Source of the DNA: Halobaculum sp. MBLA0147
GTDB taxonomy: Archaea; Halobacteriota; Halobacteria; Halobacteriales; Haloferacaceae
Assembly: GCF_041361345.1 (NCBI RefSeq)
Contig: NZ_JBGKAD010000003.1
Span: 62,001-126,000 of the forward strand
Direction: 5' to 3'
DNA: 64,000 nucleotides
A program made the translations under genes and the position numbers. A model generated the notes under the pieces. That model did not search any database. It had not been told where the DNA came from and saw nothing but the letters and a program-made list of their open reading frames with translations. Shown here piece after piece: positions 1 to 64,000 of this stretch. Numbering within the stretch: the stretch's first letter is position 1; each line of letters starts with the position of its first letter.

Positions 1-249
1 CCGGAGTGTCTGGATCTCGATCTCGCCGGCTCCGCGGAGCACGAAGAGGTCGTTCGCCATCCCGGCGTACGCCAGCGTCGCCAGTCCGGTGATCCCGACG
101 AGCATCGCGTACCCCGCGTCGTCGTACGGCGGCTCGTCCTGGTCGTCGAGGTACCAGGCGACCAGCGAGACGGCCGCTCCGATCGCCAGAGCGAACGTTC
201 CGACGGTGTACGAGGCCTCCCGCGCGAAGACGGTCGTCGCTGCGCTCAC
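1..249 (-). CDS. Sensory rhodopsin (SRII-like), N-terminal part, cut by window edge
   Basis: This is the first 83 codons of a retinal protein that continues beyond base 1. Helix B carries GITGLATLAYAGMAND, which resembles the haloarchaeal sensory rhodopsin pattern GITGLAAIAYTTMG. The retinal lysine and the counterion Asp are outside the window, so the subtype is inferred from helix B and from the neighbour, a Cache-bearing HtrII-like transducer just upstream. In known haloarchaea htrII precedes sopII in one operon. The start is GTG at 249, chosen because a GGGAGGG ribosome-binding sequence lies 4-10 bases upstream. A 195-base gap with short repeats separates it from the transducer gene. It would form a membrane complex with the transducer to signal light. 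Another type of transducer-coupled rhodopsin cannot be excluded. Confidence 0.75.
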   Translation of the reverse strand, partial: MSAATTVFAREASYTVGTFALAIGAAVSLVAWYLDDQDEPPYDDAGYAMLVGITGLATLAYAGMANDLFVLRGAGEIEIQTLR

Positions 250-346
250 GGCTCCCTCCCGTCGACGTGTCGGTTCGCGAGCCGTGCGACCGGGACCACC
301 GGTCGTCTCCCCCGTCCCGTCGTCTCTGCCGATTCGGCGGCAGTCG

Positions 347-404
347 CGTCGGCTCTGTCGGTCGTGTCGGCTCTGTCGGTCGTGTCGGCTCTGTCGATCG
401 TGTC
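347..404. repeat. 18-bp tandem repeat between transducer and rhodopsin genes
   Basis: The unit gtcgtgtcggctctgtcg occurs at 361-378 and 379-396, with a partial copy before and a degenerate copy after. It lies in the gap after the transducer stop codon. The 14-mer ccgacacgaccgac (reverse strand) also occurs in the repeat at 27845-27904. It probably arose by replication slippage; no function is visible. Confidence 0.8.
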
Positions 405-444
405 GGTCGTGGTCGTCGTAGTGAACATGTGTGTCGTGTGGTAG

Positions 445-2832
445 TCAGTCGTCCGTCGTCGCCGGTCGTGGGCTGGCGCCGGTCGCCGTCCCCTCGTCGT
501 CGCGGACGGTCAGCTCCGCCAGCGAGGCGCGGAGCCGTTCTGCGTCGTCCGCGAGCCGGTCCGTCGTGTCCGCCGCGGTGCCGATCACGCGCCGTTGGTC
601 GTCGGCCGCCCCGACGAGGTCGTCTGCGTCCGCGGCCGTCCGCTCGCTGATCGTCCGCACGTCGTCGACGACCTCCGAGGCGGCCTGTGTCGACTCCGCC
701 TGTTCGGCCGTCGCACGCGAGATCTCGGCGACGCTGTCGTCCGTCCGCTCGACGTGGTCGACGATGTCGCTCAGCTGCGTGAGCGCGTCCTCGACCGTCT
801 CCGCGGCACTCGCGAGCGTCTCGTCGGCGTCGTCGGCGCGGTCCACGGCGGTCTCCGTCTGCTCGCGGATGGCGGTCAACTGCTCGTTCACCTCCGCGGC
901 CGACTCCTTCGCCTCGCCCGCCAACGCCTTCACCTCCTCGGCGACGACCGCGAACCCGTCGCCGTCGACGCCGCTGCCGTCGCCGCCGGCCCGGGCCGCC
1001 TCGATGGAGGCGTTGATCGCCAGCATGTCCGTCTCGTCGGCCACGTCGGAGATCAGGTCGACCACCTCCGTCACGCGGTCGACGCGCTCGGCCAACTCGT
1101 CGACGGCCGCGACCGTCTCGTCGATCGTCGCCACCGTCTCGTCCATCTCGTCGATGGCCGCCTCCGCGGCGTCGGCCCCGTCTCGGGCCGCCGTCGCGGC
1201 GGTCTCGGAGGCCTCGGCGACCTCGTCCGTCGTCGCGGCGATCTCCTCCGCCGTCGCCGACAGTCGGTCGATCTCGTCCGCCAGCGAGGCGACCTCGTCT
1301 CGCTGTGTCGTCGCGTCGCCCTCGATCTCCGTCAGCCGCTCCGAGAGGCGCTCCGAGACGGTCGTCGCCTCGCCGACGGCGTCGGTCACGTCGTCTGCGG
1401 CAGCGGTCACGTCGTCTGCGAACGCCGACAGTTCCCGGATCGTCTCCTCGTACTCCGCGAGCAACTCGTTGACCGCGACGCCGACGCGGTGCATCGCCTC
1501 GGCACCGTCGGTCTCGAACTCGGTGTCGTCGCTCTCGGTCGCCACGCGCCGCGTCAGGTCGCCCGCCGCCGCGGCCTCCAACTCCGTCGCGTACGACGCC
1601 GCACGCTCGGTCACGGTTCGGGACAGGTCCTCCGCCTCGCGTCGGGTCGTCTCCGCCTCGCGCTCGGCGCGCTCGGCGGCCTCGATCTCCTCGGTCAGCG
1701 TCCGGCGCATCTGGTCCATGCTCTGGCGCACGTCGCCGAACGCGTCGGTCCGTCGCGTCGGGAACGGGACGTCCAGCTCTCCGTCTGCGACACGGTTCGC
1801 CCGGTTCTGGAGGTCCCGCGTCTGGATCACCGTCGTCGAGCCGACCGTACTGCCGAACAGGACGAGACTCACCAGTGCGAGCAGCGCGACACCGACGACC
1901 GCCGAGGTGGCGTGATCGCCCACCGCGAACGCGGTCTCGGCGTCCGTCTGGACGACGACCGCCCACGGCGTGCCCGCGACGCCGGCGTACGACACGAGTG
2001 CGCGTCCGTCACCCGCAGTCGCCGACCCGTCGTCGGTCGACGCTCCGTCGCTCCCGCCGTCGGCTCCGCCGCTCTCGCCGACGCCGAACCCGTCGACCGC
2101 GACGACACCCGCGGCACCGTCACCGGCCGCCGCGGCCGTCACCGCGCCGTCGAGTGTGGGGACGCTCGCCCCGGACACACCGGCGTCGGGTGTCGCGAGG
2201 ATCACGTTCGCGTCCGTCGTCGCGACGACCGTCCGCTCGTCGTCGACCAGGTAGCTCTCCGTCGCGCTCTGCGTCCCGTCGTCGTCCGTACTCCCGACGG
2301 TTCCGTCGACGACTGCGTTCGGTGCGAGCGTGTACACCAGTGCGCCCTCCGCCGTCGGGTGGACGTACGCGACGGCGAGTCCGTCGACGCTCGACGACCG
2401 GAACCCGTCGGTGTAGGTCGGCGTCGAGCCCGTGGCGGCGTCGAACGCCGCGTCGGGGAGCGTCGCCCCGTCGGCGGTCGACGCCGCGATCTCGCCGTCG
2501 CTCACGTAGTGGACGGCGGCGACCCCCTCCCCGAGCGTGTCGCCCACGGCGGCCAGCCGCTCGGCGACGGCGTCGGTGTCACCCGACGCGACGGCCGGTG
2601 CCGTCGCGAGCTGTGCCGCCCGTCGTTCGACGCCGTCGCTCCACCGTTCCAGCGCGAGTGCGCGCCGCTCGGCGTCTTCTACGGCCCGCGTCTCGGCACG
2701 GTCCTGCGCCAGCGAACTCGTCGACCCCGCCGCCGCGATCGTGAACCCACCGAGCAACACCGCGATGAGTCCGAAGGCGACGAGGAGCTTCACAGCGTAA
2801 CTCCCGCGAATCCTCTCTGTGACTCGCCTCAT
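445..2832 (-). CDS. HtrII-like phototaxis/chemotaxis transducer with extracellular Cache domain
   Basis: This is a 795-residue methyl-accepting transducer. TM1 is at about residues 8-30, followed by a roughly 260-residue extracellular domain of dCache type, TM2 near 305-325, HAMP at about 330-380, long coiled coils and the signalling hairpin ([19 protein letters not shown], then GFAVVAEEVKALA). The start MRRVTERIRG at 2832 is preferred over an in-frame start 10 codons upstream, because basic residues directly before TM1 are usual in this family. A transducer with a large extracellular domain next to a sensory rhodopsin matches Halobacterium HtrII, which responds to blue light through SRII and to serine through its extracellular domain. 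The ligand here is unknown. It would signal to CheA/CheW, which are not in this window. Confidence 0.88.
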   Translation of the reverse strand: MRRVTERIRGSYAVKLLVAFGLIAVLLGGFTIAAAGSTSSLAQDRAETRAVEDAERRALALERWSDGVERRAAQLATAPAVASGDTDAVAERLAAVGDTLGEGVAAVHYVSDGEIAASTADGATLPDAAFDAATGSTPTYTDGFRSSSVDGLAVAYVHPTAEGALVYTLAPNAVVDGTVGSTDDDGTQSATESYLVDDERTVVATTDANVILATPDAGVSGASVPTLDGAVTAAAAGDGAAGVVAVDGFGVGESGGADGGSDGASTDDGSATAGDGRALVSYAGVAGTPWAVVVQTDAETAFAVGDHATSAVVGVALLALVSLVLFGSTVGSTTVIQTRDLQNRANRVADGELDVPFPTRRTDAFGDVRQSMDQMRRTLTEEIEAAERAEREAETTRREAEDLSRTVTERAASYATELEAAAAGDLTRRVATESDDTEFETDGAEAMHRVGVAVNELLAEYEETIRELSAFADDVTAAADDVTDAVGEATTVSERLSERLTEIEGDATTQRDEVASLADEIDRLSATAEEIAATTDEVAEASETAATAARDGADAAEAAIDEMDETVATIDETVAAVDELAERVDRVTEVVDLISDVADETDMLAINASIEAARAGGDGSGVDGDGFAVVAEEVKALAGEAKESAAEVNEQLTAIREQTETAVDRADDADETLASAAETVEDALTQLSDIVDHVERTDDSVAEISRATAEQAESTQAASEVVDDVRTISERTAADADDLVGAADDQRRVIGTAADTTDRLADDAERLRASLAELTVRDDEGTATGASPRPATTDD

Positions 2833-3008
2833 CAGTAAGTACACGTACCAGGGTCTACACACCGTTAGTCCCTACGATACGAGTACCGCGTGTGATAACT
2901 GGACACGACTACGTGTCGATCGCACCGACCCGCGGGGCGACGCCGGAGGCCACGCAGGTGACGACCTCGGCGACAAGTTACAAGTCGAGGCCGCCCGAGC
3001 CGTGTGGT

Positions 3009-3620
3009 ATGGCAACAGTAGACGAGCAGCGCGTGCCGCGCGACGGTGGGTTCGGCGAACGGGTGGTGCACCTCGCGGAGCAGGCGAACCCGGCGTTCGC
3101 GGCCGGGAGCGTCGTGGTGCCGCTGGCAGCCGTCGCGCTCACGGCGGCGCTCGGTTCCACGACGGGACTGTTCTACACCCACGTCGTGACGGGGGCGATC
3201 TGGTTCGGGTTCGCGCTGGTGTTCCCGGCGGTGGTCGGCCCGGTGTTGGGTGGGCTGGACGACGAGGCGGCGTGGGCGGTCACGCGACGCCTGACGCCGA
3301 AGGTGGTGTTCTTCGTCTTCGGGACGAGTCTGGCGACCGTGGTCTCGGGGACGATCCTCCTCGGCGGGACGGGCCTGTCGTACGGCTACTCGGGGACGTG
3401 GCCGACCGTGGCACTCGCCTCCGGGTGGGGGTTGTTCCTGTTCGGGTTGGTCGTGCCGAACCGACTCCACCTCAGAGAGTACTACCTGCGGAGTCGCGAC
3501 GACCCGGACGAGGCGGCGCTGGCGACCGTCGAGCGCCGGATCCTCGTCGTCGGGCTGTTCGAGGCGGTCGCGATGCTCGGAATCATCGTCACGATGACCG
3601 GGCTCCGACTCGGAGTCTGA
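3009..3620 (+). CDS. Four-helix membrane protein, CopD-like fold possible
   Basis: A protein of 203 residues with a short soluble N-terminus and about four to five hydrophobic segments (near 25-55, 60-80, 95-120, 125-150 and 180-200). The TGLFYTHVVTGAIWFGFAL segment and the overall helix layout resemble CopD/DUF2269-type four-helix membrane proteins, but no metal- or haem-binding signature is certain. The start is ATG at 3009, where the acidic haloarchaeal sequence begins; the frame is open further upstream but reads as non-coding. It is convergent with the CPBP protease gene, only 25 bases apart. The function is unknown. Confidence 0.7.
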   Translation: MATVDEQRVPRDGGFGERVVHLAEQANPAFAAGSVVVPLAAVALTAALGSTTGLFYTHVVTGAIWFGFALVFPAVVGPVLGGLDDEAAWAVTRRLTPKVVFFVFGTSLATVVSGTILLGGTGLSYGYSGTWPTVALASGWGLFLFGLVVPNRLHLREYYLRSRDDPDEAALATVERRILVVGLFEAVAMLGIIVTMTGLRLGV

Positions 3621-3645
3621 CCGGTCGCGCCGCCTGTGCGTACCG

Positions 3646-4404
3646 TCAGGCCGGCCACACACCGAGGAGGCCGGTCGTGAGGGCGAACGTGTTGTACCCT
3701 GCGTGGACCAACACGGGCACGACGAGCGCGTTTGTCCGGTCGTAGACGTACCCCAACAACAGCGACACGCCGAACAGCAGCGCCACCGCCAGTCCCAACC
3801 CGAGCGTCGACCCGCCGACGTAGGTGCCGGCGTGGACACTCAGGAACGGGACGGAGGCCAGTGCCACGGCGGGCCAGCGACCCAGCGACACGCGGAGCCG
3901 CCGCTGGATCGCCCCGCGGAACAGGACCTCCTCGACGACGGGAGCACCGACGACGGTGTACGCGAGCAGCGCGACGTACACCCACGTCCCCTGGGTGCTC
4001 CCGATCACGTTCTGGGGGAGCGTCACGCCGGCGACCGCGACGCCGACTTGGAAGGTCGTGTACGCGACCGCGGCGACGAGAACGCCACCACCGATCACAC
4101 GGGCGTGCTCTCCGAGGTCGCGATCACCCCACAGGCCGTCGTGGTAGCGGACCGCGTACCCGCCGCCGACTGCGAGCATCGCCACCGCCGCCAGCCCCTG
4201 TCCGGCGGCGGTCACCCACGGCGGGGACTGGCCGTACTCCACGCCGAGCCCGACGATGGCGGCGACTCTCACGCCCACACCGGCGCCGAAGAAGCCGCCG
4301 ACACCGAGGACCCACAACCCGAGTCCCACGCCGAGTGTCCGCAAGAGTCCACTCTCGGAGGACTGTCCGTCCGCCGTCGTGTGTCCGTGACTCGTCTCCG
4401 TCAT
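3646..4404 (-). CDS. CPBP family intramembrane metalloprotease
   Basis: A protein of 252 residues with about seven membrane helices. Motif 1 EEVLFRG, with the two glutamates and the arginine of the CAAX-protease/bacteriocin-processing (ABI) family, sits near residue 155. The later motifs FLSVHAG and VHAGYN supply the other conserved histidine and asparagine positions. The family cleaves substrates inside the membrane, but the archaeal targets are mostly unknown. ATG at 4404 was chosen over a start 21 codons upstream because MTETSHGH begins the hydrophilic N-terminus typical of haloarchaeal members. It stands alone, convergent with the upstream membrane protein gene. Confidence 0.88.
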   Translation of the reverse strand: MTETSHGHTTADGQSSESGLLRTLGVGLGLWVLGVGGFFGAGVGVRVAAIVGLGVEYGQSPPWVTAAGQGLAAVAMLAVGGGYAVRYHDGLWGDRDLGEHARVIGGGVLVAAVAYTTFQVGVAVAGVTLPQNVIGSTQGTWVYVALLAYTVVGAPVVEEVLFRGAIQRRLRVSLGRWPAVALASVPFLSVHAGTYVGGSTLGLGLAVALLFGVSLLLGYVYDRTNALVVPVLVHAGYNTFALTTGLLGVWPA

Positions 4405-4554
4405 CGCGTCGACAGTCACGGACGGGAGTGACAAGAAAGCTCTCAGAACTGAACTTCTGACACTCACCCGACACGTCTCCGTGACCCGCCGCAGAGGGCC
4501 CGGTGGTTCACGACGGCCGGCGGCACCCCGGCCGTGGGTCGTCGGGCGCGAGTC

Positions 4555-5139
4555 TCACTCCTCGACGGCGTCCGGCGGGTCGACGGCGCTGACGATGTCG
4601 TCGCCGTCGAGCTCCGCTGCGCGGTTCGAGAGTCGGTCACCGAGTTCCTCGAAGCGGTCCGAGAGCGTGCGGTAGCGCTCGTTCGTCGTCAGCTCCTCGC
4701 TGCGGTACTGTTCCTCCAACGCGGCCAACTTCTCGCCGACGGCGCGGTACTCCCGGCGGGTCTCGTCGAACTGTACGCGGTCCCACAGTTCGTCGACGAC
4801 GCGGGTCACCGTCTCTCGGTCGAGCGCCTTCTGGACGTAGGCGTCGAAGTCCAACGCCGCGATGTCGGCGTCCGGTTCGACGGCCGTCACCAGCGCCACG
4901 CGCACGTCGACCTCGCGCTCGCGGATCTCCGCGAGCACCTCGTCGCCCGCCATCTCCGGCATCAGGCGGTCGAGCAACACCACGTCCACGTCCGCCTCGC
5001 CGTCCAGGATCTCCAGAGCCGCCGTCCCGGTGTCTGCCGTCAGCAGGTCGTAGTCGGCCCCGAGCCAGATGTCGTACGTCTCTAAGACCATCTGGTCGTC
5101 GTCGACCGCGAGCACCGTGGGCCCGTCTGTGTCCGTCAT
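4555..5139 (-). CDS. HalX-type response regulator
   Basis: A protein of 194 residues. The receiver domain spans about residues 8-120, with the acidic pair in VLAVDDDQ, the phospho-acceptor Asp in VVLLDRLMP and the conserved Lys in YVQKALD. The C-terminal 70 residues form the helical HalX domain common in haloarchaeal regulators, with a predicted coiled coil (EEQYRSEELTTNERYRTLSD). There is no classical DNA-binding domain; HalX proteins are thought to relay or modulate signals. The start ATG at 5139 gives the standard short leader before the first strand. The sensor kinase gene at 5271 lies 131 bases upstream on the same strand, so it is a plausible partner. Confidence 0.9.
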   Translation of the reverse strand: MTDTDGPTVLAVDDDQMVLETYDIWLGADYDLLTADTGTAALEILDGEADVDVVLLDRLMPEMAGDEVLAEIREREVDVRVALVTAVEPDADIAALDFDAYVQKALDRETVTRVVDELWDRVQFDETRREYRAVGEKLAALEEQYRSEELTTNERYRTLSDRFEELGDRLSNRAAELDGDDIVSAVDPPDAVEE

Positions 5140-5177
5140 TCGACTGCCATCTCGTCGTTCACTACTCCCCCCGGCCG

Positions 5178-5185
5178 TATATAAA
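5178..5185 (-). promoter_or_regulatory. TATA box of the HalX regulator gene
   Basis: On the minus strand this reads TTTATATA, in an otherwise GC-rich gap. It is centred about 42 bases upstream of ATG 5139, which would give a short leader of roughly 15 bases. This suggests the regulator has its own promoter separate from the kinase gene upstream. Confidence 0.6.
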
Positions 5186-5270
5186 GACCGGCGAAGGAAG
5201 TGGGACGCGTTCACTCTCACTACACAGACTGTGCTCGGCCCCGTCGTAATCACGGGTGCTGTGGCCGCTG

Positions 5271-7628
5271 TCACTCGTCGGGCCGCTGGAACCGGAGGAC
5301 GACGGTCGTCCCGCCCATCTCGTTGTCCTCGACGCTCGCGTCGCCGCCGTAGCGCTCCAGCATCGCGTCCACGAAGAACAGTCCGAACCCAGAGCCGATG
5401 TCGGCGTCCTTCAGGCCGCGGTTCCCCCGTCTGAACACCGCCTCCTTCTCCTCGTCGGGGATGCCCGGTCCGTCGTCGGCGATCCGGACCGCGACGGTCT
5501 GGTCGCGAGGCGTGACGGAGACGGTCACGGACGGCTCGTCGCCGTCGTGGTGGTCGACCGCGTTGTCGAGGACGTTGCCGATCACGTTGCCCACCATCTC
5601 GTCGGCCGCTACCGTCACGTCCGTCTCGCCGGTCACCTCGACGGAGACGTTCCGGTGACGTGCCCGGAGATTCTCGACACGTTCCGTCAGCGGCTCTTCC
5701 AGGTGCACCGGTTCGACGGACTCGCCGCGCTCGTCCGCCAAGGCGTCGAGGAGCGCCCGGAAGCGGTCGACGAGGTCGATGACGGTCTCGCTGCGGTCCA
5801 CGACGGTCTCGGCGTACGACTCCTCGCGCCCGTCTAAGGTCTCCGCCAGCACCTCGCCGCGCGACCGGACGACGGTCATCGCGTTCTGTACGTCGTGGCG
5901 GATCAGGCTGTTGACGAACTCCAACTGGTCGGCGCGGCGTTCCAACTCCGTCTCGCGCTCGGCGCGCTCGATGGCCGCGTCGGCGTTGTTCGCCAACAGG
6001 TCGACGACGTGCCTGTGTGCGGGTTCGAGTTCCGCCTCCGTCCGTGCGACGACGAGGCGGTGACTGCCGCCGAGGCGTCGCGTCACGGTCTCTGCCGGCG
6101 GAGTCCCGCGGTCCGCGAGTGCCGCCGCGAGTTCGTCCGTGTCGAGGGTGATCCCGTCGTCGACCGGCCGGAACCGCGGGCCGCGCCCACCGGCGAGTTC
6201 GCCGACGCCGTCGTCGTCGGCCGTCGCCGTCCCGCGCTCCTCGCCCGACAGGGGTGACTCCCTACGCCCCTCGTCGTCGACGGCACCGCCGGAGCCGTCG
6301 TGTGCGGTGTCGACCACCGGCACCGACGAGACCACCGGCTCGCCGGACGAGGACTCCGCCGTCGCCGTGACGGGTCGGAACACCTCGTCGTCGGGGTCGA
6401 ACGCCCACACGCCGACGACGGCGTCGTCGAACAGTTCCGTCAGGACGTTCCGCACGGCGTCCGCGACGGCGACGGGTTCGCGGGCGTCGAACAACGCCGC
6501 GACACCCTCCGCGAGCGCGTCGAACTGCCGTGCGCGCTCCTTCTGTTCCCCGATGTCGGTGAACACGAGGTACCCCTCCGACGATTCGCGCTCGTCACCC
6601 GCCGCCCGCTCGTCCGCGGCGCTCCCCGGCGGACGGCCCGAGGTCTCCGCGGCGACAACCGCGTCAGAGACGCCGACACCCGGCTCCGGGTCCACGCTCG
6701 TCACTGGCACGAAGTCCACGAGGAAGTCGTCGACGCCGTCCGGCGTCGAGACGCGCAACTCCGTCTCCGCCTCCGGGTCGCCGGCGAACGGCGGCAGGTC
6801 GTGGACACTCGTCGGCCCGTCGTCGCCGTTCTCACTCTCCGCTGGTCGTCCGTGGTCCGACTCACCGCCTACCGTCACGTCACTCGCCCCATCCGCCGCC
6901 GTCCCGCCGTCTGTCGTCGTGCTCTCTCCCGCGACACCGTCGAGACGGTTCTCGTAGCCGCTCACGCGGTCGCCGGCGGCACGCGCGACGACGCGGTCGT
7001 CCAACACCTCGCCGACTCGCGTGTCCGACAACTCCCTCTCGCCGGTGTCGAACGTCTCGCGGAACGAGCGGTTGGCCCGCTGTACGACCGGCTCACCGTC
7101 GACGAACTTGACGGCCAACATCGCGTCGCCGGCGTTGTCGAACAGCGCCTCCGCCCGGTCGCGTTCCACCCGCGCGGCTTCGGCCGCTCGGCGACCCCGT
7201 GCGTGGTAGAGTCCGGCGACGAACGTCACCAGCCCCCCGACGACCACCCCGTCGGCGGCGATCACCAGCGGCTTGTACCGCCCCTGGACGCCGATCTGGA
7301 TCCCGAGCACGACGAGGTAGACGAGCGTGACCGACACGGTCCCGAACAGCGACCACCGGGCGACGAGCGATACGTGCTCCTCGCGCCAGTCCGAGCGTGC
7401 GAGTCTGAAACTGGCGACCACGAACCCGATCGTCAACAGCAGGAAGAGTGCGTTCTCGACCAGCGTCGACGCCAGCGTCGTCCCGTCCGCGACCACGTCG
7501 TCGACCACGTCGTACAGCGGCACCGCCAACAGCGCACAACTCACGACGACGAGGACGCGCGCCTCGCCGACGCGGGCCACGACACCCCGCGCGACCCGAC
7601 GGGGTGTCGATCCGCTAGCGTCTGTCAT
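5271..7628 (-). CDS. Membrane sensor histidine kinase (4 TM, PAS, GAF-like, HisKA-like, HATPase)
   Basis: A protein of 785 residues. Four hydrophobic helices occupy about residues 22-145. A PAS domain follows from about 155 (LFDNAGDAMLAVKF), interrupted by a charged low-complexity insert. A GAF-like region is followed by an H-box with the phospho-acceptor His in RHDVQNAMTVV, an N-box (NVLDNAVDHHDGD) and G-boxes (DDGPGIP, GSGFGLFF). The start ATG 7628 directly follows GGAGGT, so it is preferred to the long upstream extension. It probably phosphorylates a receiver protein; candidates are the HalX regulator downstream or proteins elsewhere. The degenerate receiver gene at 7894 is divergently transcribed from the same 265-base gap. 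Confidence 0.9.
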   Translation of the reverse strand: MTDASGSTPRRVARGVVARVGEARVLVVVSCALLAVPLYDVVDDVVADGTTLASTLVENALFLLLTIGFVVASFRLARSDWREEHVSLVARWSLFGTVSVTLVYLVVLGIQIGVQGRYKPLVIAADGVVVGGLVTFVAGLYHARGRRAAEAARVERDRAEALFDNAGDAMLAVKFVDGEPVVQRANRSFRETFDTGERELSDTRVGEVLDDRVVARAAGDRVSGYENRLDGVAGESTTTDGGTAADGASDVTVGGESDHGRPAESENGDDGPTSVHDLPPFAGDPEAETELRVSTPDGVDDFLVDFVPVTSVDPEPGVGVSDAVVAAETSGRPPGSAADERAAGDERESSEGYLVFTDIGEQKERARQFDALAEGVAALFDAREPVAVADAVRNVLTELFDDAVVGVWAFDPDDEVFRPVTATAESSSGEPVVSSVPVVDTAHDGSGGAVDDEGRRESPLSGEERGTATADDDGVGELAGGRGPRFRPVDDGITLDTDELAAALADRGTPPAETVTRRLGGSHRLVVARTEAELEPAHRHVVDLLANNADAAIERAERETELERRADQLEFVNSLIRHDVQNAMTVVRSRGEVLAETLDGREESYAETVVDRSETVIDLVDRFRALLDALADERGESVEPVHLEEPLTERVENLRARHRNVSVEVTGETDVTVAADEMVGNVIGNVLDNAVDHHDGDEPSVTVSVTPRDQTVAVRIADDGPGIPDEEKEAVFRRGNRGLKDADIGSGFGLFFVDAMLERYGGDASVEDNEMGGTTVVLRFQRPDE

Positions 7629-7893
7629 ACCTCCCCAAATCAGGGCGGCGTACAAGTGTCTAGCGCCGGCAGCTTGCAGCTGACGTGGTGGAGGCGTACC
7701 GGCTCTCGCACGGGTCGTCCGTATCGTGTGCCGCCAGTAGACCGGTCGTCTTCCTCGGACAGGGGGCGTCGCTCCGTGTGCTACGCCGGACCTCGACCAC
7801 CGACTCTGTGTAGTGAGGGTTCGACCGAACTGACCGTTCGTTCTAGTGAGACGGACAATCCATGCCCGACGGGGGACTTCCTCGAAGTGAGCC

Positions 7894-8343
7894 ATGACGA
7901 CGAACGGGTCCCCGCGAACCGTGCTGTGTGTCGACGCCCCGGAGGCGTTGGAACTGACCGAGACCGCCATCGCCGAGCACCCGCAGACGACGACGGTCGG
8001 CGTGACCAGTGTCGCGGACGCGCGCTCGGTGTTGTCCGAGCGGCGGGTCGACTGCGTGGTCACGGGGAACGAGCTCGCCGACGGCAGTTGGTACGACGTC
8101 GTCGAGACACTCCGCGCGGAGGCGCCGGACACGCCGTGTGTGCTGTTCAGCGAGGTGGTTCCGGACGAGATCGCCGACGGCTCGATCGGCGGCCTGCTCG
8201 TCGAGTTCCACAGCCGACTGTTGTCGGACGCCTACGACCGGCTCGCCGTCGCGACGACCGAACTCGCCCGACTCGGCGACGTGGACGACGACGCGCCGAG
8301 CTACGACGACTTCTCCGAGTCCGGCCGGCCCGACGCCGTCTGA
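7894..8343 (+). CDS. Degenerate receiver-like protein (pseudo-response regulator)
   Basis: A protein of 149 residues laid out like a receiver domain (TVLCVDAPEALELTETAI, then VDCVVTGNEL). The usual acidic pair is reduced to one Asp, the phospho-acceptor position at the end of strand 3 reads T-G instead of D-x, and no conserved Lys follows strand 5. A short acidic tail ends the protein. It therefore looks like a receiver fold that cannot be phosphorylated in the standard way. It is divergent from the membrane histidine kinase gene, with which it shares a 265-base upstream region. Its role may be protein binding; this is inference. Confidence 0.7.
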   Translation: MTTNGSPRTVLCVDAPEALELTETAIAEHPQTTTVGVTSVADARSVLSERRVDCVVTGNELADGSWYDVVETLRAEAPDTPCVLFSEVVPDEIADGSIGGLLVEFHSRLLSDAYDRLAVATTELARLGDVDDDAPSYDDFSESGRPDAV

Positions 8344-8459
8344 CCCGGCTGGCCGGACGCCGACGGTGAGGTCACGGCGTCGACACCCTCTCGCCCTCGC
8401 CCGGTGTCTCCCTCCGGCACTCGTCCGGCCTCCCCCTCCGGCACTTCCCCGCCGCGAAC

Positions 8460-11090
8460 TCAGTCCTCGTCTGCCGACTCGACGGACTCGGTCGGATCGA
8501 ACCACACCTCGAACCGAGCGCCCCCCGACGTGCTCTCCGTCGCTCGGACCTGCCAGCCGTGTGCGGCGGCGATCTCGCGGACGATGGTGAGCCCGAGTCC
8601 GGTCCCCTCGTCGGCGGTCGTGTACCCACGCTCGAAGACGGTGTCCGGGTCTCCCTCGATGCCGTCACCGTCGTCGGCGACGTAGAACCCCGTCGCTGTG
8701 TCCGCCCCGTCCGCCGGGACAGATCCGCCGTCCGTCTCGTCCGCCGAATCGAGCGCGCCGACCGTCACCGTCGGTGCCTCGCCCGCGTGTTCGACCGCGT
8801 TCCCGATGAGGTTCTCCAACAGCCGCCGCAGGCGGTCCGGAGCGGCGGCGACCGTCACCGATCCGTGCGTCTCCAGCGTCGCCTCGCCGTCGCCGACCGT
8901 GAGCCAACACTGCTCGGCCAACTCGAGGACTGGGGTCGGCTCTCGGTCGTCGACGCGGTCGCCGCGTACCGCCAACTCCGTCAGGTCGTCGACGAGCCGG
9001 CCCGCTCTGTCTGCCGCCGCCCGCGCCCGGCGGAGGTCGTCGGGGTCGTCGGTCTCCGCCACGAGTTCGAGCGAGCCGCGGATCGTCTCCAACGGCGTCC
9101 GGAGGTCGTGACCGACGATGGAGACGAACTCGTCGAGCCGGTCGTGCTGGCGTTCGAGCCGACGGTTCCGCTCTGCGAGTTCACGCTCCCGTTCCAGTCG
9201 GTCGAGTGTCGCCGTCAACGTGTCCGCGAGCAACTCGAAGAGGAGTCTGTCCGTCTCGTCGTACGCGTCCGGCTCGGTACTGGAGACGATGGCGACCCCG
9301 TGGTCGCCGAGCGGTTGGAGCATCACCGACGGGGTCGACGTCGTTGCCAGCGTCGTATCTGCTTCCACATGTTCACGTAAGTCGGAGACGACGAGTGATT
9401 CACCAGAATCGAAGTGCTCCCAGATGAGTGCGGACGCCGTTCCTGGTTCGGCATTCCGTTCGTGAACCGGCTTACTACCGAGTTTCTCGACGACAGCATC
9501 GTCAACCGCGGTCGGCATAAGTCGGTTACCCTCCGCGTCTAGAAGGTGGACACCGGTCAGTGGCAGTCCAACTGCCTCCCGAGCGGCATCGACGGCGACA
9601 CTCGCTGCTTCCCTCGGGTCGTCGGCGTTGAGGAACTGCTCTGTACGTCGTTGAAGCTCAGCGAGTTTCTCTTCACGTTCGCGAATCGTCGCTTCACGCT
9701 CGAAGCGATCGACGACCGCCTCTGCAGTGGAAACGAGCAACCGTGCTAGGACCCGCTCGGTTTCGCCAATCGCCGTCGCATCGGGAGACCCGGCGACGAA
9801 GACACCGAGTCCGTCGACGGGGAGCACGAGTTCGCTCCTGATCGGTGTCTCCGGGTTCGCGACGGCCTCGTGGTCCCGCACGTCGTCCCTGAACACCGCC
9901 TCTCCGGTGCGGTGGACGTGACCGACGACGGAGTCGTCGACGGACAACGGCGGGACGGGGTCCAACAGGTCTTCGGCCGCGTCCGTGGTCACGACTGGGT
10001 CCAGCACGTCGCCGTCTGGAACGTACACGGCGGCGACGGAGAGTCCGACCACGTCGGCGGCGGCGTCGACCACGGACGCGGCGAGTTCCGTCCGATCGTC
10101 GCTGCGGACTACGTCTCGTGTCCGCTCGAACAGCGCGGCGAGTCGCCGCTCGCGTCGTCGGCGACTCGTCACGTCTCTGGCGTACACGACCAGTGCGTCG
10201 ACCAGTGGATCGTCGCGGAGGTCGCGCACTCTGAGTTCGGCCCACCGCCACTGCCCGTCCGCGTGCTGGACACGACACTCGACGGTGAACGTCTCGACGC
10301 CGTCGCCGGTCTCTGCGTGGTCGATCCGGTTCACGACCCGGCCGTCGACACCGCCCGAGTTCGTGACCTGGCCGTCGATGTCACTCGCATCGGGGCCGCT
10401 CGTGTCGCGGTCGCCCGACCCGTCAGTGTCCGTCTCCGTGCCGTTCTCGCCACCCCGTCCCAGGAACCGGTCGAAGGCACGAGCGACCGTGTCGGCGGCG
10501 TCCGGGTGGAGGAACTCGTCGAAGGAGTGGCCGACGACGGCCTCCGGATCGTACCCCAGCACGCGCTCGACGGCGGGGCTGCAGTAGCCGACCACGCCGT
10601 CGCCGTCGACCGTGGCGACCACGTCCGTCGACGCCTCGATCAGCCGGCGGTACTGCTCTTCCGTGCGCTCGACCGCTCGTTCCGCGCGGTACCCCTCGAC
10701 TGCGTTCTCGACGCGATTCCACAACACCGTGAACTGGGTACTCCCCGGGTCCTTCTGGACGTAGTCGGTCACGCCCGCCGAGATCGCCTCGCTGGCGACC
10801 TCCTCGCTGCCGCGACCGGTGAACAAGACGAACGGCAGGTCGCCGAACCGCTCGCGCACGGCTCGCAGGAACTCGATCCCGTCGCGCTCCGGCATGTCGT
10901 AGTCCGAGACGACACAGTCGTACGTCTCCTCGGCGAGCCGATCCAGTGCCGCCGCCGGACTCGTGACGCTCTCGACGGTCGCCGACTCCGACTCGCGTTC
11001 CAGGGCGTCTGCGACCAACGATCCGAACGCCTCGTCGTCGTCGACGTGGAGGACGCGAAGTGACCGCCCGCTATCGATTTTCGTTCTCAT
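8460..11090 (-). CDS. Hybrid histidine kinase: receiver-PAS-GAF-GAF-HisKA-HATPase
   Basis: A protein of 876 residues, soluble. The N-terminal receiver spans about 10-125 (VLHVDDDE, VVSDYDMP, YVQKDPG). A PAS domain (about 145-325) carries a Gly/Asp-rich insert. It is followed by two GAF domains (about 345-490 and 510-650), HisKA with the phospho-His in IVGHDLRTPLETI, and HATPase with NLIGNAVEH and TADEGTGLGL. This receiver-first order is common in haloarchaea. The start ATG 11090 is directly preceded by GGAG and starts the receiver at the usual place; an in-frame start 14 codons upstream is less likely. Bases about 9345-9740 (residues 450-582, second GAF) are visibly lower in GC than the rest, which suggests recombination of that module. 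Confidence 0.9.
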   Translation of the reverse strand: MRTKIDSGRSLRVLHVDDDEAFGSLVADALERESESATVESVTSPAAALDRLAEETYDCVVSDYDMPERDGIEFLRAVRERFGDLPFVLFTGRGSEEVASEAISAGVTDYVQKDPGSTQFTVLWNRVENAVEGYRAERAVERTEEQYRRLIEASTDVVATVDGDGVVGYCSPAVERVLGYDPEAVVGHSFDEFLHPDAADTVARAFDRFLGRGGENGTETDTDGSGDRDTSGPDASDIDGQVTNSGGVDGRVVNRIDHAETGDGVETFTVECRVQHADGQWRWAELRVRDLRDDPLVDALVVYARDVTSRRRRERRLAALFERTRDVVRSDDRTELAASVVDAAADVVGLSVAAVYVPDGDVLDPVVTTDAAEDLLDPVPPLSVDDSVVGHVHRTGEAVFRDDVRDHEAVANPETPIRSELVLPVDGLGVFVAGSPDATAIGETERVLARLLVSTAEAVVDRFEREATIREREEKLAELQRRTEQFLNADDPREAASVAVDAAREAVGLPLTGVHLLDAEGNRLMPTAVDDAVVEKLGSKPVHERNAEPGTASALIWEHFDSGESLVVSDLREHVEADTTLATTSTPSVMLQPLGDHGVAIVSSTEPDAYDETDRLLFELLADTLTATLDRLERERELAERNRRLERQHDRLDEFVSIVGHDLRTPLETIRGSLELVAETDDPDDLRRARAAADRAGRLVDDLTELAVRGDRVDDREPTPVLELAEQCWLTVGDGEATLETHGSVTVAAAPDRLRRLLENLIGNAVEHAGEAPTVTVGALDSADETDGGSVPADGADTATGFYVADDGDGIEGDPDTVFERGYTTADEGTGLGLTIVREIAAAHGWQVRATESTSGGARFEVWFDPTESVESADED

Positions 11091-11276
11091 CTCCGATCTG
11101 TTAATACCGCCTACTGAGTCCCACTCACACAAGTACAGTTCGATACCACTCTGCCGCGGGGGCGGGTAGCGGCGGCCGGGACCGGGACCCGTGCGTGGCG
11201 GGCAGTGTCCGGCCGCAGTCCCCGACGACGGTGACCCTCCGAGATCCGACGACCGAGCAGCACCAACTCCCTCGAC

Positions 11277-12641
11277 TCACTCGTGTGCTTCGGTCCCGCC
11301 GTCGCGGTACCGCGCGAGGACGACGGCGAGTGCGCCCTCGCGGTCGGTTCGCGACCGGCCGTAGACGAGGTACCACGCGACGCCGCCGACGACGATTCCA
11401 GCCGCGCCGAGGATCGGCACGGTCCCCATCTGTGTGAGCAGCGCGAGCCCACCGACGAGTCCGACGACCTGGACGACCGGGTAGCCCGGTGCTCGGAACG
11501 ACGGCTGGTACGAGTCGACGTCGCTCGTGCGGAACACGATCAGCGCGACGTTGACGATCGAGAACACGAGGATCTGGAACGCGCTCGCCAACTTCGCGAG
11601 GTCGACCACGTCGACGAACGCGATCAGTGCGAGCAGGAGCCCGCCGGTCACGAGGATGGCGGTCGCGGGTGTCTTGAACCGCTCGCTGACCCCGGCGAGC
11701 GTCTCAGGTGCCAACGAGTCGCGACTCATCGCCAGCGGGAACCGCGAGGACGCGAGCACACCGGCGTTCGCCATGCTGGTCAGTGCCAGAATCGCGACCA
11801 CGGAGATCACCACGACGCCGACTCCACCGAACAGTCGACCGGCGCCGTCGGCCATCGGCGTCAACGACGGCCCGCCACCCGGCCCGCTGGTGGTCAACGT
11901 CGTCGGATCGTTGAGCCCGACCACCGCCGCGACGACCAGCGTGTACAACACCACCATCGCGCCCATCGAGACGAGGATCCCCAGCGGGAGGTTCCGGTCG
12001 GGGTTCTCGATCTCCTCGGCGACGCTGGCGATCTTCGTCACCCCGGCGTAGGAGACGAACACGAACGCCGCCGCGGTGACGACGCCGTCGGCTCCCTCTG
12101 CGGCGAACCCGCTGAACCGAGCCGTGTCGACGGCGAAGCCGGCGTCGACGACGTACGCCACCAGTGCCACCACCACGGCTGTGACGACGATCGACTGCGC
12201 CTTCCCACTCTGTTCGGTACCGACGACGTTGAGCACGACGATCAGCGCCGCCAGCCCCAGTGCGACGGCCTTCACCAGTCCGTCCGACAGCGGGACCAGC
12301 AACAGGAGGTACGCCCCCAACCCGACCAGTGCGAAGGAGCTCTTGAACACGAGCGAGAACCACGCACCGAGTCCGGCGACGGTGCCGGCCAACGGGCCCA
12401 TCGCCCGGTCGATGTAGAGGTACGTGCCGCCGGACTCCGGCATCGCGGTGGCCATCTCGGCCTTCGAGAGCGCCGCCGGCAGCACGACCAGTCCCGCCAG
12501 CACGTACGCGACGATCACCGCAGGCCCGGCCTCTTTCAGTCCGAGTGCGGGCAACACGAAGATACCGCTCCCGATCATCGCACCCATACTGATCGTGACC
12601 GTCGCGTACAGCCCCAGGTCTCGCTCTAGATCGTCCGTCAC
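11277..12641 (-). CDS. APC superfamily amino acid permease
   Basis: A protein of 454 residues with about 12 membrane helices. Helix 1 carries the family motif ISMGAMIGSGIFVLP, with the unwound GSG substrate site. A CAT/AAT-type body follows (PESGGTYLYIDRAMGP). It should import or exchange amino acids across the membrane; the specificity cannot be read. The start is GTG 12641, decided by a strong GGAGGTG sequence about six bases upstream; the longer frame to 12737 would add a basic, non-conserved leader. The upstream universal stress protein gene is on the same strand, 121 bases away. Such APC-UspA pairs are frequent in haloarchaea and may be co-regulated. Confidence 0.9.
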   Translation of the reverse strand: MTDDLERDLGLYATVTISMGAMIGSGIFVLPALGLKEAGPAVIVAYVLAGLVVLPAALSKAEMATAMPESGGTYLYIDRAMGPLAGTVAGLGAWFSLVFKSSFALVGLGAYLLLLVPLSDGLVKAVALGLAALIVVLNVVGTEQSGKAQSIVVTAVVVALVAYVVDAGFAVDTARFSGFAAEGADGVVTAAAFVFVSYAGVTKIASVAEEIENPDRNLPLGILVSMGAMVVLYTLVVAAVVGLNDPTTLTTSGPGGGPSLTPMADGAGRLFGGVGVVVISVVAILALTSMANAGVLASSRFPLAMSRDSLAPETLAGVSERFKTPATAILVTGGLLLALIAFVDVVDLAKLASAFQILVFSIVNVALIVFRTSDVDSYQPSFRAPGYPVVQVVGLVGGLALLTQMGTVPILGAAGIVVGGVAWYLVYGRSRTDREGALAVVLARYRDGGTEAHE

Positions 12642-12762
12642 GCGACGGCACCTCCCGACCCGGCCGCCGTGTCGTGCGTCGTCCGTCCCGTCCGCGAGCG
12701 GGGTCGTGACCGACGCTGCCCGCGTGGCCTCCGACACCGCTCGCTCGCCGTGTGGATCGGTG

Positions 12763-13485
12763 TCAGGGCTCTGCCCCCTCGACGTTCCGGACGACGAAGG
12801 CGGGGTCGTTCGTGTCGGCGGTCACCTGTGCCGGGACGGTCCCGAGGATTCGCTCGCGCAGTGACGGCTCCGTCTCGCCGAGCACGAGCACGTCGAAGTC
12901 CGCACCGAGCTCGACGATGCTGCGCCCCACGTCGTCGTCCGTGGACAGTCGACTGTCGATTCGGTCGGCGGCGACAGCGCTGTCGACGAGTCGGTCGGTC
13001 GCGTCCGCGAGGAGTTCCTCGCCGGGGCGGCGGTCGGACGACTGGGCCGTGTGGAACAGCGTGACCGACGCGTCGCTCGCAGCGAGGAGGTCGCCGACGA
13101 ACGAGACGATCCGGTCGAGGTTCGCCTCCCCACGGAGTGGGACGGCGATCCGGTCGACAGAGTCGGCTCGTCCCGGCGACAGGATCACGTCACACCCCTC
13201 CTCGACCGCGACCCTGTCGACCGTCTTCTCGCGGGCCTTGCCGAACACGAGACGCGTGGTCGTCGTGATGCCGGCGCGCTCGAACGGCTGGGCGAGGGTC
13301 TCCAGTTCGGCGGTCGCGTCCGCCTCGAACTGGGCGCGTCCCGCCGACGGCGGCGTCTGTTCCGGCAACCCGTAGTGGCCGAGAACGACCACCTCCATCG
13401 TGGCGAGTGTGTCGACCAACACCGGTGGCACCGGCTCGGCGTCGGGCAGTTCGAACGGGACGAGGACGTTGTGTGTCGGACTCAT
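12763..13485 (-). CDS. Universal stress protein (UspA family)
   Basis: A protein of 240 residues. It begins THNVLVPFELP and continues with alternating strands and helices of the Usp alpha/beta fold. The C-terminal part has FDVLVLGETEPSLRERILG, close to the ATP-binding G-x2-G-x9-G region of Usp proteins but not a perfect match, so ATP binding is uncertain. ATG 13485 starts exactly before the first strand. It precedes the APC permease gene on the same strand. Usp domains bound to or encoded with amino acid transporters are thought to modulate transport. Confidence 0.85.
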   Translation of the reverse strand: MSPTHNVLVPFELPDAEPVPPVLVDTLATMEVVVLGHYGLPEQTPPSAGRAQFEADATAELETLAQPFERAGITTTTRLVFGKAREKTVDRVAVEEGCDVILSPGRADSVDRIAVPLRGEANLDRIVSFVGDLLAASDASVTLFHTAQSSDRRPGEELLADATDRLVDSAVAADRIDSRLSTDDDVGRSIVELGADFDVLVLGETEPSLRERILGTVPAQVTADTNDPAFVVRNVEGAEP

Positions 13486-13676
13486 AGCTGGTGTGGTGAA
13501 CGGCAGCTCATCCGCCGATCCGGGGCGTTGCACCCGCCGTCGCGCCCCGTGTCGCGCGTCTCTGCCGCAGACTGCCAGTGCGGTGTCGGATACGGTACCG
13601 GACCGGGTGCAGACGGCGGTGCTACCGACCCCGTACGCTTCAACCTTCGGGCGGTCCTCGGACGCCGGTCTCGCCG

Positions 13677-13964
13677 TCACTCTCGACCCGGTGGCGAACG
13701 GACGGCCGCCAACACCCCGCGAAGACGGTGTGCTGCGACCGCGACGCCGAGCGCGAGGAGTCCGAGCAGACGGACGCGTCGCGTCGCGTTCGGTCGCGGG
13801 TCGAACTCCACCGCCAGGACGCGGTCGTACCCCCACGCCGCGGTCGCCAGCAGTCGATCCGGGACGAGCAGGTGTGCAAGTCCCGAGCAGATACCCACCA
13901 CCGTCACGTACCGGAGCAGCGCGTCGAGTCGCACGGCGGCCTCTCGTCGCGCCAGCGGTTCCAA
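13677..13964 (-). CDS. Small membrane protein, unknown
   Basis: A protein of 95 residues with two hydrophobic segments (about residues 18-40 and 63-83), separated by a polar stretch with RPNATRRVR. I do not recognise the family. Codon usage and the position between the peptidase-like gene and the Usp gene, all on the same strand, support a real gene, but the start could also lie nearby. Confidence 0.5.
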   Translation of the reverse strand: MEPLARREAAVRLDALLRYVTVVGICSGLAHLLVPDRLLATAAWGYDRVLAVEFDPRPNATRRVRLLGLLALGVAVAAHRLRGVLAAVRSPPGRE

Positions 13965-14031
13965 CGTGTCGGTTCGGCGTGCCGTCCGTCTCTGCTGTAC
14001 ACCGAACCCCCGACCACTCTCCCACGAGCGA

Positions 14032-14514
14032 CTAGAGCAACAACACCCCAGCGACGATCAGCGTCGTCAGCACCGCCAGCGCGTCGGCGGCCTGCTGGGT
14101 GCCCGGCCGACCGCGGACGAGGAACTCGCCCGCGTCGCGTGCCTCGCTCGGGGCGAGTGCGACGGCCAGGTCGCCCGCCGAGAGCGTGCCCCACAGCGCA
14201 CACAGCATCGCCGCGACGAGCGCGGTGGTCCCCGAGACCGTCCCGGAGAGTCGGAGCGCGAGGGCGACGCCGAGGAACACCGGCGTCGGGGCGACGGCGA
14301 CGAGTCGGACGAGCCACAAGGGACTCTCCTCGTCCAAGTCGGCATCGAACCGCCACAGCGGGTCGGCCGACCCCTCCCACTCCGGGAGCAGTGTCAGGCG
14401 GTAGGTGAGTCCCGCCGCTGCCGCCGGGAGCACGTGTGCGAGTTCGTGTGGCACCACGAGCACCGCCGCGGCGGTCCGCAGCGGGCCGCGGACGCGTCGT
14501 CTCGACTCGGCCAT
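14032..14514 (-). CDS. HExxH membrane metalloprotease-like protein
   Basis: A protein of 160 residues. A zinc-type motif HELAH sits near residue 23 inside a hydrophobic helix (AVLVVPHELAHVLPAAAAG), and three or four more hydrophobic helices follow. The layout resembles small M50/DUF3267-type membrane metallopeptidases, although a third zinc ligand (N/DPDG-like) is not obvious. Activity is therefore uncertain. ATG 14514 was chosen because the longer frame upstream is rich in Arg and lacks family character. The gene is divergent from the Nudix gene at 14678. Confidence 0.7.
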   Translation of the reverse strand: MAESRRRVRGPLRTAAAVLVVPHELAHVLPAAAAGLTYRLTLLPEWEGSADPLWRFDADLDEESPLWLVRLVAVAPTPVFLGVALALRLSGTVSGTTALVAAMLCALWGTLSAGDLAVALAPSEARDAGEFLVRGRPGTQQAADALAVLTTLIVAGVLLL

Positions 14515-14677
14515 CCGTCTCCGTGTGTCCCACGGGCCGGAGCCGCAAAAACGACACCGTGCCGTCGGAGCGGTCGGGTCGTCTCTCGGACGAGAGCGAC
14601 CCTCGCGGTGTGGTCTCCGCGACGACTCGACGACTCGACACCGAACAGTGAAGTGCCGAGACACTATCGTGGCGACG

Positions 14678-15313
14678 ATGAGCGACTGGGAGTCGATGGC
14701 CGAGGAGATCGAACGCCGTACAGACCGAGTGCTCTCGGAGTTGGACGAGCGGTGGGGTGACCACGAGCGACGCGAGCCGCTCCAGTACGGTCCCAGTCCC
14801 GTCGACCCCGACGGGCCACCCGCGTCCGTCGCCGAGCAACTGGAGACGATGGCCGGGATCGCCTCCGTCTACGTCTTCTACACCGACGAGCGGCGCGAGA
14901 CGGTGCTCGTCTACAACCCGGGCGGCGGGTGGGAGCCACCCGGCGGACGGATCGAACCGGACCAGACCCCCGAGGAGACGGCCCGCGCCGAGGCCCGCGA
15001 GGAGACCGGCGCCGAAATCGAACTCACCGAGTTGGTGTACACACGACGGGTCGAGTACACCTGGGCGAGCGGACACAGCGTCGCGTTGCCGCTCGCGCAG
15101 TTCGCAGGACACCGCACGGACGGCCGTCTCCAGGTCGAACGCGAGGGGAACACACACCCGGCGGTCTCGCGCGCCCACCCCGGACTCTCCCGTGGCACGG
15201 GGCTGTTCGACGCCGAGACACTGCCGGAGTTACGGCGTGACACCGAGCGGGTGGCGTCGCTGTTGAACGAGCCGCCCGAGTGGAACCCGGACGGCGACCA
15301 CTCCTCCGTCTGA
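14678..15313 (+). CDS. Nudix hydrolase
   Basis: A protein of 211 residues. The Nudix box runs from about residue 87 to 109: GGRIEPDQTPEETA is followed by REETGAE, which matches GX5EX7REUXEEXGU. The domain hydrolyses nucleoside diphosphates linked to another moiety; the substrate is not evident. About 60 residues precede the catalytic core (acidic and helical, ending VYVFYTDERRE). The start ATG 14678 opens the acidic N-terminus; upstream codons in frame do not look coding. Confidence 0.9.
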   Translation: MSDWESMAEEIERRTDRVLSELDERWGDHERREPLQYGPSPVDPDGPPASVAEQLETMAGIASVYVFYTDERRETVLVYNPGGGWEPPGGRIEPDQTPEETARAEAREETGAEIELTELVYTRRVEYTWASGHSVALPLAQFAGHRTDGRLQVEREGNTHPAVSRAHPGLSRGTGLFDAETLPELRRDTERVASLLNEPPEWNPDGDHSSV

Positions 15314-15395
15314 TCGTCGGTCTCGTGTGTTCGCCACGATCCGAGGGCTCGCCAACGTCGAAACGGGTTTGCGCTCGCACCGCGTACCGTCGCCC

Positions 15396-15761
15396 ATGTC
15401 GGAGACCGACACCGAGGTCGAGACCGAGACGACGGGCGAGACAGACGCCGAAGAGACACACGGAGCGGCCGAGTCGGACGAGGAGACGGACCTCACACTG
15501 ATCCGCGCCGGGCGGGAGTTCGAGCGCGAGTACCGGGTCGACGCGAGCGGTGCTGGGGAGTTCCTGGTCGCACTCGGCGAACAGCTCCGCGACGACGAGG
15601 AAGTGACCATCACCGACGAGGAGGAGGGGTGGGAACTCCCGTTCGCCTTCGGCGACCCGGTCGAGTTGGAGGTCGACTTCGACGGCGTCGGCGACCCGGA
15701 ACTGGAGATCGAGGTCCAGATCCCCGGGCGGACGGACGAGGAGCCCCCGAGCGTCGAGTGA
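15396..15761 (+). CDS. amphi-Trp domain protein
   Basis: A protein of 121 residues. The first 30 are almost only Glu, Asp and Thr. The rest (about 33-115) fits the haloarchaeal amphi-Trp pattern: GAGEFLVALGEQLRDDEEVT, then GWELPFAFGDPVELEVDF and a final pair of strands. The biochemical role of the family is unknown. ATG 15396 is the only sensible start. It is convergent with the small membrane protein gene at 15799. Confidence 0.75.
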   Translation: MSETDTEVETETTGETDAEETHGAAESDEETDLTLIRAGREFEREYRVDASGAGEFLVALGEQLRDDEEVTITDEEEGWELPFAFGDPVELEVDFDGVGDPELEIEVQIPGRTDEEPPSVE

Positions 15762-15798
15762 GACGGGCCACCACCGACACGACCCGGTCACCGATCCG

Positions 15799-16185
15799 TC
15801 ACTCTCGCTGGAGTAACACGATCAGGACGGCGATCAACACGACCTGCGCGAGTTTGTCGACCGCGCCGAGCGTCCCGACGTCGCCCGGGAACGACTTCTC
15901 TCCGCCGGCGAAGTTGAACAGGTACCAGAGGACGATCTGCCCGGCGGTGAACGGGACCCCGAGCCGGTAGAGGAGCCCACGCCGGTAGTTCGCGGCGACG
16001 CCGACGGCGGCCGCGACGAACACCACGCCCGCGAAGAGGAACGAGATCCCGAGTGGGCTGGGTGCGAAGCTCACACCCAGCCAGAGGTGGACCGCACCGC
16101 TGACGACCGCGGCGACGATGCCGACGTAGTGGAGCGGTTCCAGCGACGCCGTGTCCGACGTCCCAGACTCGGTGGCAGTGCTCAT
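15799..16185 (-). CDS. Four-helix membrane protein, haloarchaeal hypothetical
   Basis: A protein of 128 residues with four hydrophobic segments: LHYVGIVAAVVSGAVHLWLG, SFLFAGVVFVAAAVGVAA, TAGQIVLWYLFNF and VVLIAVLIVLL. A short polar Thr/Ser-rich N-terminus precedes them. It resembles a conserved haloarchaeal protein with no known function. ATG 16185 was chosen over a start eight codons upstream. Confidence 0.65.
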   Translation of the reverse strand: MSTATESGTSDTASLEPLHYVGIVAAVVSGAVHLWLGVSFAPSPLGISFLFAGVVFVAAAVGVAANYRRGLLYRLGVPFTAGQIVLWYLFNFAGGEKSFPGDVGTLGAVDKLAQVVLIAVLIVLLQRE

Positions 16186-16275
16186 ACGTCCAGCAGGCAC
16201 GGGAGTCACTTGAGTATCGGGGCAGCGGCGACGAGCGACCCACTGGGGTCGCTAGTCGACGGGACGCTCTACGAC

Positions 16276-16686
16276 CTACACACCAGTTTGTCGTCGTCCG
16301 GGGTCGCTCGTCACACCGAGGCCGAGATCGATCTGGATGTCGTCGTACGGGACGACCGGCCGCTTCGATCGGCCGTCGGAGTCGTACTCGATCACGTCGT
16401 ACTCTTCGAGTCGATCGAGGTTCCGCGACACGTCTCTGATGTCTCTGTCGATGAGTCGAGCCGCCTCCCGTATGCTCGCCGGGTCCTCGCGGGCGATCGT
16501 TCGGAGGAGGTCGATCGCACGCGGCGAGAACACACGTCCGAGTTCGTCCGTACTCTCGAACGTGATCCGACGCGGACCCTCCTCGACCGGAGGTTCGTCC
16601 TCGAGTGCCCGTTCGAACGCCGTCTGTGCGCGCTCCTCGACGTCCTCGATCGTCCCGACTGTCACGACGAGTGTTCGTTGTGTCAT
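16276..16686 (-). CDS. Winged-helix protein, TumA-like antitoxin (HVO_A0114 family)
   Basis: A protein of 136 residues. A winged-helix domain is visible at about 55-115 (SPRAIDLLRTIAREDPASIR, then RDVSRNLDRLEEYDVIEYD), typical of the HVO_A0114-type putative DNA-binding family. The start ATG 16686 has GGGAG eight bases upstream; an earlier in-frame ATG at 16737 would overlap the gene before it. The preceding gene on the same strand encodes a TumE-like protein (34 bases between). That pairing is known as a TumE-TumA type toxin-antitoxin module, so this protein is probably the antitoxin and autorepressor. Confidence 0.8.
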   Translation of the reverse strand: MTQRTLVVTVGTIEDVEERAQTAFERALEDEPPVEEGPRRITFESTDELGRVFSPRAIDLLRTIAREDPASIREAARLIDRDIRDVSRNLDRLEEYDVIEYDSDGRSKRPVVPYDDIQIDLGLGVTSDPGRRQTGV

Positions 16687-16720
16687 GGTGATCTCCCGTC
16701 TGGCACCGACGGGCCGAGCC

Positions 16721-17023
16721 TCACACTCGACCGACATCCGGAATCTCCCTGAAGAAGCGGTCGAGAACCGCCTCGTATCCCGGAAACTCGTAGTCCTCGT
16801 CCAATCCCGCTCCGGTGTGTCGCTCGTGGTGTCCGTGCGAGTTGTCGTACCTGACGACAGTCTCGCCGTCCCGAGTCCCGTAGTGGAGCAGGTACTTCAC
16901 TCCGTCTGGGAACTTCTCGGACTCGGTGACCGACAGCACGCGTACCCTGACCACCGTCCGGTCGGTCGGGTAGTACGTCTCGTCTTCGACCACGTCGACG
17001 CCGTCCGCCGGTACCGTCGACAC
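16721..17023 (-). CDS. TumE-like toxin (DUF6516 family)
   Basis: A protein of about 100 residues. The core TESEKFPDGVKYLLHYGT, VVRYDNSHGHHERH and YEFPGYEAVLDRFF matches TumE/DUF6516 proteins, including the conserved YDN-(x)n-HH-H cluster that may form the active site. The start is uncertain: GTG 17023 gives the usual family length, while the frame is open to a GTG at 17077. It is followed by the winged-helix antitoxin candidate. The target of TumE-type toxins is not settled, so only the family assignment is claimed. Confidence 0.75.
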   Translation of the reverse strand: MSTVPADGVDVVEDETYYPTDRTVVRVRVLSVTESEKFPDGVKYLLHYGTRDGETVVRYDNSHGHHERHTGAGLDEDYEFPGYEAVLDRFFREIPDVGRV

Positions 17024-17107
17024 TCGATGGGATTCGTCCCAACGACGAGAGTGTTGTGGCACGTCCCATCGGAACACTTGACCGTGTACAGCACCGACGC
17101 GACGATA

Positions 17108-17166
17108 CTCTTCACCCTCTCTGTTCTCTCCCTCTTCTCGCGCTCTTCACCCTCTCTGTTCTCTCC
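17108..17166. repeat. 24-bp direct repeat, pyrimidine-rich
   Basis: Two exact copies start with ctcttcaccctctctgttct (17108-17131 and 17143-17166), 35 bp apart, between the ligase stop codon and the 5' end of the TumE-like gene. The plus strand is almost pure pyrimidine here. It could be an operator of the TA module, a transcript end of genes on the plus strand, or a slippage product. Confidence 0.75.
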
Positions 17167-17216
17167 CCGTCCCCGCCGCTCCCGTCGGGGGTGTCCTCGA
17201 GCGTGTCCCCACCGCC

Positions 17217-19145
17217 TCACTGTTCGTCGTACAGCGACTCGACGCGGGCGACGGTGTCGGCGTCGCTCGGGTCCAGATCCCCGCGGACGCCGAGGAACCG
17301 CGGGAACCGCAGGGCGTAGCCGGAGGCGTACTCCGGACTCGACTGGATCTCCTCGTACTCCACCTCCAGCACCACCTCGGGCTGGAGGTCCACGTCGCGG
17401 CCGTCGCGGGACACGACCAACTCCTCCAGTCGCTCCGTGAGCCGTTCCAGTTCCTCGTCGGTGTAGCCCGTCGAGAGCCGGCCGACCTCATGGAACGACT
17501 CCGCGTCGGGGTCGTACGCCCCGAGGAAGAGCCGGCCCAGCAGTTCCGAGCGCCGACCCTCGCTGTACGTCGCACGTGTGACGACCAGATCCAGCGGCTC
17601 CATCACGGGCTTGTGTTTGAGCATCTGGCCGACGCGACGCCCCGGCTGGTAGCTCGCCGCGAGGTTCTTCACCATCACACCCTCGTGGCCCGCCTCAACC
17701 GCCGCGCGGTAGAACGACCGCGCCGCCGCCTCGTCGCTCGGTACGCACCACGCGGCCCGCCTGAGCGTCGGGTGCTCGTCGTCACCCGGAGCGGCGTCGC
17801 TGGGTAGTGTCTCGTCACTCACCGCCGCCTCGTCGTCCGGCGTCACACGCCCGTCGCGGTCGCCAGGTGCGAGGTCCCTCGTCCCCACGGGCTCGTCGGT
17901 GGGGTCGGGAAACGCGACGGTCTCGTCGAGCAGGTCCAACCGTTCGCGCAGCGGCGCGTCGAGCAGCGTCTCCTCGTCGGCCACCAGACAGTCAAAGAGG
18001 TGACAGACGGCGGGAATCTCTGCCGCGAGCCCCGCCACATCCTCCTCCTGGCGGATACGTCGCGAGAACTCTTGGAACGGGACCGGCGCGCCGCTCTCGG
18101 GGTCGTAGCCGACCAACTCCCCGTCGAGGAGGGCCCGGTCCGTCGTGACCCGTCCGCGGAGCGCGGCGACGACTTCCGGGAACTGCTCGGTCACGTCGAC
18201 GAGCCGGCGCGTGAACAGCCACACGTCGTCGCCGTCGACGTGGGCTTGCACGCGGACGCCGTCGTACTTCACCTCCGCGAGCACCCGTCCAGCCCACGGC
18301 GACGTCTCGTCGGTGGACTCCGACACCTCCGTCCCCGTTCGTCCCTCCGATACGGTGGCCGTTCTATCGTCACCACGTGCCACGTTCGCCAGCCCGGCGG
18401 CGAGCCCCTCGGCCTTCTGCGCGAGCATCGACTCGACCGGCCGGCCGAGCCGCACGTCCAACTCGCGGAGCCCGTCGATCCCGCGGTCCCGAGCGGTCGC
18501 CGCCACCTCGCGGTAGTCGTTCGTCACCTGGAACGCGGCCTCGACCGCGTCGACCGCGGGCTGTGTCGCGGTCGGCGTCCCCGGTGCGGGCTCGCCGTCG
18601 GCGTCGAGGAACGCCTCGGCGACGGCGTCGCGGATCGTCCCGTCGCCGACACCGACGCGCATGTACCCCAACACGGTGCGGACGAGGTACCGCGCCTCCT
18701 CGGGGTCGGCGTCGGCGAGCAACCCGGCGACCGTCTCGACGCGCTTCGACTCGCTCCCGGCACCCTTGAGGTCGGCGAGTGCCCGGATCTGCTCGTGGAC
18801 GCCGGCGACCGTGAGCGTCTCCGAGACCAGCGTCGTCTGTGGACTCTCGCCGACGGCCCACTCCGCCGCGGCCCCCAGGTCGCCACGGTCGCGCCACTCC
18901 GTCTCCAGCGCGTCGCCGTCCACGCCGGTCGCCCGGACGATGGCCTCGCGCGTCAACGACGACGAGACACCCAACTCCACCTGCTCCCACCGCGGCGCGA
19001 CCTTCCCGCGGACCATCGTCACGACGAGCGGGAGGTGGTCGGCGTCGGCCGTCCGGAACAACTCCGCCAGCGTCTCGACGAGCGTCTCGTCGGCGTCGGC
19101 CGCCTCCAGCCGGCGACAGTACTCCGCGAGCGTGGCGTACTCCAT
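17217..19145 (-). CDS. lig: ATP-dependent DNA ligase
   Basis: A protein of 642 residues. The order is an N-terminal DNA-binding domain (about 1-270), the nucleotidyltransferase domain with motif I EVKYDGVRVQAH (the Lys is adenylated), motif III near VWLFTRRLVDVTEQ, motif V with GHEGVMVKNL, and a C-terminal OB domain (about 500-642). It seals nicks in replication and repair. It is longer than the usual 550-600 residues because of acidic inserts near 265-285 and 440-480, a common haloarchaeal feature. The start ATG 19145 opens directly on the conserved N-terminus MEYATLAEYCRRLEA. Confidence 0.95.
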   Translation of the reverse strand: MEYATLAEYCRRLEAADADETLVETLAELFRTADADHLPLVVTMVRGKVAPRWEQVELGVSSSLTREAIVRATGVDGDALETEWRDRGDLGAAAEWAVGESPQTTLVSETLTVAGVHEQIRALADLKGAGSESKRVETVAGLLADADPEEARYLVRTVLGYMRVGVGDGTIRDAVAEAFLDADGEPAPGTPTATQPAVDAVEAAFQVTNDYREVAATARDRGIDGLRELDVRLGRPVESMLAQKAEGLAAGLANVARGDDRTATVSEGRTGTEVSESTDETSPWAGRVLAEVKYDGVRVQAHVDGDDVWLFTRRLVDVTEQFPEVVAALRGRVTTDRALLDGELVGYDPESGAPVPFQEFSRRIRQEEDVAGLAAEIPAVCHLFDCLVADEETLLDAPLRERLDLLDETVAFPDPTDEPVGTRDLAPGDRDGRVTPDDEAAVSDETLPSDAAPGDDEHPTLRRAAWCVPSDEAAARSFYRAAVEAGHEGVMVKNLAASYQPGRRVGQMLKHKPVMEPLDLVVTRATYSEGRRSELLGRLFLGAYDPDAESFHEVGRLSTGYTDEELERLTERLEELVVSRDGRDVDLQPEVVLEVEYEEIQSSPEYASGYALRFPRFLGVRGDLDPSDADTVARVESLYDEQ

Positions 19146-19230
19146 CGGACCACCGTACGGGCGGGACGCACTTAGCCGGTGGCGTCGGACCGACTGGCGA
19201 TCGAACGCACCCAGCGTGACCGCCGCTCCG

Positions 19231-19767
19231 TCACTCCGGCGGTGTCGGCGTCGCGGTCTCCGCGAACTCCACGTCGACCGTCTGCGGCGGACGCTCGACG
19301 GCCGGCGAGAGCGTCCAGACGCCGGTGGTGACGGCAGCGTCCGCGTCCGCGAGTGACTCCGGGGCCGTCGCGAAGACGGCGCGTTCGACCGCTACCCGGA
19401 GCGTCTCCGTGTCCGTGCCCGACCACGTCGGCCCGGCCGGGGGAACCCGCATCGACACCGGTGCGTCCACGGGTGCTCGGTGTTGGATCACGACGTGGAA
19501 CTGGTCGCCTCCGGGATTCCGGAGTCTGTCGGCGACGGTTCCCGTCGCGTCGGGACCGAGCAGCTTCGGTGCCTCGTCACCCACCGCTCGGGCGTAGACG
19601 GTCGCGTCGCCGTCGGACTCGAGTCCACCGTCGATCCACCGCTCTCGTGCCGGGTGGACCGACTGTGTCGCGCCCTCGACGGACAGCCGCGGCGTCGTGT
19701 TGAGACACCCCGCCGTCGCGGCCAGCGTGGCGGCACCGACACCGCCGAGGAAAGCTCTGCGTCTCAC
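19231..19767 (-). CDS. Tat-exported lipoprotein, paralogue A
   Basis: A protein of 178 residues. With the GTG start at 19767 it begins MRRRAFLGG, a haloarchaeal twin-arginine signal, and ends the signal at the lipobox Cys in AATAGC (residue 20). The mature part shares with the next gene the patterns S-x2-HP-x4-WIDGG, AP-x2-LGPDA, DRLRN, QFHVV and GVWTL near the end. The function is unknown; it should be anchored to the outer face of the membrane. The frame runs 13 codons further upstream, but the sequence before the GTG is also similar between the two paralogues and is rich in A/T, so it looks like shared promoter sequence. Confidence 0.75.
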   Translation of the reverse strand: MRRRAFLGGVGAATLAATAGCLNTTPRLSVEGATQSVHPARERWIDGGLESDGDATVYARAVGDEAPKLLGPDATGTVADRLRNPGGDQFHVVIQHRAPVDAPVSMRVPPAGPTWSGTDTETLRVAVERAVFATAPESLADADAAVTTGVWTLSPAVERPPQTVDVEFAETATPTPPE

Positions 19768-19833
19768 ACCCGCACTCCGTCGGGCAGATACGAGTAGCTT
19801 CCGCACTCCTCTGGTGAGAAGGGGTCGCCCCGG

Positions 19834-20358
19834 TCACTCGCCGTCGAACCGGAGTCGCACCTCGTCCGGGAGGTCGTCGAAACCCGGTTCCAGCGTCCAG
19901 ACGCCGGTCGCGACTGCGGACTCGGGTACCTCGTCGTCGGCGAAGGAGTCACCACCCCACGGGTCGTGGGTCACCGGGACGACCAGTTCGTCTCGGCCGT
20001 CCCACTCCGGATCGTCCCCGTGTGTGGGTACGACGCTCCGTGGCTCTCTCGGGTCGGTCTGGTGTTCCACGACGAGGTGGAACTGTTCCGCGACGCCGGC
20101 GTTCCGGAGCGTGTCGGCGATCCCGGTGTCTGCGTCCGCTCCGATCCACTCGGGCGCTCGATCCGGGACCAGCGTCGCGAACGTCTCCCGGTCGCCGCTC
20201 GGGTCGAGGCCGCCGTCGATCCACTGCTCGTCGCCCGGGTGGATCGTCGACGTTCCCCGTGACACGCGTACCGTCGGGCGACCGATGCCGACACATCCCG
20301 CGAGGAGACCGCTGCCGACCGCCGTGCCGAGACGGGTGAGGAGGGCTCTGCGTCGCAC
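19834..20358 (-). CDS. Tat-exported lipoprotein, paralogue B
   Basis: A protein of 174 residues, homologous to the gene at 19231. The start GTG 20358 gives MRRRALLTR and a lipobox LLAGC. The shared motifs are IHPGDEQWIDGGLDP, APEWIGADA, DTLRNAG, EQFHLVVEHQ and ATGVWTLEPG. The frame is open 19 codons upstream, where the sequence resembles the region before the GTG of paralogue A. The two are tandem on the same strand, 66 bases apart, and probably come from duplication. I do not recognise a domain. Confidence 0.75.
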   Translation of the reverse strand: MRRRALLTRLGTAVGSGLLAGCVGIGRPTVRVSRGTSTIHPGDEQWIDGGLDPSGDRETFATLVPDRAPEWIGADADTGIADTLRNAGVAEQFHLVVEHQTDPREPRSVVPTHGDDPEWDGRDELVVPVTHDPWGGDSFADDEVPESAVATGVWTLEPGFDDLPDEVRLRFDGE

Positions 20359-20482
20359 GGCAGTCGATTCGGTCGACGGAAGCGAGTAGTTTGTGGTCGA
20401 AGAGGCGGTCCACACGGACAGTCCGTGGCCGACCCGGTCGACAGCACGGCCAAGTACACGCGGCGCCTACGAGACTCCGTCC

Positions 20483-20950
20483 GTGTTGTTTCCGACCCAC
20501 CTCCTGGCCGCCGCGCTGTTGGACCGTGTCACCCGACTCTCCCCGTGGTGGCTGGTCGTCGGCGCGGCCGTGCCCGACCTGCTCGACAAACCGCTCGCGT
20601 CGCTGGGCGTGTTCGAGCTGTTCCACACAGTCGGCCACTCTGCACTCGTCGCGGTGCCGGTCGCACTCGCGCTGGCGACGCGGGGGGCGCGTAGCCGCGC
20701 GGTCGCAGTCGGGTGGCTCTCGCACCTCGCACTCGACACGCTCCACGTCGTGGTCAACGGCCGCCCGACGGACGCTTACTCGTTGGCGTGGCCACTCACT
20801 CGACCGCCGACGCCGCTGGGTATCCCACCGGGAGAGTTCTTCTGGTACTACCTCGGCTCGCCGTCGTTCGTCCTCGAGGTCGGGATCTGGCTGGTCGGTA
20901 CCGCCGTCCTCTGGCGACGCTTCGACTCGCCGACGAGCACGTCGCAGTGA
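20483..20950 (+). CDS. Membrane-bound metal-dependent hydrolase-like protein (YdjM/DUF457 type)
   Basis: A protein of 155 residues, starting with GTG 20483 as (M)LFPTHLLAAALLD. The family signs are the early FPTHLL His, the AAVPDLLDKP Asp pair, FHTVGHS and GWLSHLALD, which together give the His/Asp pattern of YdjM-like proteins with three or four hydrophobic helices. Members are predicted hydrolases, without a proven substrate here. It is divergent from the lipoprotein genes. Confidence 0.75.
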   Translation: MLFPTHLLAAALLDRVTRLSPWWLVVGAAVPDLLDKPLASLGVFELFHTVGHSALVAVPVALALATRGARSRAVAVGWLSHLALDTLHVVVNGRPTDAYSLAWPLTRPPTPLGIPPGEFFWYYLGSPSFVLEVGIWLVGTAVLWRRFDSPTSTSQ

Positions 20951-20987
20951 TCGGCGACACGAGTATCGCTGCCGACGAAAAAGAGAA

Positions 20988-20996
20988 ATTTTATTA
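20988..20996 (+). promoter_or_regulatory. TATA-like promoter of the ABC exporter gene
   Basis: The stretch agaaattttattaccc is the only A/T-rich block between the two plus-strand genes. TTTTATTA is centred about 37 bases before the start codon at 21029, consistent with a transcript leader of about ten bases. Confidence 0.55.
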
Positions 20997-21028
20997 CCCT
21001 CGTTCGAGACGACTGGGTTCCGCAGCGC

Positions 21029-22936
21029 ATGTCTCGCGAGGACCCTCCACCACTGTCGGACGCGTTCGACCGTCACTCGGACACCACGCGGCCGCTGTTC
21101 GCCCTCGGTCGCTCCCTGACCGATCGGACACTGCTCGTCGCGACCGCGGCAGTCGTGACCGTGTGTTGGCGGCTCGCGAACCTCGTGCCGCCGTATCTGC
21201 TGGGCGTCGGGATCGACGCCTTCGTGGGTCCGGCCGACGAGGACCTCGCCGTCGCACTCCTCCCACAGTCGGTCGTCCCGGAGGAGCGAGCGGGCCAGTA
21301 CCTCCTCTTGGTGGGTCTGTTCGGCACGGTCGTCGTCACGCGCGTCGTGGCCGACGTGGCACGCCACCTGTCGTGGCGGTGGCTCCAACAGTCCGTCCTC
21401 CACGACCTACGCGTGGCGGCGTACGACGCCGTCCAACGGCTCGATCTCGCAGTCTTCGAGACCGAGCGTACCGGCGACGTGATGAGCGTGTTGAACAACG
21501 ACGTGAACCGACTCCAGACGTTCCTGAACGACGGCGCACAGCAGATCCTCCAGACCGCCTCCTTCTTCCTGGTCACGCTGGCGATCATGCTCGGACTCCA
21601 CTGGCAACTGACGCTCGTGCTCGTCGGATTCGTTCCGGTGATGCTCGGGCTCGTCTACGGCTACAAGCGACTGATCGAGCCGTGGTACGACGACAGGCGT
21701 GCCGCCGTCGGTCGACTGAACGCACACCTCCAGACGGTCGTCGGCGGCATCCAGACGGTCAAGGCGTCCACCAACGAGTCACAGGAGCGTGAGCGACTCG
21801 CGACCAACTCGCGACGGTTCTGGCGTGCAGACTGGAACGCGGCGAAACTCACGGCGGTGTTCTTCCCCGGCCGAGAACTCGTCTCCTCGCTCGTGATGCT
21901 GACGACGATCACCGTCGGTGGCTGGTGGGTCGTCGTCGGACCGCCGTTGATCTTCACGAGACCCCTCTCGCCCGGGACGTTCGTCACCTTCTACTTCTTC
22001 GGACAGATGTTCGTCAGTCAGTCGTCGCGACTCGGCGACATCACGGACACGTACACGGACGCGGCAGCCTCTGCGAAGCGGGTGTTCGGACTGCTCGACT
22101 ACCCAGTGTCCGTGACCGACGACCCGGACGCGGTGACGCTCGACGACGTGCGTGGTGAGATCGTCTTCGACGGCGTGACCTTCATCTACCCGGGCGAGTC
22201 GGAGCCGGCGGTCGAGGACGTGACCGTCGACATCGACGCGAACGACTACGTCGGTCTCGTCGGCCCGACCGGTGCCGGGAAGTCGACGCTGTTGAAGCTC
22301 CTCTTGCGGTTCTACGAGCCCGAGGCGGGCCGGATCTCACTCGACGGGATCGACGTGAGCGAGATCACACTCGACAGTCTCAGAGGGGCCGTCGGCTACG
22401 TCGGTCAGGACGCGACCATCATGAGTGCGACCGTCAGAGAGAACGTCGCGTACGGCCACGACGAGGCGGTGTCCGACGAAGCGGTGCGACGGGCGGCCGA
22501 ACGCGCGAACGCACACCGGTTCGTCACGGAGCTCGAGGACGGCTACGAGACGGAGGTGGGCGAACGCGGGACACGACTCTCCGGCGGCCAACGACAGCGC
22601 ATCGCCATCGCACGGGCGATCCTCAGTGATCCCGACGTGCTGCTCCTCTACGAGGCGACGAGCCACGTCGACAACCGGACCGAACTCCTGATTCAGGAGG
22701 GGCTCTCGGAGTTGACCGCCGACCGGACGACCGTCGCGGTCGCACACCGACTCTCCACGATCCGTGACGCCGACGAGATCGTCGTGTTCGACGACGGCCG
22801 GATTGTCGAACGTGGCGACCACGAGACACTGGTCAAGCGAGACGGACTGTACGCCGAGTTGTGGCAGGTCCACACCGGGGAACGGACTTCGGTGCCCGAA
22901 CTGGCGTCGACTCCGGGTGGTACCTCTCGGGAGTGA
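21029..22936 (+). CDS. ABC exporter, fused membrane and ATPase domains, Walker B Asp replaced by Tyr
   Basis: A protein of 635 residues. The membrane domain (six helices, about 25-345) is followed by the ATPase domain (about 370-610), with Walker A GPTGAGKST, signature RLSGGQRQR and switch His in VAHRLSTI. It should work as a homodimer or with a partner to export lipids or small molecules. The Walker B motif reads VLLLYEATSHVDN: residue 541, normally Asp that coordinates magnesium, is Tyr (codon tac at 22649), while the catalytic Glu 542 remains. One base separates tac from gac. The protein may have reduced ATPase activity, or this may be an assembly or sequencing error. Confidence 0.92.
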   Translation: MSREDPPPLSDAFDRHSDTTRPLFALGRSLTDRTLLVATAAVVTVCWRLANLVPPYLLGVGIDAFVGPADEDLAVALLPQSVVPEERAGQYLLLVGLFGTVVVTRVVADVARHLSWRWLQQSVLHDLRVAAYDAVQRLDLAVFETERTGDVMSVLNNDVNRLQTFLNDGAQQILQTASFFLVTLAIMLGLHWQLTLVLVGFVPVMLGLVYGYKRLIEPWYDDRRAAVGRLNAHLQTVVGGIQTVKASTNESQERERLATNSRRFWRADWNAAKLTAVFFPGRELVSSLVMLTTITVGGWWVVVGPPLIFTRPLSPGTFVTFYFFGQMFVSQSSRLGDITDTYTDAAASAKRVFGLLDYPVSVTDDPDAVTLDDVRGEIVFDGVTFIYPGESEPAVEDVTVDIDANDYVGLVGPTGAGKSTLLKLLLRFYEPEAGRISLDGIDVSEITLDSLRGAVGYVGQDATIMSATVRENVAYGHDEAVSDEAVRRAAERANAHRFVTELEDGYETEVGERGTRLSGGQRQRIAIARAILSDPDVLLLYEATSHVDNRTELLIQEGLSELTADRTTVAVAHRLSTIRDADEIVVFDDGRIVERGDHETLVKRDGLYAELWQVHTGERTSVPELASTPGGTSRE

Positions 22937-23008
22937 CACGGCCGATCACTCGGGCAGCCACCCGGTGTCGGTGCTTCGGATTTCGAGGGTGCGTCCCGTA
23001 GTGGTCTC

Positions 23009-23040
23009 GGACCGACCGGTGTCTCGAAGTCGGTCGGTCC
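23009..23040. terminator. Inverted repeat in a convergent gap
   Basis: GGACCGACCG (23009-23018) pairs perfectly with CGGTCGGTCC (23031-23040) across a 12-base loop. It lies between the ends of the ABC exporter gene and the convergent DUF4350-like gene. Further partial copies (accgaccggtc) follow. It could act in transcript ending; no clear T-run follows on the plus strand, so the role is a guess. Confidence 0.45.
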
Positions 23041-23136
23041 ACACCGACCGGTCGAGGAGAGCGCCGTACAGTCCGTCTGCTGTCGATCGCTTCGAAGAAG
23101 AGTTTGTGGGGTCGTCTGTCGTCTCTCTGCTCCGAC

Positions 23137-24129
23137 TCAGCGGCGCGGGGGACCGCGACGCCCCTCGCCGTCGGCGTCTTTCACCGGTGCGTTCTCGTCG
23201 ATCTTCTCGCCGGAGACGAGGTAGTCGGCGACGTTGCCGATCAGCACCTCGTTGTCGGCGACGTACGCGTCGTCCGGCTGCAGGAACGTCGCGTCGCCGA
23301 TCACGGAGACGTTGCCGTTCGTCGCCGCCACCGGGTACCGTCCGCTGCGGCGGTTGGACTCGATCGTCACCTCGCCGGCCGTGCGGACGGCGACCGTCGC
23401 GTCGCCACCCACCGCGACCGGGACGGCGTCGTCCATCACCACGCGGTCGACACCCTCACCGAGAGCGCCGCCGGCACCGGTCGTCGCGATCCGGGAGTAG
23501 TGACGCCCGTCGGCCGAGATGTTGAACAACTCGCTCGGACCGGTCGAGACGCCGTACTCCGAGGTGACGCCCGTCGCGCTCGAACTAGCCTGTGAGGCAC
23601 CACCGAAGCCGAAGGCAGCACCGAGAATGCCCCCGACTCCACCGGTACTGGTAGGATCCATCATCACCATCATCCGCCCACCGTTGTCGGTGAAGTTACG
23701 GAGCCCCCGGCGCTGACTCGCCGAGAACCGCGACCGTGGGTTCACGGTGACGAAGGCGTCCGCCTTCGACAGCGACGTGTTTAGGTCAACGCGCGGGTCG
23801 GCACGCGGGTCGAAGAATCGAACCGTGTGCCCGTTGGCGACGAGCGTGTCAACAAGCGGTGCGATCTCACTCCGCTCGACGTCGTTCTCGTGGCCCACGT
23901 CGAAGACGATCGTCTTCGGCTCCGCGTCGGCGGACATCTCGATCTGCCCGCTCTCCGGGCCGGGTTCGATCAGTGCGTTGTCCGGCTCGTACTGCGAGGT
24001 GTCCAACTCCGCCGGCTGCTCGGGCGTGCCGGTCGACTGACCCTGTACCATCGGGAGGACGGCTGCCGCGCCGACCACCACGACCACGATGGCCACCGTC
24101 AGACCGGCGGCCTTGAGTGTATCACTCAT
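23137..24129 (-). CDS. Membrane-anchored DUF4350/GATase-like protein
   Basis: A protein of 330 residues. One N-terminal helix (LTVAIVVVVVGAAAVLPMV) anchors an outside domain. The body looks like a class I glutamine-amidotransferase-type fold used in DUF4350 proteins: KTIVFDVGHEND, VDTLVANGHTVRFFD, DAFVTVNPRSRFSASQ and DNGGRMMVMMDP. No catalytic Cys is seen. The start ATG overlaps the sppA stop by four bases, so both are translated from one transcript. The function is unknown; a link to membrane protein turnover is inferred only from the partner. Confidence 0.75.
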   Translation of the reverse strand: MSDTLKAAGLTVAIVVVVVGAAAVLPMVQGQSTGTPEQPAELDTSQYEPDNALIEPGPESGQIEMSADAEPKTIVFDVGHENDVERSEIAPLVDTLVANGHTVRFFDPRADPRVDLNTSLSKADAFVTVNPRSRFSASQRRGLRNFTDNGGRMMVMMDPTSTGGVGGILGAAFGFGGASQASSSATGVTSEYGVSTGPSELFNISADGRHYSRIATTGAGGALGEGVDRVVMDDAVPVAVGGDATVAVRTAGEVTIESNRRSGRYPVAATNGNVSVIGDATFLQPDDAYVADNEVLIGNVADYLVSGEKIDENAPVKDADGEGRRGPPRR

Positions 24130-25130
24130 GCGTCGACACCTCCGAGTGCGGGGGCCCCGTCACGCGCAGACGGGGCCGCCTCGTCGGACTCCGAGTCGCT
24201 GTCGTCGCTCGCCGCCGCAGTCCCGGCACCGTCGTACTCGCTGGCGACGATGGTCGGGACGCGTTCGGGAGCCAACGCGTAGTACTGCGTCTGCGTCGTG
24301 CGGAGCGTCTGCCCGTCCTTCACGACGACCTGTGTCCCCTCGCTGGTCTGGAGGAGGAAGAACCCGCCGAAGGGGTTCGTGTCCTTCCGGACGACTTCGT
24401 ACGAGTCGAGCCCGGCCTGATCTGCGACCCAGGCGGTCGCGTCGCGGGTGTCGCCGAGTTCGTCGGCGAAGCCGTTCTCCACGGCCCGCGATCCGAGGTA
24501 TGTGTGTGCCATCTCGACTTCCGACCGGTCGACCTGGATCGTGGTCCCGCCGTGGTCGGAGTTCGGCCCGCGCTCCTTCAGGACGCTCGCGACGAACGTC
24601 CCCTGGAGTTCCTCGACGGTCCGTCGCGTAGTCTCGTCGCGGTTCTGAGCCTTGTCCGGGCTACTGCGGACGATGGAACTCGGAGCCGCGATGTCCTTCG
24701 AGGTGAACACGCCGACGCTCCCGACGATCGCCGAGGGTTGGGTGAAGATCCGGTCTGCGGCGATGGAGCCGTAGTAGCCGCCCGAGGCCGCCTGTGCTTT
24801 GATCGCGACGGCAACCGGCAGTTCGTTGCTAGTGTGTTTCACCGCCTTGTACAGTCGTTCGGAGGCGGTCACACCGCCACCGGGGCTGTTCATCTCGATT
24901 ACGACGCCTCTGATCGACTCGTTCGTCCGTGCCTCGCGGAGGGAGTCGACCGCCTCGTCGACCTGCGTCCCCCTGATGCCACCGTCGTAGGTGAGCACCA
25001 TGACGCGGTCGGGTTCGGCGGGTTGGGTCGCCTGGAAGGCGACCGGAGCGAGGACTGCACTCGCGAGGAGCCCGACTACGACTGCGAGGACGTAGACGGA
25101 CCCTCCCGAACTCGGTGTTGAGCGTGACAT
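24126..25130 (-). CDS. sppA: Signal peptide peptidase SppA-like serine protease (S49)
   Basis: A protein of 334 residues with one N-terminal helix (residues 11-30) and a clp/crotonase-type S49 domain. The nucleophile is probably the Ser in AQAASGGYYG, with the general-base Lys later (a candidate lies in SSPDKAQNRDE). VVIEMNSPGGG and AIVGSVGVFTSK are family landmarks. It degrades leftover signal peptides or membrane proteins. The start ATG 25130 has a TATA-like box about 30 bases upstream, so the transcript is likely leaderless or nearly so. It is first in a two-gene operon with the DUF4350-like gene. Confidence 0.88.
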   Translation of the reverse strand: MSRSTPSSGGSVYVLAVVVGLLASAVLAPVAFQATQPAEPDRVMVLTYDGGIRGTQVDEAVDSLREARTNESIRGVVIEMNSPGGGVTASERLYKAVKHTSNELPVAVAIKAQAASGGYYGSIAADRIFTQPSAIVGSVGVFTSKDIAAPSSIVRSSPDKAQNRDETTRRTVEELQGTFVASVLKERGPNSDHGGTTIQVDRSEVEMAHTYLGSRAVENGFADELGDTRDATAWVADQAGLDSYEVVRKDTNPFGGFFLLQTSEGTQVVVKDGQTLRTTQTQYYALAPERVPTIVASEYDGAGTAAASDDSDSESDEAAPSARDGAPALGGVDA

Positions 25131-25155
25131 TCGTACGAGACGAGCGTAACGCCCG

Positions 25156-25163
25156 GAATAAAC
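25156..25163 (-). promoter_or_regulatory. TATA box of the sppA operon
   Basis: The minus strand reads GTTTATTC, centred about 30 bases before ATG 25130. This is the spacing of leaderless haloarchaeal genes. Confidence 0.6.
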
Positions 25164-25287
25164 CTTGTGTAGCTGAAACGCGACCGTTAGTTACACCGTC
25201 ACACGGTCACCGTGTGGACGTCGAGCCGCGACTCGACACGTATCGTCACTCGTGGACCGCGTGAACCGACTCGCCGCAACCCGTCGC

Positions 25288-25428
25288 TCACGGCGGTGGG
25301 CACTTCACCGTCCAGCAGGAGCACTCTCTGTTCGGTTCGCCCGGCGCGGCGACGTGGACCGTGGCGTCGTCCGGAACCCGCGAACACTCCACACGGTGGA
25401 GCATCCCGTCGTCTCCGTACGCGTACAT
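25288..25428 (-). CDS. Cysteine-rich 46-residue microprotein, leaderless
   Basis: This short frame runs from ATG 25428 to TGA 25288. The product begins MYAYGDDGMLHRVEC and ends ECSCWTVKCPPP, with four Cys (15, 36, 38, 43) in a C-x20-C-x-C-x4-C pattern that could bind zinc. The support is a clear TATA box (TCTATAATCC) centred 27 bases upstream of the ATG, exactly the leaderless spacing. I do not recognise a family. After the stop, another reading frame continues for about 25 codons of protein-like sequence, so a frameshifted longer gene is an alternative. Confidence 0.5.
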   Translation of the reverse strand: MYAYGDDGMLHRVECSRVPDDATVHVAAPGEPNRECSCWTVKCPPP

Positions 25429-25450
25429 TTGCGAGAAGATTCCGTCTCTA

Positions 25451-25460
25451 GGATTATAGA
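25451..25460 (-). promoter_or_regulatory. TATA box of the Cys-rich microprotein gene
   Basis: TCTATAATCC on the minus strand, centred 27 bases upstream of ATG 25428 in a locally A/T-rich stretch. It is among the clearest core promoters in the window. Confidence 0.65.
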
Positions 25461-25589
25461 ATCACTGGCTGTGTGGGCGGGTTGTGACTCTCTGTTGGGT
25501 GAACGTCCGGTCAGTTTCGATCTCTCGACCGCACGCTGGAGACCGGGAGACGTGAGTGGATGTCGACCGCCGAGACTAGACGACCCGAG

Positions 25590-26085
25590 TTGACCTCCTC
25601 CCACGGTTTCAGCCGTGGGATTCCACACGCGGTGGGCATCCCGGTGATGCCACACCCAGTGGCAAATTTCCCCTCACAGGTACTCCGGTTTGCGGGACTC
25701 TGGGTTGGCCCCCTCTGGGGTCTGGCGTGTTCGCCCTCACGGGCCGTATCCACTCCCAGCGACCGTAGTCCCCGGGTATGCACCGGGCCGCGGGCCAGGC
25801 CATCGACCCGACGCACCGCCACGCGGTGTGGCGGTGCGTCCCAAGCCGGCGTAGGGTCGCTTTTTGATTGCCCTCGCGGGCCGCGTGGACGCCCTCGCGG
25901 GAACGGTATGGTAGCCTCTCGTCCGGCGGGCAGACCCCAACCCAACTGCCAGCGTTTCGCCGTCTTGCGTACCCTTTCGTAGAAGGTCTAGAATACTAAG
26001 TCTTGGGAGATGTAGGCGACAACCGACAGTGGAACGGTCAGTTGTGGTGTCGCTCACACCCACCGCTGAAGCGGTGGGCTTCCGC
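25590..26085 (-). mobile_element. Non-autonomous IS200/IS605-type element remnant (PATE-like)
   Basis: The stretch is bounded by two subterminal palindromes: tcccacgg-tttcag-ccgtggga (25599-25620) and cccaccgc-tgaa-gcggtggg (26059-26078). Such hairpins next to TTGAC-type ends mark haloarchaeal IS200/IS605 elements. On the minus strand the sequence before the first hairpin reads GIPRLKPWEEVN, like the very end of IS1341-type TnpB proteins, but no TnpA or TnpB frame remains. It thus looks like a MITE/PATE-like derivative that keeps the end and guide-RNA region. The internal part carries a strong hairpin (25810-25840) and repeated CCCTCGCGGG blocks. The exact boundaries are estimates. Confidence 0.6.
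25810..25840. repeat. 13-bp perfect stem hairpin inside the element
   Basis: gacgcaccgccac (25810-25822) pairs with gtggcggtgcgtc (25828-25840) around the five-base loop gcggt. The stem is perfect and GC-rich and lies in the centre of the IS-like remnant. It may belong to a structured RNA or be a junction of two older ends. Confidence 0.75.
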
Positions 26086-26170
26086 TCGCTCGATGTCACC
26101 ACCGACCGAATCGCCGGACTTCGGTAGCTCTCGCGACGTTCCGACTCACCTGTCGTCGCCAGTCGGTGGC

Positions 26171-26257
26171 TCACTGGAGGGCAATCAGCGTGGTCGCGGC
26201 GAAGAAGGCCAGCATCACGACGGTGATGATCGCGACGATGGCGTCCGACTCTGTCAT
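26171..26257 (-). CDS. 28-residue single-helix membrane microprotein
   Basis: A tiny frame encodes MTESDAIVAIITVVMLAFF followed by AATTLIALQ, in essence a single transmembrane helix with an acidic N-terminus. A TATA-like CATATACA lies about 36 bases upstream on the minus strand (around 26290). It sits between the IS-like remnant and queD. Single-helix microproteins of this size occur in haloarchaeal genomes, but I cannot name this one. The start is the only ATG. Confidence 0.5.
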   Translation of the reverse strand: MTESDAIVAIITVVMLAFFAATTLIALQ

Positions 26258-26460
26258 CCGAACTCGTGTGGACGAAAGTGCCGGACGTGTATATGGGTAG
26301 CGGCCACAGAGCGGCGCGACCGACCGGATCGATGGGGTTCGACCGTCTCACTCGACGCCGCGACGGTGGCTCGACACGTTCTCACGCCGGTGAGGACACG
26401 CGACTCTCGCGTCGCGACGACGACCGTGTGAGTGAAGTAGTGCCCAGAGAATACCGCAGT

Positions 26461-26979
26461 GTGAACGAGAGAATACAGTCACCCGAGGGTGACCCCGACT
26501 CGGACGCGGGTGCCACCGGGAGTGACGAGGAGACGCCGAACGCCGACCTCCGAGCGACGGCCGGGGCGCGGACGCTCACTGTCGGGGGACAGCGCCCCGT
26601 ACGGATCAGTTCGGGGCACCGAATCCGACACCACGACGGGAAGTGTTCCCGACCACACGGCCACAACTACGAGGTGTTCGTCCGGCTCCGTGGCGAACTG
26701 ACCGACGACGGGTGGGTTGCAGACAAGGGGACGGTCACGGAGGTGATCGACGAGTGGGACCACCGGTTCCTCCTCGAACGCGGCGACCCGCTGATCGAGG
26801 CGTTCGCCGAGAGTGGCGACGAGGAGGCCGTCGTCGTGCTCGAAGCGCCCCCCACCGCCGAGGTCATGAGCGCCGTCCTCGAACGGAAGATCGCCGAGCG
26901 GGTCCCGGACACGGTCTCGGAGGTCGCCGTCACCGTCCGCGAGACGCACGAACTCGGCGCCGCCGGCTCGCTGGAGTGA
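26461..26979 (+). CDS. queD: 6-carboxy-tetrahydropterin synthase QueD
   Basis: A protein of 172 residues of the PTPS fold. Zinc ligands appear in SSGHRIRHHDG and the HGHNYEV motif, and the catalytic Cys lies in GKCSRPHGHNY. WVADKGTVTEVIDEWDHRFL and a closing VRETHE support the assignment. It converts dihydroneopterin triphosphate to 6-carboxytetrahydropterin, the second step to preQ0 and, in archaea, archaeosine of tRNA. The start is uncertain: GTG 26461 is preferred because the sequence between 26428 (another GTG) and 26461 is A/T-rich and promoter-like. The first 35 residues are an acidic extension. It is first in queD-queE-queC. Confidence 0.9.
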   Translation: MNERIQSPEGDPDSDAGATGSDEETPNADLRATAGARTLTVGGQRPVRISSGHRIRHHDGKCSRPHGHNYEVFVRLRGELTDDGWVADKGTVTEVIDEWDHRFLLERGDPLIEAFAESGDEEAVVVLEAPPTAEVMSAVLERKIAERVPDTVSEVAVTVRETHELGAAGSLE

Positions 26980-26984
26980 TCACC

Positions 26985-27809
26985 GTGCCGGTTAACGACG
27001 ACGCCGAGACGGTCACCGATCCGGCCAGTGTGGGAGCCACTACCGACGCGTCCGGTGCAGATCCGGCCGCCGACGAGACACCGGCGGGACCGGCACTCCC
27101 GATCAACGAGTTGTTCCACTCGCTGCAGGGCGAGGGGAAGCTGGCGGGCGTGCCGACCGTCTTCGTCCGGACGAGCGGCTGTAACCTCCGGTGTTGGTTC
27201 TGTGACTCCTACCACACGTCGTGGGAGCCGACACACGCGACGATGGCGGTCGACGAGATCGTCGCCGAAGTCGAGAGCCACGACGCCGAGCACGTCGTCG
27301 TCACCGGCGGGGAGCCGATGATCCACGACGACGTCGAGGTGTTGCTCGCGCGACTCGACGACGCGGGCTACCACACCACCGTCGAGACGAACGGGACGAT
27401 CCACCGCGACGTGGCGATCGACCTGGCGAGCGTGAGTCCGAAGCTCGCCTCCTCGACACCGACCGCCGACCGCGACCCGAAGGGTGACGGGGAGTGGGCG
27501 GAGCGGCACGAGCGCGAGCGGATCGACCTCGACGCGCTCGCTCGGCTCGTCGAGGAGTACGAGAGCCAACTGAAGTTCGTCGTCACGGGACCGGACGACC
27601 TCCCGGAGATCGAGCGACTCGTGGAGCGTGTCCGCGAGCGGGCGAGCGTCCCCGTTCCGGACTCGGAGGTGCTGTTGATGCCGGAGGGAACGACCCGCGA
27701 GGAACTCGACGAGACGCGCCGGATCGTCGCGGAGTTGGCGGCCGAGCACGGCTACCGCTACACACCTCGCATCCACGTCGACGTGTGGAACGACGCACCG
27801 GGGACGTGA
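26985..27809 (+). CDS. queE: 7-carboxy-7-deazaguanine synthase QueE (radical SAM)
   Basis: A protein of 274 residues. It has the radical SAM motif CNLRCWFC (C-x3-C-x2-C), the preceding SLQGEGKLAGVPTVFVRTSG typical of QueE, the TGGEPM strand and a C-terminal RIHVDVW. It ring-contracts the QueD product to 7-carboxy-7-deazaguanine. GTG 26985 is preferred because GGAG, at the end of queD, sits eight bases before it; GTG 26976, overlapping the queD stop, is an alternative. The residues before 40 are an acidic extension. It is coupled to queD (five bases apart). Confidence 0.93.
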   Translation: MPVNDDAETVTDPASVGATTDASGADPAADETPAGPALPINELFHSLQGEGKLAGVPTVFVRTSGCNLRCWFCDSYHTSWEPTHATMAVDEIVAEVESHDAEHVVVTGGEPMIHDDVEVLLARLDDAGYHTTVETNGTIHRDVAIDLASVSPKLASSTPTADRDPKGDGEWAERHERERIDLDALARLVEEYESQLKFVVTGPDDLPEIERLVERVRERASVPVPDSEVLLMPEGTTREELDETRRIVAELAAEHGYRYTPRIHVDVWNDAPGT

Positions 27810-27844
27810 CGAGTCGCAGACGCACCGCCTCTACACCACCGAAC

Positions 27845-27904
27845 CGGATCGACACGACCGACGGGGTACCGACACGACCGACGAGGCACCGACACGACCG
27901 ACTG
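27845..27904. repeat. 20-bp tandem repeat between queE and queC
   Basis: Three imperfect 20-bp units (27845-27864, 27865-27884, 27885-27904) share the core ccgacacgaccgac (gatcgacacgaccgac in the first). They fill most of the 117-base gap after the queE stop codon. The same 14-mer occurs, inverted, in the repeat at 347-404. Confidence 0.8.
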
Positions 27905-27926
27905 ACGAGACACACCGACACCACAG

Positions 27927-28703
27927 ATGCACACCGACGACACGAGCGACACGACGGACCAGACAGCCGACGACAGTCCCGCCACGACCGAGGCGACGGA
28001 CTCGGTAGCCGACGACAGCCCCGGTGCGGTCGTCTTGGTCTCCGGCGGGATGGACAGCGCGACGGCGGCCTACGAGGCACGCGAGCGGGGGTACGACCTC
28101 TACTTCCTGCACACCTCCTACGGACAGGAGACGGAGACGACGGAACTCGCCTGTGCGGAGGCGTTGGCCGAGGAGCTGGACGTGGCAGACTTCCTCCACG
28201 TGGAGACGAGTCACCTCTCGCGGATCGGCGCGTCGAGTCTAACGGACGACGGGATCGAGATCGGTGACGCAGACTTGGACGACGACGAGATTCCGGACTC
28301 GTACGTCCCGTTCAGGAACGCCAACCTCCTCTCGATGGCCGTCTCCTACGCCGAGGCGAACGACTGCGAGGCGGTGTTCGTGGGTGCCCACAGCGAGGAC
28401 TACTCCGGCTACCCAGACTGTCGCCCGGAGTTCTTCGAGGCGTTCCAGACGGTCGTCGACGTGGGGACGAAACCGGACACCGAGATCGCCGTCGAGGCGC
28501 CGTTCACGGACTGGAGTAAGACGGACATCGCCGCCCGCGGCGACGAACTCGGCGTGCCCTACGAGATCACGTGGAGCTGTTACCGCGACCACGAGCCGGC
28601 CTGTGGCACCTGTGACGCCTGCGCGTACCGGCTGAAGTCGTTCCAGGAGAACGACCTCCGGGACCCGATCGAGTACGCCGAACGGCCGACGTACGCCGAC
28701 TGA
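27927..28703 (+). CDS. queC: 7-cyano-7-deazaguanine synthase QueC
   Basis: A protein of 258 residues. The PP-loop SGGMDS is at residues 39-44, preceded by a 30-residue acidic tail. The zinc site is in the C-terminal part (CYRDHEPACGTCDACAYR, four Cys). VPFRNANLLSMAVSYAE and GAHSEDYSGYPDCRPEFFE are QueC landmarks. It turns 7-carboxy-7-deazaguanine and ammonia into preQ0 with ATP. It is the last gene of queD-queE-queC; the final archaeosine enzymes (TgtA, ArcS) are not here. Confidence 0.94.
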   Translation: MHTDDTSDTTDQTADDSPATTEATDSVADDSPGAVVLVSGGMDSATAAYEARERGYDLYFLHTSYGQETETTELACAEALAEELDVADFLHVETSHLSRIGASSLTDDGIEIGDADLDDDEIPDSYVPFRNANLLSMAVSYAEANDCEAVFVGAHSEDYSGYPDCRPEFFEAFQTVVDVGTKPDTEIAVEAPFTDWSKTDIAARGDELGVPYEITWSCYRDHEPACGTCDACAYRLKSFQENDLRDPIEYAERPTYAD

Positions 28704-28873
28704 GACTCGTTCCCGACTCGGGAGGGGGCGCGTCTCGTCTCGTGGCGCCTGTGCACCCGACACGGAGGATCCGTACCACCCGGTAGGCGGAGCGTACGGT
28801 TCGGCCACCGCTTGTCACACCGACTCACACCGCCACACGCCACGTATTCGAGACTGATACGCGTAGCCCCAAG

Positions 28874-28881
28874 CTTATATA
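28874..28881 (+). promoter_or_regulatory. TATA box of the pilin gene
   Basis: CTTATATA lies about 118 bases before ATG 28995, giving a leader of about 90 bases, unusually long for this genome. The leader holds a 7-bp stem (gcgggtg/cacccgc, 28957-28975) ending about 20 bases before the ATG, which may affect translation. Confidence 0.6.
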
Positions 28882-28994
28882 CGGTCGCGACCGAGTACGG
28901 TGTGTAAACCGGCTGTAGGGGGGCACACAGATCGGGTGTCGTGTGGGAAGCGGCACGCGGGTGCGGTCCACCCGCCGCGTTTGCAGACACAATC

Positions 28995-29480
28995 ATGAAA
29001 CTCGACAACCTGTTCACAGACGACGACCGTGCAGTCAGCCCCGTCATCGGGGTCGTCCTGATGGTGGCCATCACGGTCATCCTCGCGGCCGTCATCGGCT
29101 CGTTCGTACTGAACCTCAGCAACCAGACTAACCAGGCCGCGCCGCAGGCTTCGCTGGACGCGGAATTGAACAGTAGTGCGGATGCAAACTTCACCCTTTC
29201 ACACAACGGCGGTGAAACCCTTGCCAGCAGCGAGACACGAATTGTCGTTCAGAGTGGAGGTGATTCGGTGACCATTGAGGAGGACCTCCCAAGTAACACT
29301 GAGTTCAGTGCCGGTGATTCACTGGAGTTTGACCTGGGTAACAGCGAAGCTTCGGGATTGGGTTGGGGAGGTTCTTTCGAACTCACTGAGGCTGGCACTA
29401 TAAGCAGTTTCGGTGATGAGGTCACAATCAGGGTCATCGACACGACTTCACAACAAGTGGTGGCCTCTATCGAGTTGTAG
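28995..29480 (+). CDS. Type IV pilin-like protein
   Basis: A protein of 161 residues. The N-terminus [19 protein letters not shown] is a class III (prepilin) signal; the archaeal prepilin peptidase should cut just before the hydrophobic helix ([15 protein letters not shown]). The helix forms the pilus core. The rest is Ser/Thr/Asn-rich, with beta-strand character and no Cys. The first 50 codons are GC-rich, whereas from about 29160 the GC content falls clearly, which suggests that the exposed part varies by recombination. It stands alone, with a promoter about 118 bases upstream. Confidence 0.9.
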
Positions 29481-29574
29481 GAGGGTATAACCACTTTTGT
29501 TGACGTTTCAGTATCGTCACCAACAAGCAAGATGTTTTGTTCGAACTCGTCACTGCTGACGGTTCACCACCGTT

Positions 29575-30456
29575 TCACATATACATCCCGCCACTCTCCG
29601 CGTACTCGCGTCCCTCGAACTCGCCGTCACCCAACTCGGCCAACTCCGCGGAGAGTCTGGCGTAGTACTCCTGCTGCTCGGCGAACTGCTCGCGCAGCCG
29701 TGACTCGTCGACTGCAACCCCGTACAGCGCTTCCAGCGCCTCGATGACGAGCAGCGACGCCTCGAAGTCCGGCCCCGGTGGGTGTGCGGGCGTGACGAGT
29801 ACGCCGACGGGTGGGGTGTCTCGGTCGAGCCCGCGCCCGGCGAGCACCCCGACGATGCCGTCGAAGAACCCGCGCTGGAGCGGCCGAATCACCGTCTCCT
29901 CTGTGTCCGCTCCGTCGACATCCGTCTCCTCACCGCTCGTCTCGCCGCCCGTCTCGTCACCACTCGTCTTTGCGTCCGTCTCGTCTCCGCTCACCCCGCC
30001 GTCCGAGGGGGCTGACACCACCGCCGGGTGCCGGTCGCGGTAGTCGTCCGTCGCGACGCCGAACACGGCGTGGTCAGCCGGCCCGTGGGGGTACGGGACG
30101 GCGTTGATCGCAGTGACCTCTCCGAGATCGGCGTCGTCCGCGAACCCGAACAGCGCCTCGGCGAACGCCTCCGCCGCGACGGGCGAGACGGCGATCTCTG
30201 CGAGGACGACCGTCGCGTCCAACTCCGGGACAGCGTACAGTCGGATCGGCCGCCGCGGCCGTCCGTCAGCGAACGGCGTCACCGTGGCGACGTTCCGCGT
30301 CCAAACGTGTCCGATCTGGTCGGCGTCGAACTCGCGGACGACGTGGTCGAGCACCGTGAGTCCGACCACGCCGGGGTTCGCGAGCCCGACCACCAGTCTG
30401 TCGCCCGTCTCTGTATCCGGCTCAACGACGACCTCGAACGTCGGCTCTGTCGACAT
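29575..30456 (-). CDS. PAC2 family protein
   Basis: A protein of 293 residues. The N-terminal half (LVVGLANPGVVGLTVLDHVV) and the segment ATVVLAEIAVSP fit the PAC2 fold found in proteasome assembly chaperones and their archaeal relatives. RGFFDGIVGVLAGRGLDRDT and VGVLVTPAHPPGPDFEAS support this. A Gly/Glu/Thr-rich acidic insert sits at about 150-190. The last 40 residues are helical. The archaeal role is unproven. It is followed on the same strand by a winged-helix gene starting upstream of it, but the two are separated by 52 bases. Confidence 0.85.
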   Translation of the reverse strand: MSTEPTFEVVVEPDTETGDRLVVGLANPGVVGLTVLDHVVREFDADQIGHVWTRNVATVTPFADGRPRRPIRLYAVPELDATVVLAEIAVSPVAAEAFAEALFGFADDADLGEVTAINAVPYPHGPADHAVFGVATDDYRDRHPAVVSAPSDGGVSGDETDAKTSGDETGGETSGEETDVDGADTEETVIRPLQRGFFDGIVGVLAGRGLDRDTPPVGVLVTPAHPPGPDFEASLLVIEALEALYGVAVDESRLREQFAEQQEYYARLSAELAELGDGEFEGREYAESGGMYM

Positions 30457-30508
30457 GCGTCACGAGCCGGAGGGACAGGTAACGACTCTTCGGGTGGCGG
30501 CGACGGCG

Positions 30509-30883
30509 TCAGACCCCGTCGAGGTGGACGTGGACCAACCGGTCACACTCCGACTCCCCACAGACGGGACACTCGTCGGTCTCGAGACGGACGCGGTCGG
30601 CCGCTTCCCCGTCGGCGGACTCGACACTCGCCCCGTCCTCGGCGACGACCCACAGCGACTCGCTGCGGTAGTTCAGGGTGTACCCCTCGCCGGTGTCGGT
30701 GAGGAAGTGCCGCGCGACCTCCCGGAGGTGGTAGTTGAACCGGCCGGGATCGGCGACGCCGACGCGGTCCCGGAGGTCGCTGAACGGGACCGGCTCGCCG
30801 GCGGCTGCGAGTTCTCGGAGAATGTCGACACGAATCTCGTGTGTCAGCGCACTCAGTGCGCCCCCGAACGGCTGGTCGGTCAC
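30509..30883 (-). CDS. Winged-helix regulator with C-terminal Cys cluster
   Basis: A protein of 124 residues. An ArsR-like helix-turn-helix is at about 5-70 (ALSALTHEIRVDILRELA, FSDLRDRVGVADPGRFNYHL). The end carries CPVCGESECDRLVHVH, a likely zinc site. It resembles haloarchaeal DUF7347/DUF7351-type transcription factors but is shorter. The target is not known. It lies between the PAC2 gene and the soluble transducer gene, all on the minus strand. Confidence 0.8.
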   Translation of the reverse strand: MTDQPFGGALSALTHEIRVDILRELAAAGEPVPFSDLRDRVGVADPGRFNYHLREVARHFLTDTGEGYTLNYRSESLWVVAEDGASVESADGEAADRVRLETDECPVCGESECDRLVHVHLDGV

Positions 30884-30929
30884 GGACCGACACAGGAACG
30901 TCTCTGTGGTGTACTTTCTGGTGACGGGA

Positions 30930-31733
30930 TCAAACCCGATCGCGGAGTTCGCGGGCCTGACTGATCGCGTCCATCAGGTCGTCGGCGAGTACCTCCACGT
31001 CGTCGGCGTGTCGCTGCGTCGCGTCGGCCACGTCGTCGACGCTCTCGGAGGTCTCGCTCGCTCGCTCCGCGATGTCGTCGATCTCCGCGACGGCGTCGTC
31101 GATCGACGCCGCGGCACCGTTGGTGTGTTCCTCGGCCGTCGAGACGTGGGCGGCGGTGTCGTCGACGGCGGCTTGCACCTCCGCGACGACGGACTCGATC
31201 TCGCCCGCCTGGTCTTGGACCTCGCCGGCCAGTTCCTTCACCTCGTCGGCGACGACGGCGAACCCGTCGCCCGCGTCGCCCGCGTCGCCGCCGGCGCGGG
31301 CGGCCTCGATGGACGCGTTCAACGCGAGCATGTTCGTCTGGTCCGCGATGTCGCCGATGACGCGGGTGATCTCCTCGATCCGGCCCACCGTCTCCGAGAG
31401 TGTGGTCAACTCCTCGCGAGCGGCGGCGACCGACTCGGCGGCCGTCTCGATGTCGGACTGTGCGTCGTCGGCAGTCTCGCGTGCGGCGTCGGCACGCTCG
31501 ACGACCGCCGTACTGCTGTCGTTGGCATCGGTGGCACTGCGCGACAGCTGATCGATCACGTCCTCCGCGTCGCTCAACTCCGTGCCGACCCGCGACAGTA
31601 ACTCGGCGTGGTCCTCGGCCAGCGTGGCTACGTCACCCGCACTGACCCCGCCGTCGGTGACGCCGGCCGTCCGCTCGCCGTCGCCCACGTCTCTCTCGCC
31701 ACGACTCCCGTCCGTCGACTCGTTGGCGTCCAT
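30930..31733 (-). CDS. Soluble methyl-accepting transducer
   Basis: A protein of 267 residues, without membrane helices or HAMP. The first 55 residues are polar, followed by coiled coil and the MCP hairpin core [36 protein letters not shown]. It would signal in the cytoplasm to CheA/CheW. There is no obvious sensor domain, so the input might come from a partner or from the N-terminal segment ([18 protein letters not shown]). The start ATG 31733 was chosen over an upstream extension with hydrophobic residues that lacks typical codon use. Confidence 0.88.
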
Positions 31734-31964
31734 CGTGCGTCGGTGGCGCAGGGGCAGTGAAAACGCTTGGCCCGCAGTTCTCCACACCGAGAACGAGACG
31801 CCCGTCGCGACGACCGGAGCCAGTCCGCTTGACGGCTCTCTCGTGATCGCACCGCGCACACGGCGGCACCTGCGCGGTCATCTCCTGCCGACCCGTCCGT
31901 TCGTGTGCGTGAAGAACACACACGCCGTGGCTTGAGACCACTCGCGGCCGGACGACCGAGTGGT

Positions 31965-32060
31965 ATGTCCGACGGAGAAGACGAGGACCACGTCTGTGAC
32001 TGTGGCGAGACGTTCGACACACTCGAAGCACTTCGGGAACACGCGGAGGCCGAACACTGA
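31965..32060 (+). CDS. 31-residue C2H2-like zinc-finger microprotein
   Basis: The frame encodes MSDGEDEDHVCDCGETFDTL and ends EALREHAEAEH. C-x-C followed by H-x4-H gives a compact C2H2-type finger. The layout (short acidic N-terminus, one finger, stop) matches small zinc-finger proteins common in haloarchaea. It is divergent from the transducer gene and lies 96 bases before a TetR regulator gene on the same strand. Confidence 0.65.
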   Translation: MSDGEDEDHVCDCGETFDTLEALREHAEAEH

Positions 32061-32156
32061 GGCGCCACGGCCCGGGTGGCTCCGTCGCGGGTCGCGGAGA
32101 CTGATTCCCGACGACGAGCACGACGCTCTTCCGTCGCAAGGACGTGCAGTGAGTCG

Positions 32157-32795
32157 ATGCCAGACGGATTCAGCGACGAGGAGCGCGAGCGGGTCCGCGA
32201 GGCGCTGCTTGAGGCCGGTCGCGAGCAGTTCGCCCGGTACGGTCGCGAGAAGACCACCATCGCGGAGTTGACCGACGCGGCCGGGATCGCGGACGGCACC
32301 TTCTACCGCTTCTACGACTCCAAGCTGGCGCTGTACGCCGACGTGCTGGACCGCGAAGGGGAGCGACTGGCCCCGGAGTTGCTCGCCCCGCTGGAGGTAC
32401 ACGACGACCCGGAACCGGCGATCGCGGCGTTCCTCCGCACGGTGATGGACGAGATCGAGACGAACCCACTGATCGAGCGGCTGTTGGTCGACACCGACGA
32501 GATGCAGCGGCTGCGCGAGTTCCACGGCGTCGAGGGTGTCGCGGCCGAACGCGAGCAGTCACTCGGGTACCTGCTCCCGTACGTCGAGGCGTGGTACGAA
32601 GCCGGTCGCGTCCGGGGGCCGGACCCAGAGACCGTCGCCAACGCCGTCCGCGCGGTGACGTTCCTCACGCTCCACCGCGCGGATCTCGGGGAGGAACTGT
32701 ACCACGACACGCGGAACCTCGTGATCGACGCCGTCGCTCGCGGACTGGTGCGCGACGCGACGGAGTCCGACGGGCCGACCGGGCGAGAGGAGTGA
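32157..32795 (+). CDS. TetR family transcriptional regulator
   Basis: A protein of 212 residues. The N-terminal helix-turn-helix reads TTIAELTDAAGIADGTFYRF at about 38-57, a textbook TetR domain. The all-helical C-terminal part binds an unknown ligand. ATG 32157 begins just before the first helix; the frame continues upstream without coding character. It stands by itself; regulated genes may include its convergent or divergent neighbours, but no operator was found. Confidence 0.88.
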   Translation: MPDGFSDEERERVREALLEAGREQFARYGREKTTIAELTDAAGIADGTFYRFYDSKLALYADVLDREGERLAPELLAPLEVHDDPEPAIAAFLRTVMDEIETNPLIERLLVDTDEMQRLREFHGVEGVAAEREQSLGYLLPYVEAWYEAGRVRGPDPETVANAVRAVTFLTLHRADLGEELYHDTRNLVIDAVARGLVRDATESDGPTGREE

Positions 32796-32858
32796 TACCA
32801 CCCGTACGAGCAGTGACACCCACAGGAGGGGTGACACCCACACGAGCGGCGACACTGC

Positions 32859-33788
32859 TCAGTCGTCGGCGGTGACGGGCGTCGCCGGGAGCGGGTCCCG
32901 CCGCACGGCGTCGGCCGGTGGCTCCGAGAACAGCTCCGGGTGGAGCACACTGGCCAGGTACTCCAGCGTCTCGACGAGTCGCGGTCCCGGTCGGTTCACG
33001 TAGTGGTTCCCGTCGAGTACCGCCACGCGGTCCTCGCGAACTGCCGACAACGTCGCGAACCCCTCGCGATCGGCGAGCGCGGGGAGCTCCCCGACCGTCC
33101 GTTTCACGTCGAACCCACACGGCGCGGCGACGAGCACGTCCGGGTCCGCCTCGCGGAGTCGCGCCCACTCGACGGGGCCGGACCGCTCGCCCGGCTCCGC
33201 GAGCAGGAACTCGCCGCCGGCGATCTCGACCAACTCCGGCACCCAGTGGCCGCTCACCATCGGCGGCTCGAGCCAGTCGAGCACCGTCACCGTCGGCGTC
33301 TCGTCCGCCTCCGCCACACGCTCGCGAACGCGTTCCACGCGCTCGGCCAACTCCGCGCGCAGTTCCGTCGCGGTCTCCTCGCGACCCAGCACCGCACCCA
33401 ACCGCTCCACGTCGTCGAACACGTCGTCAAGCGTGTGTGGGTGACTGGTGACGATCTCCGCGTCCAACTCTAACTCGGCGACGGTGTCGCGGACGACGCT
33501 CTCGTCGACGGCACACACGTCACAGATCCCCTGCGTGACGACCACGTCCGGGTCCAACTCGCGGAGCCGGTCGCGGTCCAACTCGTAGACACCTCCCTCG
33601 GACTGTACCGACTGGACGGCGTCGTCGACCTCGCCGCTGGTGCCGCTCGTGTCGATCCGCGAGTGGACCACGTCAGGCAGGGCCGCGACGCGTGGCGGGT
33701 AGTCGCACTCGTGAGTGACGCCGACCGGGTCGACACCGAGTGCACAGACGGTCTCCGTCGCCGACGGCAGCAGCGAGACGACTCGCAT
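32859..33788 (-). CDS. BtuF-like cobalamin/corrinoid-binding protein without signal peptide
   Basis: A protein of 309 residues of the helical-backbone metal receptor type (TroA/BtuF fold): MRVVSLLPSATETVCALG, then VGVTHECDYPPRV, DVVVTQGICDVCAVDE and GHWVPELVEIAGG. Known transport partners have a signal or lipobox, but here the first strand starts at residue 2, so the protein should stay in the cytoplasm. This type is widespread in archaea as a 'cobalamin-binding protein'; the real ligand is not known. ATG 33788 was chosen because an in-frame extension upstream lacks a signal sequence. Confidence 0.82.
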   Translation of the reverse strand: MRVVSLLPSATETVCALGVDPVGVTHECDYPPRVAALPDVVHSRIDTSGTSGEVDDAVQSVQSEGGVYELDRDRLRELDPDVVVTQGICDVCAVDESVVRDTVAELELDAEIVTSHPHTLDDVFDDVERLGAVLGREETATELRAELAERVERVRERVAEADETPTVTVLDWLEPPMVSGHWVPELVEIAGGEFLLAEPGERSGPVEWARLREADPDVLVAAPCGFDVKRTVGELPALADREGFATLSAVREDRVAVLDGNHYVNRPGPRLVETLEYLASVLHPELFSEPPADAVRRDPLPATPVTADD

Positions 33789-33896
33789 ACACACTCGTGG
33801 GGTCGCTGTCCGGAAAAACGTCTCCCCCGGTTGCCCGGACACGACGTGTCCCACCCCGGGAGCTGACGACCTGCGTGAGACGGCCACCGGGCGAGG

Positions 33897-35519
33897 TCAG
33901 CCGCCGATCGCCCCGCTCGTCTCGTTCCCGCCGCCTCCGGCGGTGGCGTTACCCTGCTGGATCTCCACCGTCTCGTTGCCGTAGACGAACAGCCGTTCGA
34001 CGACCTCGCCGCGGTCGTTGCGCTTGACGATCACCAGCGTCGGCTCGCGGCCGTCGTCGTCCGCCCCGTCACCGGCTCTGTCGGGCGCCGCCGCGGTGGT
34101 GTTCCCGCGGAGGAACGCCCGGATCGCACCGGTCGTCTCCGCTTCGGTCACGTCCGAGGACTGCGCGTTCACGAACGCGACGTAGCTGATCCCGGAGGCG
34201 TCCGTCGGGACGATCCGCAACTCCCAGTACAGCGTCCCGTTCACGACCGCCGGAATCGGCTCACTCGGGGTGAACCGGTTCCAGTCGGTCGTCCGTGCGG
34301 CCTGCCGCACGAAGTCCGGTGCCTTCCGCGGGCCGAGCAACGTATCGCCAGAGGCCGTCCGGAACGACTCGAACTCGCCGGATCTGGGGTCGATCACCCA
34401 CACCTCGCGGAGCCCCTGCGTCTCCCCGAACGGTTCCGCGGCGACGAAGTAGGTCAACCCCTCGTCCGTCCGCACGAGGAACGGCTGCTCGTTCCCCTCA
34501 CCCGGCAGCGGGGCGAGTTCGATCTCGTCCTCGTGGGCGCCGACGACGGGTAGCGTGTTCACGATCCCGTTGCGGTACCGCGTCGCCGCCACCCGCTGGC
34601 GCGCCAGTCCGAACGGGTAGAGTCGCTGGTCGGACAACACCTCGTTCTCCCGTGCGGCCTCCGGTGAGAGGTGCTGGATGTTCCCGTCGGAGTCGATCAG
34701 GGCGACGCCACCCCACGACGGCCGCGTGAACGGGATCGGGAACCGGAACTCGAACACGGGCTCAGTGTACGGGACGGCGATGTACTGGTCGCCCTCGTGG
34801 ACGACCATGAACGGGTCCTGGTACTCCACGAGGTACGGACCGGACTTGCGGAGTTGCCAGCCGTACGAGTCCGTGACGCCCATCCCGATCCCGGTGTCGA
34901 GTTCACCTTCGACGACGCGCACGTCCTTCCCCTTCGTCTCCATGTTGACGAGGACGGTGCCGTTCTGTCTCTCGAGGAAGGTGTTGCGCGTCCCGTCGGG
35001 TGCCAGCGCGTAACTCCAGTAGGTGGTGCCGTTCACCACGCTCACGTCGCCGCCGGTCGCCTTGAACCGCGAGGTCTGCAGCGAGTTGCTCGCGTAGCGG
35101 TTCGCGACCGCACGCGGGACGATCCGCGGGTGGTCGGCGTCGATCTCCGGCAGACTCGCGCGTCGTTCGGCGTCCGCCACCGTGTCGGCACCCAGCGCCG
35201 CGGCGCTGTAGTACCCGCCGAGTGTCAACGCCGCGAGCAACACCACGACGGCGACACCACCGGCGAACTGTACGCCCACCTCGCCGGACAACCGGCCGCG
35301 GAGGCGGTACAGCACGACGCCGCCCACCGCGACCGCGACGAGCAGTTCCGGCGTCGTGTACACCCCCATCACGATCCCGTGGAGCCACGGTCTGACGAAG
35401 TAGCCGACGCCGAGCAGTACGACCAGCAGCACCGCCGGGCCGACGAGTCCACGCGCGCCACCGCCACTGGACCCCGACGGGTTCACGTCGACATCGAAGT
35501 CGTCGCCGTCGTCACTCAT
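33897..35519 (-). CDS. Large membrane protein with extracellular domain, unknown
   Basis: A protein of 540 residues. The first 30 residues are acidic and Gly/Ser-rich. Three hydrophobic helices follow (about 28-47, 55-75, 85-108), then a long beta-rich part of about 400 residues that should face the outside (TTYWSYALAPDGTRNTFLER, GPYLVEYQDPFMVVHEGDQY, REVWVIDPRSGEFESFRTAS). The tail is Gly/Asn/Thr-rich. I do not recognise the family, although the style is that of a conserved haloarchaeal protein. The start ATG 35519 is clear. It may read or bind an external ligand; this is a guess. Confidence 0.75.
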   Translation of the reverse strand: MSDDGDDFDVDVNPSGSSGGGARGLVGPAVLLVVLLGVGYFVRPWLHGIVMGVYTTPELLVAVAVGGVVLYRLRGRLSGEVGVQFAGGVAVVVLLAALTLGGYYSAAALGADTVADAERRASLPEIDADHPRIVPRAVANRYASNSLQTSRFKATGGDVSVVNGTTYWSYALAPDGTRNTFLERQNGTVLVNMETKGKDVRVVEGELDTGIGMGVTDSYGWQLRKSGPYLVEYQDPFMVVHEGDQYIAVPYTEPVFEFRFPIPFTRPSWGGVALIDSDGNIQHLSPEAARENEVLSDQRLYPFGLARQRVAATRYRNGIVNTLPVVGAHEDEIELAPLPGEGNEQPFLVRTDEGLTYFVAAEPFGETQGLREVWVIDPRSGEFESFRTASGDTLLGPRKAPDFVRQAARTTDWNRFTPSEPIPAVVNGTLYWELRIVPTDASGISYVAFVNAQSSDVTEAETTGAIRAFLRGNTTAAAPDRAGDGADDDGREPTLVIVKRNDRGEVVERLFVYGNETVEIQQGNATAGGGGNETSGAIGG

Positions 35520-35690
35520 CGTGATACCCGGAGTGTGGCGGCGGGCAAGTATGTTCGGGTCACGTCTCTGTCGGTGAAAGTCGGTTCTCCGGCGCGTTCA
35601 CGTCGGTCCAGTCTCGTCGTAGTCGGTGGCCCGCAGTCGGCGACTCGACCACGCCGCCAGGGCTATCCCCGCCGGGGACACAGTGACCAC

Positions 35691-36134
35691 GTGCCGAGTG
35701 TCAGCGACACCTACATCGAGAACAGAGAGCGCGTCCAGCCGGACGACGCGAACAACTACGGCTCCGCACACGGGGGCAACGTCGTCAAGTGGATGGACGA
35801 GGTGGGGGCGCTGTCGGCGATGCGACTCGCCGGCACGACCTGTGTCACGGCCCGGATCGACAGTCTGAGCTTCGAACGGCCGATCCCGCAGGGAGACACC
35901 TGTGTCGTCGAGTCGTACGCCTACGCCACCGGGCGGACGAGCGTCCGCGTCCGTCTCCGGGCGTTCCGCGAGTCGCCCCGTACCGGCGAGCGCGAACAGA
36001 CGACGGACTCGTACTTCGTCTTCGTCGCCGTCGACGACGAGATGCTCCCGACGGAGGTCCCCGAGTTGACCGTCGAGGGGGAACGCTGTCGTGCCCTCCG
36101 CGACGAGGCGCTCGCCGGCGAGGAGTCGAACTGA
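35691..36134 (+). CDS. Acyl-CoA thioesterase (hotdog fold)
   Basis: A protein of 147 residues. The pattern NNYGSAHGGNVVKWMDEVGA, with its Asn/Gly and Asp positions, matches the BFIT/BACH-type acyl-CoA hydrolases. RIDSLSFERPIPQGDTCVV and SYFVFVAVDDE are typical strands. It hydrolyses acyl-CoA to free acid and CoA; the chain length cannot be read. The start is GTG 35691; no clear ribosome site is seen, so it may be leaderless. Confidence 0.88.
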   Translation: MPSVSDTYIENRERVQPDDANNYGSAHGGNVVKWMDEVGALSAMRLAGTTCVTARIDSLSFERPIPQGDTCVVESYAYATGRTSVRVRLRAFRESPRTGEREQTTDSYFVFVAVDDEMLPTEVPELTVEGERCRALRDEALAGEESN

Positions 36135-36143
36135 AAGCGGCGA

Positions 36144-36203
36144 GATCGATCCGAGACAACCGAGACCGATCCGAGACGGATCAGACCGATCCGAGACGAC
36201 CGG
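36144..36203. repeat. 20-bp tandem repeat after the thioesterase gene
   Basis: Three imperfect 20-bp units (36144-36163, 36164-36183, 36184-36203) share gaccgatccgagac (gatcgatccgagac in the first), with a partial fourth copy. It starts nine bases after the stop codon of the thioesterase gene and ends near the convergent oxidoreductase gene. Confidence 0.8.
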
Positions 36204-36218
36204 GACCGACCTGTCCGC

Positions 36219-37262
36219 TCAGAGACGGTCCGCCAGCCGGTCTCCCGTCTCTAACCCATTGCGCAGCGCCGTGTGGAGTCGTGCCTCGCCGCCGACCCAG
36301 TCGCCCAGTACCCACAGCCCCTCCTCTTCGGCGGCCTCGCGGGCCGCAGTCGGGAGTTCGTCCTCCGGCAGCGCGTAGCGCCACCCTTGGTTGTCGGTCC
36401 AGTCGGGGTCTCGGAGTCGGTCGTCGCCGACGATGTCGGCGGCGTGATCCGCGAGCCGGTCGACGTTCTCGTCGGGGTCGTCGTCGTAGTGCTCGACAGA
36501 CCACTCGTGGTTCGCCTGGACGATCAACAGCGACTCGCCATCGGGGACGTGGCCCGCCTTACACTCCTCGCGGGAGATCCAGCCGACCGCGTGCTCTTTC
36601 GTCGTGTCGACGAGCCCGTAGTACGGCACGTCCAGTGGGAACTCGTAGTGGAGCACCGCGGTCCAGATCGTCCGGTAGGACACGTCGCTCGCGGCGTCGA
36701 CGAGTCGCTCGCGAGCCGGCGAGTCCCACTCGGCCGTCTCCAGCAGTTCGGCAGTCTGAGGTGCGGGCGGGTTCGCCAACAGCACGTCGAACGGGCCGTG
36801 TCGGTCTCCGTCGGTGTCGACCAGCGACCACGTCTCCGCCTCGGCGTCGTGTCCGATCGTCTCGACGCGCGTTCGCCGGTGGACCGTCGCGTCCGTCCGG
36901 CCGAACAGTCGCTTGGCGATCTGTGTGAGTCCGGCCTCGTAGGACCACTTGTGGTCGTCGGCGTCGCGCCCCGGCGAGACGTCGCCCTCGGCGTCGAATG
37001 TGTAGATTGGTTCGCTCGCGTCCACCAGCCCTTCGTCGTCGAGGCGCTCGGTCAACAGGTCGACGACGCGGTCGTCGGCGGACTTCACGTAGTTCGCGCC
37101 GTAGTCGTAGGTCAACGCCTCGTGCCGGCGCGTGGCCGCACGCCCACACAGGCCGCCAGACTTCTCCAACACCGTCACCTCGGCGTCGACACCCGACGTT
37201 GCGAGTTGGAACACTGCCGCCGCGGACGCCGCGCCGGCTCCGATGACTCCGATTCGTGTCAC
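36219..37262 (-). CDS. FAD-dependent amine oxidase-like oxidoreductase
   Basis: A protein of 347 residues. The N-terminal Rossmann motif GVIGAGAASAAAVFQL and the acidic residue ending strand 2 (VTVLEKSGGLCGRAATRR) bind FAD. YDYGANYVK, the PAPQTAELL region and the C-terminal LWVLGDWVGGEARLHTALRN resemble renalase-like flavoproteins. It probably oxidises NAD(P)H-type or amine substrates; the specificity is not visible. The start is GTG 37262; the open frame further upstream lacks coding style. Confidence 0.85.
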   Translation of the reverse strand: MTRIGVIGAGAASAAAVFQLATSGVDAEVTVLEKSGGLCGRAATRRHEALTYDYGANYVKSADDRVVDLLTERLDDEGLVDASEPIYTFDAEGDVSPGRDADDHKWSYEAGLTQIAKRLFGRTDATVHRRTRVETIGHDAEAETWSLVDTDGDRHGPFDVLLANPPAPQTAELLETAEWDSPARERLVDAASDVSYRTIWTAVLHYEFPLDVPYYGLVDTTKEHAVGWISREECKAGHVPDGESLLIVQANHEWSVEHYDDDPDENVDRLADHAADIVGDDRLRDPDWTDNQGWRYALPEDELPTAAREAAEEEGLWVLGDWVGGEARLHTALRNGLETGDRLADRL

Positions 37263-37371
37263 GGAACGACTTACGACTTGGACCGACAAAACCCCACGCT
37301 CTTCGGCGACGTGTCGCCTCGGCGGAGTCGCGCCGGAACCGACGGCCGAAGTTGAAAAAGCGCCCGCGTCC

Positions 37372-38721
37372 TCAGTCGTCTGCGGGTGCCGTCTGCAGGT
37401 CCTGTTCGCCGGCGCGGTCGTGGAGGAGACACGCCGACTTGTGGTCGTCGCCGTGATCGGTGTACTCGGGGTTCGTCTCCTCACACGGCGTCGAGAACTG
37501 CATCATCGTCTCCGCGGCCCCGGGCTGGTCGTCCGCGAGCAACTGCTCGAACGTCTCGTCGAGTGCCTCGGCGACCGTCGGGTCGTCGGCGCTCGTCGGG
37601 AGCTCGAACTCCTCGCGGATCTCCGTCTCGACGGCCTCGTCGGACACCGCCTCGGCGCTCTCGCTCTCCGCGGCCAGCCCCGCACGGGTGCTCTCGACGT
37701 CGATCTCGCCCGTTCGGACCTTGTCGCGGAACGTCAACAGCGCCCGCCAGTCCTCCTGGTCCAAATCGTACTCGTCGGGCATGATGACGCGGTGACACCG
37801 GGTGTGGAACCGACAGCCGTCCGGCGGCGCCGTCGGACTCGGGACCGTCCCGTTCAACTCGATGTTCTCGCGACCGGCACGCGGATCGGGCTGGGGAATC
37901 GCCGACAGCAGCGCCTCCGTGTACGGGTGCTGTGGGTCCGCGAACACCTGGTCGGTCGGCCCCAACTCGACGATCTCGCCGAGGTACATCACCGCGACCC
38001 TGTCACACACCTCGCGGATGACCGACATGTCGTGGCTGATGAACAGCATCGACAGCCCGAACTCCTCTTGAATCTCGTTGATGAGAGAAAGGATCTCCGC
38101 GCGGATCGACACGTCCAGCGCGGACACGGGCTCGTCCGCCACGATGAAGTCCGGGTTCAACACGAGTGCCCGAGCCAGCGCGATACGCTGTTTCTGCCCG
38201 CCGGAGAACTCGTGAGGGTACCGGTCGTAGTCGCTCGCCATCAGTCCGACCCGCTCCAGCAGGTCCTCGACGATGGCTCGGCGACGGTGTCTGTCGGTCA
38301 TCCCGTGGACCTCCAGCAGCTCCGCCACCGACTTCCCGACCTTCATCCGTGGGTCGAAACTCGACGACGGGTCCTGGAAGATCATCTGTGCGTCCCGACG
38401 GAACCGCTTCAGTTCCTGGTCGTCGAACTCCGTGATGTCGTTCGGGTGCGTGCCGTCGGCGTTGCGACTCTTGCCGCCGCGACCGCCGCCGTTGAAGATC
38501 ACTTCCCCGTCGGTCGGGTCCTCCAGGCGGATGATCGAGGAGGCCGCCGTCGACTTCCCACACCCGGACTCGCCGACGAGCCCGAGCGTCTCGCCCGGCT
38601 GGATGTCGAAGGAGATTCCGTCGACCGCCTTCGCCGCGCCGACCTGCCGGTTGAGGATCCCCTTCTTGATCGGGTAGTGCTTCTTCAGGTTCCGCACGGA
38701 GACGATCGGTTCCTCAGTCAT
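37372..38721 (-). CDS. dppF: Peptide ABC transporter ATPase DppF-type
   Basis: A protein of 449 residues. Walker A GESGCGKST, signature FSGGQKQRI, Walker B FIVADEPVSALD and switch His in LFISHDMSVI mark the ATPase. The oligopeptide-binding C-terminal domain has Cys in GCRFHTRC and in later positions, which suggests a Fe-S or zinc site as in other Dpp/Opp ATPases. An acidic extension of about 100 residues follows. GGAGGTG eight bases before ATG 38721 fixes the start, which overlaps the dppD end by eight bases. It is the last gene of the five-gene operon dppABCDF. Confidence 0.93.
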   Translation of the reverse strand: MTEEPIVSVRNLKKHYPIKKGILNRQVGAAKAVDGISFDIQPGETLGLVGESGCGKSTAASSIIRLEDPTDGEVIFNGGGRGGKSRNADGTHPNDITEFDDQELKRFRRDAQMIFQDPSSSFDPRMKVGKSVAELLEVHGMTDRHRRRAIVEDLLERVGLMASDYDRYPHEFSGGQKQRIALARALVLNPDFIVADEPVSALDVSIRAEILSLINEIQEEFGLSMLFISHDMSVIREVCDRVAVMYLGEIVELGPTDQVFADPQHPYTEALLSAIPQPDPRAGRENIELNGTVPSPTAPPDGCRFHTRCHRVIMPDEYDLDQEDWRALLTFRDKVRTGEIDVESTRAGLAAESESAEAVSDEAVETEIREEFELPTSADDPTVAEALDETFEQLLADDQPGAAETMMQFSTPCEETNPEYTDHGDDHKSACLLHDRAGEQDLQTAPADD

Positions 38722-39751
38722 CCGCGACACCTCCGCTGCGAGCCGCACCACTGTCGTCGCCGGTGATCACGGACTCGTCGTACCCCGGCCCGTAGTAGAT
38801 GCAGGAGGCACTGTGGTCGTCCGCGACCTCGTGCTCCGGCGGGTGCTCGCCCGTGTGACAGGCGTCGACTGCGTAGTCACACCTGGGGGCGAACCGACAG
38901 CCGTCCGGCACGTTCACCGGACTCGGGAGCGACCCGCCGATCCCCTCGACCGCCTTGCTCCTGCCGGGGAGACACTCCATCAGCGCCTTCGTGTACGGGT
39001 GCGAGGGGTTCTCGAACACCTCGAACACGTCGCCACGTTCCATCACCTTCCCGGCGTACATCACGACCACGTGGTCGGCGATCTCCGCGACCACACCGAG
39101 GTCGTGCGTGACGAAGAGCACACCCATCCCGTAGTCGTCTTGCAGCCGGTCGAGCAGGTCGAGGATCTCCGCCTGGACGGTCACGTCCAGTGCCGTCGTC
39201 GGCTCGTCGGCGATCAACAGGTCCGGGTTCGTCACCAGCGCCATCGCGATCATCACGCGCTGTTTCTGGCCACCGGAGAACTCGTGCGGGTAGTCGTCGA
39301 ACCGCGCGGCGGCGTTGGCGATCCCACACTCCGAGAGGAGTTCGATCCCACGCTCGCGCGCCGCCTCGCGGGACACGTCCTCGTGCATCTGGACCGCCTC
39401 GACGATCTGCCACCCGACGGTGTAACAGTGGTTCAGGGCGTCTTGCGGGTTCTGGAAGATGTGTGCGATCTTTCCGCCACGGAGGTCCTGGAGCGACTCG
39501 TCGTCCATCTCCGTGACCTCCTCGCCACGGAACCGGATCGAGCCCTCGATGTGGCCCGGCGGGCTCTTGACGATTCGCGAGACGGACTCCGTCGCGACCG
39601 TCTTCCCGGAGCCGGACTCGCCGACGATACACACCGTCTCCTCCTCCGCGACGGTGAAGTCGACGCCGTCGACTGCCGTCACTGTGCCACCGTCCGTGTC
39701 GAACGTCGTCGTGAGGTCTTCGACCTCGAGTAGTGGGGGTGTCCCGCTCAT
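38714..39751 (-). CDS. dppD: Peptide ABC transporter ATPase DppD-type
   Basis: A protein of 345 residues. Walker [10 protein letters not shown], signature FSGGQKQRV, Walker [13 protein letters not shown] and His in LFVTHDLG. The C-terminal oligopeptide domain includes [15 protein letters not shown] and a later Cys. It forms the second ATPase with DppF. The ATG overlaps the dppC stop by four bases, so translation is coupled. No anomalies were seen. Confidence 0.93.
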
Positions 39752-40938
39752 GATTCGTTCTCCGCGCTCGCTTCGGGGTTCAGTGCGTCGAGCAGTGCGT
39801 CACCGAGGAAGTTGAACGCCAGGATCGTGAGGAACAGGAAGATCCCCGGAGCCAGCGTGATCCACGGGGCGAACCCGAGGTCGTCGCGGCCCGTCGAGAT
39901 CAACTGTCCCCACGAGGGCACCGTGGAGTCACCCAGGCCGAGGAACGCGAGTTGTGCCTCGGCCAGGATGAACCCCGGCACCAACAGCGTCACGTCGGTG
40001 ATGATACTGCTCGCGGTGTTCGGGACGATGTGTCGCCGAACGATCCGGTACGTGCTCGCCCCACTCAGTTTCACCGCCTTGATGTACTCCTCTTCCACCT
40101 TCGAGAGGGCGTTACTCCTGACGTACCGAGAGGTACCCTCCCAGGAGAACAGCCCGAACAAGACGATGAACAGGAACAGGCCCCCGCCCCAGATGTAGAG
40201 GATCAGCAGGTAGAGGATGAACGTAGGGAACGACTGCTGGATGTCGACCCACCGCATCAGGATCTCGTCGACCAGCCCACCGGCGTACGCGGCGGTGGTC
40301 CCGACGGCGGTCCCGATGGTGATCACGATCAGCGTCGCGATGAAGCCGATCTTCATGCTGATCTGCATCCCGTAGATGATGATCTTGAAGATGTCACGCC
40401 CCTGCTGGGTCGTCCCGAGCGGGTGTGCCAACGTCCCCTGGCAGGCACCGCCCGCGACGGTACCCACACAGTTGATCACGAAGTTCGTGTTCACCTCCAT
40501 GAACATCGGCGGCTGGTACTTCCTGAACAGCGCCACTTCGGGCGCCGAGAGGAAGACGGGACCGACGATCCCAGCCAGGAAGATGAACAGGAGCCACCCG
40601 AGACTGACGAGTGCCGGGCGGTTCTTCTTGAACTGTCGCCAGTAGTACTTCGTCATCCGTGGGTTCTGGTACAACGGGAGGACCCCGTAGAACCCGAAGA
40701 CGACGAGAGAGAGGCTGAACAGGTAGTCGAGTTGCGACACGTCGTAGCCCCAGCCGACGAACTCGAAGGTCGGGGTGTACTGTCCGAGTGCGACGAAGTC
40801 GTAGGCGAGCAGCGCCAGAATCGCCAGCGTCGTGACGACGGTCCCGAGGAAGTTCACCGAGAACCCTCTGCCACTCGACTGGCTGACCTCCTCCCAGTCG
40901 ACCTCGTCGAATCGTTGGTTGGAATCTTGAGTTGCCAT
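39748..40938 (-). CDS. dppC: Peptide ABC transporter permease DppC-type
   Basis: A protein of 396 residues, longer than the usual 300 because of an N-terminal extension with two extra helices (about 27-50 and 68-85). The core has the permease loop EYIKAVKLSGASTYRIVRRH that contacts the ATPases. FVINCVGTVAGGACQGTLAH is an exterior loop. It starts at ATG 40938, six bases after dppB ends. Confidence 0.92.
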   Translation of the reverse strand: MATQDSNQRFDEVDWEEVSQSSGRGFSVNFLGTVVTTLAILALLAYDFVALGQYTPTFEFVGWGYDVSQLDYLFSLSLVVFGFYGVLPLYQNPRMTKYYWRQFKKNRPALVSLGWLLFIFLAGIVGPVFLSAPEVALFRKYQPPMFMEVNTNFVINCVGTVAGGACQGTLAHPLGTTQQGRDIFKIIIYGMQISMKIGFIATLIVITIGTAVGTTAAYAGGLVDEILMRWVDIQQSFPTFILYLLILYIWGGGLFLFIVLFGLFSWEGTSRYVRSNALSKVEEEYIKAVKLSGASTYRIVRRHIVPNTASSIITDVTLLVPGFILAEAQLAFLGLGDSTVPSWGQLISTGRDDLGFAPWITLAPGIFLFLTILAFNFLGDALLDALNPEASAENES

Positions 40939-40944
40939 GCTTGT

Positions 40945-41919
40945 CTATCTGTCAGAGAAGTCGATGCGCGGATCCAGGACCGTGTACACGAGGTCCTGTA
41001 GCAGGTTCCCCACGGTCGCGACGAACGTGAAGAACAGTGTCGATCCGAGCACGACGTTGGTGTCTTGAGCGATGAGCGCGCTGAACAGGAGCCTCCCGAG
41101 CCCGGGAATCCCGAACACGACCTCGACCAACAGCGACGCTCCGGTGAACAAGTACAACAGGTACCCGACCAGCGTGGTCGAGACGGGTACCAGCGTCGGC
41201 CGGAGGACGTGCCGGAAGTAGATCCGGTAGATCGAGACCCCCTTCGCACGCGCCGTCTTCACGAAGTCCGCGTTGACGTACTCGGCGGCTTCGTTGCGCG
41301 ACACGCGCATGAGTCCACCGATGGACCCCGTGACGAGCACGAACACGGGGACCACCAACTGGACGAAGTTGTCCCAACTGAACACGGCTACGTCGGTGTC
41401 GTAGATGATCGGGATCCACTCCAACTCGACCCCGAACACCAACAGCAGTATGATCCCGAAGAAGAAGTTCGGGATGGCGTACCCGAAGAACGCGAAGCCG
41501 GTGGCTAAGTGGTCACGCCAGCTGTACTGGTTCGCGGCCGAGTACAGCCCGACGACGGGACCGATCAGGATAGTGAGCAGCGTCCACGGTATGGAGTACT
41601 GCGCAGTGTAGAACAGGGCGTTCAGGATCGCCTCTGTCACCGGTTGACTCCGTGTGTCGGACCACCCCCACTGGAGGGTGTAGATACTCGACACGTAGTC
41701 GACGTACCGCACCCACGGCGGTCGGTCGAGCCCGAGTCGTTGCCTCGCGTCTTCGCGCGCCTCGTTCGGGTTACCGCCCTCGAGTGCCGCCTGTGTCGAC
41801 GCTGCTCGAACCTCCGGGTTCGGCGCAGCAGCCAACAGGCCCCACGTGATCGAGACGATGATGAACGTCACGAAGAACGCCCATGCGACACGTCTAGTTA
41901 CGTACCATCCCATTCCCAT
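40945..41919 (-). CDS. dppB: Peptide ABC transporter permease DppB-type
   Basis: A protein of 324 residues with six helices. The coupling loop is DFVKTARAKGVSIYRIYFRH. The start MGMGWYVTRRVAWAFF, with ATG 41919, is preceded by GGAG about 10 bases upstream. A run of T (cgtttttcaacg on the minus strand) in the 71-base gap after dppA may reduce read-through or mark an RNA processing point, which would give more of the binding protein than of the membrane parts. Confidence 0.92.
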   Translation of the reverse strand: MGMGWYVTRRVAWAFFVTFIIVSITWGLLAAAPNPEVRAASTQAALEGGNPNEAREDARQRLGLDRPPWVRYVDYVSSIYTLQWGWSDTRSQPVTEAILNALFYTAQYSIPWTLLTILIGPVVGLYSAANQYSWRDHLATGFAFFGYAIPNFFFGIILLLVFGVELEWIPIIYDTDVAVFSWDNFVQLVVPVFVLVTGSIGGLMRVSRNEAAEYVNADFVKTARAKGVSIYRIYFRHVLRPTLVPVSTTLVGYLLYLFTGASLLVEVVFGIPGLGRLLFSALIAQDTNVVLGSTLFFTFVATVGNLLQDLVYTVLDPRIDFSDR

Positions 41920-41990
41920 GTGTGTAATCTCCTGTCAAACAGTGGTTCTCGACGGTCGTTGAAAAACGATACGGACGGGGGCGAGAGGCG

Positions 41991-43895
41991 TTACTCCTCT
42001 CGGTACCAGGCGTCGCCGTTCCAGCCGTTGAAGAAGTTCTCGGCGGGACCGACGATGTCGCTGGAGTACCCGGACTGATCCGGAGTGAACGCCAGCATCC
42101 CCATCGGCTGATCCTCGGCGATCTTCGTGAAGATCTCTGCCAACGTCGACTTCAGCTCCTCCTCACTGGACGCCGTGGACGCCTGGTTGAACAGCTCCTT
42201 GGCGTTCCAGGACGGGTAGTACCCGTACGGGTTGTAGAAGGAGTCCTTGATGAAGAACACGGACCCGGTGGTCGGGTTCAGCGGGTAGGTGTTCAGCCCG
42301 TAGACCAGCGACATGTCCCAGCCGTTCTGGCTCGTCGCCTTCGTCCGCGGCCCGGCGTTGTAGTTCCCGTTACTCCACTCGAGGGAGTCGGCGTTGTCCG
42401 GAATCTCCTGCTGCCAGTACTTGTTCGCGAACTGAGCGCCCTGAATGGCCTCGACGCGAACGTCGATACCGGCGTTCTTCGAGAACTCCTGTGCGACGAA
42501 CTCAGCCGTCGCCTTCTCCGTGTTCTGTCCGGCGCTGTGGAAGAGGTTGAGCGACACCTGATCGCCCTCGGGGTTGACCAGCGTGTCTCCCTGGTAGGCG
42601 TAGTCCGTGTCGGCGATGGCCTCCTTGATCCGGCTCTGGGTCGCCTCCTTGCCGTAGAGGTCGCCGTCCGGGTTCCCGAACTCCGCGACCGGCTCTTCGG
42701 GGTACCACTTCGACCAGCGGGGCTGCCAGGTGTACTCCGGCTCCGCGAGCCCACGGTAGACACCCTTCACGAGCCGCTTCTTGTCGACGGCACACCCCAG
42801 TGCACGGCGGAACTTCCGCTTCCGGAACAGGTTGCCCGGACCGGTGTTCCACCCGTTGGCCCGCATGTTGTAGACGAGCGGGACGTTGTACGGCTGGGGG
42901 ATGATCTCGACGTTGACGCTGTCGAGGTCACGGAACTTCGACACGCGGTTCGGCGGGATGGCGGCGTAGTCGGTGTCGCCCGTCTCCAGCGCACCGAGTC
43001 GCGACGACTGCTCTTCAACGACGCGGAGTCGGTACGTGTCGAAGTACGGAGCCTTCTCGAACAGCTCGAACTCGTCGGTCGCCTCCCGCATGAAGAACTC
43101 GTCGTTGCGGGTGAACCGGAGTTCGTTACCACGGTTCCACTCTTCGAGCTTGTACGGCCCGAGGTTCCCCGTGAACGACAGGTTGTTGAGCTCCTCGTCC
43201 TGCTTGAGCCCCTCGGCGTCCTCCTCGTTGACGTACGGCTCCAGCAGTCCCTTCGGGACCGGGTAGAGGATCGGGTCGTACGTCTCGGGGTACAGCAGGT
43301 TCGCCTCCGGCAGTTCGATCTGGATCTCGTACTCGCCGGTCTGCTGGATCGACTCGACCGTGTCGCTCCCCCAGGAGTCGCTGTCCGAGGTCGCGGTCCA
43401 CTCCGCCTGCTGGAGTTCTTGGACCTGGTAGACGAAGTCCTCGGCGGTGACTTCGCCGTACGGGTCACTGAACTTCATGTTGTCGCGCACCGACGCGACC
43501 CAGACCTTCCCACCGTCGTCGGTCTCGAGCGACTCCCAGGCCTGTCCGAGGTACCGAGTCCCCGGTTTGAAGCCGTACGTCGTGAGCAGCGTCTGGGCGA
43601 TGGCACCGGCTGCCGTGTTCTCCGTGTTGTAGATCCCGTTCAGGGTCTCGATCGGGCTCGAGATAACCGAAGTGTACGTCCCACCGACTTCCGGAAGGTC
43701 ACTTCGTGGGGTCGGCGTGTCCGTCTCCGTCCCGAGGGCATCGCCATCGGTCTCGGTTGCCGTACCGGTCTCGGTCGCCTCGCTGCCACCACCGGAACAG
43801 CCGGCGAGTGCGGCTGCTCCGCCGATTCCCATGGCGCCGAGCCACTTCCGGCGATTGATACTTCTGTCGTCACCACGTCTGTGTGGGAGTGTCAT
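41991..43895 (-). CDS. dppA: Peptide-binding lipoprotein DppA-type (SBP family 5)
   Basis: A protein of 634 residues. The Tat signal NRRKWLGAMGIGGAAALAGC includes the lipobox Cys, and a Thr/Glu linker follows. The mature part is a family 5 solute-binding protein (YTSVISSPIETLNGIYNTEN, GEVTAEDFVYQVQEL, FRRALGCAVDKKRLVKGVYR). It binds peptides or similar solutes outside the membrane for DppBCDF. The start ATG 43895 lies 28 bases from the centre of a TATA box, so the transcript is leaderless; the 15 codons before it in frame contain that promoter and are not coding. Confidence 0.93.
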   Translation of the reverse strand: MTLPHRRGDDRSINRRKWLGAMGIGGAAALAGCSGGGSEATETGTATETDGDALGTETDTPTPRSDLPEVGGTYTSVISSPIETLNGIYNTENTAAGAIAQTLLTTYGFKPGTRYLGQAWESLETDDGGKVWVASVRDNMKFSDPYGEVTAEDFVYQVQELQQAEWTATSDSDSWGSDTVESIQQTGEYEIQIELPEANLLYPETYDPILYPVPKGLLEPYVNEEDAEGLKQDEELNNLSFTGNLGPYKLEEWNRGNELRFTRNDEFFMREATDEFELFEKAPYFDTYRLRVVEEQSSRLGALETGDTDYAAIPPNRVSKFRDLDSVNVEIIPQPYNVPLVYNMRANGWNTGPGNLFRKRKFRRALGCAVDKKRLVKGVYRGLAEPEYTWQPRWSKWYPEEPVAEFGNPDGDLYGKEATQSRIKEAIADTDYAYQGDTLVNPEGDQVSLNLFHSAGQNTEKATAEFVAQEFSKNAGIDVRVEAIQGAQFANKYWQQEIPDNADSLEWSNGNYNAGPRTKATSQNGWDMSLVYGLNTYPLNPTTGSVFFIKDSFYNPYGYYPSWNAKELFNQASTASSEEELKSTLAEIFTKIAEDQPMGMLAFTPDQSGYSSDIVGPAENFFNGWNGDAWYREE

Positions 43896-43919
43896 CCACT
43901 CGTATGCTCCACCTTGCCG

Positions 43920-43927
43920 TATATAAT
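43920..43927 (-). promoter_or_regulatory. TATA box of the dpp operon
   Basis: ATTATATA on the minus strand, centred 28 bases before ATG 43895 of dppA. The spacing fits a leaderless transcript. Confidence 0.75.
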
Positions 43928-43961
43928 CTCTTTGATCCACTCCGCCAGTGAGCGGTTGTAA

Positions 43962-43985
43962 TGGCTGAAATTCGAATTTCAGCCA
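43962..43985. promoter_or_regulatory. Perfect 24-bp palindrome upstream of dppA
   Basis: The two half-sites TGGCTGAAATTC and GAATTTCAGCCA (43962-43985) are perfect mirror complements with no spacer. The centre is about 50 bases upstream of the TATA box. It is A/T-rich within a GC-rich gap, which is typical of an operator or activator site for a dimeric regulator. The regulator is unknown. Confidence 0.7.
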
Positions 43986-44281
43986 CGGCTCCGTCGCCGA
44001 GTCTCGCGAATCACCGATAGTCGACCGTTACAGACTTCTCACCCGCGAGTGTGGTGGTGAGACCCGTCCGTCGTTCGGGTGACTCCCACCGTAACTGGCG
44101 GTGGTTCACCCCGGTGTCTACGCCACCGTGTCACCGAGCCAACACGGATCGTCGGGCACCGGACACACTGGTCACTGCGGCACCGTCTCACGGGCGGGTC
44201 GGCTCTCCGCCGAGAGCGTCTCACCGTCGGAGAAGTCGGTCGGAAACCACGCGGGACTCGCGCGGTCGGACGTGACCCGTC

Positions 44282-44701
44282 TCACTCGCCGTCGGCGGCC
44301 CGAACACGTTCGGCGTGGCGTTCGAGTGCCGCGGCGACCGCCTTGGCCTCGTCGGGGTCGAGGTGGACCCGTTCGGCGTGTGCGGGCAGGCCGGTCTCGG
44401 TGTGGTCCGCCTCGACCTCCAGTCGCACCTCGTCGGGGTCGGTCCTGTCGGCGGTCACGTTCAACACACCGAGCGTCCGCACCGCCTCGGTACCGGTCTC
44501 GTCGTAGTTCGCGCCCGCCTCGGTGTCGGTGCCGCGGGTCGCCGTCGGTCCCCCACTCCCACCGTCGTCACCACGCGACTCTGCGGCAGCCGCGGACTCT
44601 GCAGTGGCTGCGCCCCCAGACGGGTCGACACGACGGAGTGTCGTCACGTCCGCCACGTCGTTGGTCGTGTAGGCGTTGACGCGGAGCAGTCGGTCCGGCA
44701 T
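44282..44701 (-). CDS. DUF6360-like partner of the nitrite reductase gene
   Basis: A protein of 139 residues. The N-terminus MPDRLLRVNAYTTNDVADV and the C-terminal part (VLNVTADRTDPDEVRLEVEA, LPAHAERVHLDPDEAKAVAA) match a small haloarchaeal family usually found beside nitrite reductase. The middle (about 28-72) is a low-complexity Ala/Gly/Glu/Thr expansion. The start follows the reductase stop by three bases, so the two are one operon. The function is unknown. Confidence 0.75.
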   Translation of the reverse strand: MPDRLLRVNAYTTNDVADVTTLRRVDPSGGAATAESAAAAESRGDDGGSGGPTATRGTDTEAGANYDETGTEAVRTLGVLNVTADRTDPDEVRLEVEADHTETGLPAHAERVHLDPDEAKAVAAALERHAERVRAADGE

Positions 44702-44704
44702 CCG

Positions 44705-46537
44705 TCAGTCGTCCGCCTCGGCGGGGTACTCGTCGGAGTGGACCGGCGCCGGCCCGTCGTCCATCCCGTCCTCCTCGGCGTAGGGGTACCACGTCGTCTT
44801 CGTGTTGTGCATGTACGGGTCCTCGTAGCTGGTCTCCTCGGGCTCGACCAACTCCGCGAGGGCTTCCTCGTCGCGCTCTTCGACGAACTCGCGGAAGCTC
44901 TCGCCGTCCTCGCGTGCCTCGGCGAACCCGTCGAGGAGGTTCTCGATGGCACCCGGCACCTCGTCGGCCGGAATGCGCTGGGCGACCCAGTCGGCGAACC
45001 GCGGGTCCTCGCCGAGACCGCCGCCGAGTCCCACGTCGAGCGCCTCGACGGCCTCGCCGTCCTTCCGCGTCTTCATCCCGCGGAGACTCACGTCGGCGAT
45101 CTGCGGCTGGGCACACGACGCCGTACACCCCGAGAGGTGGACGTGGAACTCCTCGACACTCTCGGGCAACTCGACGTTCTCCTTGAGCCACCGCGCGTAC
45201 CGCACCTGCCGGTTCTTCGTCTCCACGATGGACAACGAGCAGAACTCCGTCCCGGTGCACGCGACCGACCCGCGCATGAACGGGTTCGGGTCCGGGGCGT
45301 AGTCGTCCAACAGCGGCTCGTCGAGGAACGCCTCCAGGTCGCTCTCGGGCACGTCGGTGACGATCACGTTCTGCCGCTGGGTGAGACGCGCCTCGCCGCT
45401 GCCGTACTCGTCGGCCAACTTGGCCAACTCCAGTACGTCCGCGGCACCCATCCGCCCGACCAGGACGTTCAGTCCGACGTAGAAGTTGCCGTCGTCCTGC
45501 CGGTGGACGCCGACGTGGTCATGGTCGCCGCCGGGGTACTGCGCGGCGACGCCGCCGTCGGCGGCCGCGCCGTCGGCGTGGTCGTGGCCGCCGGCGCCCG
45601 GCCCGTCGCCGGCGTTGTAGGTGTACTGGTCGCGCAGGTCCTCGCCGGCCCGCTCCAACTCGAAGTCGACGAACTCCTCCTGGAGTGTCTGGCGGATCTC
45701 CTCCGGGCCCCACTCGTCGACGAGGAACTTCATTCGGGCGTTGTAGCGGTCCTCGCGGTCGCCGTACTCGTCGAACAACAGCGAGAGGCCACCCGAGACG
45801 GCCTCGGCCTGCTCCGGCGTGACGAACACGTCGATGTCGCGAGCGAGCCGCGGCTCGTTGCGCGAGAGGCCGCCGCCGACGCGGACGTTGAACCCCATCC
45901 GACCGTCCTTCTCGGCGGGCTCCAAGGCGAGGTCGTTGATGTCACCCTGTCCACACCCCTCGCGGCAACCGGTGACGGACACCTTCCACTTCCGCGGGAG
46001 GTTCGCGTGATCCTCGTCGCCTTTGAACGTCTCGTTGAGGTTCTCGGCGACCGGGAGCGCGTCGACGACCTCGTTCGCGTCCTTCCCGGCGACCGGACAG
46101 CCGACGATGTTGCGCCAGGAGTCGCCACAGGCCTGCTGGGTCGTCAGGCCGTTCGACTCCAGTTTGTCGAAGATCTCGGGGACGTCTTCGAGTCTGATCC
46201 AGTGGAGTTGGATCGACTGCCGCGTCGTGAAGTCGGCGTAGGCGGCGCCGAACTCGGGGTTCTCCGCCGGACCGCGGGCGTACTCGTCGGCGATCTCGCC
46301 GACGACTTCCAGCTGCCCCGGCTCCAAGATTCCGTTCGGCGTCCCGATCCGCATCATGAAGTAGCTCTCTTGCCCGGCGCGCTGGTGGTACAACCCCCAC
46401 CACTTGAAGCGCTCGAACCAGGCGTCGTGTTCGTCTTCGGGGATCGACTCCCACCCCCGTTCTGCGAACTCCATCAAGTGCTCGCGGATCTCCTGACCGT
46501 AGACCTCTGACTTCCACTCCTCCACGTCGGTGGGCAT
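44705..46537 (-). CDS. Ferredoxin-dependent nitrite/sulfite reductase
   Basis: A protein of 610 residues with two pseudo-symmetric ferrodoxin-like/sirohaem modules. The cluster-binding Cys are in CTGTEFCSL and SGCTASCAQ (C-x5-C, then C-x3-C). Arg and Lys positions for sirohaem (RQNVIVTDV, TTRQSIQLHWI) are visible. It reduces nitrite to ammonia (NirA) or sulfite to sulfide; the DUF6360-like partner favours nitrite. A His/Gly/Asp-rich insert (GGHDHADGAAADGG, YPGGDHDHVGVHRQ) near residues 310-345 is unusual. ATG 46537 is chosen over a start four codons earlier; a TATA-like GTTTAGG lies about 27 bases upstream. No nitrate reductase gene is nearby. Confidence 0.9.
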   Translation of the reverse strand: MPTDVEEWKSEVYGQEIREHLMEFAERGWESIPEDEHDAWFERFKWWGLYHQRAGQESYFMMRIGTPNGILEPGQLEVVGEIADEYARGPAENPEFGAAYADFTTRQSIQLHWIRLEDVPEIFDKLESNGLTTQQACGDSWRNIVGCPVAGKDANEVVDALPVAENLNETFKGDEDHANLPRKWKVSVTGCREGCGQGDINDLALEPAEKDGRMGFNVRVGGGLSRNEPRLARDIDVFVTPEQAEAVSGGLSLLFDEYGDREDRYNARMKFLVDEWGPEEIRQTLQEEFVDFELERAGEDLRDQYTYNAGDGPGAGGHDHADGAAADGGVAAQYPGGDHDHVGVHRQDDGNFYVGLNVLVGRMGAADVLELAKLADEYGSGEARLTQRQNVIVTDVPESDLEAFLDEPLLDDYAPDPNPFMRGSVACTGTEFCSLSIVETKNRQVRYARWLKENVELPESVEEFHVHLSGCTASCAQPQIADVSLRGMKTRKDGEAVEALDVGLGGGLGEDPRFADWVAQRIPADEVPGAIENLLDGFAEAREDGESFREFVEERDEEALAELVEPEETSYEDPYMHNTKTTWYPYAEEDGMDDGPAPVHSDEYPAEADD

Positions 46538-46623
46538 ACACCACCTCACGACCGACGGCGCCTAAACGGGTCTCACCCGACCAATCGTTACGGGTTCTAC
46601 ACAGAATCGGCAACAGTCGCCGG

Positions 46624-47025
46624 TTACTTGCCGGGCCGCCGCGACCCGAGACCAGAGGCGGGTGCGTCGGGTGCGACCTCGCGGAACACCCGCGATTCGG
46701 GTGTGTGAGAGTTCGGCTCGTCTGTCTCGCCGTCCCGTCGGTCCACCGAGGCGTCCGGGTCTGGGTCCGCGACGATCCGACCGACCGGCAACCAGTCGGT
46801 GGTCGCACTCTCGTCACACTGGATACAGGTTCCGTACGCGCGGACCTCGACCGTCCGACCGGTGACCCCGACACGAGTGAACCCCTCCAGCACGAAGTCC
46901 GCCGTCGCACAGTCGCAGAAGCCGCCGAGCCGCCAGAGCCCGCCGACACCGACGGTGCGGTCGTCGTCGACGGAGAGCCACGCGCCGTCGTCGAGGATAC
47001 GTACGGAGACCGTCACGCGACACAT
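46624..47025 (-). CDS. Hypothetical protein with Cys pairs
   Basis: A protein of 133 residues. The first half is beta-rich, with CDC and CIQC pairs (GGFCDCATADFVLEGF, YGTCIQCDE) that may bind zinc; the second half is disordered and acidic. I do not recognise the family. The start at 47025 gives MCRVTVSVRILDDGAWL; GTG codons a few residues later are possible. The gene is upstream of the reductase gene on the same strand, 86 bases apart. Confidence 0.55.
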   Translation of the reverse strand: MCRVTVSVRILDDGAWLSVDDDRTVGVGGLWRLGGFCDCATADFVLEGFTRVGVTGRTVEVRAYGTCIQCDESATTDWLPVGRIVADPDPDASVDRRDGETDEPNSHTPESRVFREVAPDAPASGLGSRRPGK

Positions 47026-47043
47026 TTCGGTGTCCAGGCACTT

Positions 47044-47247
47044 TCACTCGGTGGTCTCGACAACGGTAAACGGAACCGGTGACACTCGATTCGGCACTCG
47101 AAACCTCCACGTACTGCGATTGTCCGGGTTCTCGGCAGTCACGAGAACCAGCAACGATTTCCCGTACCCCCGTTCCACGGAGACGCTTGTGTCCGTCCGT
47201 ACGTTGATAGTGGTACCACTCGTGTGACCCTCCGTGAACGGAGACAC
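47044..47247 (-). CDS. Possible small beta-rich protein
   Basis: A frame of 67 codons from a GTG. The product has beta-like stretches (TTINVRTDTSVSVERGYGKS, LLVLVTAENPDN, TWRFRVPNRVSPVPFTVVE). It ends 18 bases before the next minus-strand gene. GC in this area is lower than in the neighbours. It may be real, but its first codons overlap the plus-strand microprotein at 47234 and no family is known. Confidence 0.3.
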   Translation of the reverse strand: MSPFTEGHTSGTTINVRTDTSVSVERGYGKSLLVLVTAENPDNRSTWRFRVPNRVSPVPFTVVETTE

Positions 47248-47338
47248 CCGACCGCGAGAGCACGTCTCGGCCGACGTGGCACCGGAGCTGTTCGACGCCG
47301 GGTCGTCGAGAGACCGTGACTGGGAGTGGGACGGATGA
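47234..47338 (+). CDS. 34-residue microprotein coupled to the next gene
   Basis: The frame starts with GTG 47234 and encodes MNGDTRPREHVSADVAPELF then DAGSSRDRDWEWDG. Its stop overlaps the next ATG in the arrangement ATGA (47335-47338), so translation of both is probably coupled. Strong acidic character fits haloarchaeal coding. I cannot name the family. Confidence 0.5.
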   Translation: MNGDTRPREHVSADVAPELFDAGSSRDRDWEWDG

Positions 47339-47586
47339 CGGGAGGGCCGGACGACGGAGTGACCGCCGAGACGAGTGCCGAGAGTCCGAGTCCCGGCGAC
47401 ACCGCCGAGATCGCCGCCAACGACGGCGAAGGGGCGACCGCCAACGACGGTGAAGAGACTGCCGACGGTGACGCCGACGAGGAGCCCGCGGAGCGTGACG
47501 ACGTCGGCTCACACCTCGACGACGTCGATCCCGGCTGCGGCTGTGCCGAGGTCTGGGAGACGATGTCCGAGCAGCGCTCGGAGTGA
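47335..47586 (+). CDS. Small acidic protein with C-terminal CGC motif
   Basis: A protein of 83 residues. The first 55 are almost entirely Asp, Glu, Ala and Thr. The end, HLDDVDPGCGCAEVWETMSE, is ordered and recalls the conserved tail of small haloarchaeal proteins of the DVEPGAGC-EIWE type. The Cys pair may bind metal. ATG 47335 overlaps the stop of the microprotein upstream. The function is unknown. Confidence 0.6.
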   Translation: MTGGPDDGVTAETSAESPSPGDTAEIAANDGEGATANDGEETADGDADEEPAERDDVGSHLDDVDPGCGCAEVWETMSEQRSE

Positions 47587-47770
47587 CTCCCCGAGTGGTG
47601 TCGACAGCCTCCGCCGGCTCGTCTACTCTCCCGGTCCGGACGGCGTTCGGCCCGCAACGAGGGTCGCTGGGTGATTTCGCCGCAATTCTGGTTTGAAACT
47701 CGAAACTACTGTCAATTCTAACATGCGAGGCAATTAGCGGACCGAAGGTTACAAGTAAGTTCGCCGGGGG

Positions 47771-49141
47771 GTGTACACCAGTGTGACAACCGGTACGCGT
47801 CTGGCTCCCGGCCGTCGACTGATCTCGCCGCGTGTGTTCACCGCGGTCGGCGTAGCCACCGGTCTCTACTGTCTGTACGCGCTGGCGACGGCGACGGTGT
47901 CGACGCGGGGAGGCGTGCCGGAGGTCGCGTGGGAGGTGGCGCTGCTCGGTGTCCCGGCGGTGGGCCACGCCGTCACGGGGTACTGGCTCGAGACCGCGGG
48001 GCTAGACGACGAGGTCGTGTGGCGGATCGGCGTCGTCGCGGCGACGGGTGCGGTCGTCGGCGTGACGACGACGCTGGTGGTACTCCCGCTGGTGATCGGT
48101 GACGCGACGCTCGACACGGGACTGTTCCTGCTCGTCGCGACCGGGACCGAGGGTGCGTTACTCGGTGCACTCGGGGCCGCGGTGTGGCTCCCCGCGGTCC
48201 CGTTGGGTCGGCGTGGCCCGCCGTCCGTGACGGTGGGCGACGGCTCTGGCACCGACCACCGAACCACCGGCGCCACTCGCGACGAGTCTGCGCCGCCTCG
48301 GCTCCCGACACCGGACTCGGCCCGCACCGAGCCGGTGGACTCGGCCCGCACCGAGCCGGTGGACCCGGCCCGACTGGGGACGGAGCACGGGGTTGCCGAG
48401 GAGCCCCCGACAGCCACCGAGGAGGCGACGAGAAGAGTGGGATCGCCGGCGGGAGACGAACCTGTGACACCGGACGAGACGGTCGAACGACTCCGGACCC
48501 TCCACTCGCTCGTCAGACACGACGTTCGCAACAGTGTGAACGTGCTCTCGGGCCGCCTCGACCTGTTGCTCGACGAACTCGAGGTGGACGACGACCCGCA
48601 CTTGGCAGCCATCGACAGACAGACCGACGAGATTCTCACCCTGTTGGCGGACGTGGAGGTCGCCGTCGAAGCCGTCACGGCGGACCGTTCCCGAGAGCCG
48701 GTGTCGGTGTCGCGTGTCGTCGACGAGGCGGTGGCGGCACTCGACGACAGCTACCGCGGTGTGGAGGTGAGTGTCTCGGTGCCGGAGACGGCGGTCGTCC
48801 GGGCCGACGAACTGCTCTCGAACGTCGTCGAGAACGTCCTGTCGAACGCCGTCAGACACCACGACCGCGACACCGTCGCGATCGACGTGACTGCGACGCT
48901 CGACGACCACACCGTGACGTTGGTCGTCACCGACGACGGACCGGGGATTCCGGACCGGCTGCTCCCCGAGGTGCTGAACCCCGAGGTCGGCGAGGGCTCC
49001 GGGATGGGGCTGTACCTCGTCGACACGCTGGTCGACGACTACGGCGGCTCCGTGTCCGTCGCGTCGCCGGGCGAGCGTGGGACCACCGTCGAGATCGAAC
49101 TCCCGCGTGCGACGGAGCCGTCGGACGAGGTCGCCGCCTGA
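47771..49141 (+). CDS. Membrane sensor histidine kinase
   Basis: A protein of 456 residues. Four hydrophobic helices (about 20-150) are followed by an acidic linker with a 24-base repeat (SARTEPVD twice, codons around 48317-48364), then the H-box SLVRHDVRNSVNVLSGRL, N-box NVLSNAVRHHDRD and G-boxes DDGPGIP and GEGSGMGLYLV. No PAS or GAF is present, so the helices should sense. The start GTG 47771 follows a G-rich stretch; GTG 47783 is an alternative. An A/T-rich region at 47690-47760 probably holds the promoter. No response regulator is adjacent. Confidence 0.88.
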   Translation: MYTSVTTGTRLAPGRRLISPRVFTAVGVATGLYCLYALATATVSTRGGVPEVAWEVALLGVPAVGHAVTGYWLETAGLDDEVVWRIGVVAATGAVVGVTTTLVVLPLVIGDATLDTGLFLLVATGTEGALLGALGAAVWLPAVPLGRRGPPSVTVGDGSGTDHRTTGATRDESAPPRLPTPDSARTEPVDSARTEPVDPARLGTEHGVAEEPPTATEEATRRVGSPAGDEPVTPDETVERLRTLHSLVRHDVRNSVNVLSGRLDLLLDELEVDDDPHLAAIDRQTDEILTLLADVEVAVEAVTADRSREPVSVSRVVDEAVAALDDSYRGVEVSVSVPETAVVRADELLSNVVENVLSNAVRHHDRDTVAIDVTATLDDHTVTLVVTDDGPGIPDRLLPEVLNPEVGEGSGMGLYLVDTLVDDYGGSVSVASPGERGTTVEIELPRATEPSDEVAA

Positions 49142-49215
49142 GTCGTCCGAAGGGGTCGCCGCACGAGTGCTCGGACGAACCCCCGCACGACGGACTCGTC
49201 GGACGACCCGCCGTG

Positions 49216-49506
49216 TCAGGGCCGTTCGGTGTTCCAGCGTGGTCGCGACCCGTTCGTCTCGACGAACCGGTCGAAGTGACGCGCAGCCACCCGACGCGCC
49301 TCCTCGGGGTACTCGACCCGCTGGAACCGGAAGTAGTTGGGCGTCTGTCGACCGACGACCTCCGCGAGGTCGCGCCGCAGGAACCGACTGTAGCCGACGA
49401 AGACGAGTTCGCCGAACGACTTCAACTCGTAGACTCCCTTCCCCTCGGGCACACGGCTCTCGACGTTCTCGACGGTCGCCTTCGTCCACCGTTTCTGGAT
49501 AGGCAC
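49216..49506 (-). CDS. GIY-YIG-like small protein (DUF7508 type)
   Basis: A protein of 96 residues. GKGVYELKSFGELVFVGYS followed by LRRDLAEVVG fits the first strands and helix of a GIY-YIG nuclease (the GIY and YIG positions read GVY and FVG). The catalytic Glu later in the domain is not certain. It may be a binding protein or a weak nuclease. ATG 49506 begins directly at MPIQKRWTK. It is convergent with the kinase gene at 47771. Confidence 0.65.
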   Translation of the reverse strand: MPIQKRWTKATVENVESRVPEGKGVYELKSFGELVFVGYSRFLRRDLAEVVGRQTPNYFRFQRVEYPEEARRVAARHFDRFVETNGSRPRWNTERP

Positions 49507-49700
49507 GCTCGGAATCCGGAACCGGACACCACATAACTCTTTGCAGCCCCGTCACCTCTCGACAGTACTCGTCGGTCACACCACTCGTCGAGCAGTCCTC
49601 CGCGTCGTCACGCCACCCGTCGACTGGTCTTCCGTCCAGCCGTCCCCACGCGACGGGTCGACACACACCGTTCACGAAGTCGCAGCCAGAACGGACGTGC

Positions 49701-50321
49701 GTGTCACGGAACGTCTCGGCGCCGCGGTACGACGAGTCGTCGCTCGCCGACACCGGACTCGAACACGCGGGCACCGACCGCGAGGTCGCCGTCTCCGCGC
49801 CGGTCGTCACGGTCACGGCGCTGACGCGGCTGTACGAACACCCCGCCTGGCGACCGGTGCTCGACGGTGCCGGTCCCGCCAAGCCCCCGCGCTCGGCGTT
49901 CGCGACGAAGTTGGCCTTCGATCCGCCGATCACGGACGTGCCGGGTGTCGGTGTCCCCTCGGCCGTCGTCGGCCCCGCCGCCACGTACGCCGGCGAGGAG
50001 TTCGCGGACGGCCTCCGCGAGGACGGACTCCGAGGCGTCCGGCAGGTGGACCGCCAGCGTGCGCGGCTCCCGACCTGTGAGGGCCGGACGCTCGTGTACG
50101 AGACGACGTACCCTCACGAGCGCGGCGACGTGTCGTGTCGCGTCAGGGCGACGTTGTGGCCCACCGACCGGACATTCCTGCTCGCCGGGACTGCGTTCCC
50201 GACGACGCTCCCGGAAGCCCTGGCGACCGACGAAGCCGTTCCCGCGGTCGAGCCGGAGCGCCACCGCCGCGAGACCCGGGACCTCGTGCGGGGGTTGGCA
50301 CGGCGGACGACACAGGAGTGA
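49701..50321 (+). CDS. Hypothetical protein
   Basis: A protein of 206 residues with no membrane segments. The body has alternating charged helices and strands (APVVTVTALTRLYEHPAW, FATKLAFDPPITDVPGVG, RTLVYETTYPHERGDVSCRV, RTFLLAGTAFPTTLPEAL). Single Cys residues are present without a pattern. I do not recognise a family. GTG 49701 was chosen as start because the sequence from there on is typical coding. Confidence 0.6.
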   Translation: MSRNVSAPRYDESSLADTGLEHAGTDREVAVSAPVVTVTALTRLYEHPAWRPVLDGAGPAKPPRSAFATKLAFDPPITDVPGVGVPSAVVGPAATYAGEEFADGLREDGLRGVRQVDRQRARLPTCEGRTLVYETTYPHERGDVSCRVRATLWPTDRTFLLAGTAFPTTLPEALATDEAVPAVEPERHRRETRDLVRGLARRTTQE

Positions 50322-50426
50322 CCGTCTCAAGGTGGCTGGGGTGCTCGTCACCGGACGGCGAGAGGGACCGCCAATCGTAAACCGTGTGAGCGTGAGACAC
50401 ACAACAATCTCGGAGAGGCACACGAC

Positions 50427-52058
50427 ATGTCAGACGTAACTGGAGCCGGGGCGCGACGACGCGCCGGGTTCTTCAGGCGGCTCCTCGTCGCCATCGGACG
50501 GTTCGCGGTGCGGATCGAACAGTTCTACCCCGCGGTCATCAGACGGAACTTCGCGTTCCGACTGTTCGTCCTCGCGGGGATGGTGATCGTCGTCGGTCCG
50601 GGCGCGGCGGTGGTGTTCCTCGACAGCGTCGCGGCCGCCGCGGTCGTCTTCTCGACGGTGACGATCCTCACGGGCTTCCTCGCCTACTGTGAGATGTACT
50701 GGGTGCTCATCCGTCTCACCGAGGGGGTCGACAGCGTCGAGGCGGGCGAGTACGACGTGGCGTTCGACGTGGAGCGCCCCGACGAGATCGGCGACCTGTT
50801 CGACGCCTTCGTCGGGATGGCAGATACCGTCGCCTCGAGTCTCGCGGAGGCGGAGACGGCCCGCGAGGAGGCCGCCGAGGAACGAGAGGCGGCCGACCGG
50901 CGGAGTCGCCGCCTCACCGACATCGCCGACCAGTTTGCCGCGCGCCTCGACCGCGTGAAGGGCGGGGATCTGACCGTCAGACTCGACCCACGCGACGCGG
51001 TCGAAGACGAGTCGATGGCGGCGGTCGCGGACGCGGTCGACGACACGCTCAACCGCCTGCAAGCCACCGTGGGCCGCGTCGACGCAGTCGCCGACGAGGT
51101 GGCGACCGCGAGCGACGACGCCGCGGCGGGCGTCGCACAGGTCGAGACGGCCGCCGAGGACGTGGCCGACTCGACGACGGAGATCTCCGCCGGTGCCGCC
51201 GAGCAGTCGGCGGATCTGGACGGGCTCACCGACGAGATGGCGAGTCTCTCCGCGACCGTCGAGGAGGTGACCAGCACCACTCGCGAGATGGCGGGCCGGT
51301 CGCAGGACGCGGCCGAGGAAGGGGAACGCGTGGCGGGGTTGGCGACGGACGCCGTCGCGGAGATGGACGCCGTCGCCGATCAGACGCGGGCGACGGAGAC
51401 GGCGATCCGGGACCTCGCCGACGACGTGGATCGGATCGGCGAGATCGTCGATCTGATCGACGACGTAGCCGAACAGACGAACGTGCTCGCGCTGAACGCC
51501 TCCGTCGAGGCCGCTCGTGCGACCGGGACGGGCGGTGCCGGCGACGGGTTCGCCGTCATCGCGGAGGAGGTGAAGGCGCTCGCGACGGAGACGACCGAGG
51601 CGACGAGCCGCGCGGCAGAGTTGATCGCCGACGTGCGCGACTCGACGGAGACGGCCGTCGAGGACGTGGTCGAGACACGCGAGCGGGTCGCGACGGGTCG
51701 CGACACCGTCGCCGACGCCGCCGAGGCCGTGGAGGGTGTCGTCGAGAGCGTCGAGACCGTCGACGACGGGCTCCAGTCGATCGCCTCCGCGGCCGACCAG
51801 CAGGCGCGCACCGCCGAGGGGGTCGTGGCGACGGCCGAGGACGTGGCCGCAGTCAGCGAGCAGACCGCCGCGGAGGCACAGTCGGTCTCCGCGGCGGCAG
51901 AGGAACAGTCGGCTTCCTTGTCCGCCGTCGGTGACGAGGTGGAACGGCTCGCCGCTCGGGCGGCAGAACTGGAGGAACTGACCGCCGCGTTCGACACCGG
52001 CGACCACGAGGCGGTCGCGAGCGGCGGCACGACTGCGGTGGCGGGGACGGACGACTGA
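50427..52058 (+). CDS. Membrane-bound methyl-accepting transducer
   Basis: A protein of 543 residues. Two helices (about 47-66 and 70-90) with almost no outside loop are followed by HAMP (about 90-145), coiled coil and the hairpin core AEQTNVLALNASVEAARATG, GFAVIAEEVKALATET. With so short an outside part, sensing may occur in the membrane or by a partner protein. HAMP starts LTEGVDSVEAGEYDVAF. No rhodopsin gene is adjacent. The start ATG 50427 is clear. Confidence 0.9.
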   Translation: MSDVTGAGARRRAGFFRRLLVAIGRFAVRIEQFYPAVIRRNFAFRLFVLAGMVIVVGPGAAVVFLDSVAAAAVVFSTVTILTGFLAYCEMYWVLIRLTEGVDSVEAGEYDVAFDVERPDEIGDLFDAFVGMADTVASSLAEAETAREEAAEEREAADRRSRRLTDIADQFAARLDRVKGGDLTVRLDPRDAVEDESMAAVADAVDDTLNRLQATVGRVDAVADEVATASDDAAAGVAQVETAAEDVADSTTEISAGAAEQSADLDGLTDEMASLSATVEEVTSTTREMAGRSQDAAEEGERVAGLATDAVAEMDAVADQTRATETAIRDLADDVDRIGEIVDLIDDVAEQTNVLALNASVEAARATGTGGAGDGFAVIAEEVKALATETTEATSRAAELIADVRDSTETAVEDVVETRERVATGRDTVADAAEAVEGVVESVETVDDGLQSIASAADQQARTAEGVVATAEDVAAVSEQTAAEAQSVSAAAEEQSASLSAVGDEVERLAARAAELEELTAAFDTGDHEAVASGGTTAVAGTDD

Positions 52059-52115
52059 GGGTGGCTCTTCTCTCTCCCACCTCCTCTTCGCCGACGGTGA
52101 GAGCCGTCCGGGGTC

Positions 52116-52862
52116 TCAACTCCCGCGAACGGCTCTGACTACGTCGAACCCGTCGCGGAGCATCAGCGTCGTGTACCACCCGGTCACCCACGCCATCGCG
52201 TTGACGATCGCCAACCCGAACAGACACAAGACGAGGCCGCCGGCCGCGACGACGAGCGACTCCGCGAGCGTCGTGACGCGGTAACTCCCGACACTGACCA
52301 CCGTCTCGACGCCGACGAGGAGGTTGTTCCAGCCGACGTACAGCGCCGGGTGGAGTTCGACCGGCCGGTCGGTGACGAACCCGACGTACAGCCCGGGTGT
52401 GTCGTAGTAGAACGGCGTGAACAACATCGCCAACCCCGTGGTGAACACGGTGACGATGACGACGAAGGCGGCCGTCCCGACGACGAACTTCGTCGGTAGG
52501 TACAGCACCGAGAGCCACGTTCGGAGGTCCGTCGCGACCGTCTTCACCTGTTCGCGGCGCGTGTCACCCTCCAGCCCCGGTCCGTCCGGGAGGTCCACAC
52601 CCAGGAGGAGTCGTGCGAGTCGTCGCTCGAACCCGGCCAGTGCCAGCGAACAGAGAACCACCAGCGCCAGCACCGGAATCCCGACGACGAAGATCGCGGC
52701 GGTGGCTCCCAGCGTGTACCCGACTGAGGCGAACACCAGGTACGCGATCCCCAGCGGGAACGCCAACGCGAGGTAGAGGAGGTTCTTGTACGTCTGCGGA
52801 CGGACCGGTGCGCTCACCACGGAGCGGAGGAGGGCCCCCGGACGGGCGTCGACGGTACGCAT
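52116..52862 (-). CDS. Membrane 'Sensor' domain protein (PF13796 type)
   Basis: A protein of 248 residues with four to five helices. The N-terminal NLLYLALAFPLGIAYLVFAS and the pairing of two helix hairpins match the putative sensor domain often fused to kinases in Streptomyces and found alone in haloarchaea. There is no kinase part. The start ATG 52862 has a TATA box centred 29 bases upstream, so the gene is leaderless. The partner, if any, may be the transducer gene at 50427, which is convergent. Confidence 0.75.
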   Translation of the reverse strand: MRTVDARPGALLRSVVSAPVRPQTYKNLLYLALAFPLGIAYLVFASVGYTLGATAAIFVVGIPVLALVVLCSLALAGFERRLARLLLGVDLPDGPGLEGDTRREQVKTVATDLRTWLSVLYLPTKFVVGTAAFVVIVTVFTTGLAMLFTPFYYDTPGLYVGFVTDRPVELHPALYVGWNNLLVGVETVVSVGSYRVTTLAESLVVAAGGLVLCLFGLAIVNAMAWVTGWYTTLMLRDGFDVVRAVRGS

Positions 52863-52887
52863 CTGTCTCGGTGTGGCCCGTGGCTCG

Positions 52888-52895
52888 TAATAAAC
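52888..52895 (-). promoter_or_regulatory. TATA box of the Sensor-domain gene
   Basis: The minus strand reads GTTTATTA, centred about 29 bases upstream of ATG 52862, the spacing of a leaderless transcript. Confidence 0.65.
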
Positions 52896-53098
52896 GTTGG
52901 TGGCGATCTGTCGTCCCGACACACGGCCAGGAGGGTCAGGTACTGGGGGCCCGAACGGCGACTCGTGTGTACCACCTCCAGCACGCTGCGTCCGTCGCGC
53001 CCGTCTCGTTCGAGTCGCCGGTGCCGTCGTCTACGTGCTCTCGCCGTGGAGTGGTCGGATCACCACCTTCTTGTCCGCTGGATCGGACGAGTGTGACG

Positions 53099-53452
53099 AT
53101 GGCAGACGACGGTGGCGACGAGGAGAAGGCGGTCGTCGACCTGTTGAGCGACGACTACGTCTGGGCGATCCTCGAGGCCACCCGCGAGGAGGCGAAGTCG
53201 GTGAAGACGATCAGCGACGACTGCGGAGCCGACCGGTCGACGATCTACCGCCGGCTGGAACAGCTCGAGGACGTGGAGTTCGTCGAGGACCGCCAGGAGC
53301 TGGACCCGGACGGCCACCACTACAAGAGCTACGCGGCGAACTTGGAGGCCGTCACGGTCCGCCTGGAGGAAGACGACGGGTTCGACGTCCAGGTGGAACG
53401 CCGCGAAGAGCCCGCAGACCGCTTCACCAGACTGTTCGAGGGGTTCAAATGA
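53099..53452 (+). CDS. Winged-helix transcriptional regulator (ArsR-like)
   Basis: A protein of 117 residues. The HTH reads KSVKTISDDCGADRSTIYRR at about 33-52 and is followed by a wing (EFVEDRQELDPDGHHYKSYA). The C-terminal part is acidic. ATG 53099 is the only start. Its stop overlaps the ATG of the next membrane protein gene in the form ATGA. The pairing of such a regulator with one or two three-helix membrane proteins is common in haloarchaea. Confidence 0.85.
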   Translation: MADDGGDEEKAVVDLLSDDYVWAILEATREEAKSVKTISDDCGADRSTIYRRLEQLEDVEFVEDRQELDPDGHHYKSYAANLEAVTVRLEEDDGFDVQVERREEPADRFTRLFEGFK

Positions 53453-53913
53453 CACCCGTGAGTCAGTCGGCAGTCCCGTCCGCTCCGGTTCCGGTCCCGT
53501 CTGCTCCGGTCCCGGTCCCGTCTGCTCCGGTCCCGGTCCCGTCTGCTCCGGTCCCGGTCCCGTCTGCTCCGGTCCCGGTTCCGTCCGTCCCGGTCCCGCG
53601 CTCGCTGCCGCTCCAGACGGCGACCGGTGGGAGCCCGACGGTGGTCGTCGCGGCGTTGGCTGCGCTGTTCCTCGCGACGGTCCTGTCGCTGTACCTCGCG
53701 GTCAGACTCTACCGCGGCTACCGAGAGGGCGGTGGAACGGGGATGCTCCTGCTCGGTGTCGGCTTGGTGTTGTTGACGACGGTGCCGATCCTGATCCGGT
53801 TGGTCGCGACGAACGCCGGCGACGTGCCGGCGACCACGCGGGCGACCGCGGCGACGGCGAGTCAACTGGTGGGACTGCTGGTGATTCTGGGGGTGGTGTA
53901 TGGTCGCCCCTGA
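53449..53913 (+). CDS. Three-helix membrane protein with PVPVPSA repeats (DUF7521-like)
   Basis: A protein of 154 residues. After eight residues, five copies of a seven-residue PSAPVPV unit form an N-terminal proline-rich arm. Three helices follow (about 67-87, 98-115, 130-150), with LYLAVRLYRGYREGG between the first and second. The arm has 21-base DNA repeats, so it is probably variable in length between strains. Its function is unknown. It overlaps the regulator gene before it and the homologous gene after it. Confidence 0.75.
   Translation: MTPVSQSAVPSAPVPVPSAPVPVPSAPVPVPSAPVPVPSAPVPVPSVPVPRSLPLQTATGGSPTVVVAALAALFLATVLSLYLAVRLYRGYREGGGTGMLLLGVGLVLLTTVPILIRLVATNAGDVPATTRATAATASQLVGLLVILGVVYGRP
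53473..53577. repeat. Five 21-bp coding repeats
   Basis: The unit gtcccgtctgctccggtccc(g) repeats five times in frame (first copy slightly different), each encoding VPSAPVP. It is a minisatellite inside a gene; slippage would change the length by seven residues without shifting the frame. Confidence 0.85.
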
Positions 53914-54178
53914 GACCGTGCTGTTCGCGACCGCGGCGGTGACGGCTGTCGCCGGTGGCGCGGTCGCGTGGCTGGCGTACCGCGGTGCGGTGCGCAACGA
54001 CAGCGACACGATGCGGTTCCTCGCCGTCGGCGTCGCCAGTCTGACCGTGTTGCCGTTCCTCGTCAACTACGGGGTGGCACCGCTGACGGGGCTGTCCGAC
54101 GCCGCGACACTGCTGGGTGTTCTCTCGGCCAACGTCGTCGGACTGGTGTCGATCCTCTACTCGCTCGACGGCGTCTGA
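53900..54178 (+). CDS. Three-helix membrane protein, paralogue of the preceding gene
   Basis: A protein of 92 residues with three helices: ETVLFATAAVTAVAGGAVAW, FLAVGVASLTVLPFLVNYG and AATLLGVLSANVVGLVSILY. The arrangement AWLAYRGAVRNDSD-(helix)-LPFLVNY parallels the preceding protein, but without the proline-rich arm. It overlaps the preceding gene by 14 bases, so the three genes from 53099 form one unit. The function is unknown. Confidence 0.7.
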   Translation: MVAPETVLFATAAVTAVAGGAVAWLAYRGAVRNDSDTMRFLAVGVASLTVLPFLVNYGVAPLTGLSDAATLLGVLSANVVGLVSILYSLDGV

Positions 54179-54276
54179 CACGGGACGAGGACTCGAGTCT
54201 GCACAGAGATCGGCGAGGAGTGAGTGGCGTCGACAGCGGAACGTGGAGGCAAGAGTGCCAGCGGAGGAGCGAGCGG

Positions 54277-54375
54277 AGAGGGTGGAGCGTCGGCGGGGGT
54301 GAGTGGAGGGTGGAGCGTCGGCGGGGGTGAGTGGAGGGTGGAGCGTCGGCGGGGGTGAGTGGAGGGTGGAACGCC
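54277..54375. repeat. 28-bp tandem repeat between membrane protein and lipoprotein genes
   Basis: Three copies of a 28-bp unit containing ggtggagcgtcggcgggggt, plus a degenerate fourth, fill the gap between the convergent genes. The plus strand is purine-rich. It might work as a transcript end on either side, but no clear stem was found. Confidence 0.8.
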
Positions 54376-54388
54376 GACCGCTCGCCGC

Positions 54389-55219
54389 TCACAGCGGTTC
54401 GACGGTCGCGTCGCCGGTCTGTGACTCGACGGTGAGGTCGGGTCCGCCCTCGCCGAGTCGCCCGGTGACGCGGTCGTCCTCGCGAGTCGCGTCCACGAGA
54501 TCCAGTCCGGAGACGGAGGCGTCGCCGGTCCCAGTCTCGACCACCAGGTCGGCGTCGAGATCCGCCGAGACCGCGACATCCACGTCGCCGGTCTGACACG
54601 AGACCTCGCAGTCGCCGTCCAGTGCGGGCACGTCGACGGTCGCGTCGCCGGTCTGCGTCTCGGCTCCCCCGAGTGCCCCGGGTTCGGTGACGGACACGTC
54701 GCCGGTCTGTGCCACCGCGACCACGGTGCCGCCGACGCCGTCGACGTCCACGTCGCCGGTCTGTGTCTCCGCTCGCAGGTCACCCGACGTGTCCGTGGCC
54801 GTAACGTCACCCGTCTGTGACTCCAGGTGCCGCACCGCCAGCGAGTCGGGAACGGTGAGTGTCAGATCCATCGACGGGCGTCCACCGAACGTCGTGTCGC
54901 CGCCGGTCCACTCCGAGCGGAGCGAGAGCGTCCCGTCGCTCCGCTCGGTCCGGAGCTCCAGCTTCGACACGTCCACGTCGGCGGAACTCGACTCGCGGAC
55001 GATCTCCAGGCGCACGTCGTCCCGGTCGGCGGTCTCGACGGTCACGTCGCCCGTCTGTACCTCGGCGGTCACCGCCGAGAGGGTCTCGACCGAGAGGGTC
55101 GTCGTCTCTTCGAGGCGCTGTCCCACGAACGGCGTCGCGCCGCTGCACCCGGCCAGTGCCGTCACGGCAGCGGCGGCACCACCGGCGAGCAGGCGGCGTC
55201 TGGTCACACGTCGTGTCAC
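54389..55219 (-). CDS. Tat lipoprotein with eight QTGDV-type repeats (DUF4097-like)
   Basis: A protein of 276 residues. The Tat signal has TRRRLLAGG and the lipobox LAGC. The mature part has QTGD seven times and GTGD once, spaced by 16-40 residues, which suggests a right-handed beta-helix (DUF4097/DUF2807-like). It would sit at the outside of the cell membrane; the function is unknown. GTG 55219 or GTG 55207 could start it; the frame extends to a TTG at 55249. No other domain is present. Confidence 0.8.
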   Translation of the reverse strand: MTRRVTRRRLLAGGAAAAVTALAGCSGATPFVGQRLEETTTLSVETLSAVTAEVQTGDVTVETADRDDVRLEIVRESSSADVDVSKLELRTERSDGTLSLRSEWTGGDTTFGGRPSMDLTLTVPDSLAVRHLESQTGDVTATDTSGDLRAETQTGDVDVDGVGGTVVAVAQTGDVSVTEPGALGGAETQTGDATVDVPALDGDCEVSCQTGDVDVAVSADLDADLVVETGTGDASVSGLDLVDATREDDRVTGRLGEGGPDLTVESQTGDATVEPL

Positions 55220-55330
55220 ACCTCGACCGAGGGTCCCCACCCCTATCAAACGGCTCCGACCTCTGTCGGCTCGCCCACTCGGGAGAAGATTGAAGTAGTT
55301 CGAATCTCCAGTGCCGGCCCCGCACCCGTC

Positions 55331-56428
55331 TCACTCGGCGCCGGCGACTGCAACCTCGTCGAAGGGGAAGGAGACGCCGGTCGCCTCCAGCGAGATCTCC
55401 CAGAGACGACGCGCGTCGGTCTCGTCGCGCGAGGCGGCGTTCGACTGCTGGACGGTCGGGTACCCGCGCATGTTCGCGAAGCCGTCCGGCCCGACGTAGG
55501 CACCGCCCGCTACGTCTGCGACCGCGGCGTACACCATCGGGAGCGCACCAGTGGCGGCGTCCTGTCCCAACACCGCGTTCGCGAGCTTCATCCCCAGTTT
55601 CGCCCCCGGAATCCGACTCGCTTCGCCGGTGCGGAGTTGGAGGTTGGTCGCAGCGTACCCCGGGTGACAGGCGACGCTGCGGACCGGCAGGTCGGCGTCG
55701 GACAGGCGGCGGTCGAGTTCGTACGCGAACAGCAGGTTCGCGAGTTTACTCCGGCCGTAGGCACCCCACTTCGAGTAGTCGCCCCGCTCCCAGTGGAGGT
55801 CCTCGAAGTCCATCTGCCCCTGCTCGTGTGCGCCAGACGACTGCGTCACCACCCGTGCCGGCCCGTCGCCGACGCCCGCGGGGCCGACACCGCCGTCAGC
55901 CTCCCCGGCCGCGACGAGTGCCGGGAACAGTCGCGCCGTGAGCGCGAAGTGGCCGAAGTGGTTGACGCCGAGTTGCATCTCGAAGCCGTCCTCGGTCTCG
56001 CGGCGCGGAATCGCCATCAGCCCGGCGTTGTTACAGAGCACGTCCACTCCGTCGTAGTCCGCCCGCACCGCCTCGGCGAACGCCGCGACGGAGTCGAGCG
56101 ACGCGAGGTCACACTCTCGGACGTCCAGTCGACCGCCGGCCGCGTGGTCGGTCGTCGACTCGTCGCTCGACGCGCCGTCCGACACTTCGTCCGTCCGGTC
56201 GCCCGCCGTGGAAGTCTCGCCGTCGACCACTCGCACGTCGGCGTGGTCGGCGGCGATCTCTCGTGCGGCGCGCTCGCCACGCTCGGTGCTCCGACAGGCC
56301 ATCACGACCGTCGCGCCGGCGTCCGCGAACACCGCCGTCCCCTCGTACCCCAGCCCGCTGTTGGCCCCCGTCACGACGACGACGGCTCCGTCCAGCGGCG
56401 GCACGTCTGCTGCCGTCCAACGTGTCAT
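55331..56428 (-). CDS. Short-chain dehydrogenase/reductase
   Basis: A protein of 365 residues. The NAD(P) site TGANSGLG, the structural NNAG motif (VLCNNAGLM), the catalytic Ser in TQSSGAHEQG and YGRSK with Tyr and Lys are all present. The sequence resembles retinol dehydrogenase/protochlorophyllide reductase-like SDRs (GVNHFGHFALTARL). An acidic insert lies between about residues 68 and 100. ATG 56428 is chosen over an ATG two codons earlier. It is next to a Sec lipoprotein gene; no pathway is clear. Confidence 0.9.
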   Translation of the reverse strand: MTRWTAADVPPLDGAVVVVTGANSGLGYEGTAVFADAGATVVMACRSTERGERAAREIAADHADVRVVDGETSTAGDRTDEVSDGASSDESTTDHAAGGRLDVRECDLASLDSVAAFAEAVRADYDGVDVLCNNAGLMAIPRRETEDGFEMQLGVNHFGHFALTARLFPALVAAGEADGGVGPAGVGDGPARVVTQSSGAHEQGQMDFEDLHWERGDYSKWGAYGRSKLANLLFAYELDRRLSDADLPVRSVACHPGYAATNLQLRTGEASRIPGAKLGMKLANAVLGQDAATGALPMVYAAVADVAGGAYVGPDGFANMRGYPTVQQSNAASRDETDARRLWEISLEATGVSFPFDEVAVAGAE

Positions 56429-56512
56429 ACCCACACGACGGGTGGCGGAGACAAGAGTCCTCCGTGCGCGAGACCACGAGCGGTCTGCCGACCGGCATCC
56501 GACGACCCCGCC

Positions 56513-57469
56513 TCAGGCTGCCGTCTCGAACCCGGTGAACCGGAGACTCACCCAGTACGTCTCGCCGCGCCACTCGACGATCCAGTTGCCGTACGACTCC
56601 TCTCGTCGGACCGCGTCCTCGTCACGGGCGGTGAACCGGTCGACGAGCGCCTGGAAGCCGGCGTCGTCGTCCGAGTCGGGGTAGTACGTCTCCTCGCGTG
56701 CGCTCTCGAGGATCGCCGTCTCGTTGCCGTCCAGCCCCTGCAGTCGGAACTCGTGGGTCTGGCGGACGCGCTCTCCGTACGCGGCCGTCGTCGCGACGCG
56801 CTCGGCTGTGTACCGGAAGTCTTCGAGTGTCGTGGTCCCGCGCCGCGTCGCGGCGACGCGGTACCGTTCGCCCTCGTACGCGACGAACAGCGGGCCGTCG
56901 AGCAGTGCCGACCGCTCGGGCCGCTCGTACGGGAGACTCTCGTTCACCTCGTAGCCGTCGGTCCGGCGTCCGTAGTCCGGGTCGATCACGGTCGCCAACA
57001 CCTCGCGATCACGCTCGGGGAGAGCGTCGAACTGGACAGTTCGGCCAGCCGCGTCGTCCGCCGGGTCGTAGTCGACGCCCACCTCGACGCGTGGCACCTC
57101 GCGGCTGTCGACGACCGTGGCGTTCAGTCGGTACACTACACCGTCGATGCGGACCGGTCGCTCGGTACCGATCGGCTGGTACCGTCGATCCTCGACGACG
57201 ACGGCCTCCTCGCGTGTGACGGCACGCACCGCTCGGCGTGCCTCGGCGTCGTCGTCCCGCGTCGCCTCCGTCGGCGAGTGTGTCAGGTGCGACTCCGCGA
57301 GGTCGGCGTCCGACTCGACGATGTCGAGCGAGACGCTCCCGGGGGCGGAACACCCCGTGAGCAACAGCAGTCCAGCGAGTGCGACGAGTGGGAGGAGTCG
57401 CCGCGTGCGGTCGGCTCCGGACCCGAGTCCGACCCGTGTCGGGAGGGCTCGCAGCGTGGCGGGAATCAC
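56513..57469 (-). CDS. Sec-type lipoprotein, unknown
   Basis: A protein of 318 residues. After a basic N-terminus, a hydrophobic core LLPLVALAGLLLLTGC ends in the lipobox Cys (about residue 40). The mature part is beta-rich and acidic (YQPIGTERPVRIDGVVYRLN, GNWIVEWRGETYWVSLRF). I do not recognise the family. The exact start may lie a few codons later. It is located between the SDR gene and a hypothetical gene on the same strand. Confidence 0.65.
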   Translation of the reverse strand: MIPATLRALPTRVGLGSGADRTRRLLPLVALAGLLLLTGCSAPGSVSLDIVESDADLAESHLTHSPTEATRDDDAEARRAVRAVTREEAVVVEDRRYQPIGTERPVRIDGVVYRLNATVVDSREVPRVEVGVDYDPADDAAGRTVQFDALPERDREVLATVIDPDYGRRTDGYEVNESLPYERPERSALLDGPLFVAYEGERYRVAATRRGTTTLEDFRYTAERVATTAAYGERVRQTHEFRLQGLDGNETAILESAREETYYPDSDDDAGFQALVDRFTARDEDAVRREESYGNWIVEWRGETYWVSLRFTGFETAA

Positions 57470-57573
57470 GGGCGAGTCTGTGTCGACTCTTGTGGTAAGC
57501 CTTGTGTGGTGTCTCGGGACGCGTCACTCGGCGGTCGCGTCGTGTGCTGTCTCGGGCCGTCGTCCGACCGGTC

Positions 57574-58047
57574 TCACCGCGTCTCGCCGGCACGCGCGGC
57601 GAGGTCGGAGACCGTGTCGGCCGCTCGCAGGTCGTCGACCGTGTGGTACCACGCACCTCTGACCCCGTTCGCGTCGTTGGCGACGGGGTTCTCCAGCGGG
57701 ACCAGCTCGCCGAGGTGGAACACGGTCACCCGTCGTTCCTCCGAGAACGGGTCGATCAGTTCCTCCCAGTCCGTCTCGTCCATCGTCCCGGGCTCGTCGC
57801 GGTCCTCAACGGTCCGCTCGGTGACGCGAGCGTAGTGGGTGATCGCCGAGGTGGGTGCAGTGCGGTAGAACGCCATCCACTCGAACGACTCCCGGGTTCG
57901 GTCGTACGACTGCGGCGACGGGTAGAACCCCTCGCGACAGCGCTCGAACGTGTCCGTCTGTGTCGCCACCGTACAGACGCGTGCCTCGCCCGGCGCGTCG
58001 TCGGCCGGCGTGTCGCCGAAACTCCCCAAGTCGGTGTTGCCCGCCAT
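57574..58047 (-). CDS. Hypothetical protein
   Basis: A protein of 157 residues, soluble and acidic, with ARVCTVATQTDTFERCREGF, EWMAFYRTAPTSAITHYARV and RRVTVFHLGELVPLENPV. The latter segments resemble small haloarchaeal proteins of unknown function. ATG 58047 was chosen as the first codon after a non-coding-like stretch. It is divergent from the photolyase gene; 179 bases lie between them. Confidence 0.6.
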   Translation of the reverse strand: MAGNTDLGSFGDTPADDAPGEARVCTVATQTDTFERCREGFYPSPQSYDRTRESFEWMAFYRTAPTSAITHYARVTERTVEDRDEPGTMDETDWEELIDPFSEERRVTVFHLGELVPLENPVANDANGVRGAWYHTVDDLRAADTVSDLAARAGETR

Positions 58048-58226
58048 CACACGTCTCTCGGCCCCCGACGACATCAACGCCGCGGTGAGTCTCCCGGCGG
58101 AACGGCGACGTCGACGGGACCGCGGCCGCGGTCTCTCCGTAGCTCTGTGTGGCTCCGGGACCGGGCGGCCGTCTCGCGCGGCACGGAGACCGAAACCCCG
58201 AACAGGCTCCCGCTCGTGGACTACCC

Positions 58227-59618
58227 GTGCAAGTCTTCTGGCACCGACGCGACCTGCGGATCCCCGACAACAAGGGGTTGAGTATCGCGGCCCGCGACGG
58301 CACCGTCGTCCCCCTCTTCGTCGTCGACGGCGACGTACTGAGTGAGGTCGGCAAGCGCCAACGAGCCTTCTTCCTCGCGGGCGTCCGGGAGTTGAAGCGC
58401 CGCTACCGCTCCATCGGGAGCGACCTCGTGGTGCGGTCGGGCGACGCGAGCGAGGTCGTCCCGACCGTCGCTGACGGACTCGACGCCGACCGCGTCGTCT
58501 GGAACACTCACTACACGCCGGAGCGACGCGCCCGCGCCGAGGCGGTCCGCGACGAACTCGCCGGTCGCGGCATCGACAGCGACGACCGCACCGACCACGT
58601 CCTCGTCTCACCGGGCCGACTCGACGACCGCTACCCGACGCACGGCGCGTTCCACTCCGACTGGGAGCAGGTGCCGAAACCGTCCCCGTGGGACCCCGAC
58701 ACGGACAGTTTCGCCTCGCTGGACGACGAGACGAGTGTCCCGGAGCTGGACGCCGATATCGAGTTGCCGGCGGCGGGTTACGAGGCGGCACGCGAGCGGT
58801 TCGACGACTTCCTGGATCGGGGAATCTACACCTACAACGACGAGCGCGACGACATGGCGGCGGCCGTCGAGCGGCCGACGACGAGCGTCTCCCGGATGTC
58901 GCCGTACCTCGCGGCGGGGATGATCGGCGTCAGAGAGCTGTGGGCAGACGCCTCCGACACGTACGACGCCGTCCACGGGGCCGAGCGGAAGAACGTCGAC
59001 AAGTACCGCTACGAGCTGTCGTGGCGCGAGCACATGTACCACCTGCTGTACTACCTCCCGGAGTTGGCCGACACGAACTGGAAGTCGATCCCGAACGAGA
59101 TCGACTGGCGCGAGGGGGAAGACGCGGCCGCCGACTTCGAGGCGTGGAAGCGCGGCGAGACGGGGTACCCGCTCGTCGACGCCGGGATGCGGCAACTCGA
59201 CCGCGAGGGGTACGTCCACAACCGCCCGCGGCAGGTCGTCGCCTCCTTCCTGACGAAACACCTCCTGATCGACTGGCGACTGGGCGCGCGGTACTTCCGG
59301 AAACAGTTGGTCGATCACGACCCGGCGTCGAACGCCGGCAGTTGGCAGTGGATCGCCTCGACGGGGACCGACTCCGTCGACGTGCGGATCTTCGACCCCG
59401 TCTCTCAGATGGGCAAGTACGACGAGGGCGCCGACTACGTGACGGAGTACGTTCCGGAACTACGCGGCGTCGACCCCCGCACGATCGTCGACTGGCCGAC
59501 GCTGTCGGCCGACGAGCGGGCCGAGGCCGCCCCGGACTACGCCGATCCCATCGTCGACCGCAACCACGGCTGGGAACGCGCCGAGCGCGTCTTCGAGGAG
59601 GCGCTCGGGAAGCGCTGA
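58227..59618 (+). CDS. phr: Deoxyribodipyrimidine photolyase (class I type)
   Basis: A protein of 463 residues. The antenna domain (about 1-130: VFWHRRDLRIPDNKGLS) is followed by the FAD domain, with SRMSPYLAAGMIGVREL, YELSWREHMYHLL, TGYPLVDAGMRQL, HNRPRQVVASFLTKHLLIDW and SNAGSWQWIASTGTD. It repairs cyclobutane pyrimidine dimers with visible light. GTG 58227 begins two residues before the first conserved strand. The codon use is normal for the window. It is the second DNA repair gene, but is not linked to the ligase. Confidence 0.93.
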   Translation: MQVFWHRRDLRIPDNKGLSIAARDGTVVPLFVVDGDVLSEVGKRQRAFFLAGVRELKRRYRSIGSDLVVRSGDASEVVPTVADGLDADRVVWNTHYTPERRARAEAVRDELAGRGIDSDDRTDHVLVSPGRLDDRYPTHGAFHSDWEQVPKPSPWDPDTDSFASLDDETSVPELDADIELPAAGYEAARERFDDFLDRGIYTYNDERDDMAAAVERPTTSVSRMSPYLAAGMIGVRELWADASDTYDAVHGAERKNVDKYRYELSWREHMYHLLYYLPELADTNWKSIPNEIDWREGEDAAADFEAWKRGETGYPLVDAGMRQLDREGYVHNRPRQVVASFLTKHLLIDWRLGARYFRKQLVDHDPASNAGSWQWIASTGTDSVDVRIFDPVSQMGKYDEGADYVTEYVPELRGVDPRTIVDWPTLSADERAEAAPDYADPIVDRNHGWERAERVFEEALGKR

Positions 59619-59638
59619 GTCGGGCGTCGCCAGCGGCC

Positions 59639-59738
59639 GGGCGGCTCGTCCACGAGTCGGACAGATCGTTCACGGGTAGGACAGGTCGTTCGCGGGTGGG
59701 ACGGCTCGTTCGCGGGTCGACCGACTCGCCCACAGGTT
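59639..59738. repeat. Five degenerate 20-bp tandem repeats
   Basis: The units at 59639, 59659, 59679, 59699 and 59719, 20 bp each, follow the pattern ggacrgntcgttcrcgggtn, with the first and last diverged. They begin 21 bases after the photolyase stop codon and fill part of the 263-base gap before the flippase gene. No gene or stem was seen in the rest of the gap. Confidence 0.8.
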
Positions 59739-59881
59739 CAACGGCGCGGACGACCGAACTCCGAGACGGACGGCTGCGGTGCAGTGACTCGGCGTCGAGC
59801 GGTCACGACGCGGTGGCGTGATCCCGCGACGGCGCCCGGACGGCGGAGGAGAGACCACGGGAGACGACGAGGATCTCACGG

Positions 59882-61486
59882 ATGGTGACACGACGCAGCG
59901 GGGACGAACTGAACCTGCTCGATAGTTCGCTCCGCACGGTGCCGGGGACGCTGGTGTCCAGTGGCCTCTACGCAATCAGCGGCGTCGTCTACGCCGTCGG
60001 CGCGGGGCCGGCGGCCGCCGGGCGCTACCTGTTCGTCACGCTCGCGCTCGGTCTGCTCGTCCGCCCGGTCACCGGCGTCGCGCGCACGCTCCAGAAGCGC
60101 GGCAGCGAGCGCGGCACCGACGTGGGTGCGTACTTCGGGCTCGCACTGTCGACGGGCGTCGGCTACGTCGCCGGCCTGGCGCTTCTCGGGTGGGTGACCC
60201 TGCCCGTGCTCGGCCGCGGGAGTCTGTTCACGGCGGCGCTGTTCCTCCCCGCGGTGGCGGCCGGCGCGACGGCGGTGCTGTCGGACACCGTGAAGGCGCT
60301 GTTGGGGGCGGTCGGCTACCCGAGCTACCAGTCGTGGCTCGGTGGCGCCGAGCAGGCGATCCGGCTGTCGACGGTCGTCGTCTTCGCGGCCGTGATCGAC
60401 AGCGCCGCGGCGTTGTTGTGGCTCACCGTCGTCGTCAGGCTCCTCACGAACGTCCCGGCGGCGGTTCTCGTCGGCGTCGTCCCGTCGGTGCCCGGTCGCG
60501 AGGAACTCCGCCGAGCGTGGTCGTTCACGCAGTGGAGCGTCGTTGACCAGGTGATCGACAAGGTGGCGTACAACATGCCGGTGTACGTGCTCGGCGTCGT
60601 CGGGACACCCGTCGCCGTCGGCGTCTACGAGGCGGCCGACCGCTTCGCCGACTTCGGCGCGACGGTGGCGTTCGCGCTCTCCTCGCCGCTGCTCACGAAG
60701 GTGAGCGGCGACTGGTCGGCCGGGCGCACGGAGTACGCGTACCTCGACGCGATGGTGACCGGGGGCACCGGCGGCACGTTCCTGGTGTTGGCGTACGTGC
60801 TCGCGAACGCCGAACGCGTGGCGCGGCTCGCCTTCCCGGAGGCCGTCGCGGCGTTCTCGGCGACGATCCTCCTCGTCGGGGCGGTGAACGTGCTCCGTGC
60901 CGGGTGGACGCTGGCGACACACGCCCTGGAGGGTGTCGACAGACCCGGGACGGGCGTCGTGACGAAGGTCGTCGGACTCGCGGTCGCGGTGCCGCCGACG
61001 GCGCTGCTCGCGAGACCCGCACTCGCCGCCGGGTGGCTCGTCCCCGTGGGTGCCGTGCCGACCAGTCCCGCACAGACGGTGGCGACGACGCTCGCGAGCG
61101 TGCTCGGGGCGGGTGTGCCGGGGCCGGCCGCGACGGGCGCACTCGCGGGGGCGCTGGGGTACGTCACGATGAACCTCGTGGTGAGCGTCGGCGTCGCGGC
61201 GTACACGTACCGCGTGTTCGGGTGGCTCCCGTTCGACGCTCGTGTCGCGGGTGCGTTCCTGCTCGGCGGCGCGGCGGCGTTCTTCGCCTCGGCGGCGACG
61301 GCTGCCGTGACGACCACTCTCGGCGGTGGCGGCGCCCTCGCGGCGTCGACGGGCGCGCTCGCTGCCCTCTTCGTCTACCTGCTGGTCGTGGCGGCCGTCT
61401 CGCCGGCCGCTCGGGTCGTGGTCGTCCGCGCCGTCGAACTCTCACGCGACAGGGTGCGGGCGACGTACGCGGCACTCGGACGGTGA
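59882..61486 (+). CDS. Flippase-like (MATE/MVF superfamily) membrane protein
   Basis: A protein of 534 residues with about 12-14 helices. The conserved N-terminal half (GRYLFVTLALGLLVRPVTG, then TLQKRGSERGTDVGAYFG) resembles Wzx-type lipid-linked oligosaccharide flippases of haloarchaea. No glycosyltransferase genes lie close by, so the substrate is unclear. The start MVTRRSGDELNLLDSS follows the gap with tandem repeats. Confidence 0.78.
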   Translation: MVTRRSGDELNLLDSSLRTVPGTLVSSGLYAISGVVYAVGAGPAAAGRYLFVTLALGLLVRPVTGVARTLQKRGSERGTDVGAYFGLALSTGVGYVAGLALLGWVTLPVLGRGSLFTAALFLPAVAAGATAVLSDTVKALLGAVGYPSYQSWLGGAEQAIRLSTVVVFAAVIDSAAALLWLTVVVRLLTNVPAAVLVGVVPSVPGREELRRAWSFTQWSVVDQVIDKVAYNMPVYVLGVVGTPVAVGVYEAADRFADFGATVAFALSSPLLTKVSGDWSAGRTEYAYLDAMVTGGTGGTFLVLAYVLANAERVARLAFPEAVAAFSATILLVGAVNVLRAGWTLATHALEGVDRPGTGVVTKVVGLAVAVPPTALLARPALAAGWLVPVGAVPTSPAQTVATTLASVLGAGVPGPAATGALAGALGYVTMNLVVSVGVAAYTYRVFGWLPFDARVAGAFLLGGAAAFFASAATAAVTTTLGGGGALAASTGALAALFVYLLVVAAVSPAARVVVVRAVELSRDRVRATYAALGR

Positions 61487-61581
61487 TCCGGGTCGAGCCC
61501 GTGTCGAGGTCGGACCGGGCGCAGGGCCGTGAGCCGAGAAGGAATCGAGGTCGGGCTGGACTCGGTGCCCCTGGCGTCGTC

Positions 61582-62358
61582 TCAGTCCGCCGTCGTGACG
61601 CCGTCGCCGTCGGCCACGTCCACCTCGCGACTCTCGTCTGTCGGCGTGTCGACGGCCACTCGCCCGTCCGGTGTGCCGTCCGTCGCCTCGTCGAGGAAGG
61701 CGCGCCGGTGGACGGCCGCGAAGTAGACGTACGGTGTCTTCGCCATCACGTCCATGAACGTGACGAGCAGGGTCACGCCGAGTGTCTCGACGTAGCCGAA
61801 CCCGAGCGGCCCGGCAGCCCAGACCACCGGGTACGCGACCCACAGTAGCCCGACGTGGTTCTGTAGCACCTCGAACAGCCGCTCCCGCTCACCTGACTGT
61901 GCCCGCGCCGACGCCGGGAACACGCCGTACAGTGCGTACAACAGCCCGACGTAACACAGCGACGAGAGTGCGAAGGCGACGACTCTGAGCGTCCCGGTCG
62001 TCAACACGCCGGCGAAGCCGATCACGATCATCGCCGCGTCGACCGCGACCGTGGCCGCGATCGCCCGCCGCGACGCCCCAGCCACGTAGGCGACGTAGCC
62101 GATCAACACCGGCGTCGTCACCAGCCAGTCGACGTACCGCGGCACGGGAACTGCGACACCCGAGACCGTGATCGTCCCCACACCCGCGGCCATCAGCGCG
62201 TACGCCACCGCGGCGGCACCGGGGATCACGAGCAGCCACGCGAACTGCCCCGCCTCGCGGTCGGTGTCGTCGGCGGTCCAGAGGCGCCACCAGATCCCGA
62301 CCCCGACGAGCATCCCGACAGCACCGACCGCCAGCGCGACGGTCTGTGCGGTCACCAC
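61582..62358 (-). CDS. sopI: Sensory rhodopsin I
   Basis: A protein of 258 residues with seven helices. RYVDWLVTTPVLIGYVAYVA contains the Schiff-base counterion Asp 77. The retinal-binding Lys 207 lies in MDVMAKTPYVYF, together with Asp 203, and His 168 is in LQNHVGLLW; these match D76, D201, K205 and H166 of Halobacterium SRI. It mediates attractant and repellent phototaxis through HtrI. The two possible GTG starts (62358 and 62355) overlap the htrI stop codon by seven or four bases, as expected for a coupled pair. The C-terminus ends with a short Thr/Asp-rich tail. Confidence 0.93.
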   Translation of the reverse strand: MVTAQTVALAVGAVGMLVGVGIWWRLWTADDTDREAGQFAWLLVIPGAAAVAYALMAAGVGTITVSGVAVPVPRYVDWLVTTPVLIGYVAYVAGASRRAIAATVAVDAAMIVIGFAGVLTTGTLRVVAFALSSLCYVGLLYALYGVFPASARAQSGERERLFEVLQNHVGLLWVAYPVVWAAGPLGFGYVETLGVTLLVTFMDVMAKTPYVYFAAVHRRAFLDEATDGTPDGRVAVDTPTDESREVDVADGDGVTTAD

Positions 62359-63977
62359 GAGCGCTCACCCCCGTCGGACCGCACCACTGCGTCCGGTCCG
62401 CCCGAACTCGGCGCGGGGGTGTCGTCTGGACCCCTACCCGGTGCGCTGCCACCGCCCTCGTCCGGTCCGTCACTCACTGCCTCGGCGTCCACCTCGAAGG
62501 CGTCGAGACGGTCGGCCAACTGCTCCGTCTGCGTCTCGAACTCCTCCGAGCGGGTGATCACGTCTGCGACCGCGTCGCCCGCCACTTCGGTCGCCGAGAC
62601 GATGTCCTCGGTCGCGTCACTCACCTGGTCGCCGACGGCGGCGACGCGGTCGACCTTCGTGGTGAGCCGTTGGGTCGTCTCCGCCTGTTCGTCCGTCGCA
62701 CCGCTGATCTCGCCGACGCCGTCGTCGATCCGGGCGACGGACTCGGAGATCGTCTCGATCTGGGTGACCGCCTCGCGGGTCGTCTCGACACCCTCGGTGA
62801 GTGACTCGTTGGTGGTCGCGATCTGGTCCGTCGCCGCCCGCGTCTCCTCGCGCAACTCGTCGATCGTCTCGCCGATGGCGTCCGCCTGCTCGCCGGTCTC
62901 CTCGGCGAGACTCTTCACCTCGTCGGCGACGACGGCGAACCCGTCGCCCGCGTCGCCGCCACCGCCGCCGTCGCCGCCGGCGCGTGCAGCCTCGATGGAG
63001 GCGTTCAACGCCAGCATGTTCGTCTGGTCGGCGATGTCGGCGATGATCTCCACGACCTCCGTGATCTCGGCGGTGCGCTCGTCGACGCGCTCGATCCGCT
63101 GGACGGCGTCGGCCATCTCTCGTTGGACGGTCTCGACCGTCTCGATGGCGGTCGTCGCCGCCTCCTGCGCCTCCGTCGCCGCGTCCGCGGCGGACTCGGC
63201 GTCGCGTGCCACCTCGTCCGTGGTCGCCGCGATCTCCTCGGCGGTCGCCGAGAGGTCGTTCATCTCCGCGGTCGCCTCCTCCAGTTGCTCGCGTTGGTCG
63301 TCGACCGCCGACAGCGTCTCGCGCGTCGCGTCGGCGACCGCCCCAGCCTCCTCGTCGATCTGCTCGGCGGCGACTCGCACCTCGGCCGAGCCGTCCGCGA
63401 CCGTGTCGGCGAAACCAGACACGTCGCCGAGTGCGTCCTCCAGCTCGTCGACGGTGGCGTTGAACTGCTCGCCGATCACCTCCATCGCGGTCGACTCCGT
63501 CGTGGCGTCGACGCTGGTCACGTCGACGCGCTGTGAGAGGTCACCCGTCGCCGCGGCGGCCATCGTCTCCGCGTACTGTTCGGCGATGGCCTGATGTTGT
63601 GCGGCGATCTCGTCGGCCTCCTCGCGTGCCGCTTGCGCCTCCTCGCGGGCCCGCTCGGCCGCCTCGATCCGGTCGGCCAGCGTCTGACGCATCCGCTCGA
63701 CCGACGCCGCCGTCCGTCCGAACTCGTCGCTACGTGTCGTCTCGACGCGTGTCTCTAACTCGCCGTCGGCGATCGCCGCCGTCCGGCGTTCGAGGAACCG
63801 CAGCGTCGCCAGTGTCGTCGTCCCGGTGATCGACCCGAGTACCAGGAGTCCGACCAGCCCCGCCAACACCGTCGCGGCGACGCTGTCCGTCACGACCCCG
63901 GTCGCCAGGATCACCGCCCCGACGCCGAGGTACCCGGTCGCGAGCTTCGCGCCGTACCGGTCCCGAACGAGTGTCAT
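62352..63977 (-). CDS. htrI: Phototaxis transducer HtrI
   Basis: A protein of 541 residues, close to the 536 of Halobacterium HtrI. The N-terminus VRDRYGAKLATGYLGVGAV and two helices (about 12-32, 37-58) with a tiny outside loop fit HtrI, followed by HAMP (about 58-110), a second HAMP-like part with ETMAAAATGDLSQRVDV, coiled coil, and the hairpin core [20 protein letters not shown] with a Gly/Asp insert. It binds SRI in the membrane and signals to CheA. The gene is complete; the promoter lies at or beyond the window end. Confidence 0.93.
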   Translation of the reverse strand: MTLVRDRYGAKLATGYLGVGAVILATGVVTDSVAATVLAGLVGLLVLGSITGTTTLATLRFLERRTAAIADGELETRVETTRSDEFGRTAASVERMRQTLADRIEAAERAREEAQAAREEADEIAAQHQAIAEQYAETMAAAATGDLSQRVDVTSVDATTESTAMEVIGEQFNATVDELEDALGDVSGFADTVADGSAEVRVAAEQIDEEAGAVADATRETLSAVDDQREQLEEATAEMNDLSATAEEIAATTDEVARDAESAADAATEAQEAATTAIETVETVQREMADAVQRIERVDERTAEITEVVEIIADIADQTNMLALNASIEAARAGGDGGGGGDAGDGFAVVADEVKSLAEETGEQADAIGETIDELREETRAATDQIATTNESLTEGVETTREAVTQIETISESVARIDDGVGEISGATDEQAETTQRLTTKVDRVAAVGDQVSDATEDIVSATEVAGDAVADVITRSEEFETQTEQLADRLDAFEVDAEAVSDGPDEGGGSAPGRGPDDTPAPSSGGPDAVVRSDGGERSW

Positions 63978-64000
63978 CGTCTCGTAGCCTCCGTGTGAAC

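Follow-up and report, generated by a model that had tools for sequence, protein, structure and literature searches.

A palindrome upstream of a haloarchaeal peptide-uptake operon: a probable operator recurring at peptide transporter and halolysin promoters

The dppABCDF operon of Halobaculum sp. MBLA0147, contained in the window analysed (the whole stretch of DNA under study, 64,000 nucleotides long), is preceded by a perfect palindrome of 24 bp, and the question raised by this locus is whether that sequence is the binding site of a regulator, and of which genes, or a symmetry arisen by chance. The genome assembly amounts to 4.29 Mb in 6 contigs, with the dpp operon on a contig of 308 kb. The features concerned are the following:

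37372..38751, minus strand: dppF, ATPase (ABC_tran and oligo_HPY)
38714..39751, minus strand: dppD, ATPase (ABC_tran and oligo_HPY)
39748..40938, minus strand: dppC, permease (BPD_transp_1 and OppC_N)
40945..41919, minus strand: dppB, permease (BPD_transp_1)
41991..43895, minus strand: dppA, Tat-type lipoprotein, family-5 solute-binding protein (SBP_bac_5, Pfam)
43920..43927, minus strand: TATA-like box of the dppA promoter, TATATAAT on the plus strand (from sequence and position relative to the dppA start)
43962..43985, no strand: perfect 24-bp palindrome, outer limits of the proposed operator (from sequence; single copy in the genome)
43966..43981, no strand: proposed operator core TGAAAT-N4-ATTTCA, the part recurring in other promoters (from comparison with other promoters)

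A first-pass annotation had described a fully symmetric palindrome, a complete peptide-uptake operon and no adjacent regulator gene. The palindrome (TGGCTGAAATTC/GAATTTCAGCCA) is present as described, the five dpp genes are all recognised by Pfam, and the neighbours encode an amine-oxidase-like protein, a DUF6360 protein and a nitrite/sulfite reductase, none of them a DNA-binding regulator; a histidine kinase and a chemotaxis transducer are found 4-7 kb from the palindrome. The site lies in the 386-bp gap between dppA and the DUF6360 gene, 66 nt upstream of the dppA start (ATG at 43895-43893, minus strand), and a leaderless dppA transcript is plausible from this arrangement. It is indeed placed upstream of the TATA box, but the edge-to-edge distance is 34 bp instead of the approximately 50 bp originally given. 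A hairpin or other transcript structure was set aside, the palindrome being upstream of the promoter and without a loop.

On its own, the symmetry is suggestive but not decisive, since about two palindromes of such length are expected per genome of 4.29 Mb under an order-2 Markov model (3 perfect palindromes with arms of at least 12 per 6 Mb); the view that the site is rare by chance holds for a 64-kb window, with about 0.03 expected, but not for the genome as a whole. In a 400-kb sample of the main contig, no palindrome had arms longer than 10. Frequent occurrence in coding sequence, which had been put forward as a test, is not seen in the Halobaculum sp. MBLA0147 genome, where a whole-genome search at up to 3 mismatches gave a single copy, and at the same tolerance the 24-bp palindrome was found in no other genome among the 170 of the window's family.

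As regards the dppA promoters of relatives, the core was found in 3 of the 46 scanned, the window included (2 of 45 from other genera), which counts against the operator reading, and the remaining orthologs gave nothing convincing at up to 2 mismatches. Close dppA orthologs are lacking in the congeners, two of the three having a homolog with 30-32% identity, and no homolog reaching the threshold in the third. In Halomarina rubra (G342) and in a second Halomarina genome (G463), the dppA promoter carries the variants TGAGTGAAATCGAAATTTTAGCCC and TGGCTAAAATTGGAATTTTACCCT, which match the palindrome at 17 and 19 of 24 positions, respectively, compared with maxima of 14-16 of 24 in shuffled controls. 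Moreover, the end of the core is 72 nt from the dppA ATG in both genomes versus 70 in the window, one of the two variants has both half-sites altered symmetrically, and a conserved block coincides with the palindrome site in the alignment of the H. rubra promoter. Inheritance of the site together with dppA was considered and rejected, as the DppA tree (45 proteins) contains no clade joining the window and Halomarina, and most orthologs lack the site. The 220 bp upstream of the relevant genes in four named plasmid relatives (Halocatena marina dppA, the subtilases of Halococcus dombrowskii and Natrinema thermotolerans, and a solute-binding protein of Haloarcula sp. JP-L23) were also devoid of it (0/4). 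The dppA promoters of genus g13 (7 loci) share a different block directly above the TATA box, roughly CCATGKTACYRAACRACA, and a different regulator has possibly taken over there.

The site also recurs away from dppA. A consensus built from the window and Halomarina sites was searched in 392 genomes of the order and matched in 7, versus 1 for the reversed control; five of the matches are identical sites before the gene of a secreted subtilase (halolysin; Peptidase_S8) in genus g9. When halolysin orthologs were retrieved by protein search rather than through the motif (with a query two bases out of frame), the site was present in 10 of 10 g9 genomes, and in none of the 12 genomes of other genera, the latter result counting against the operator reading. 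The exact core, TGAAAT-N4-ATTTCA, occurs at 32 sites in 27 of the 170 family genomes, the reversed pattern giving a single site in the same set, and 22 of the 32 belong to the promoters of genes for halolysin or family-5 (peptide-type) ABC transporters: 13 at the g9 halolysin locus, five before a family-5 solute-binding protein in genus g6, two before another such protein in genus g5, one between divergent permease genes in g28, and one in the window. The transporter assignments are backed by Pfam. As for the other 10 exact cores, at least five fall within long reading frames, and none, judged by eye, fronts a peptide gene. At three of the 13 g9 halolysin loci (G029, G030 and G035) the gene has decayed while the upstream operator is intact, so that the promoter outlives the gene.

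A relaxed search in 10 genomes (GCTRAAATN4ATTTYAGC, up to 3 mismatches, all 55 contexts inspected) did not reveal an increased number of near-matches, 55 being found versus 75 in the reversed control, and it is their location alone that stands out. Six of the 55 are upstream of family-5 transporter genes: before dppA in the window genome (G000), G342 and G463; before a second solute-binding protein, an ortholog of the g5 protein (47-51% identity), in Halomarina G342 and G445; and at a divergent permease pair in Halomarina G344, like the pair of g28. A seventh (G054) is between the genes of a solute-binding protein and a permease within one operon. The second-protein sites are situated about 140-175 nt from the ATG in all four cases (G342, G445 and the two of g5). 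Since the groups of solute-binding proteins are mutually only about 21-26% identical, and hence not orthologous, the site has not simply been inherited with one gene. In G463, a further near-match (GGGTAAAATACAAATTTTAGTC, at G463:C3:185429) has a TATA-like sequence on one side and a DUF7260 gene on the other.

The alignment of 24 sites (18 of them distinct), sought with a spacer of 4 and mostly found by the half-site pattern, allows the functional part to be delimited. The half-sites are nearly invariant among the 18 distinct sites, partly as an effect of the pattern used to find most of them, with G as the next base after ATTTCA in 17 of the 18. Symmetry is low in the four central bases and in the outer flanks, the central pairs being symmetric in 7 and 6 of 18, and in the 13 g9 halolysin promoters invariant half-sites enclose a variable 4-bp centre. 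A fully symmetric centre with symmetric ends is exclusive to the window genome among the aligned sites. Judged from this comparison, the functional part is the 16-bp TGAAAT-N4-ATTTCA operator, and because the centre and flanks of the other sites show little symmetry, the 24-bp symmetry is read as that operator with a largely coincidental centre and ends. Wherever a TATA box could be assigned (by eye), it lies downstream of the site, whose distance to the start is nearly constant within each gene group. A helical phasing of the dpp and halolysin sites, two DNA turns apart, was discarded, operator-to-TATA distances scattering from about 8 to 46 (TATA placed by eye).

The site thus recurs upstream of the TATA box at non-orthologous peptide transporters and at halolysin, and the comparison of these promoters makes it very likely that an unlinked dimeric transcription factor, controlling a peptide-scavenging regulon, has the palindrome as its operator. 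The operator proposal of the first-pass annotation is retained as the best reading by virtue of this recurrence, the length and symmetry on which it was first based being weaker evidence. We infer protein binding, activation and a signal at the site: one subunit of the dimer would contact each half-site (TGAAAT, read inward), the two being about one DNA turn apart given the N4 spacer, and the bound regulator would recruit TBP/TFB once preferred nitrogen or amino acids have been exhausted. The regulator would probably act as an activator, because the site is upstream of TATA in every promoter where this could be placed, and because mutations in either half of the related SPS1 element of Natrinema (whose spacer differs by 3 bp) lower promoter activity.

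Another possibility is a PadR-family repressor that has the site as its operator and regulates its own gene as well, with a ligand derepressing the peptide transporters. The only other near-match in the window genome, TGAAACTCCGGTTTCA (G000:C1 near 2050337), is 44 nt before a padR ATG and just upstream of a TATA-like sequence, with a geometry like that of the halolysin promoters; the relaxed dyad occurs at just two places in 495 kb of the window genome, dpp and padR, one of which was fetched for its match. On a Haloarcula plasmid, an annotated PadR gene is also found ahead of a dpp-like operon, although it is only weakly similar and not recognised by Pfam. However, this is a single case, none of the other 53 near-matches of the 10-genome search fronting a PadR gene (by eye), and a repressor site would more often overlap the TATA box or the start, whereas the window site is upstream; we therefore regard a PadR repressor as unlikely.

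Two unrelated regulators with similar AT-rich dyads, one for g9 halolysin and the other for the peptide transporters, would agree with the different distances to the start codon (46 for halolysin versus 65-72 and about 140-175 for the transporters) and with the fact that, in the family exact-core scan, none of the genomes combines an exact core at halolysin with one at a peptide transporter. The six-base half-sites and the spacer are nevertheless identical, the flanking G is shared by nearly all the distinct sites, and a single physiological theme embraces halolysin and the peptide transporters, which makes this explanation quite improbable. Finally, a functionless symmetric sequence arisen by chance would fit the number of palindromes expected in 4.29 Mb, the single genomic copy, the dppA promoters that mostly lack the site and the full symmetry restricted to the window genome, but it is very improbable in view of a core that recurs, in several genera, upstream of peptide transporter and halolysin genes (22 of the 32 exact family sites).

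Returning to the single dimeric activator, the closest known counterpart is the sptA promoter of Natrinema sp. J7-2, where, in the accessible part of the report, the element GAAAT-N7-ATTTC (SPS1) is located upstream of TATA and mutating either half reduces activity, SptA being repressed by ammonium (PMC6085418). Both SPS1 and the window core have half-sites GAAAT/ATTTC upstream of TATA, and SPS1 fronts a halolysin and is experimentally positive. They differ in the spacer, 7 in SPS1 versus 4 in the window and in 24 of 24 aligned sites (sought with that spacing), and SPS1 overlaps a negative element, TTCTT-N10-AAGAA, of which none was seen in the window (PMC6085418, same part).

Regarding the protein, an unlinked member of the Lrp/AsnC family is the leading guess, a tentative one, with PadR as a doubtful second, or else another family. 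According to the accessible text of PMC2894021, the Lrp of Halobacterium salinarum (OE3923F) raises the transcripts of dppB, C, D, F and glnA, a positive response of peptide transporter genes like that proposed here, but it is a different protein in a different species and that text does not give a dpp operator. The Lrp/AsnC-like CsmR of Haloferax volcanii has, in the part of PMC13286277 available, a ChIP motif, TATCA-N4-TGATA, which shares with the window core the inverted repeat, the 4-base spacer and the location upstream of BRE/TATA, and which is bound by an Lrp/AsnC-like haloarchaeal protein; its half-site is different, its targets are motility and cell shape, and CsmR is likewise another protein of another species. 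Furthermore, archaeal Lrp dimers bind inverted repeats of 13-17 bp, and the 16-bp core fits this description of an imperfect repeat with two half-sites, as given in the available section of PMC2995911. Compared with the AT-rich centre of Lrp-type sites, AAAT/ATTT flank in this case a free 4-base centre, often G+C. The same section describes FL11 of Pyrococcus, an archaeal feast/famine regulator, with a 13-bp palindromic site (PMC2995911). FL11 differs from the window case in its hyperthermophilic host and in its targets, amino-acid biosynthesis and an ATPase. The half-sites of FL11 are TGAAA/TTTCA, with a spacer shorter than that of the window core. Two findings speak against a straightforward role of Lrp: in Halobacterium, Lrp predictions made from structure showed no enrichment for Trh4, which corresponds to H. 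salinarum Lrp (PMC4177876, in part), and a Haloferax Lrp candidate has been linked to a different motif, AAAGACTAART (PMC6801745, in part). Lrp-like genes are present in the sampled stretches of the window genome and nothing ties them to the site.

In a broader form, we lean slightly towards one operator and a single unlinked activator switching on, in the family and Halomarina, at least four unrelated peptide ABC transporters as well as secreted halolysin, with the site moving between operons as lineages swap them. In the literature searched, most subscription journals being outside its coverage, no earlier report of TGAAAT-N4-ATTTCA was found. How halolysin is switched on is a question of haloarchaeal physiology in which the regulatory proteins were still to be determined according to the accessible part of the 2018 Natrinema study (PMC6085418); an operator common to halolysin and peptide uptake would serve as bait for the regulator and predicts which genes should respond together.

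The scope of the site was further delimited by a scan of TGAAAT-N(2-8)-ATTTCA over the 392 genomes of the order, 30 contexts being inspected. At these 30 wider-order loci, with spacers 2-8, no association with peptide genes was seen save for one spacer-2 site between subtilase genes, which counts against the operator reading; nor is spacing 4 favoured outside the family (14 of 75 among the matches listed, by hand count). In one genome of 1.9 Mb (G179) there are 8 matches, with spacer 5 in all five among the matches listed, and these spacer-5 matches look like a separate repeated element. Four genomes of genus g46 conserve a different dyad, TGAAAT-N3-ATTTCA with an ACT or AGT centre, in front of a gene for a putative membrane signal transducer.
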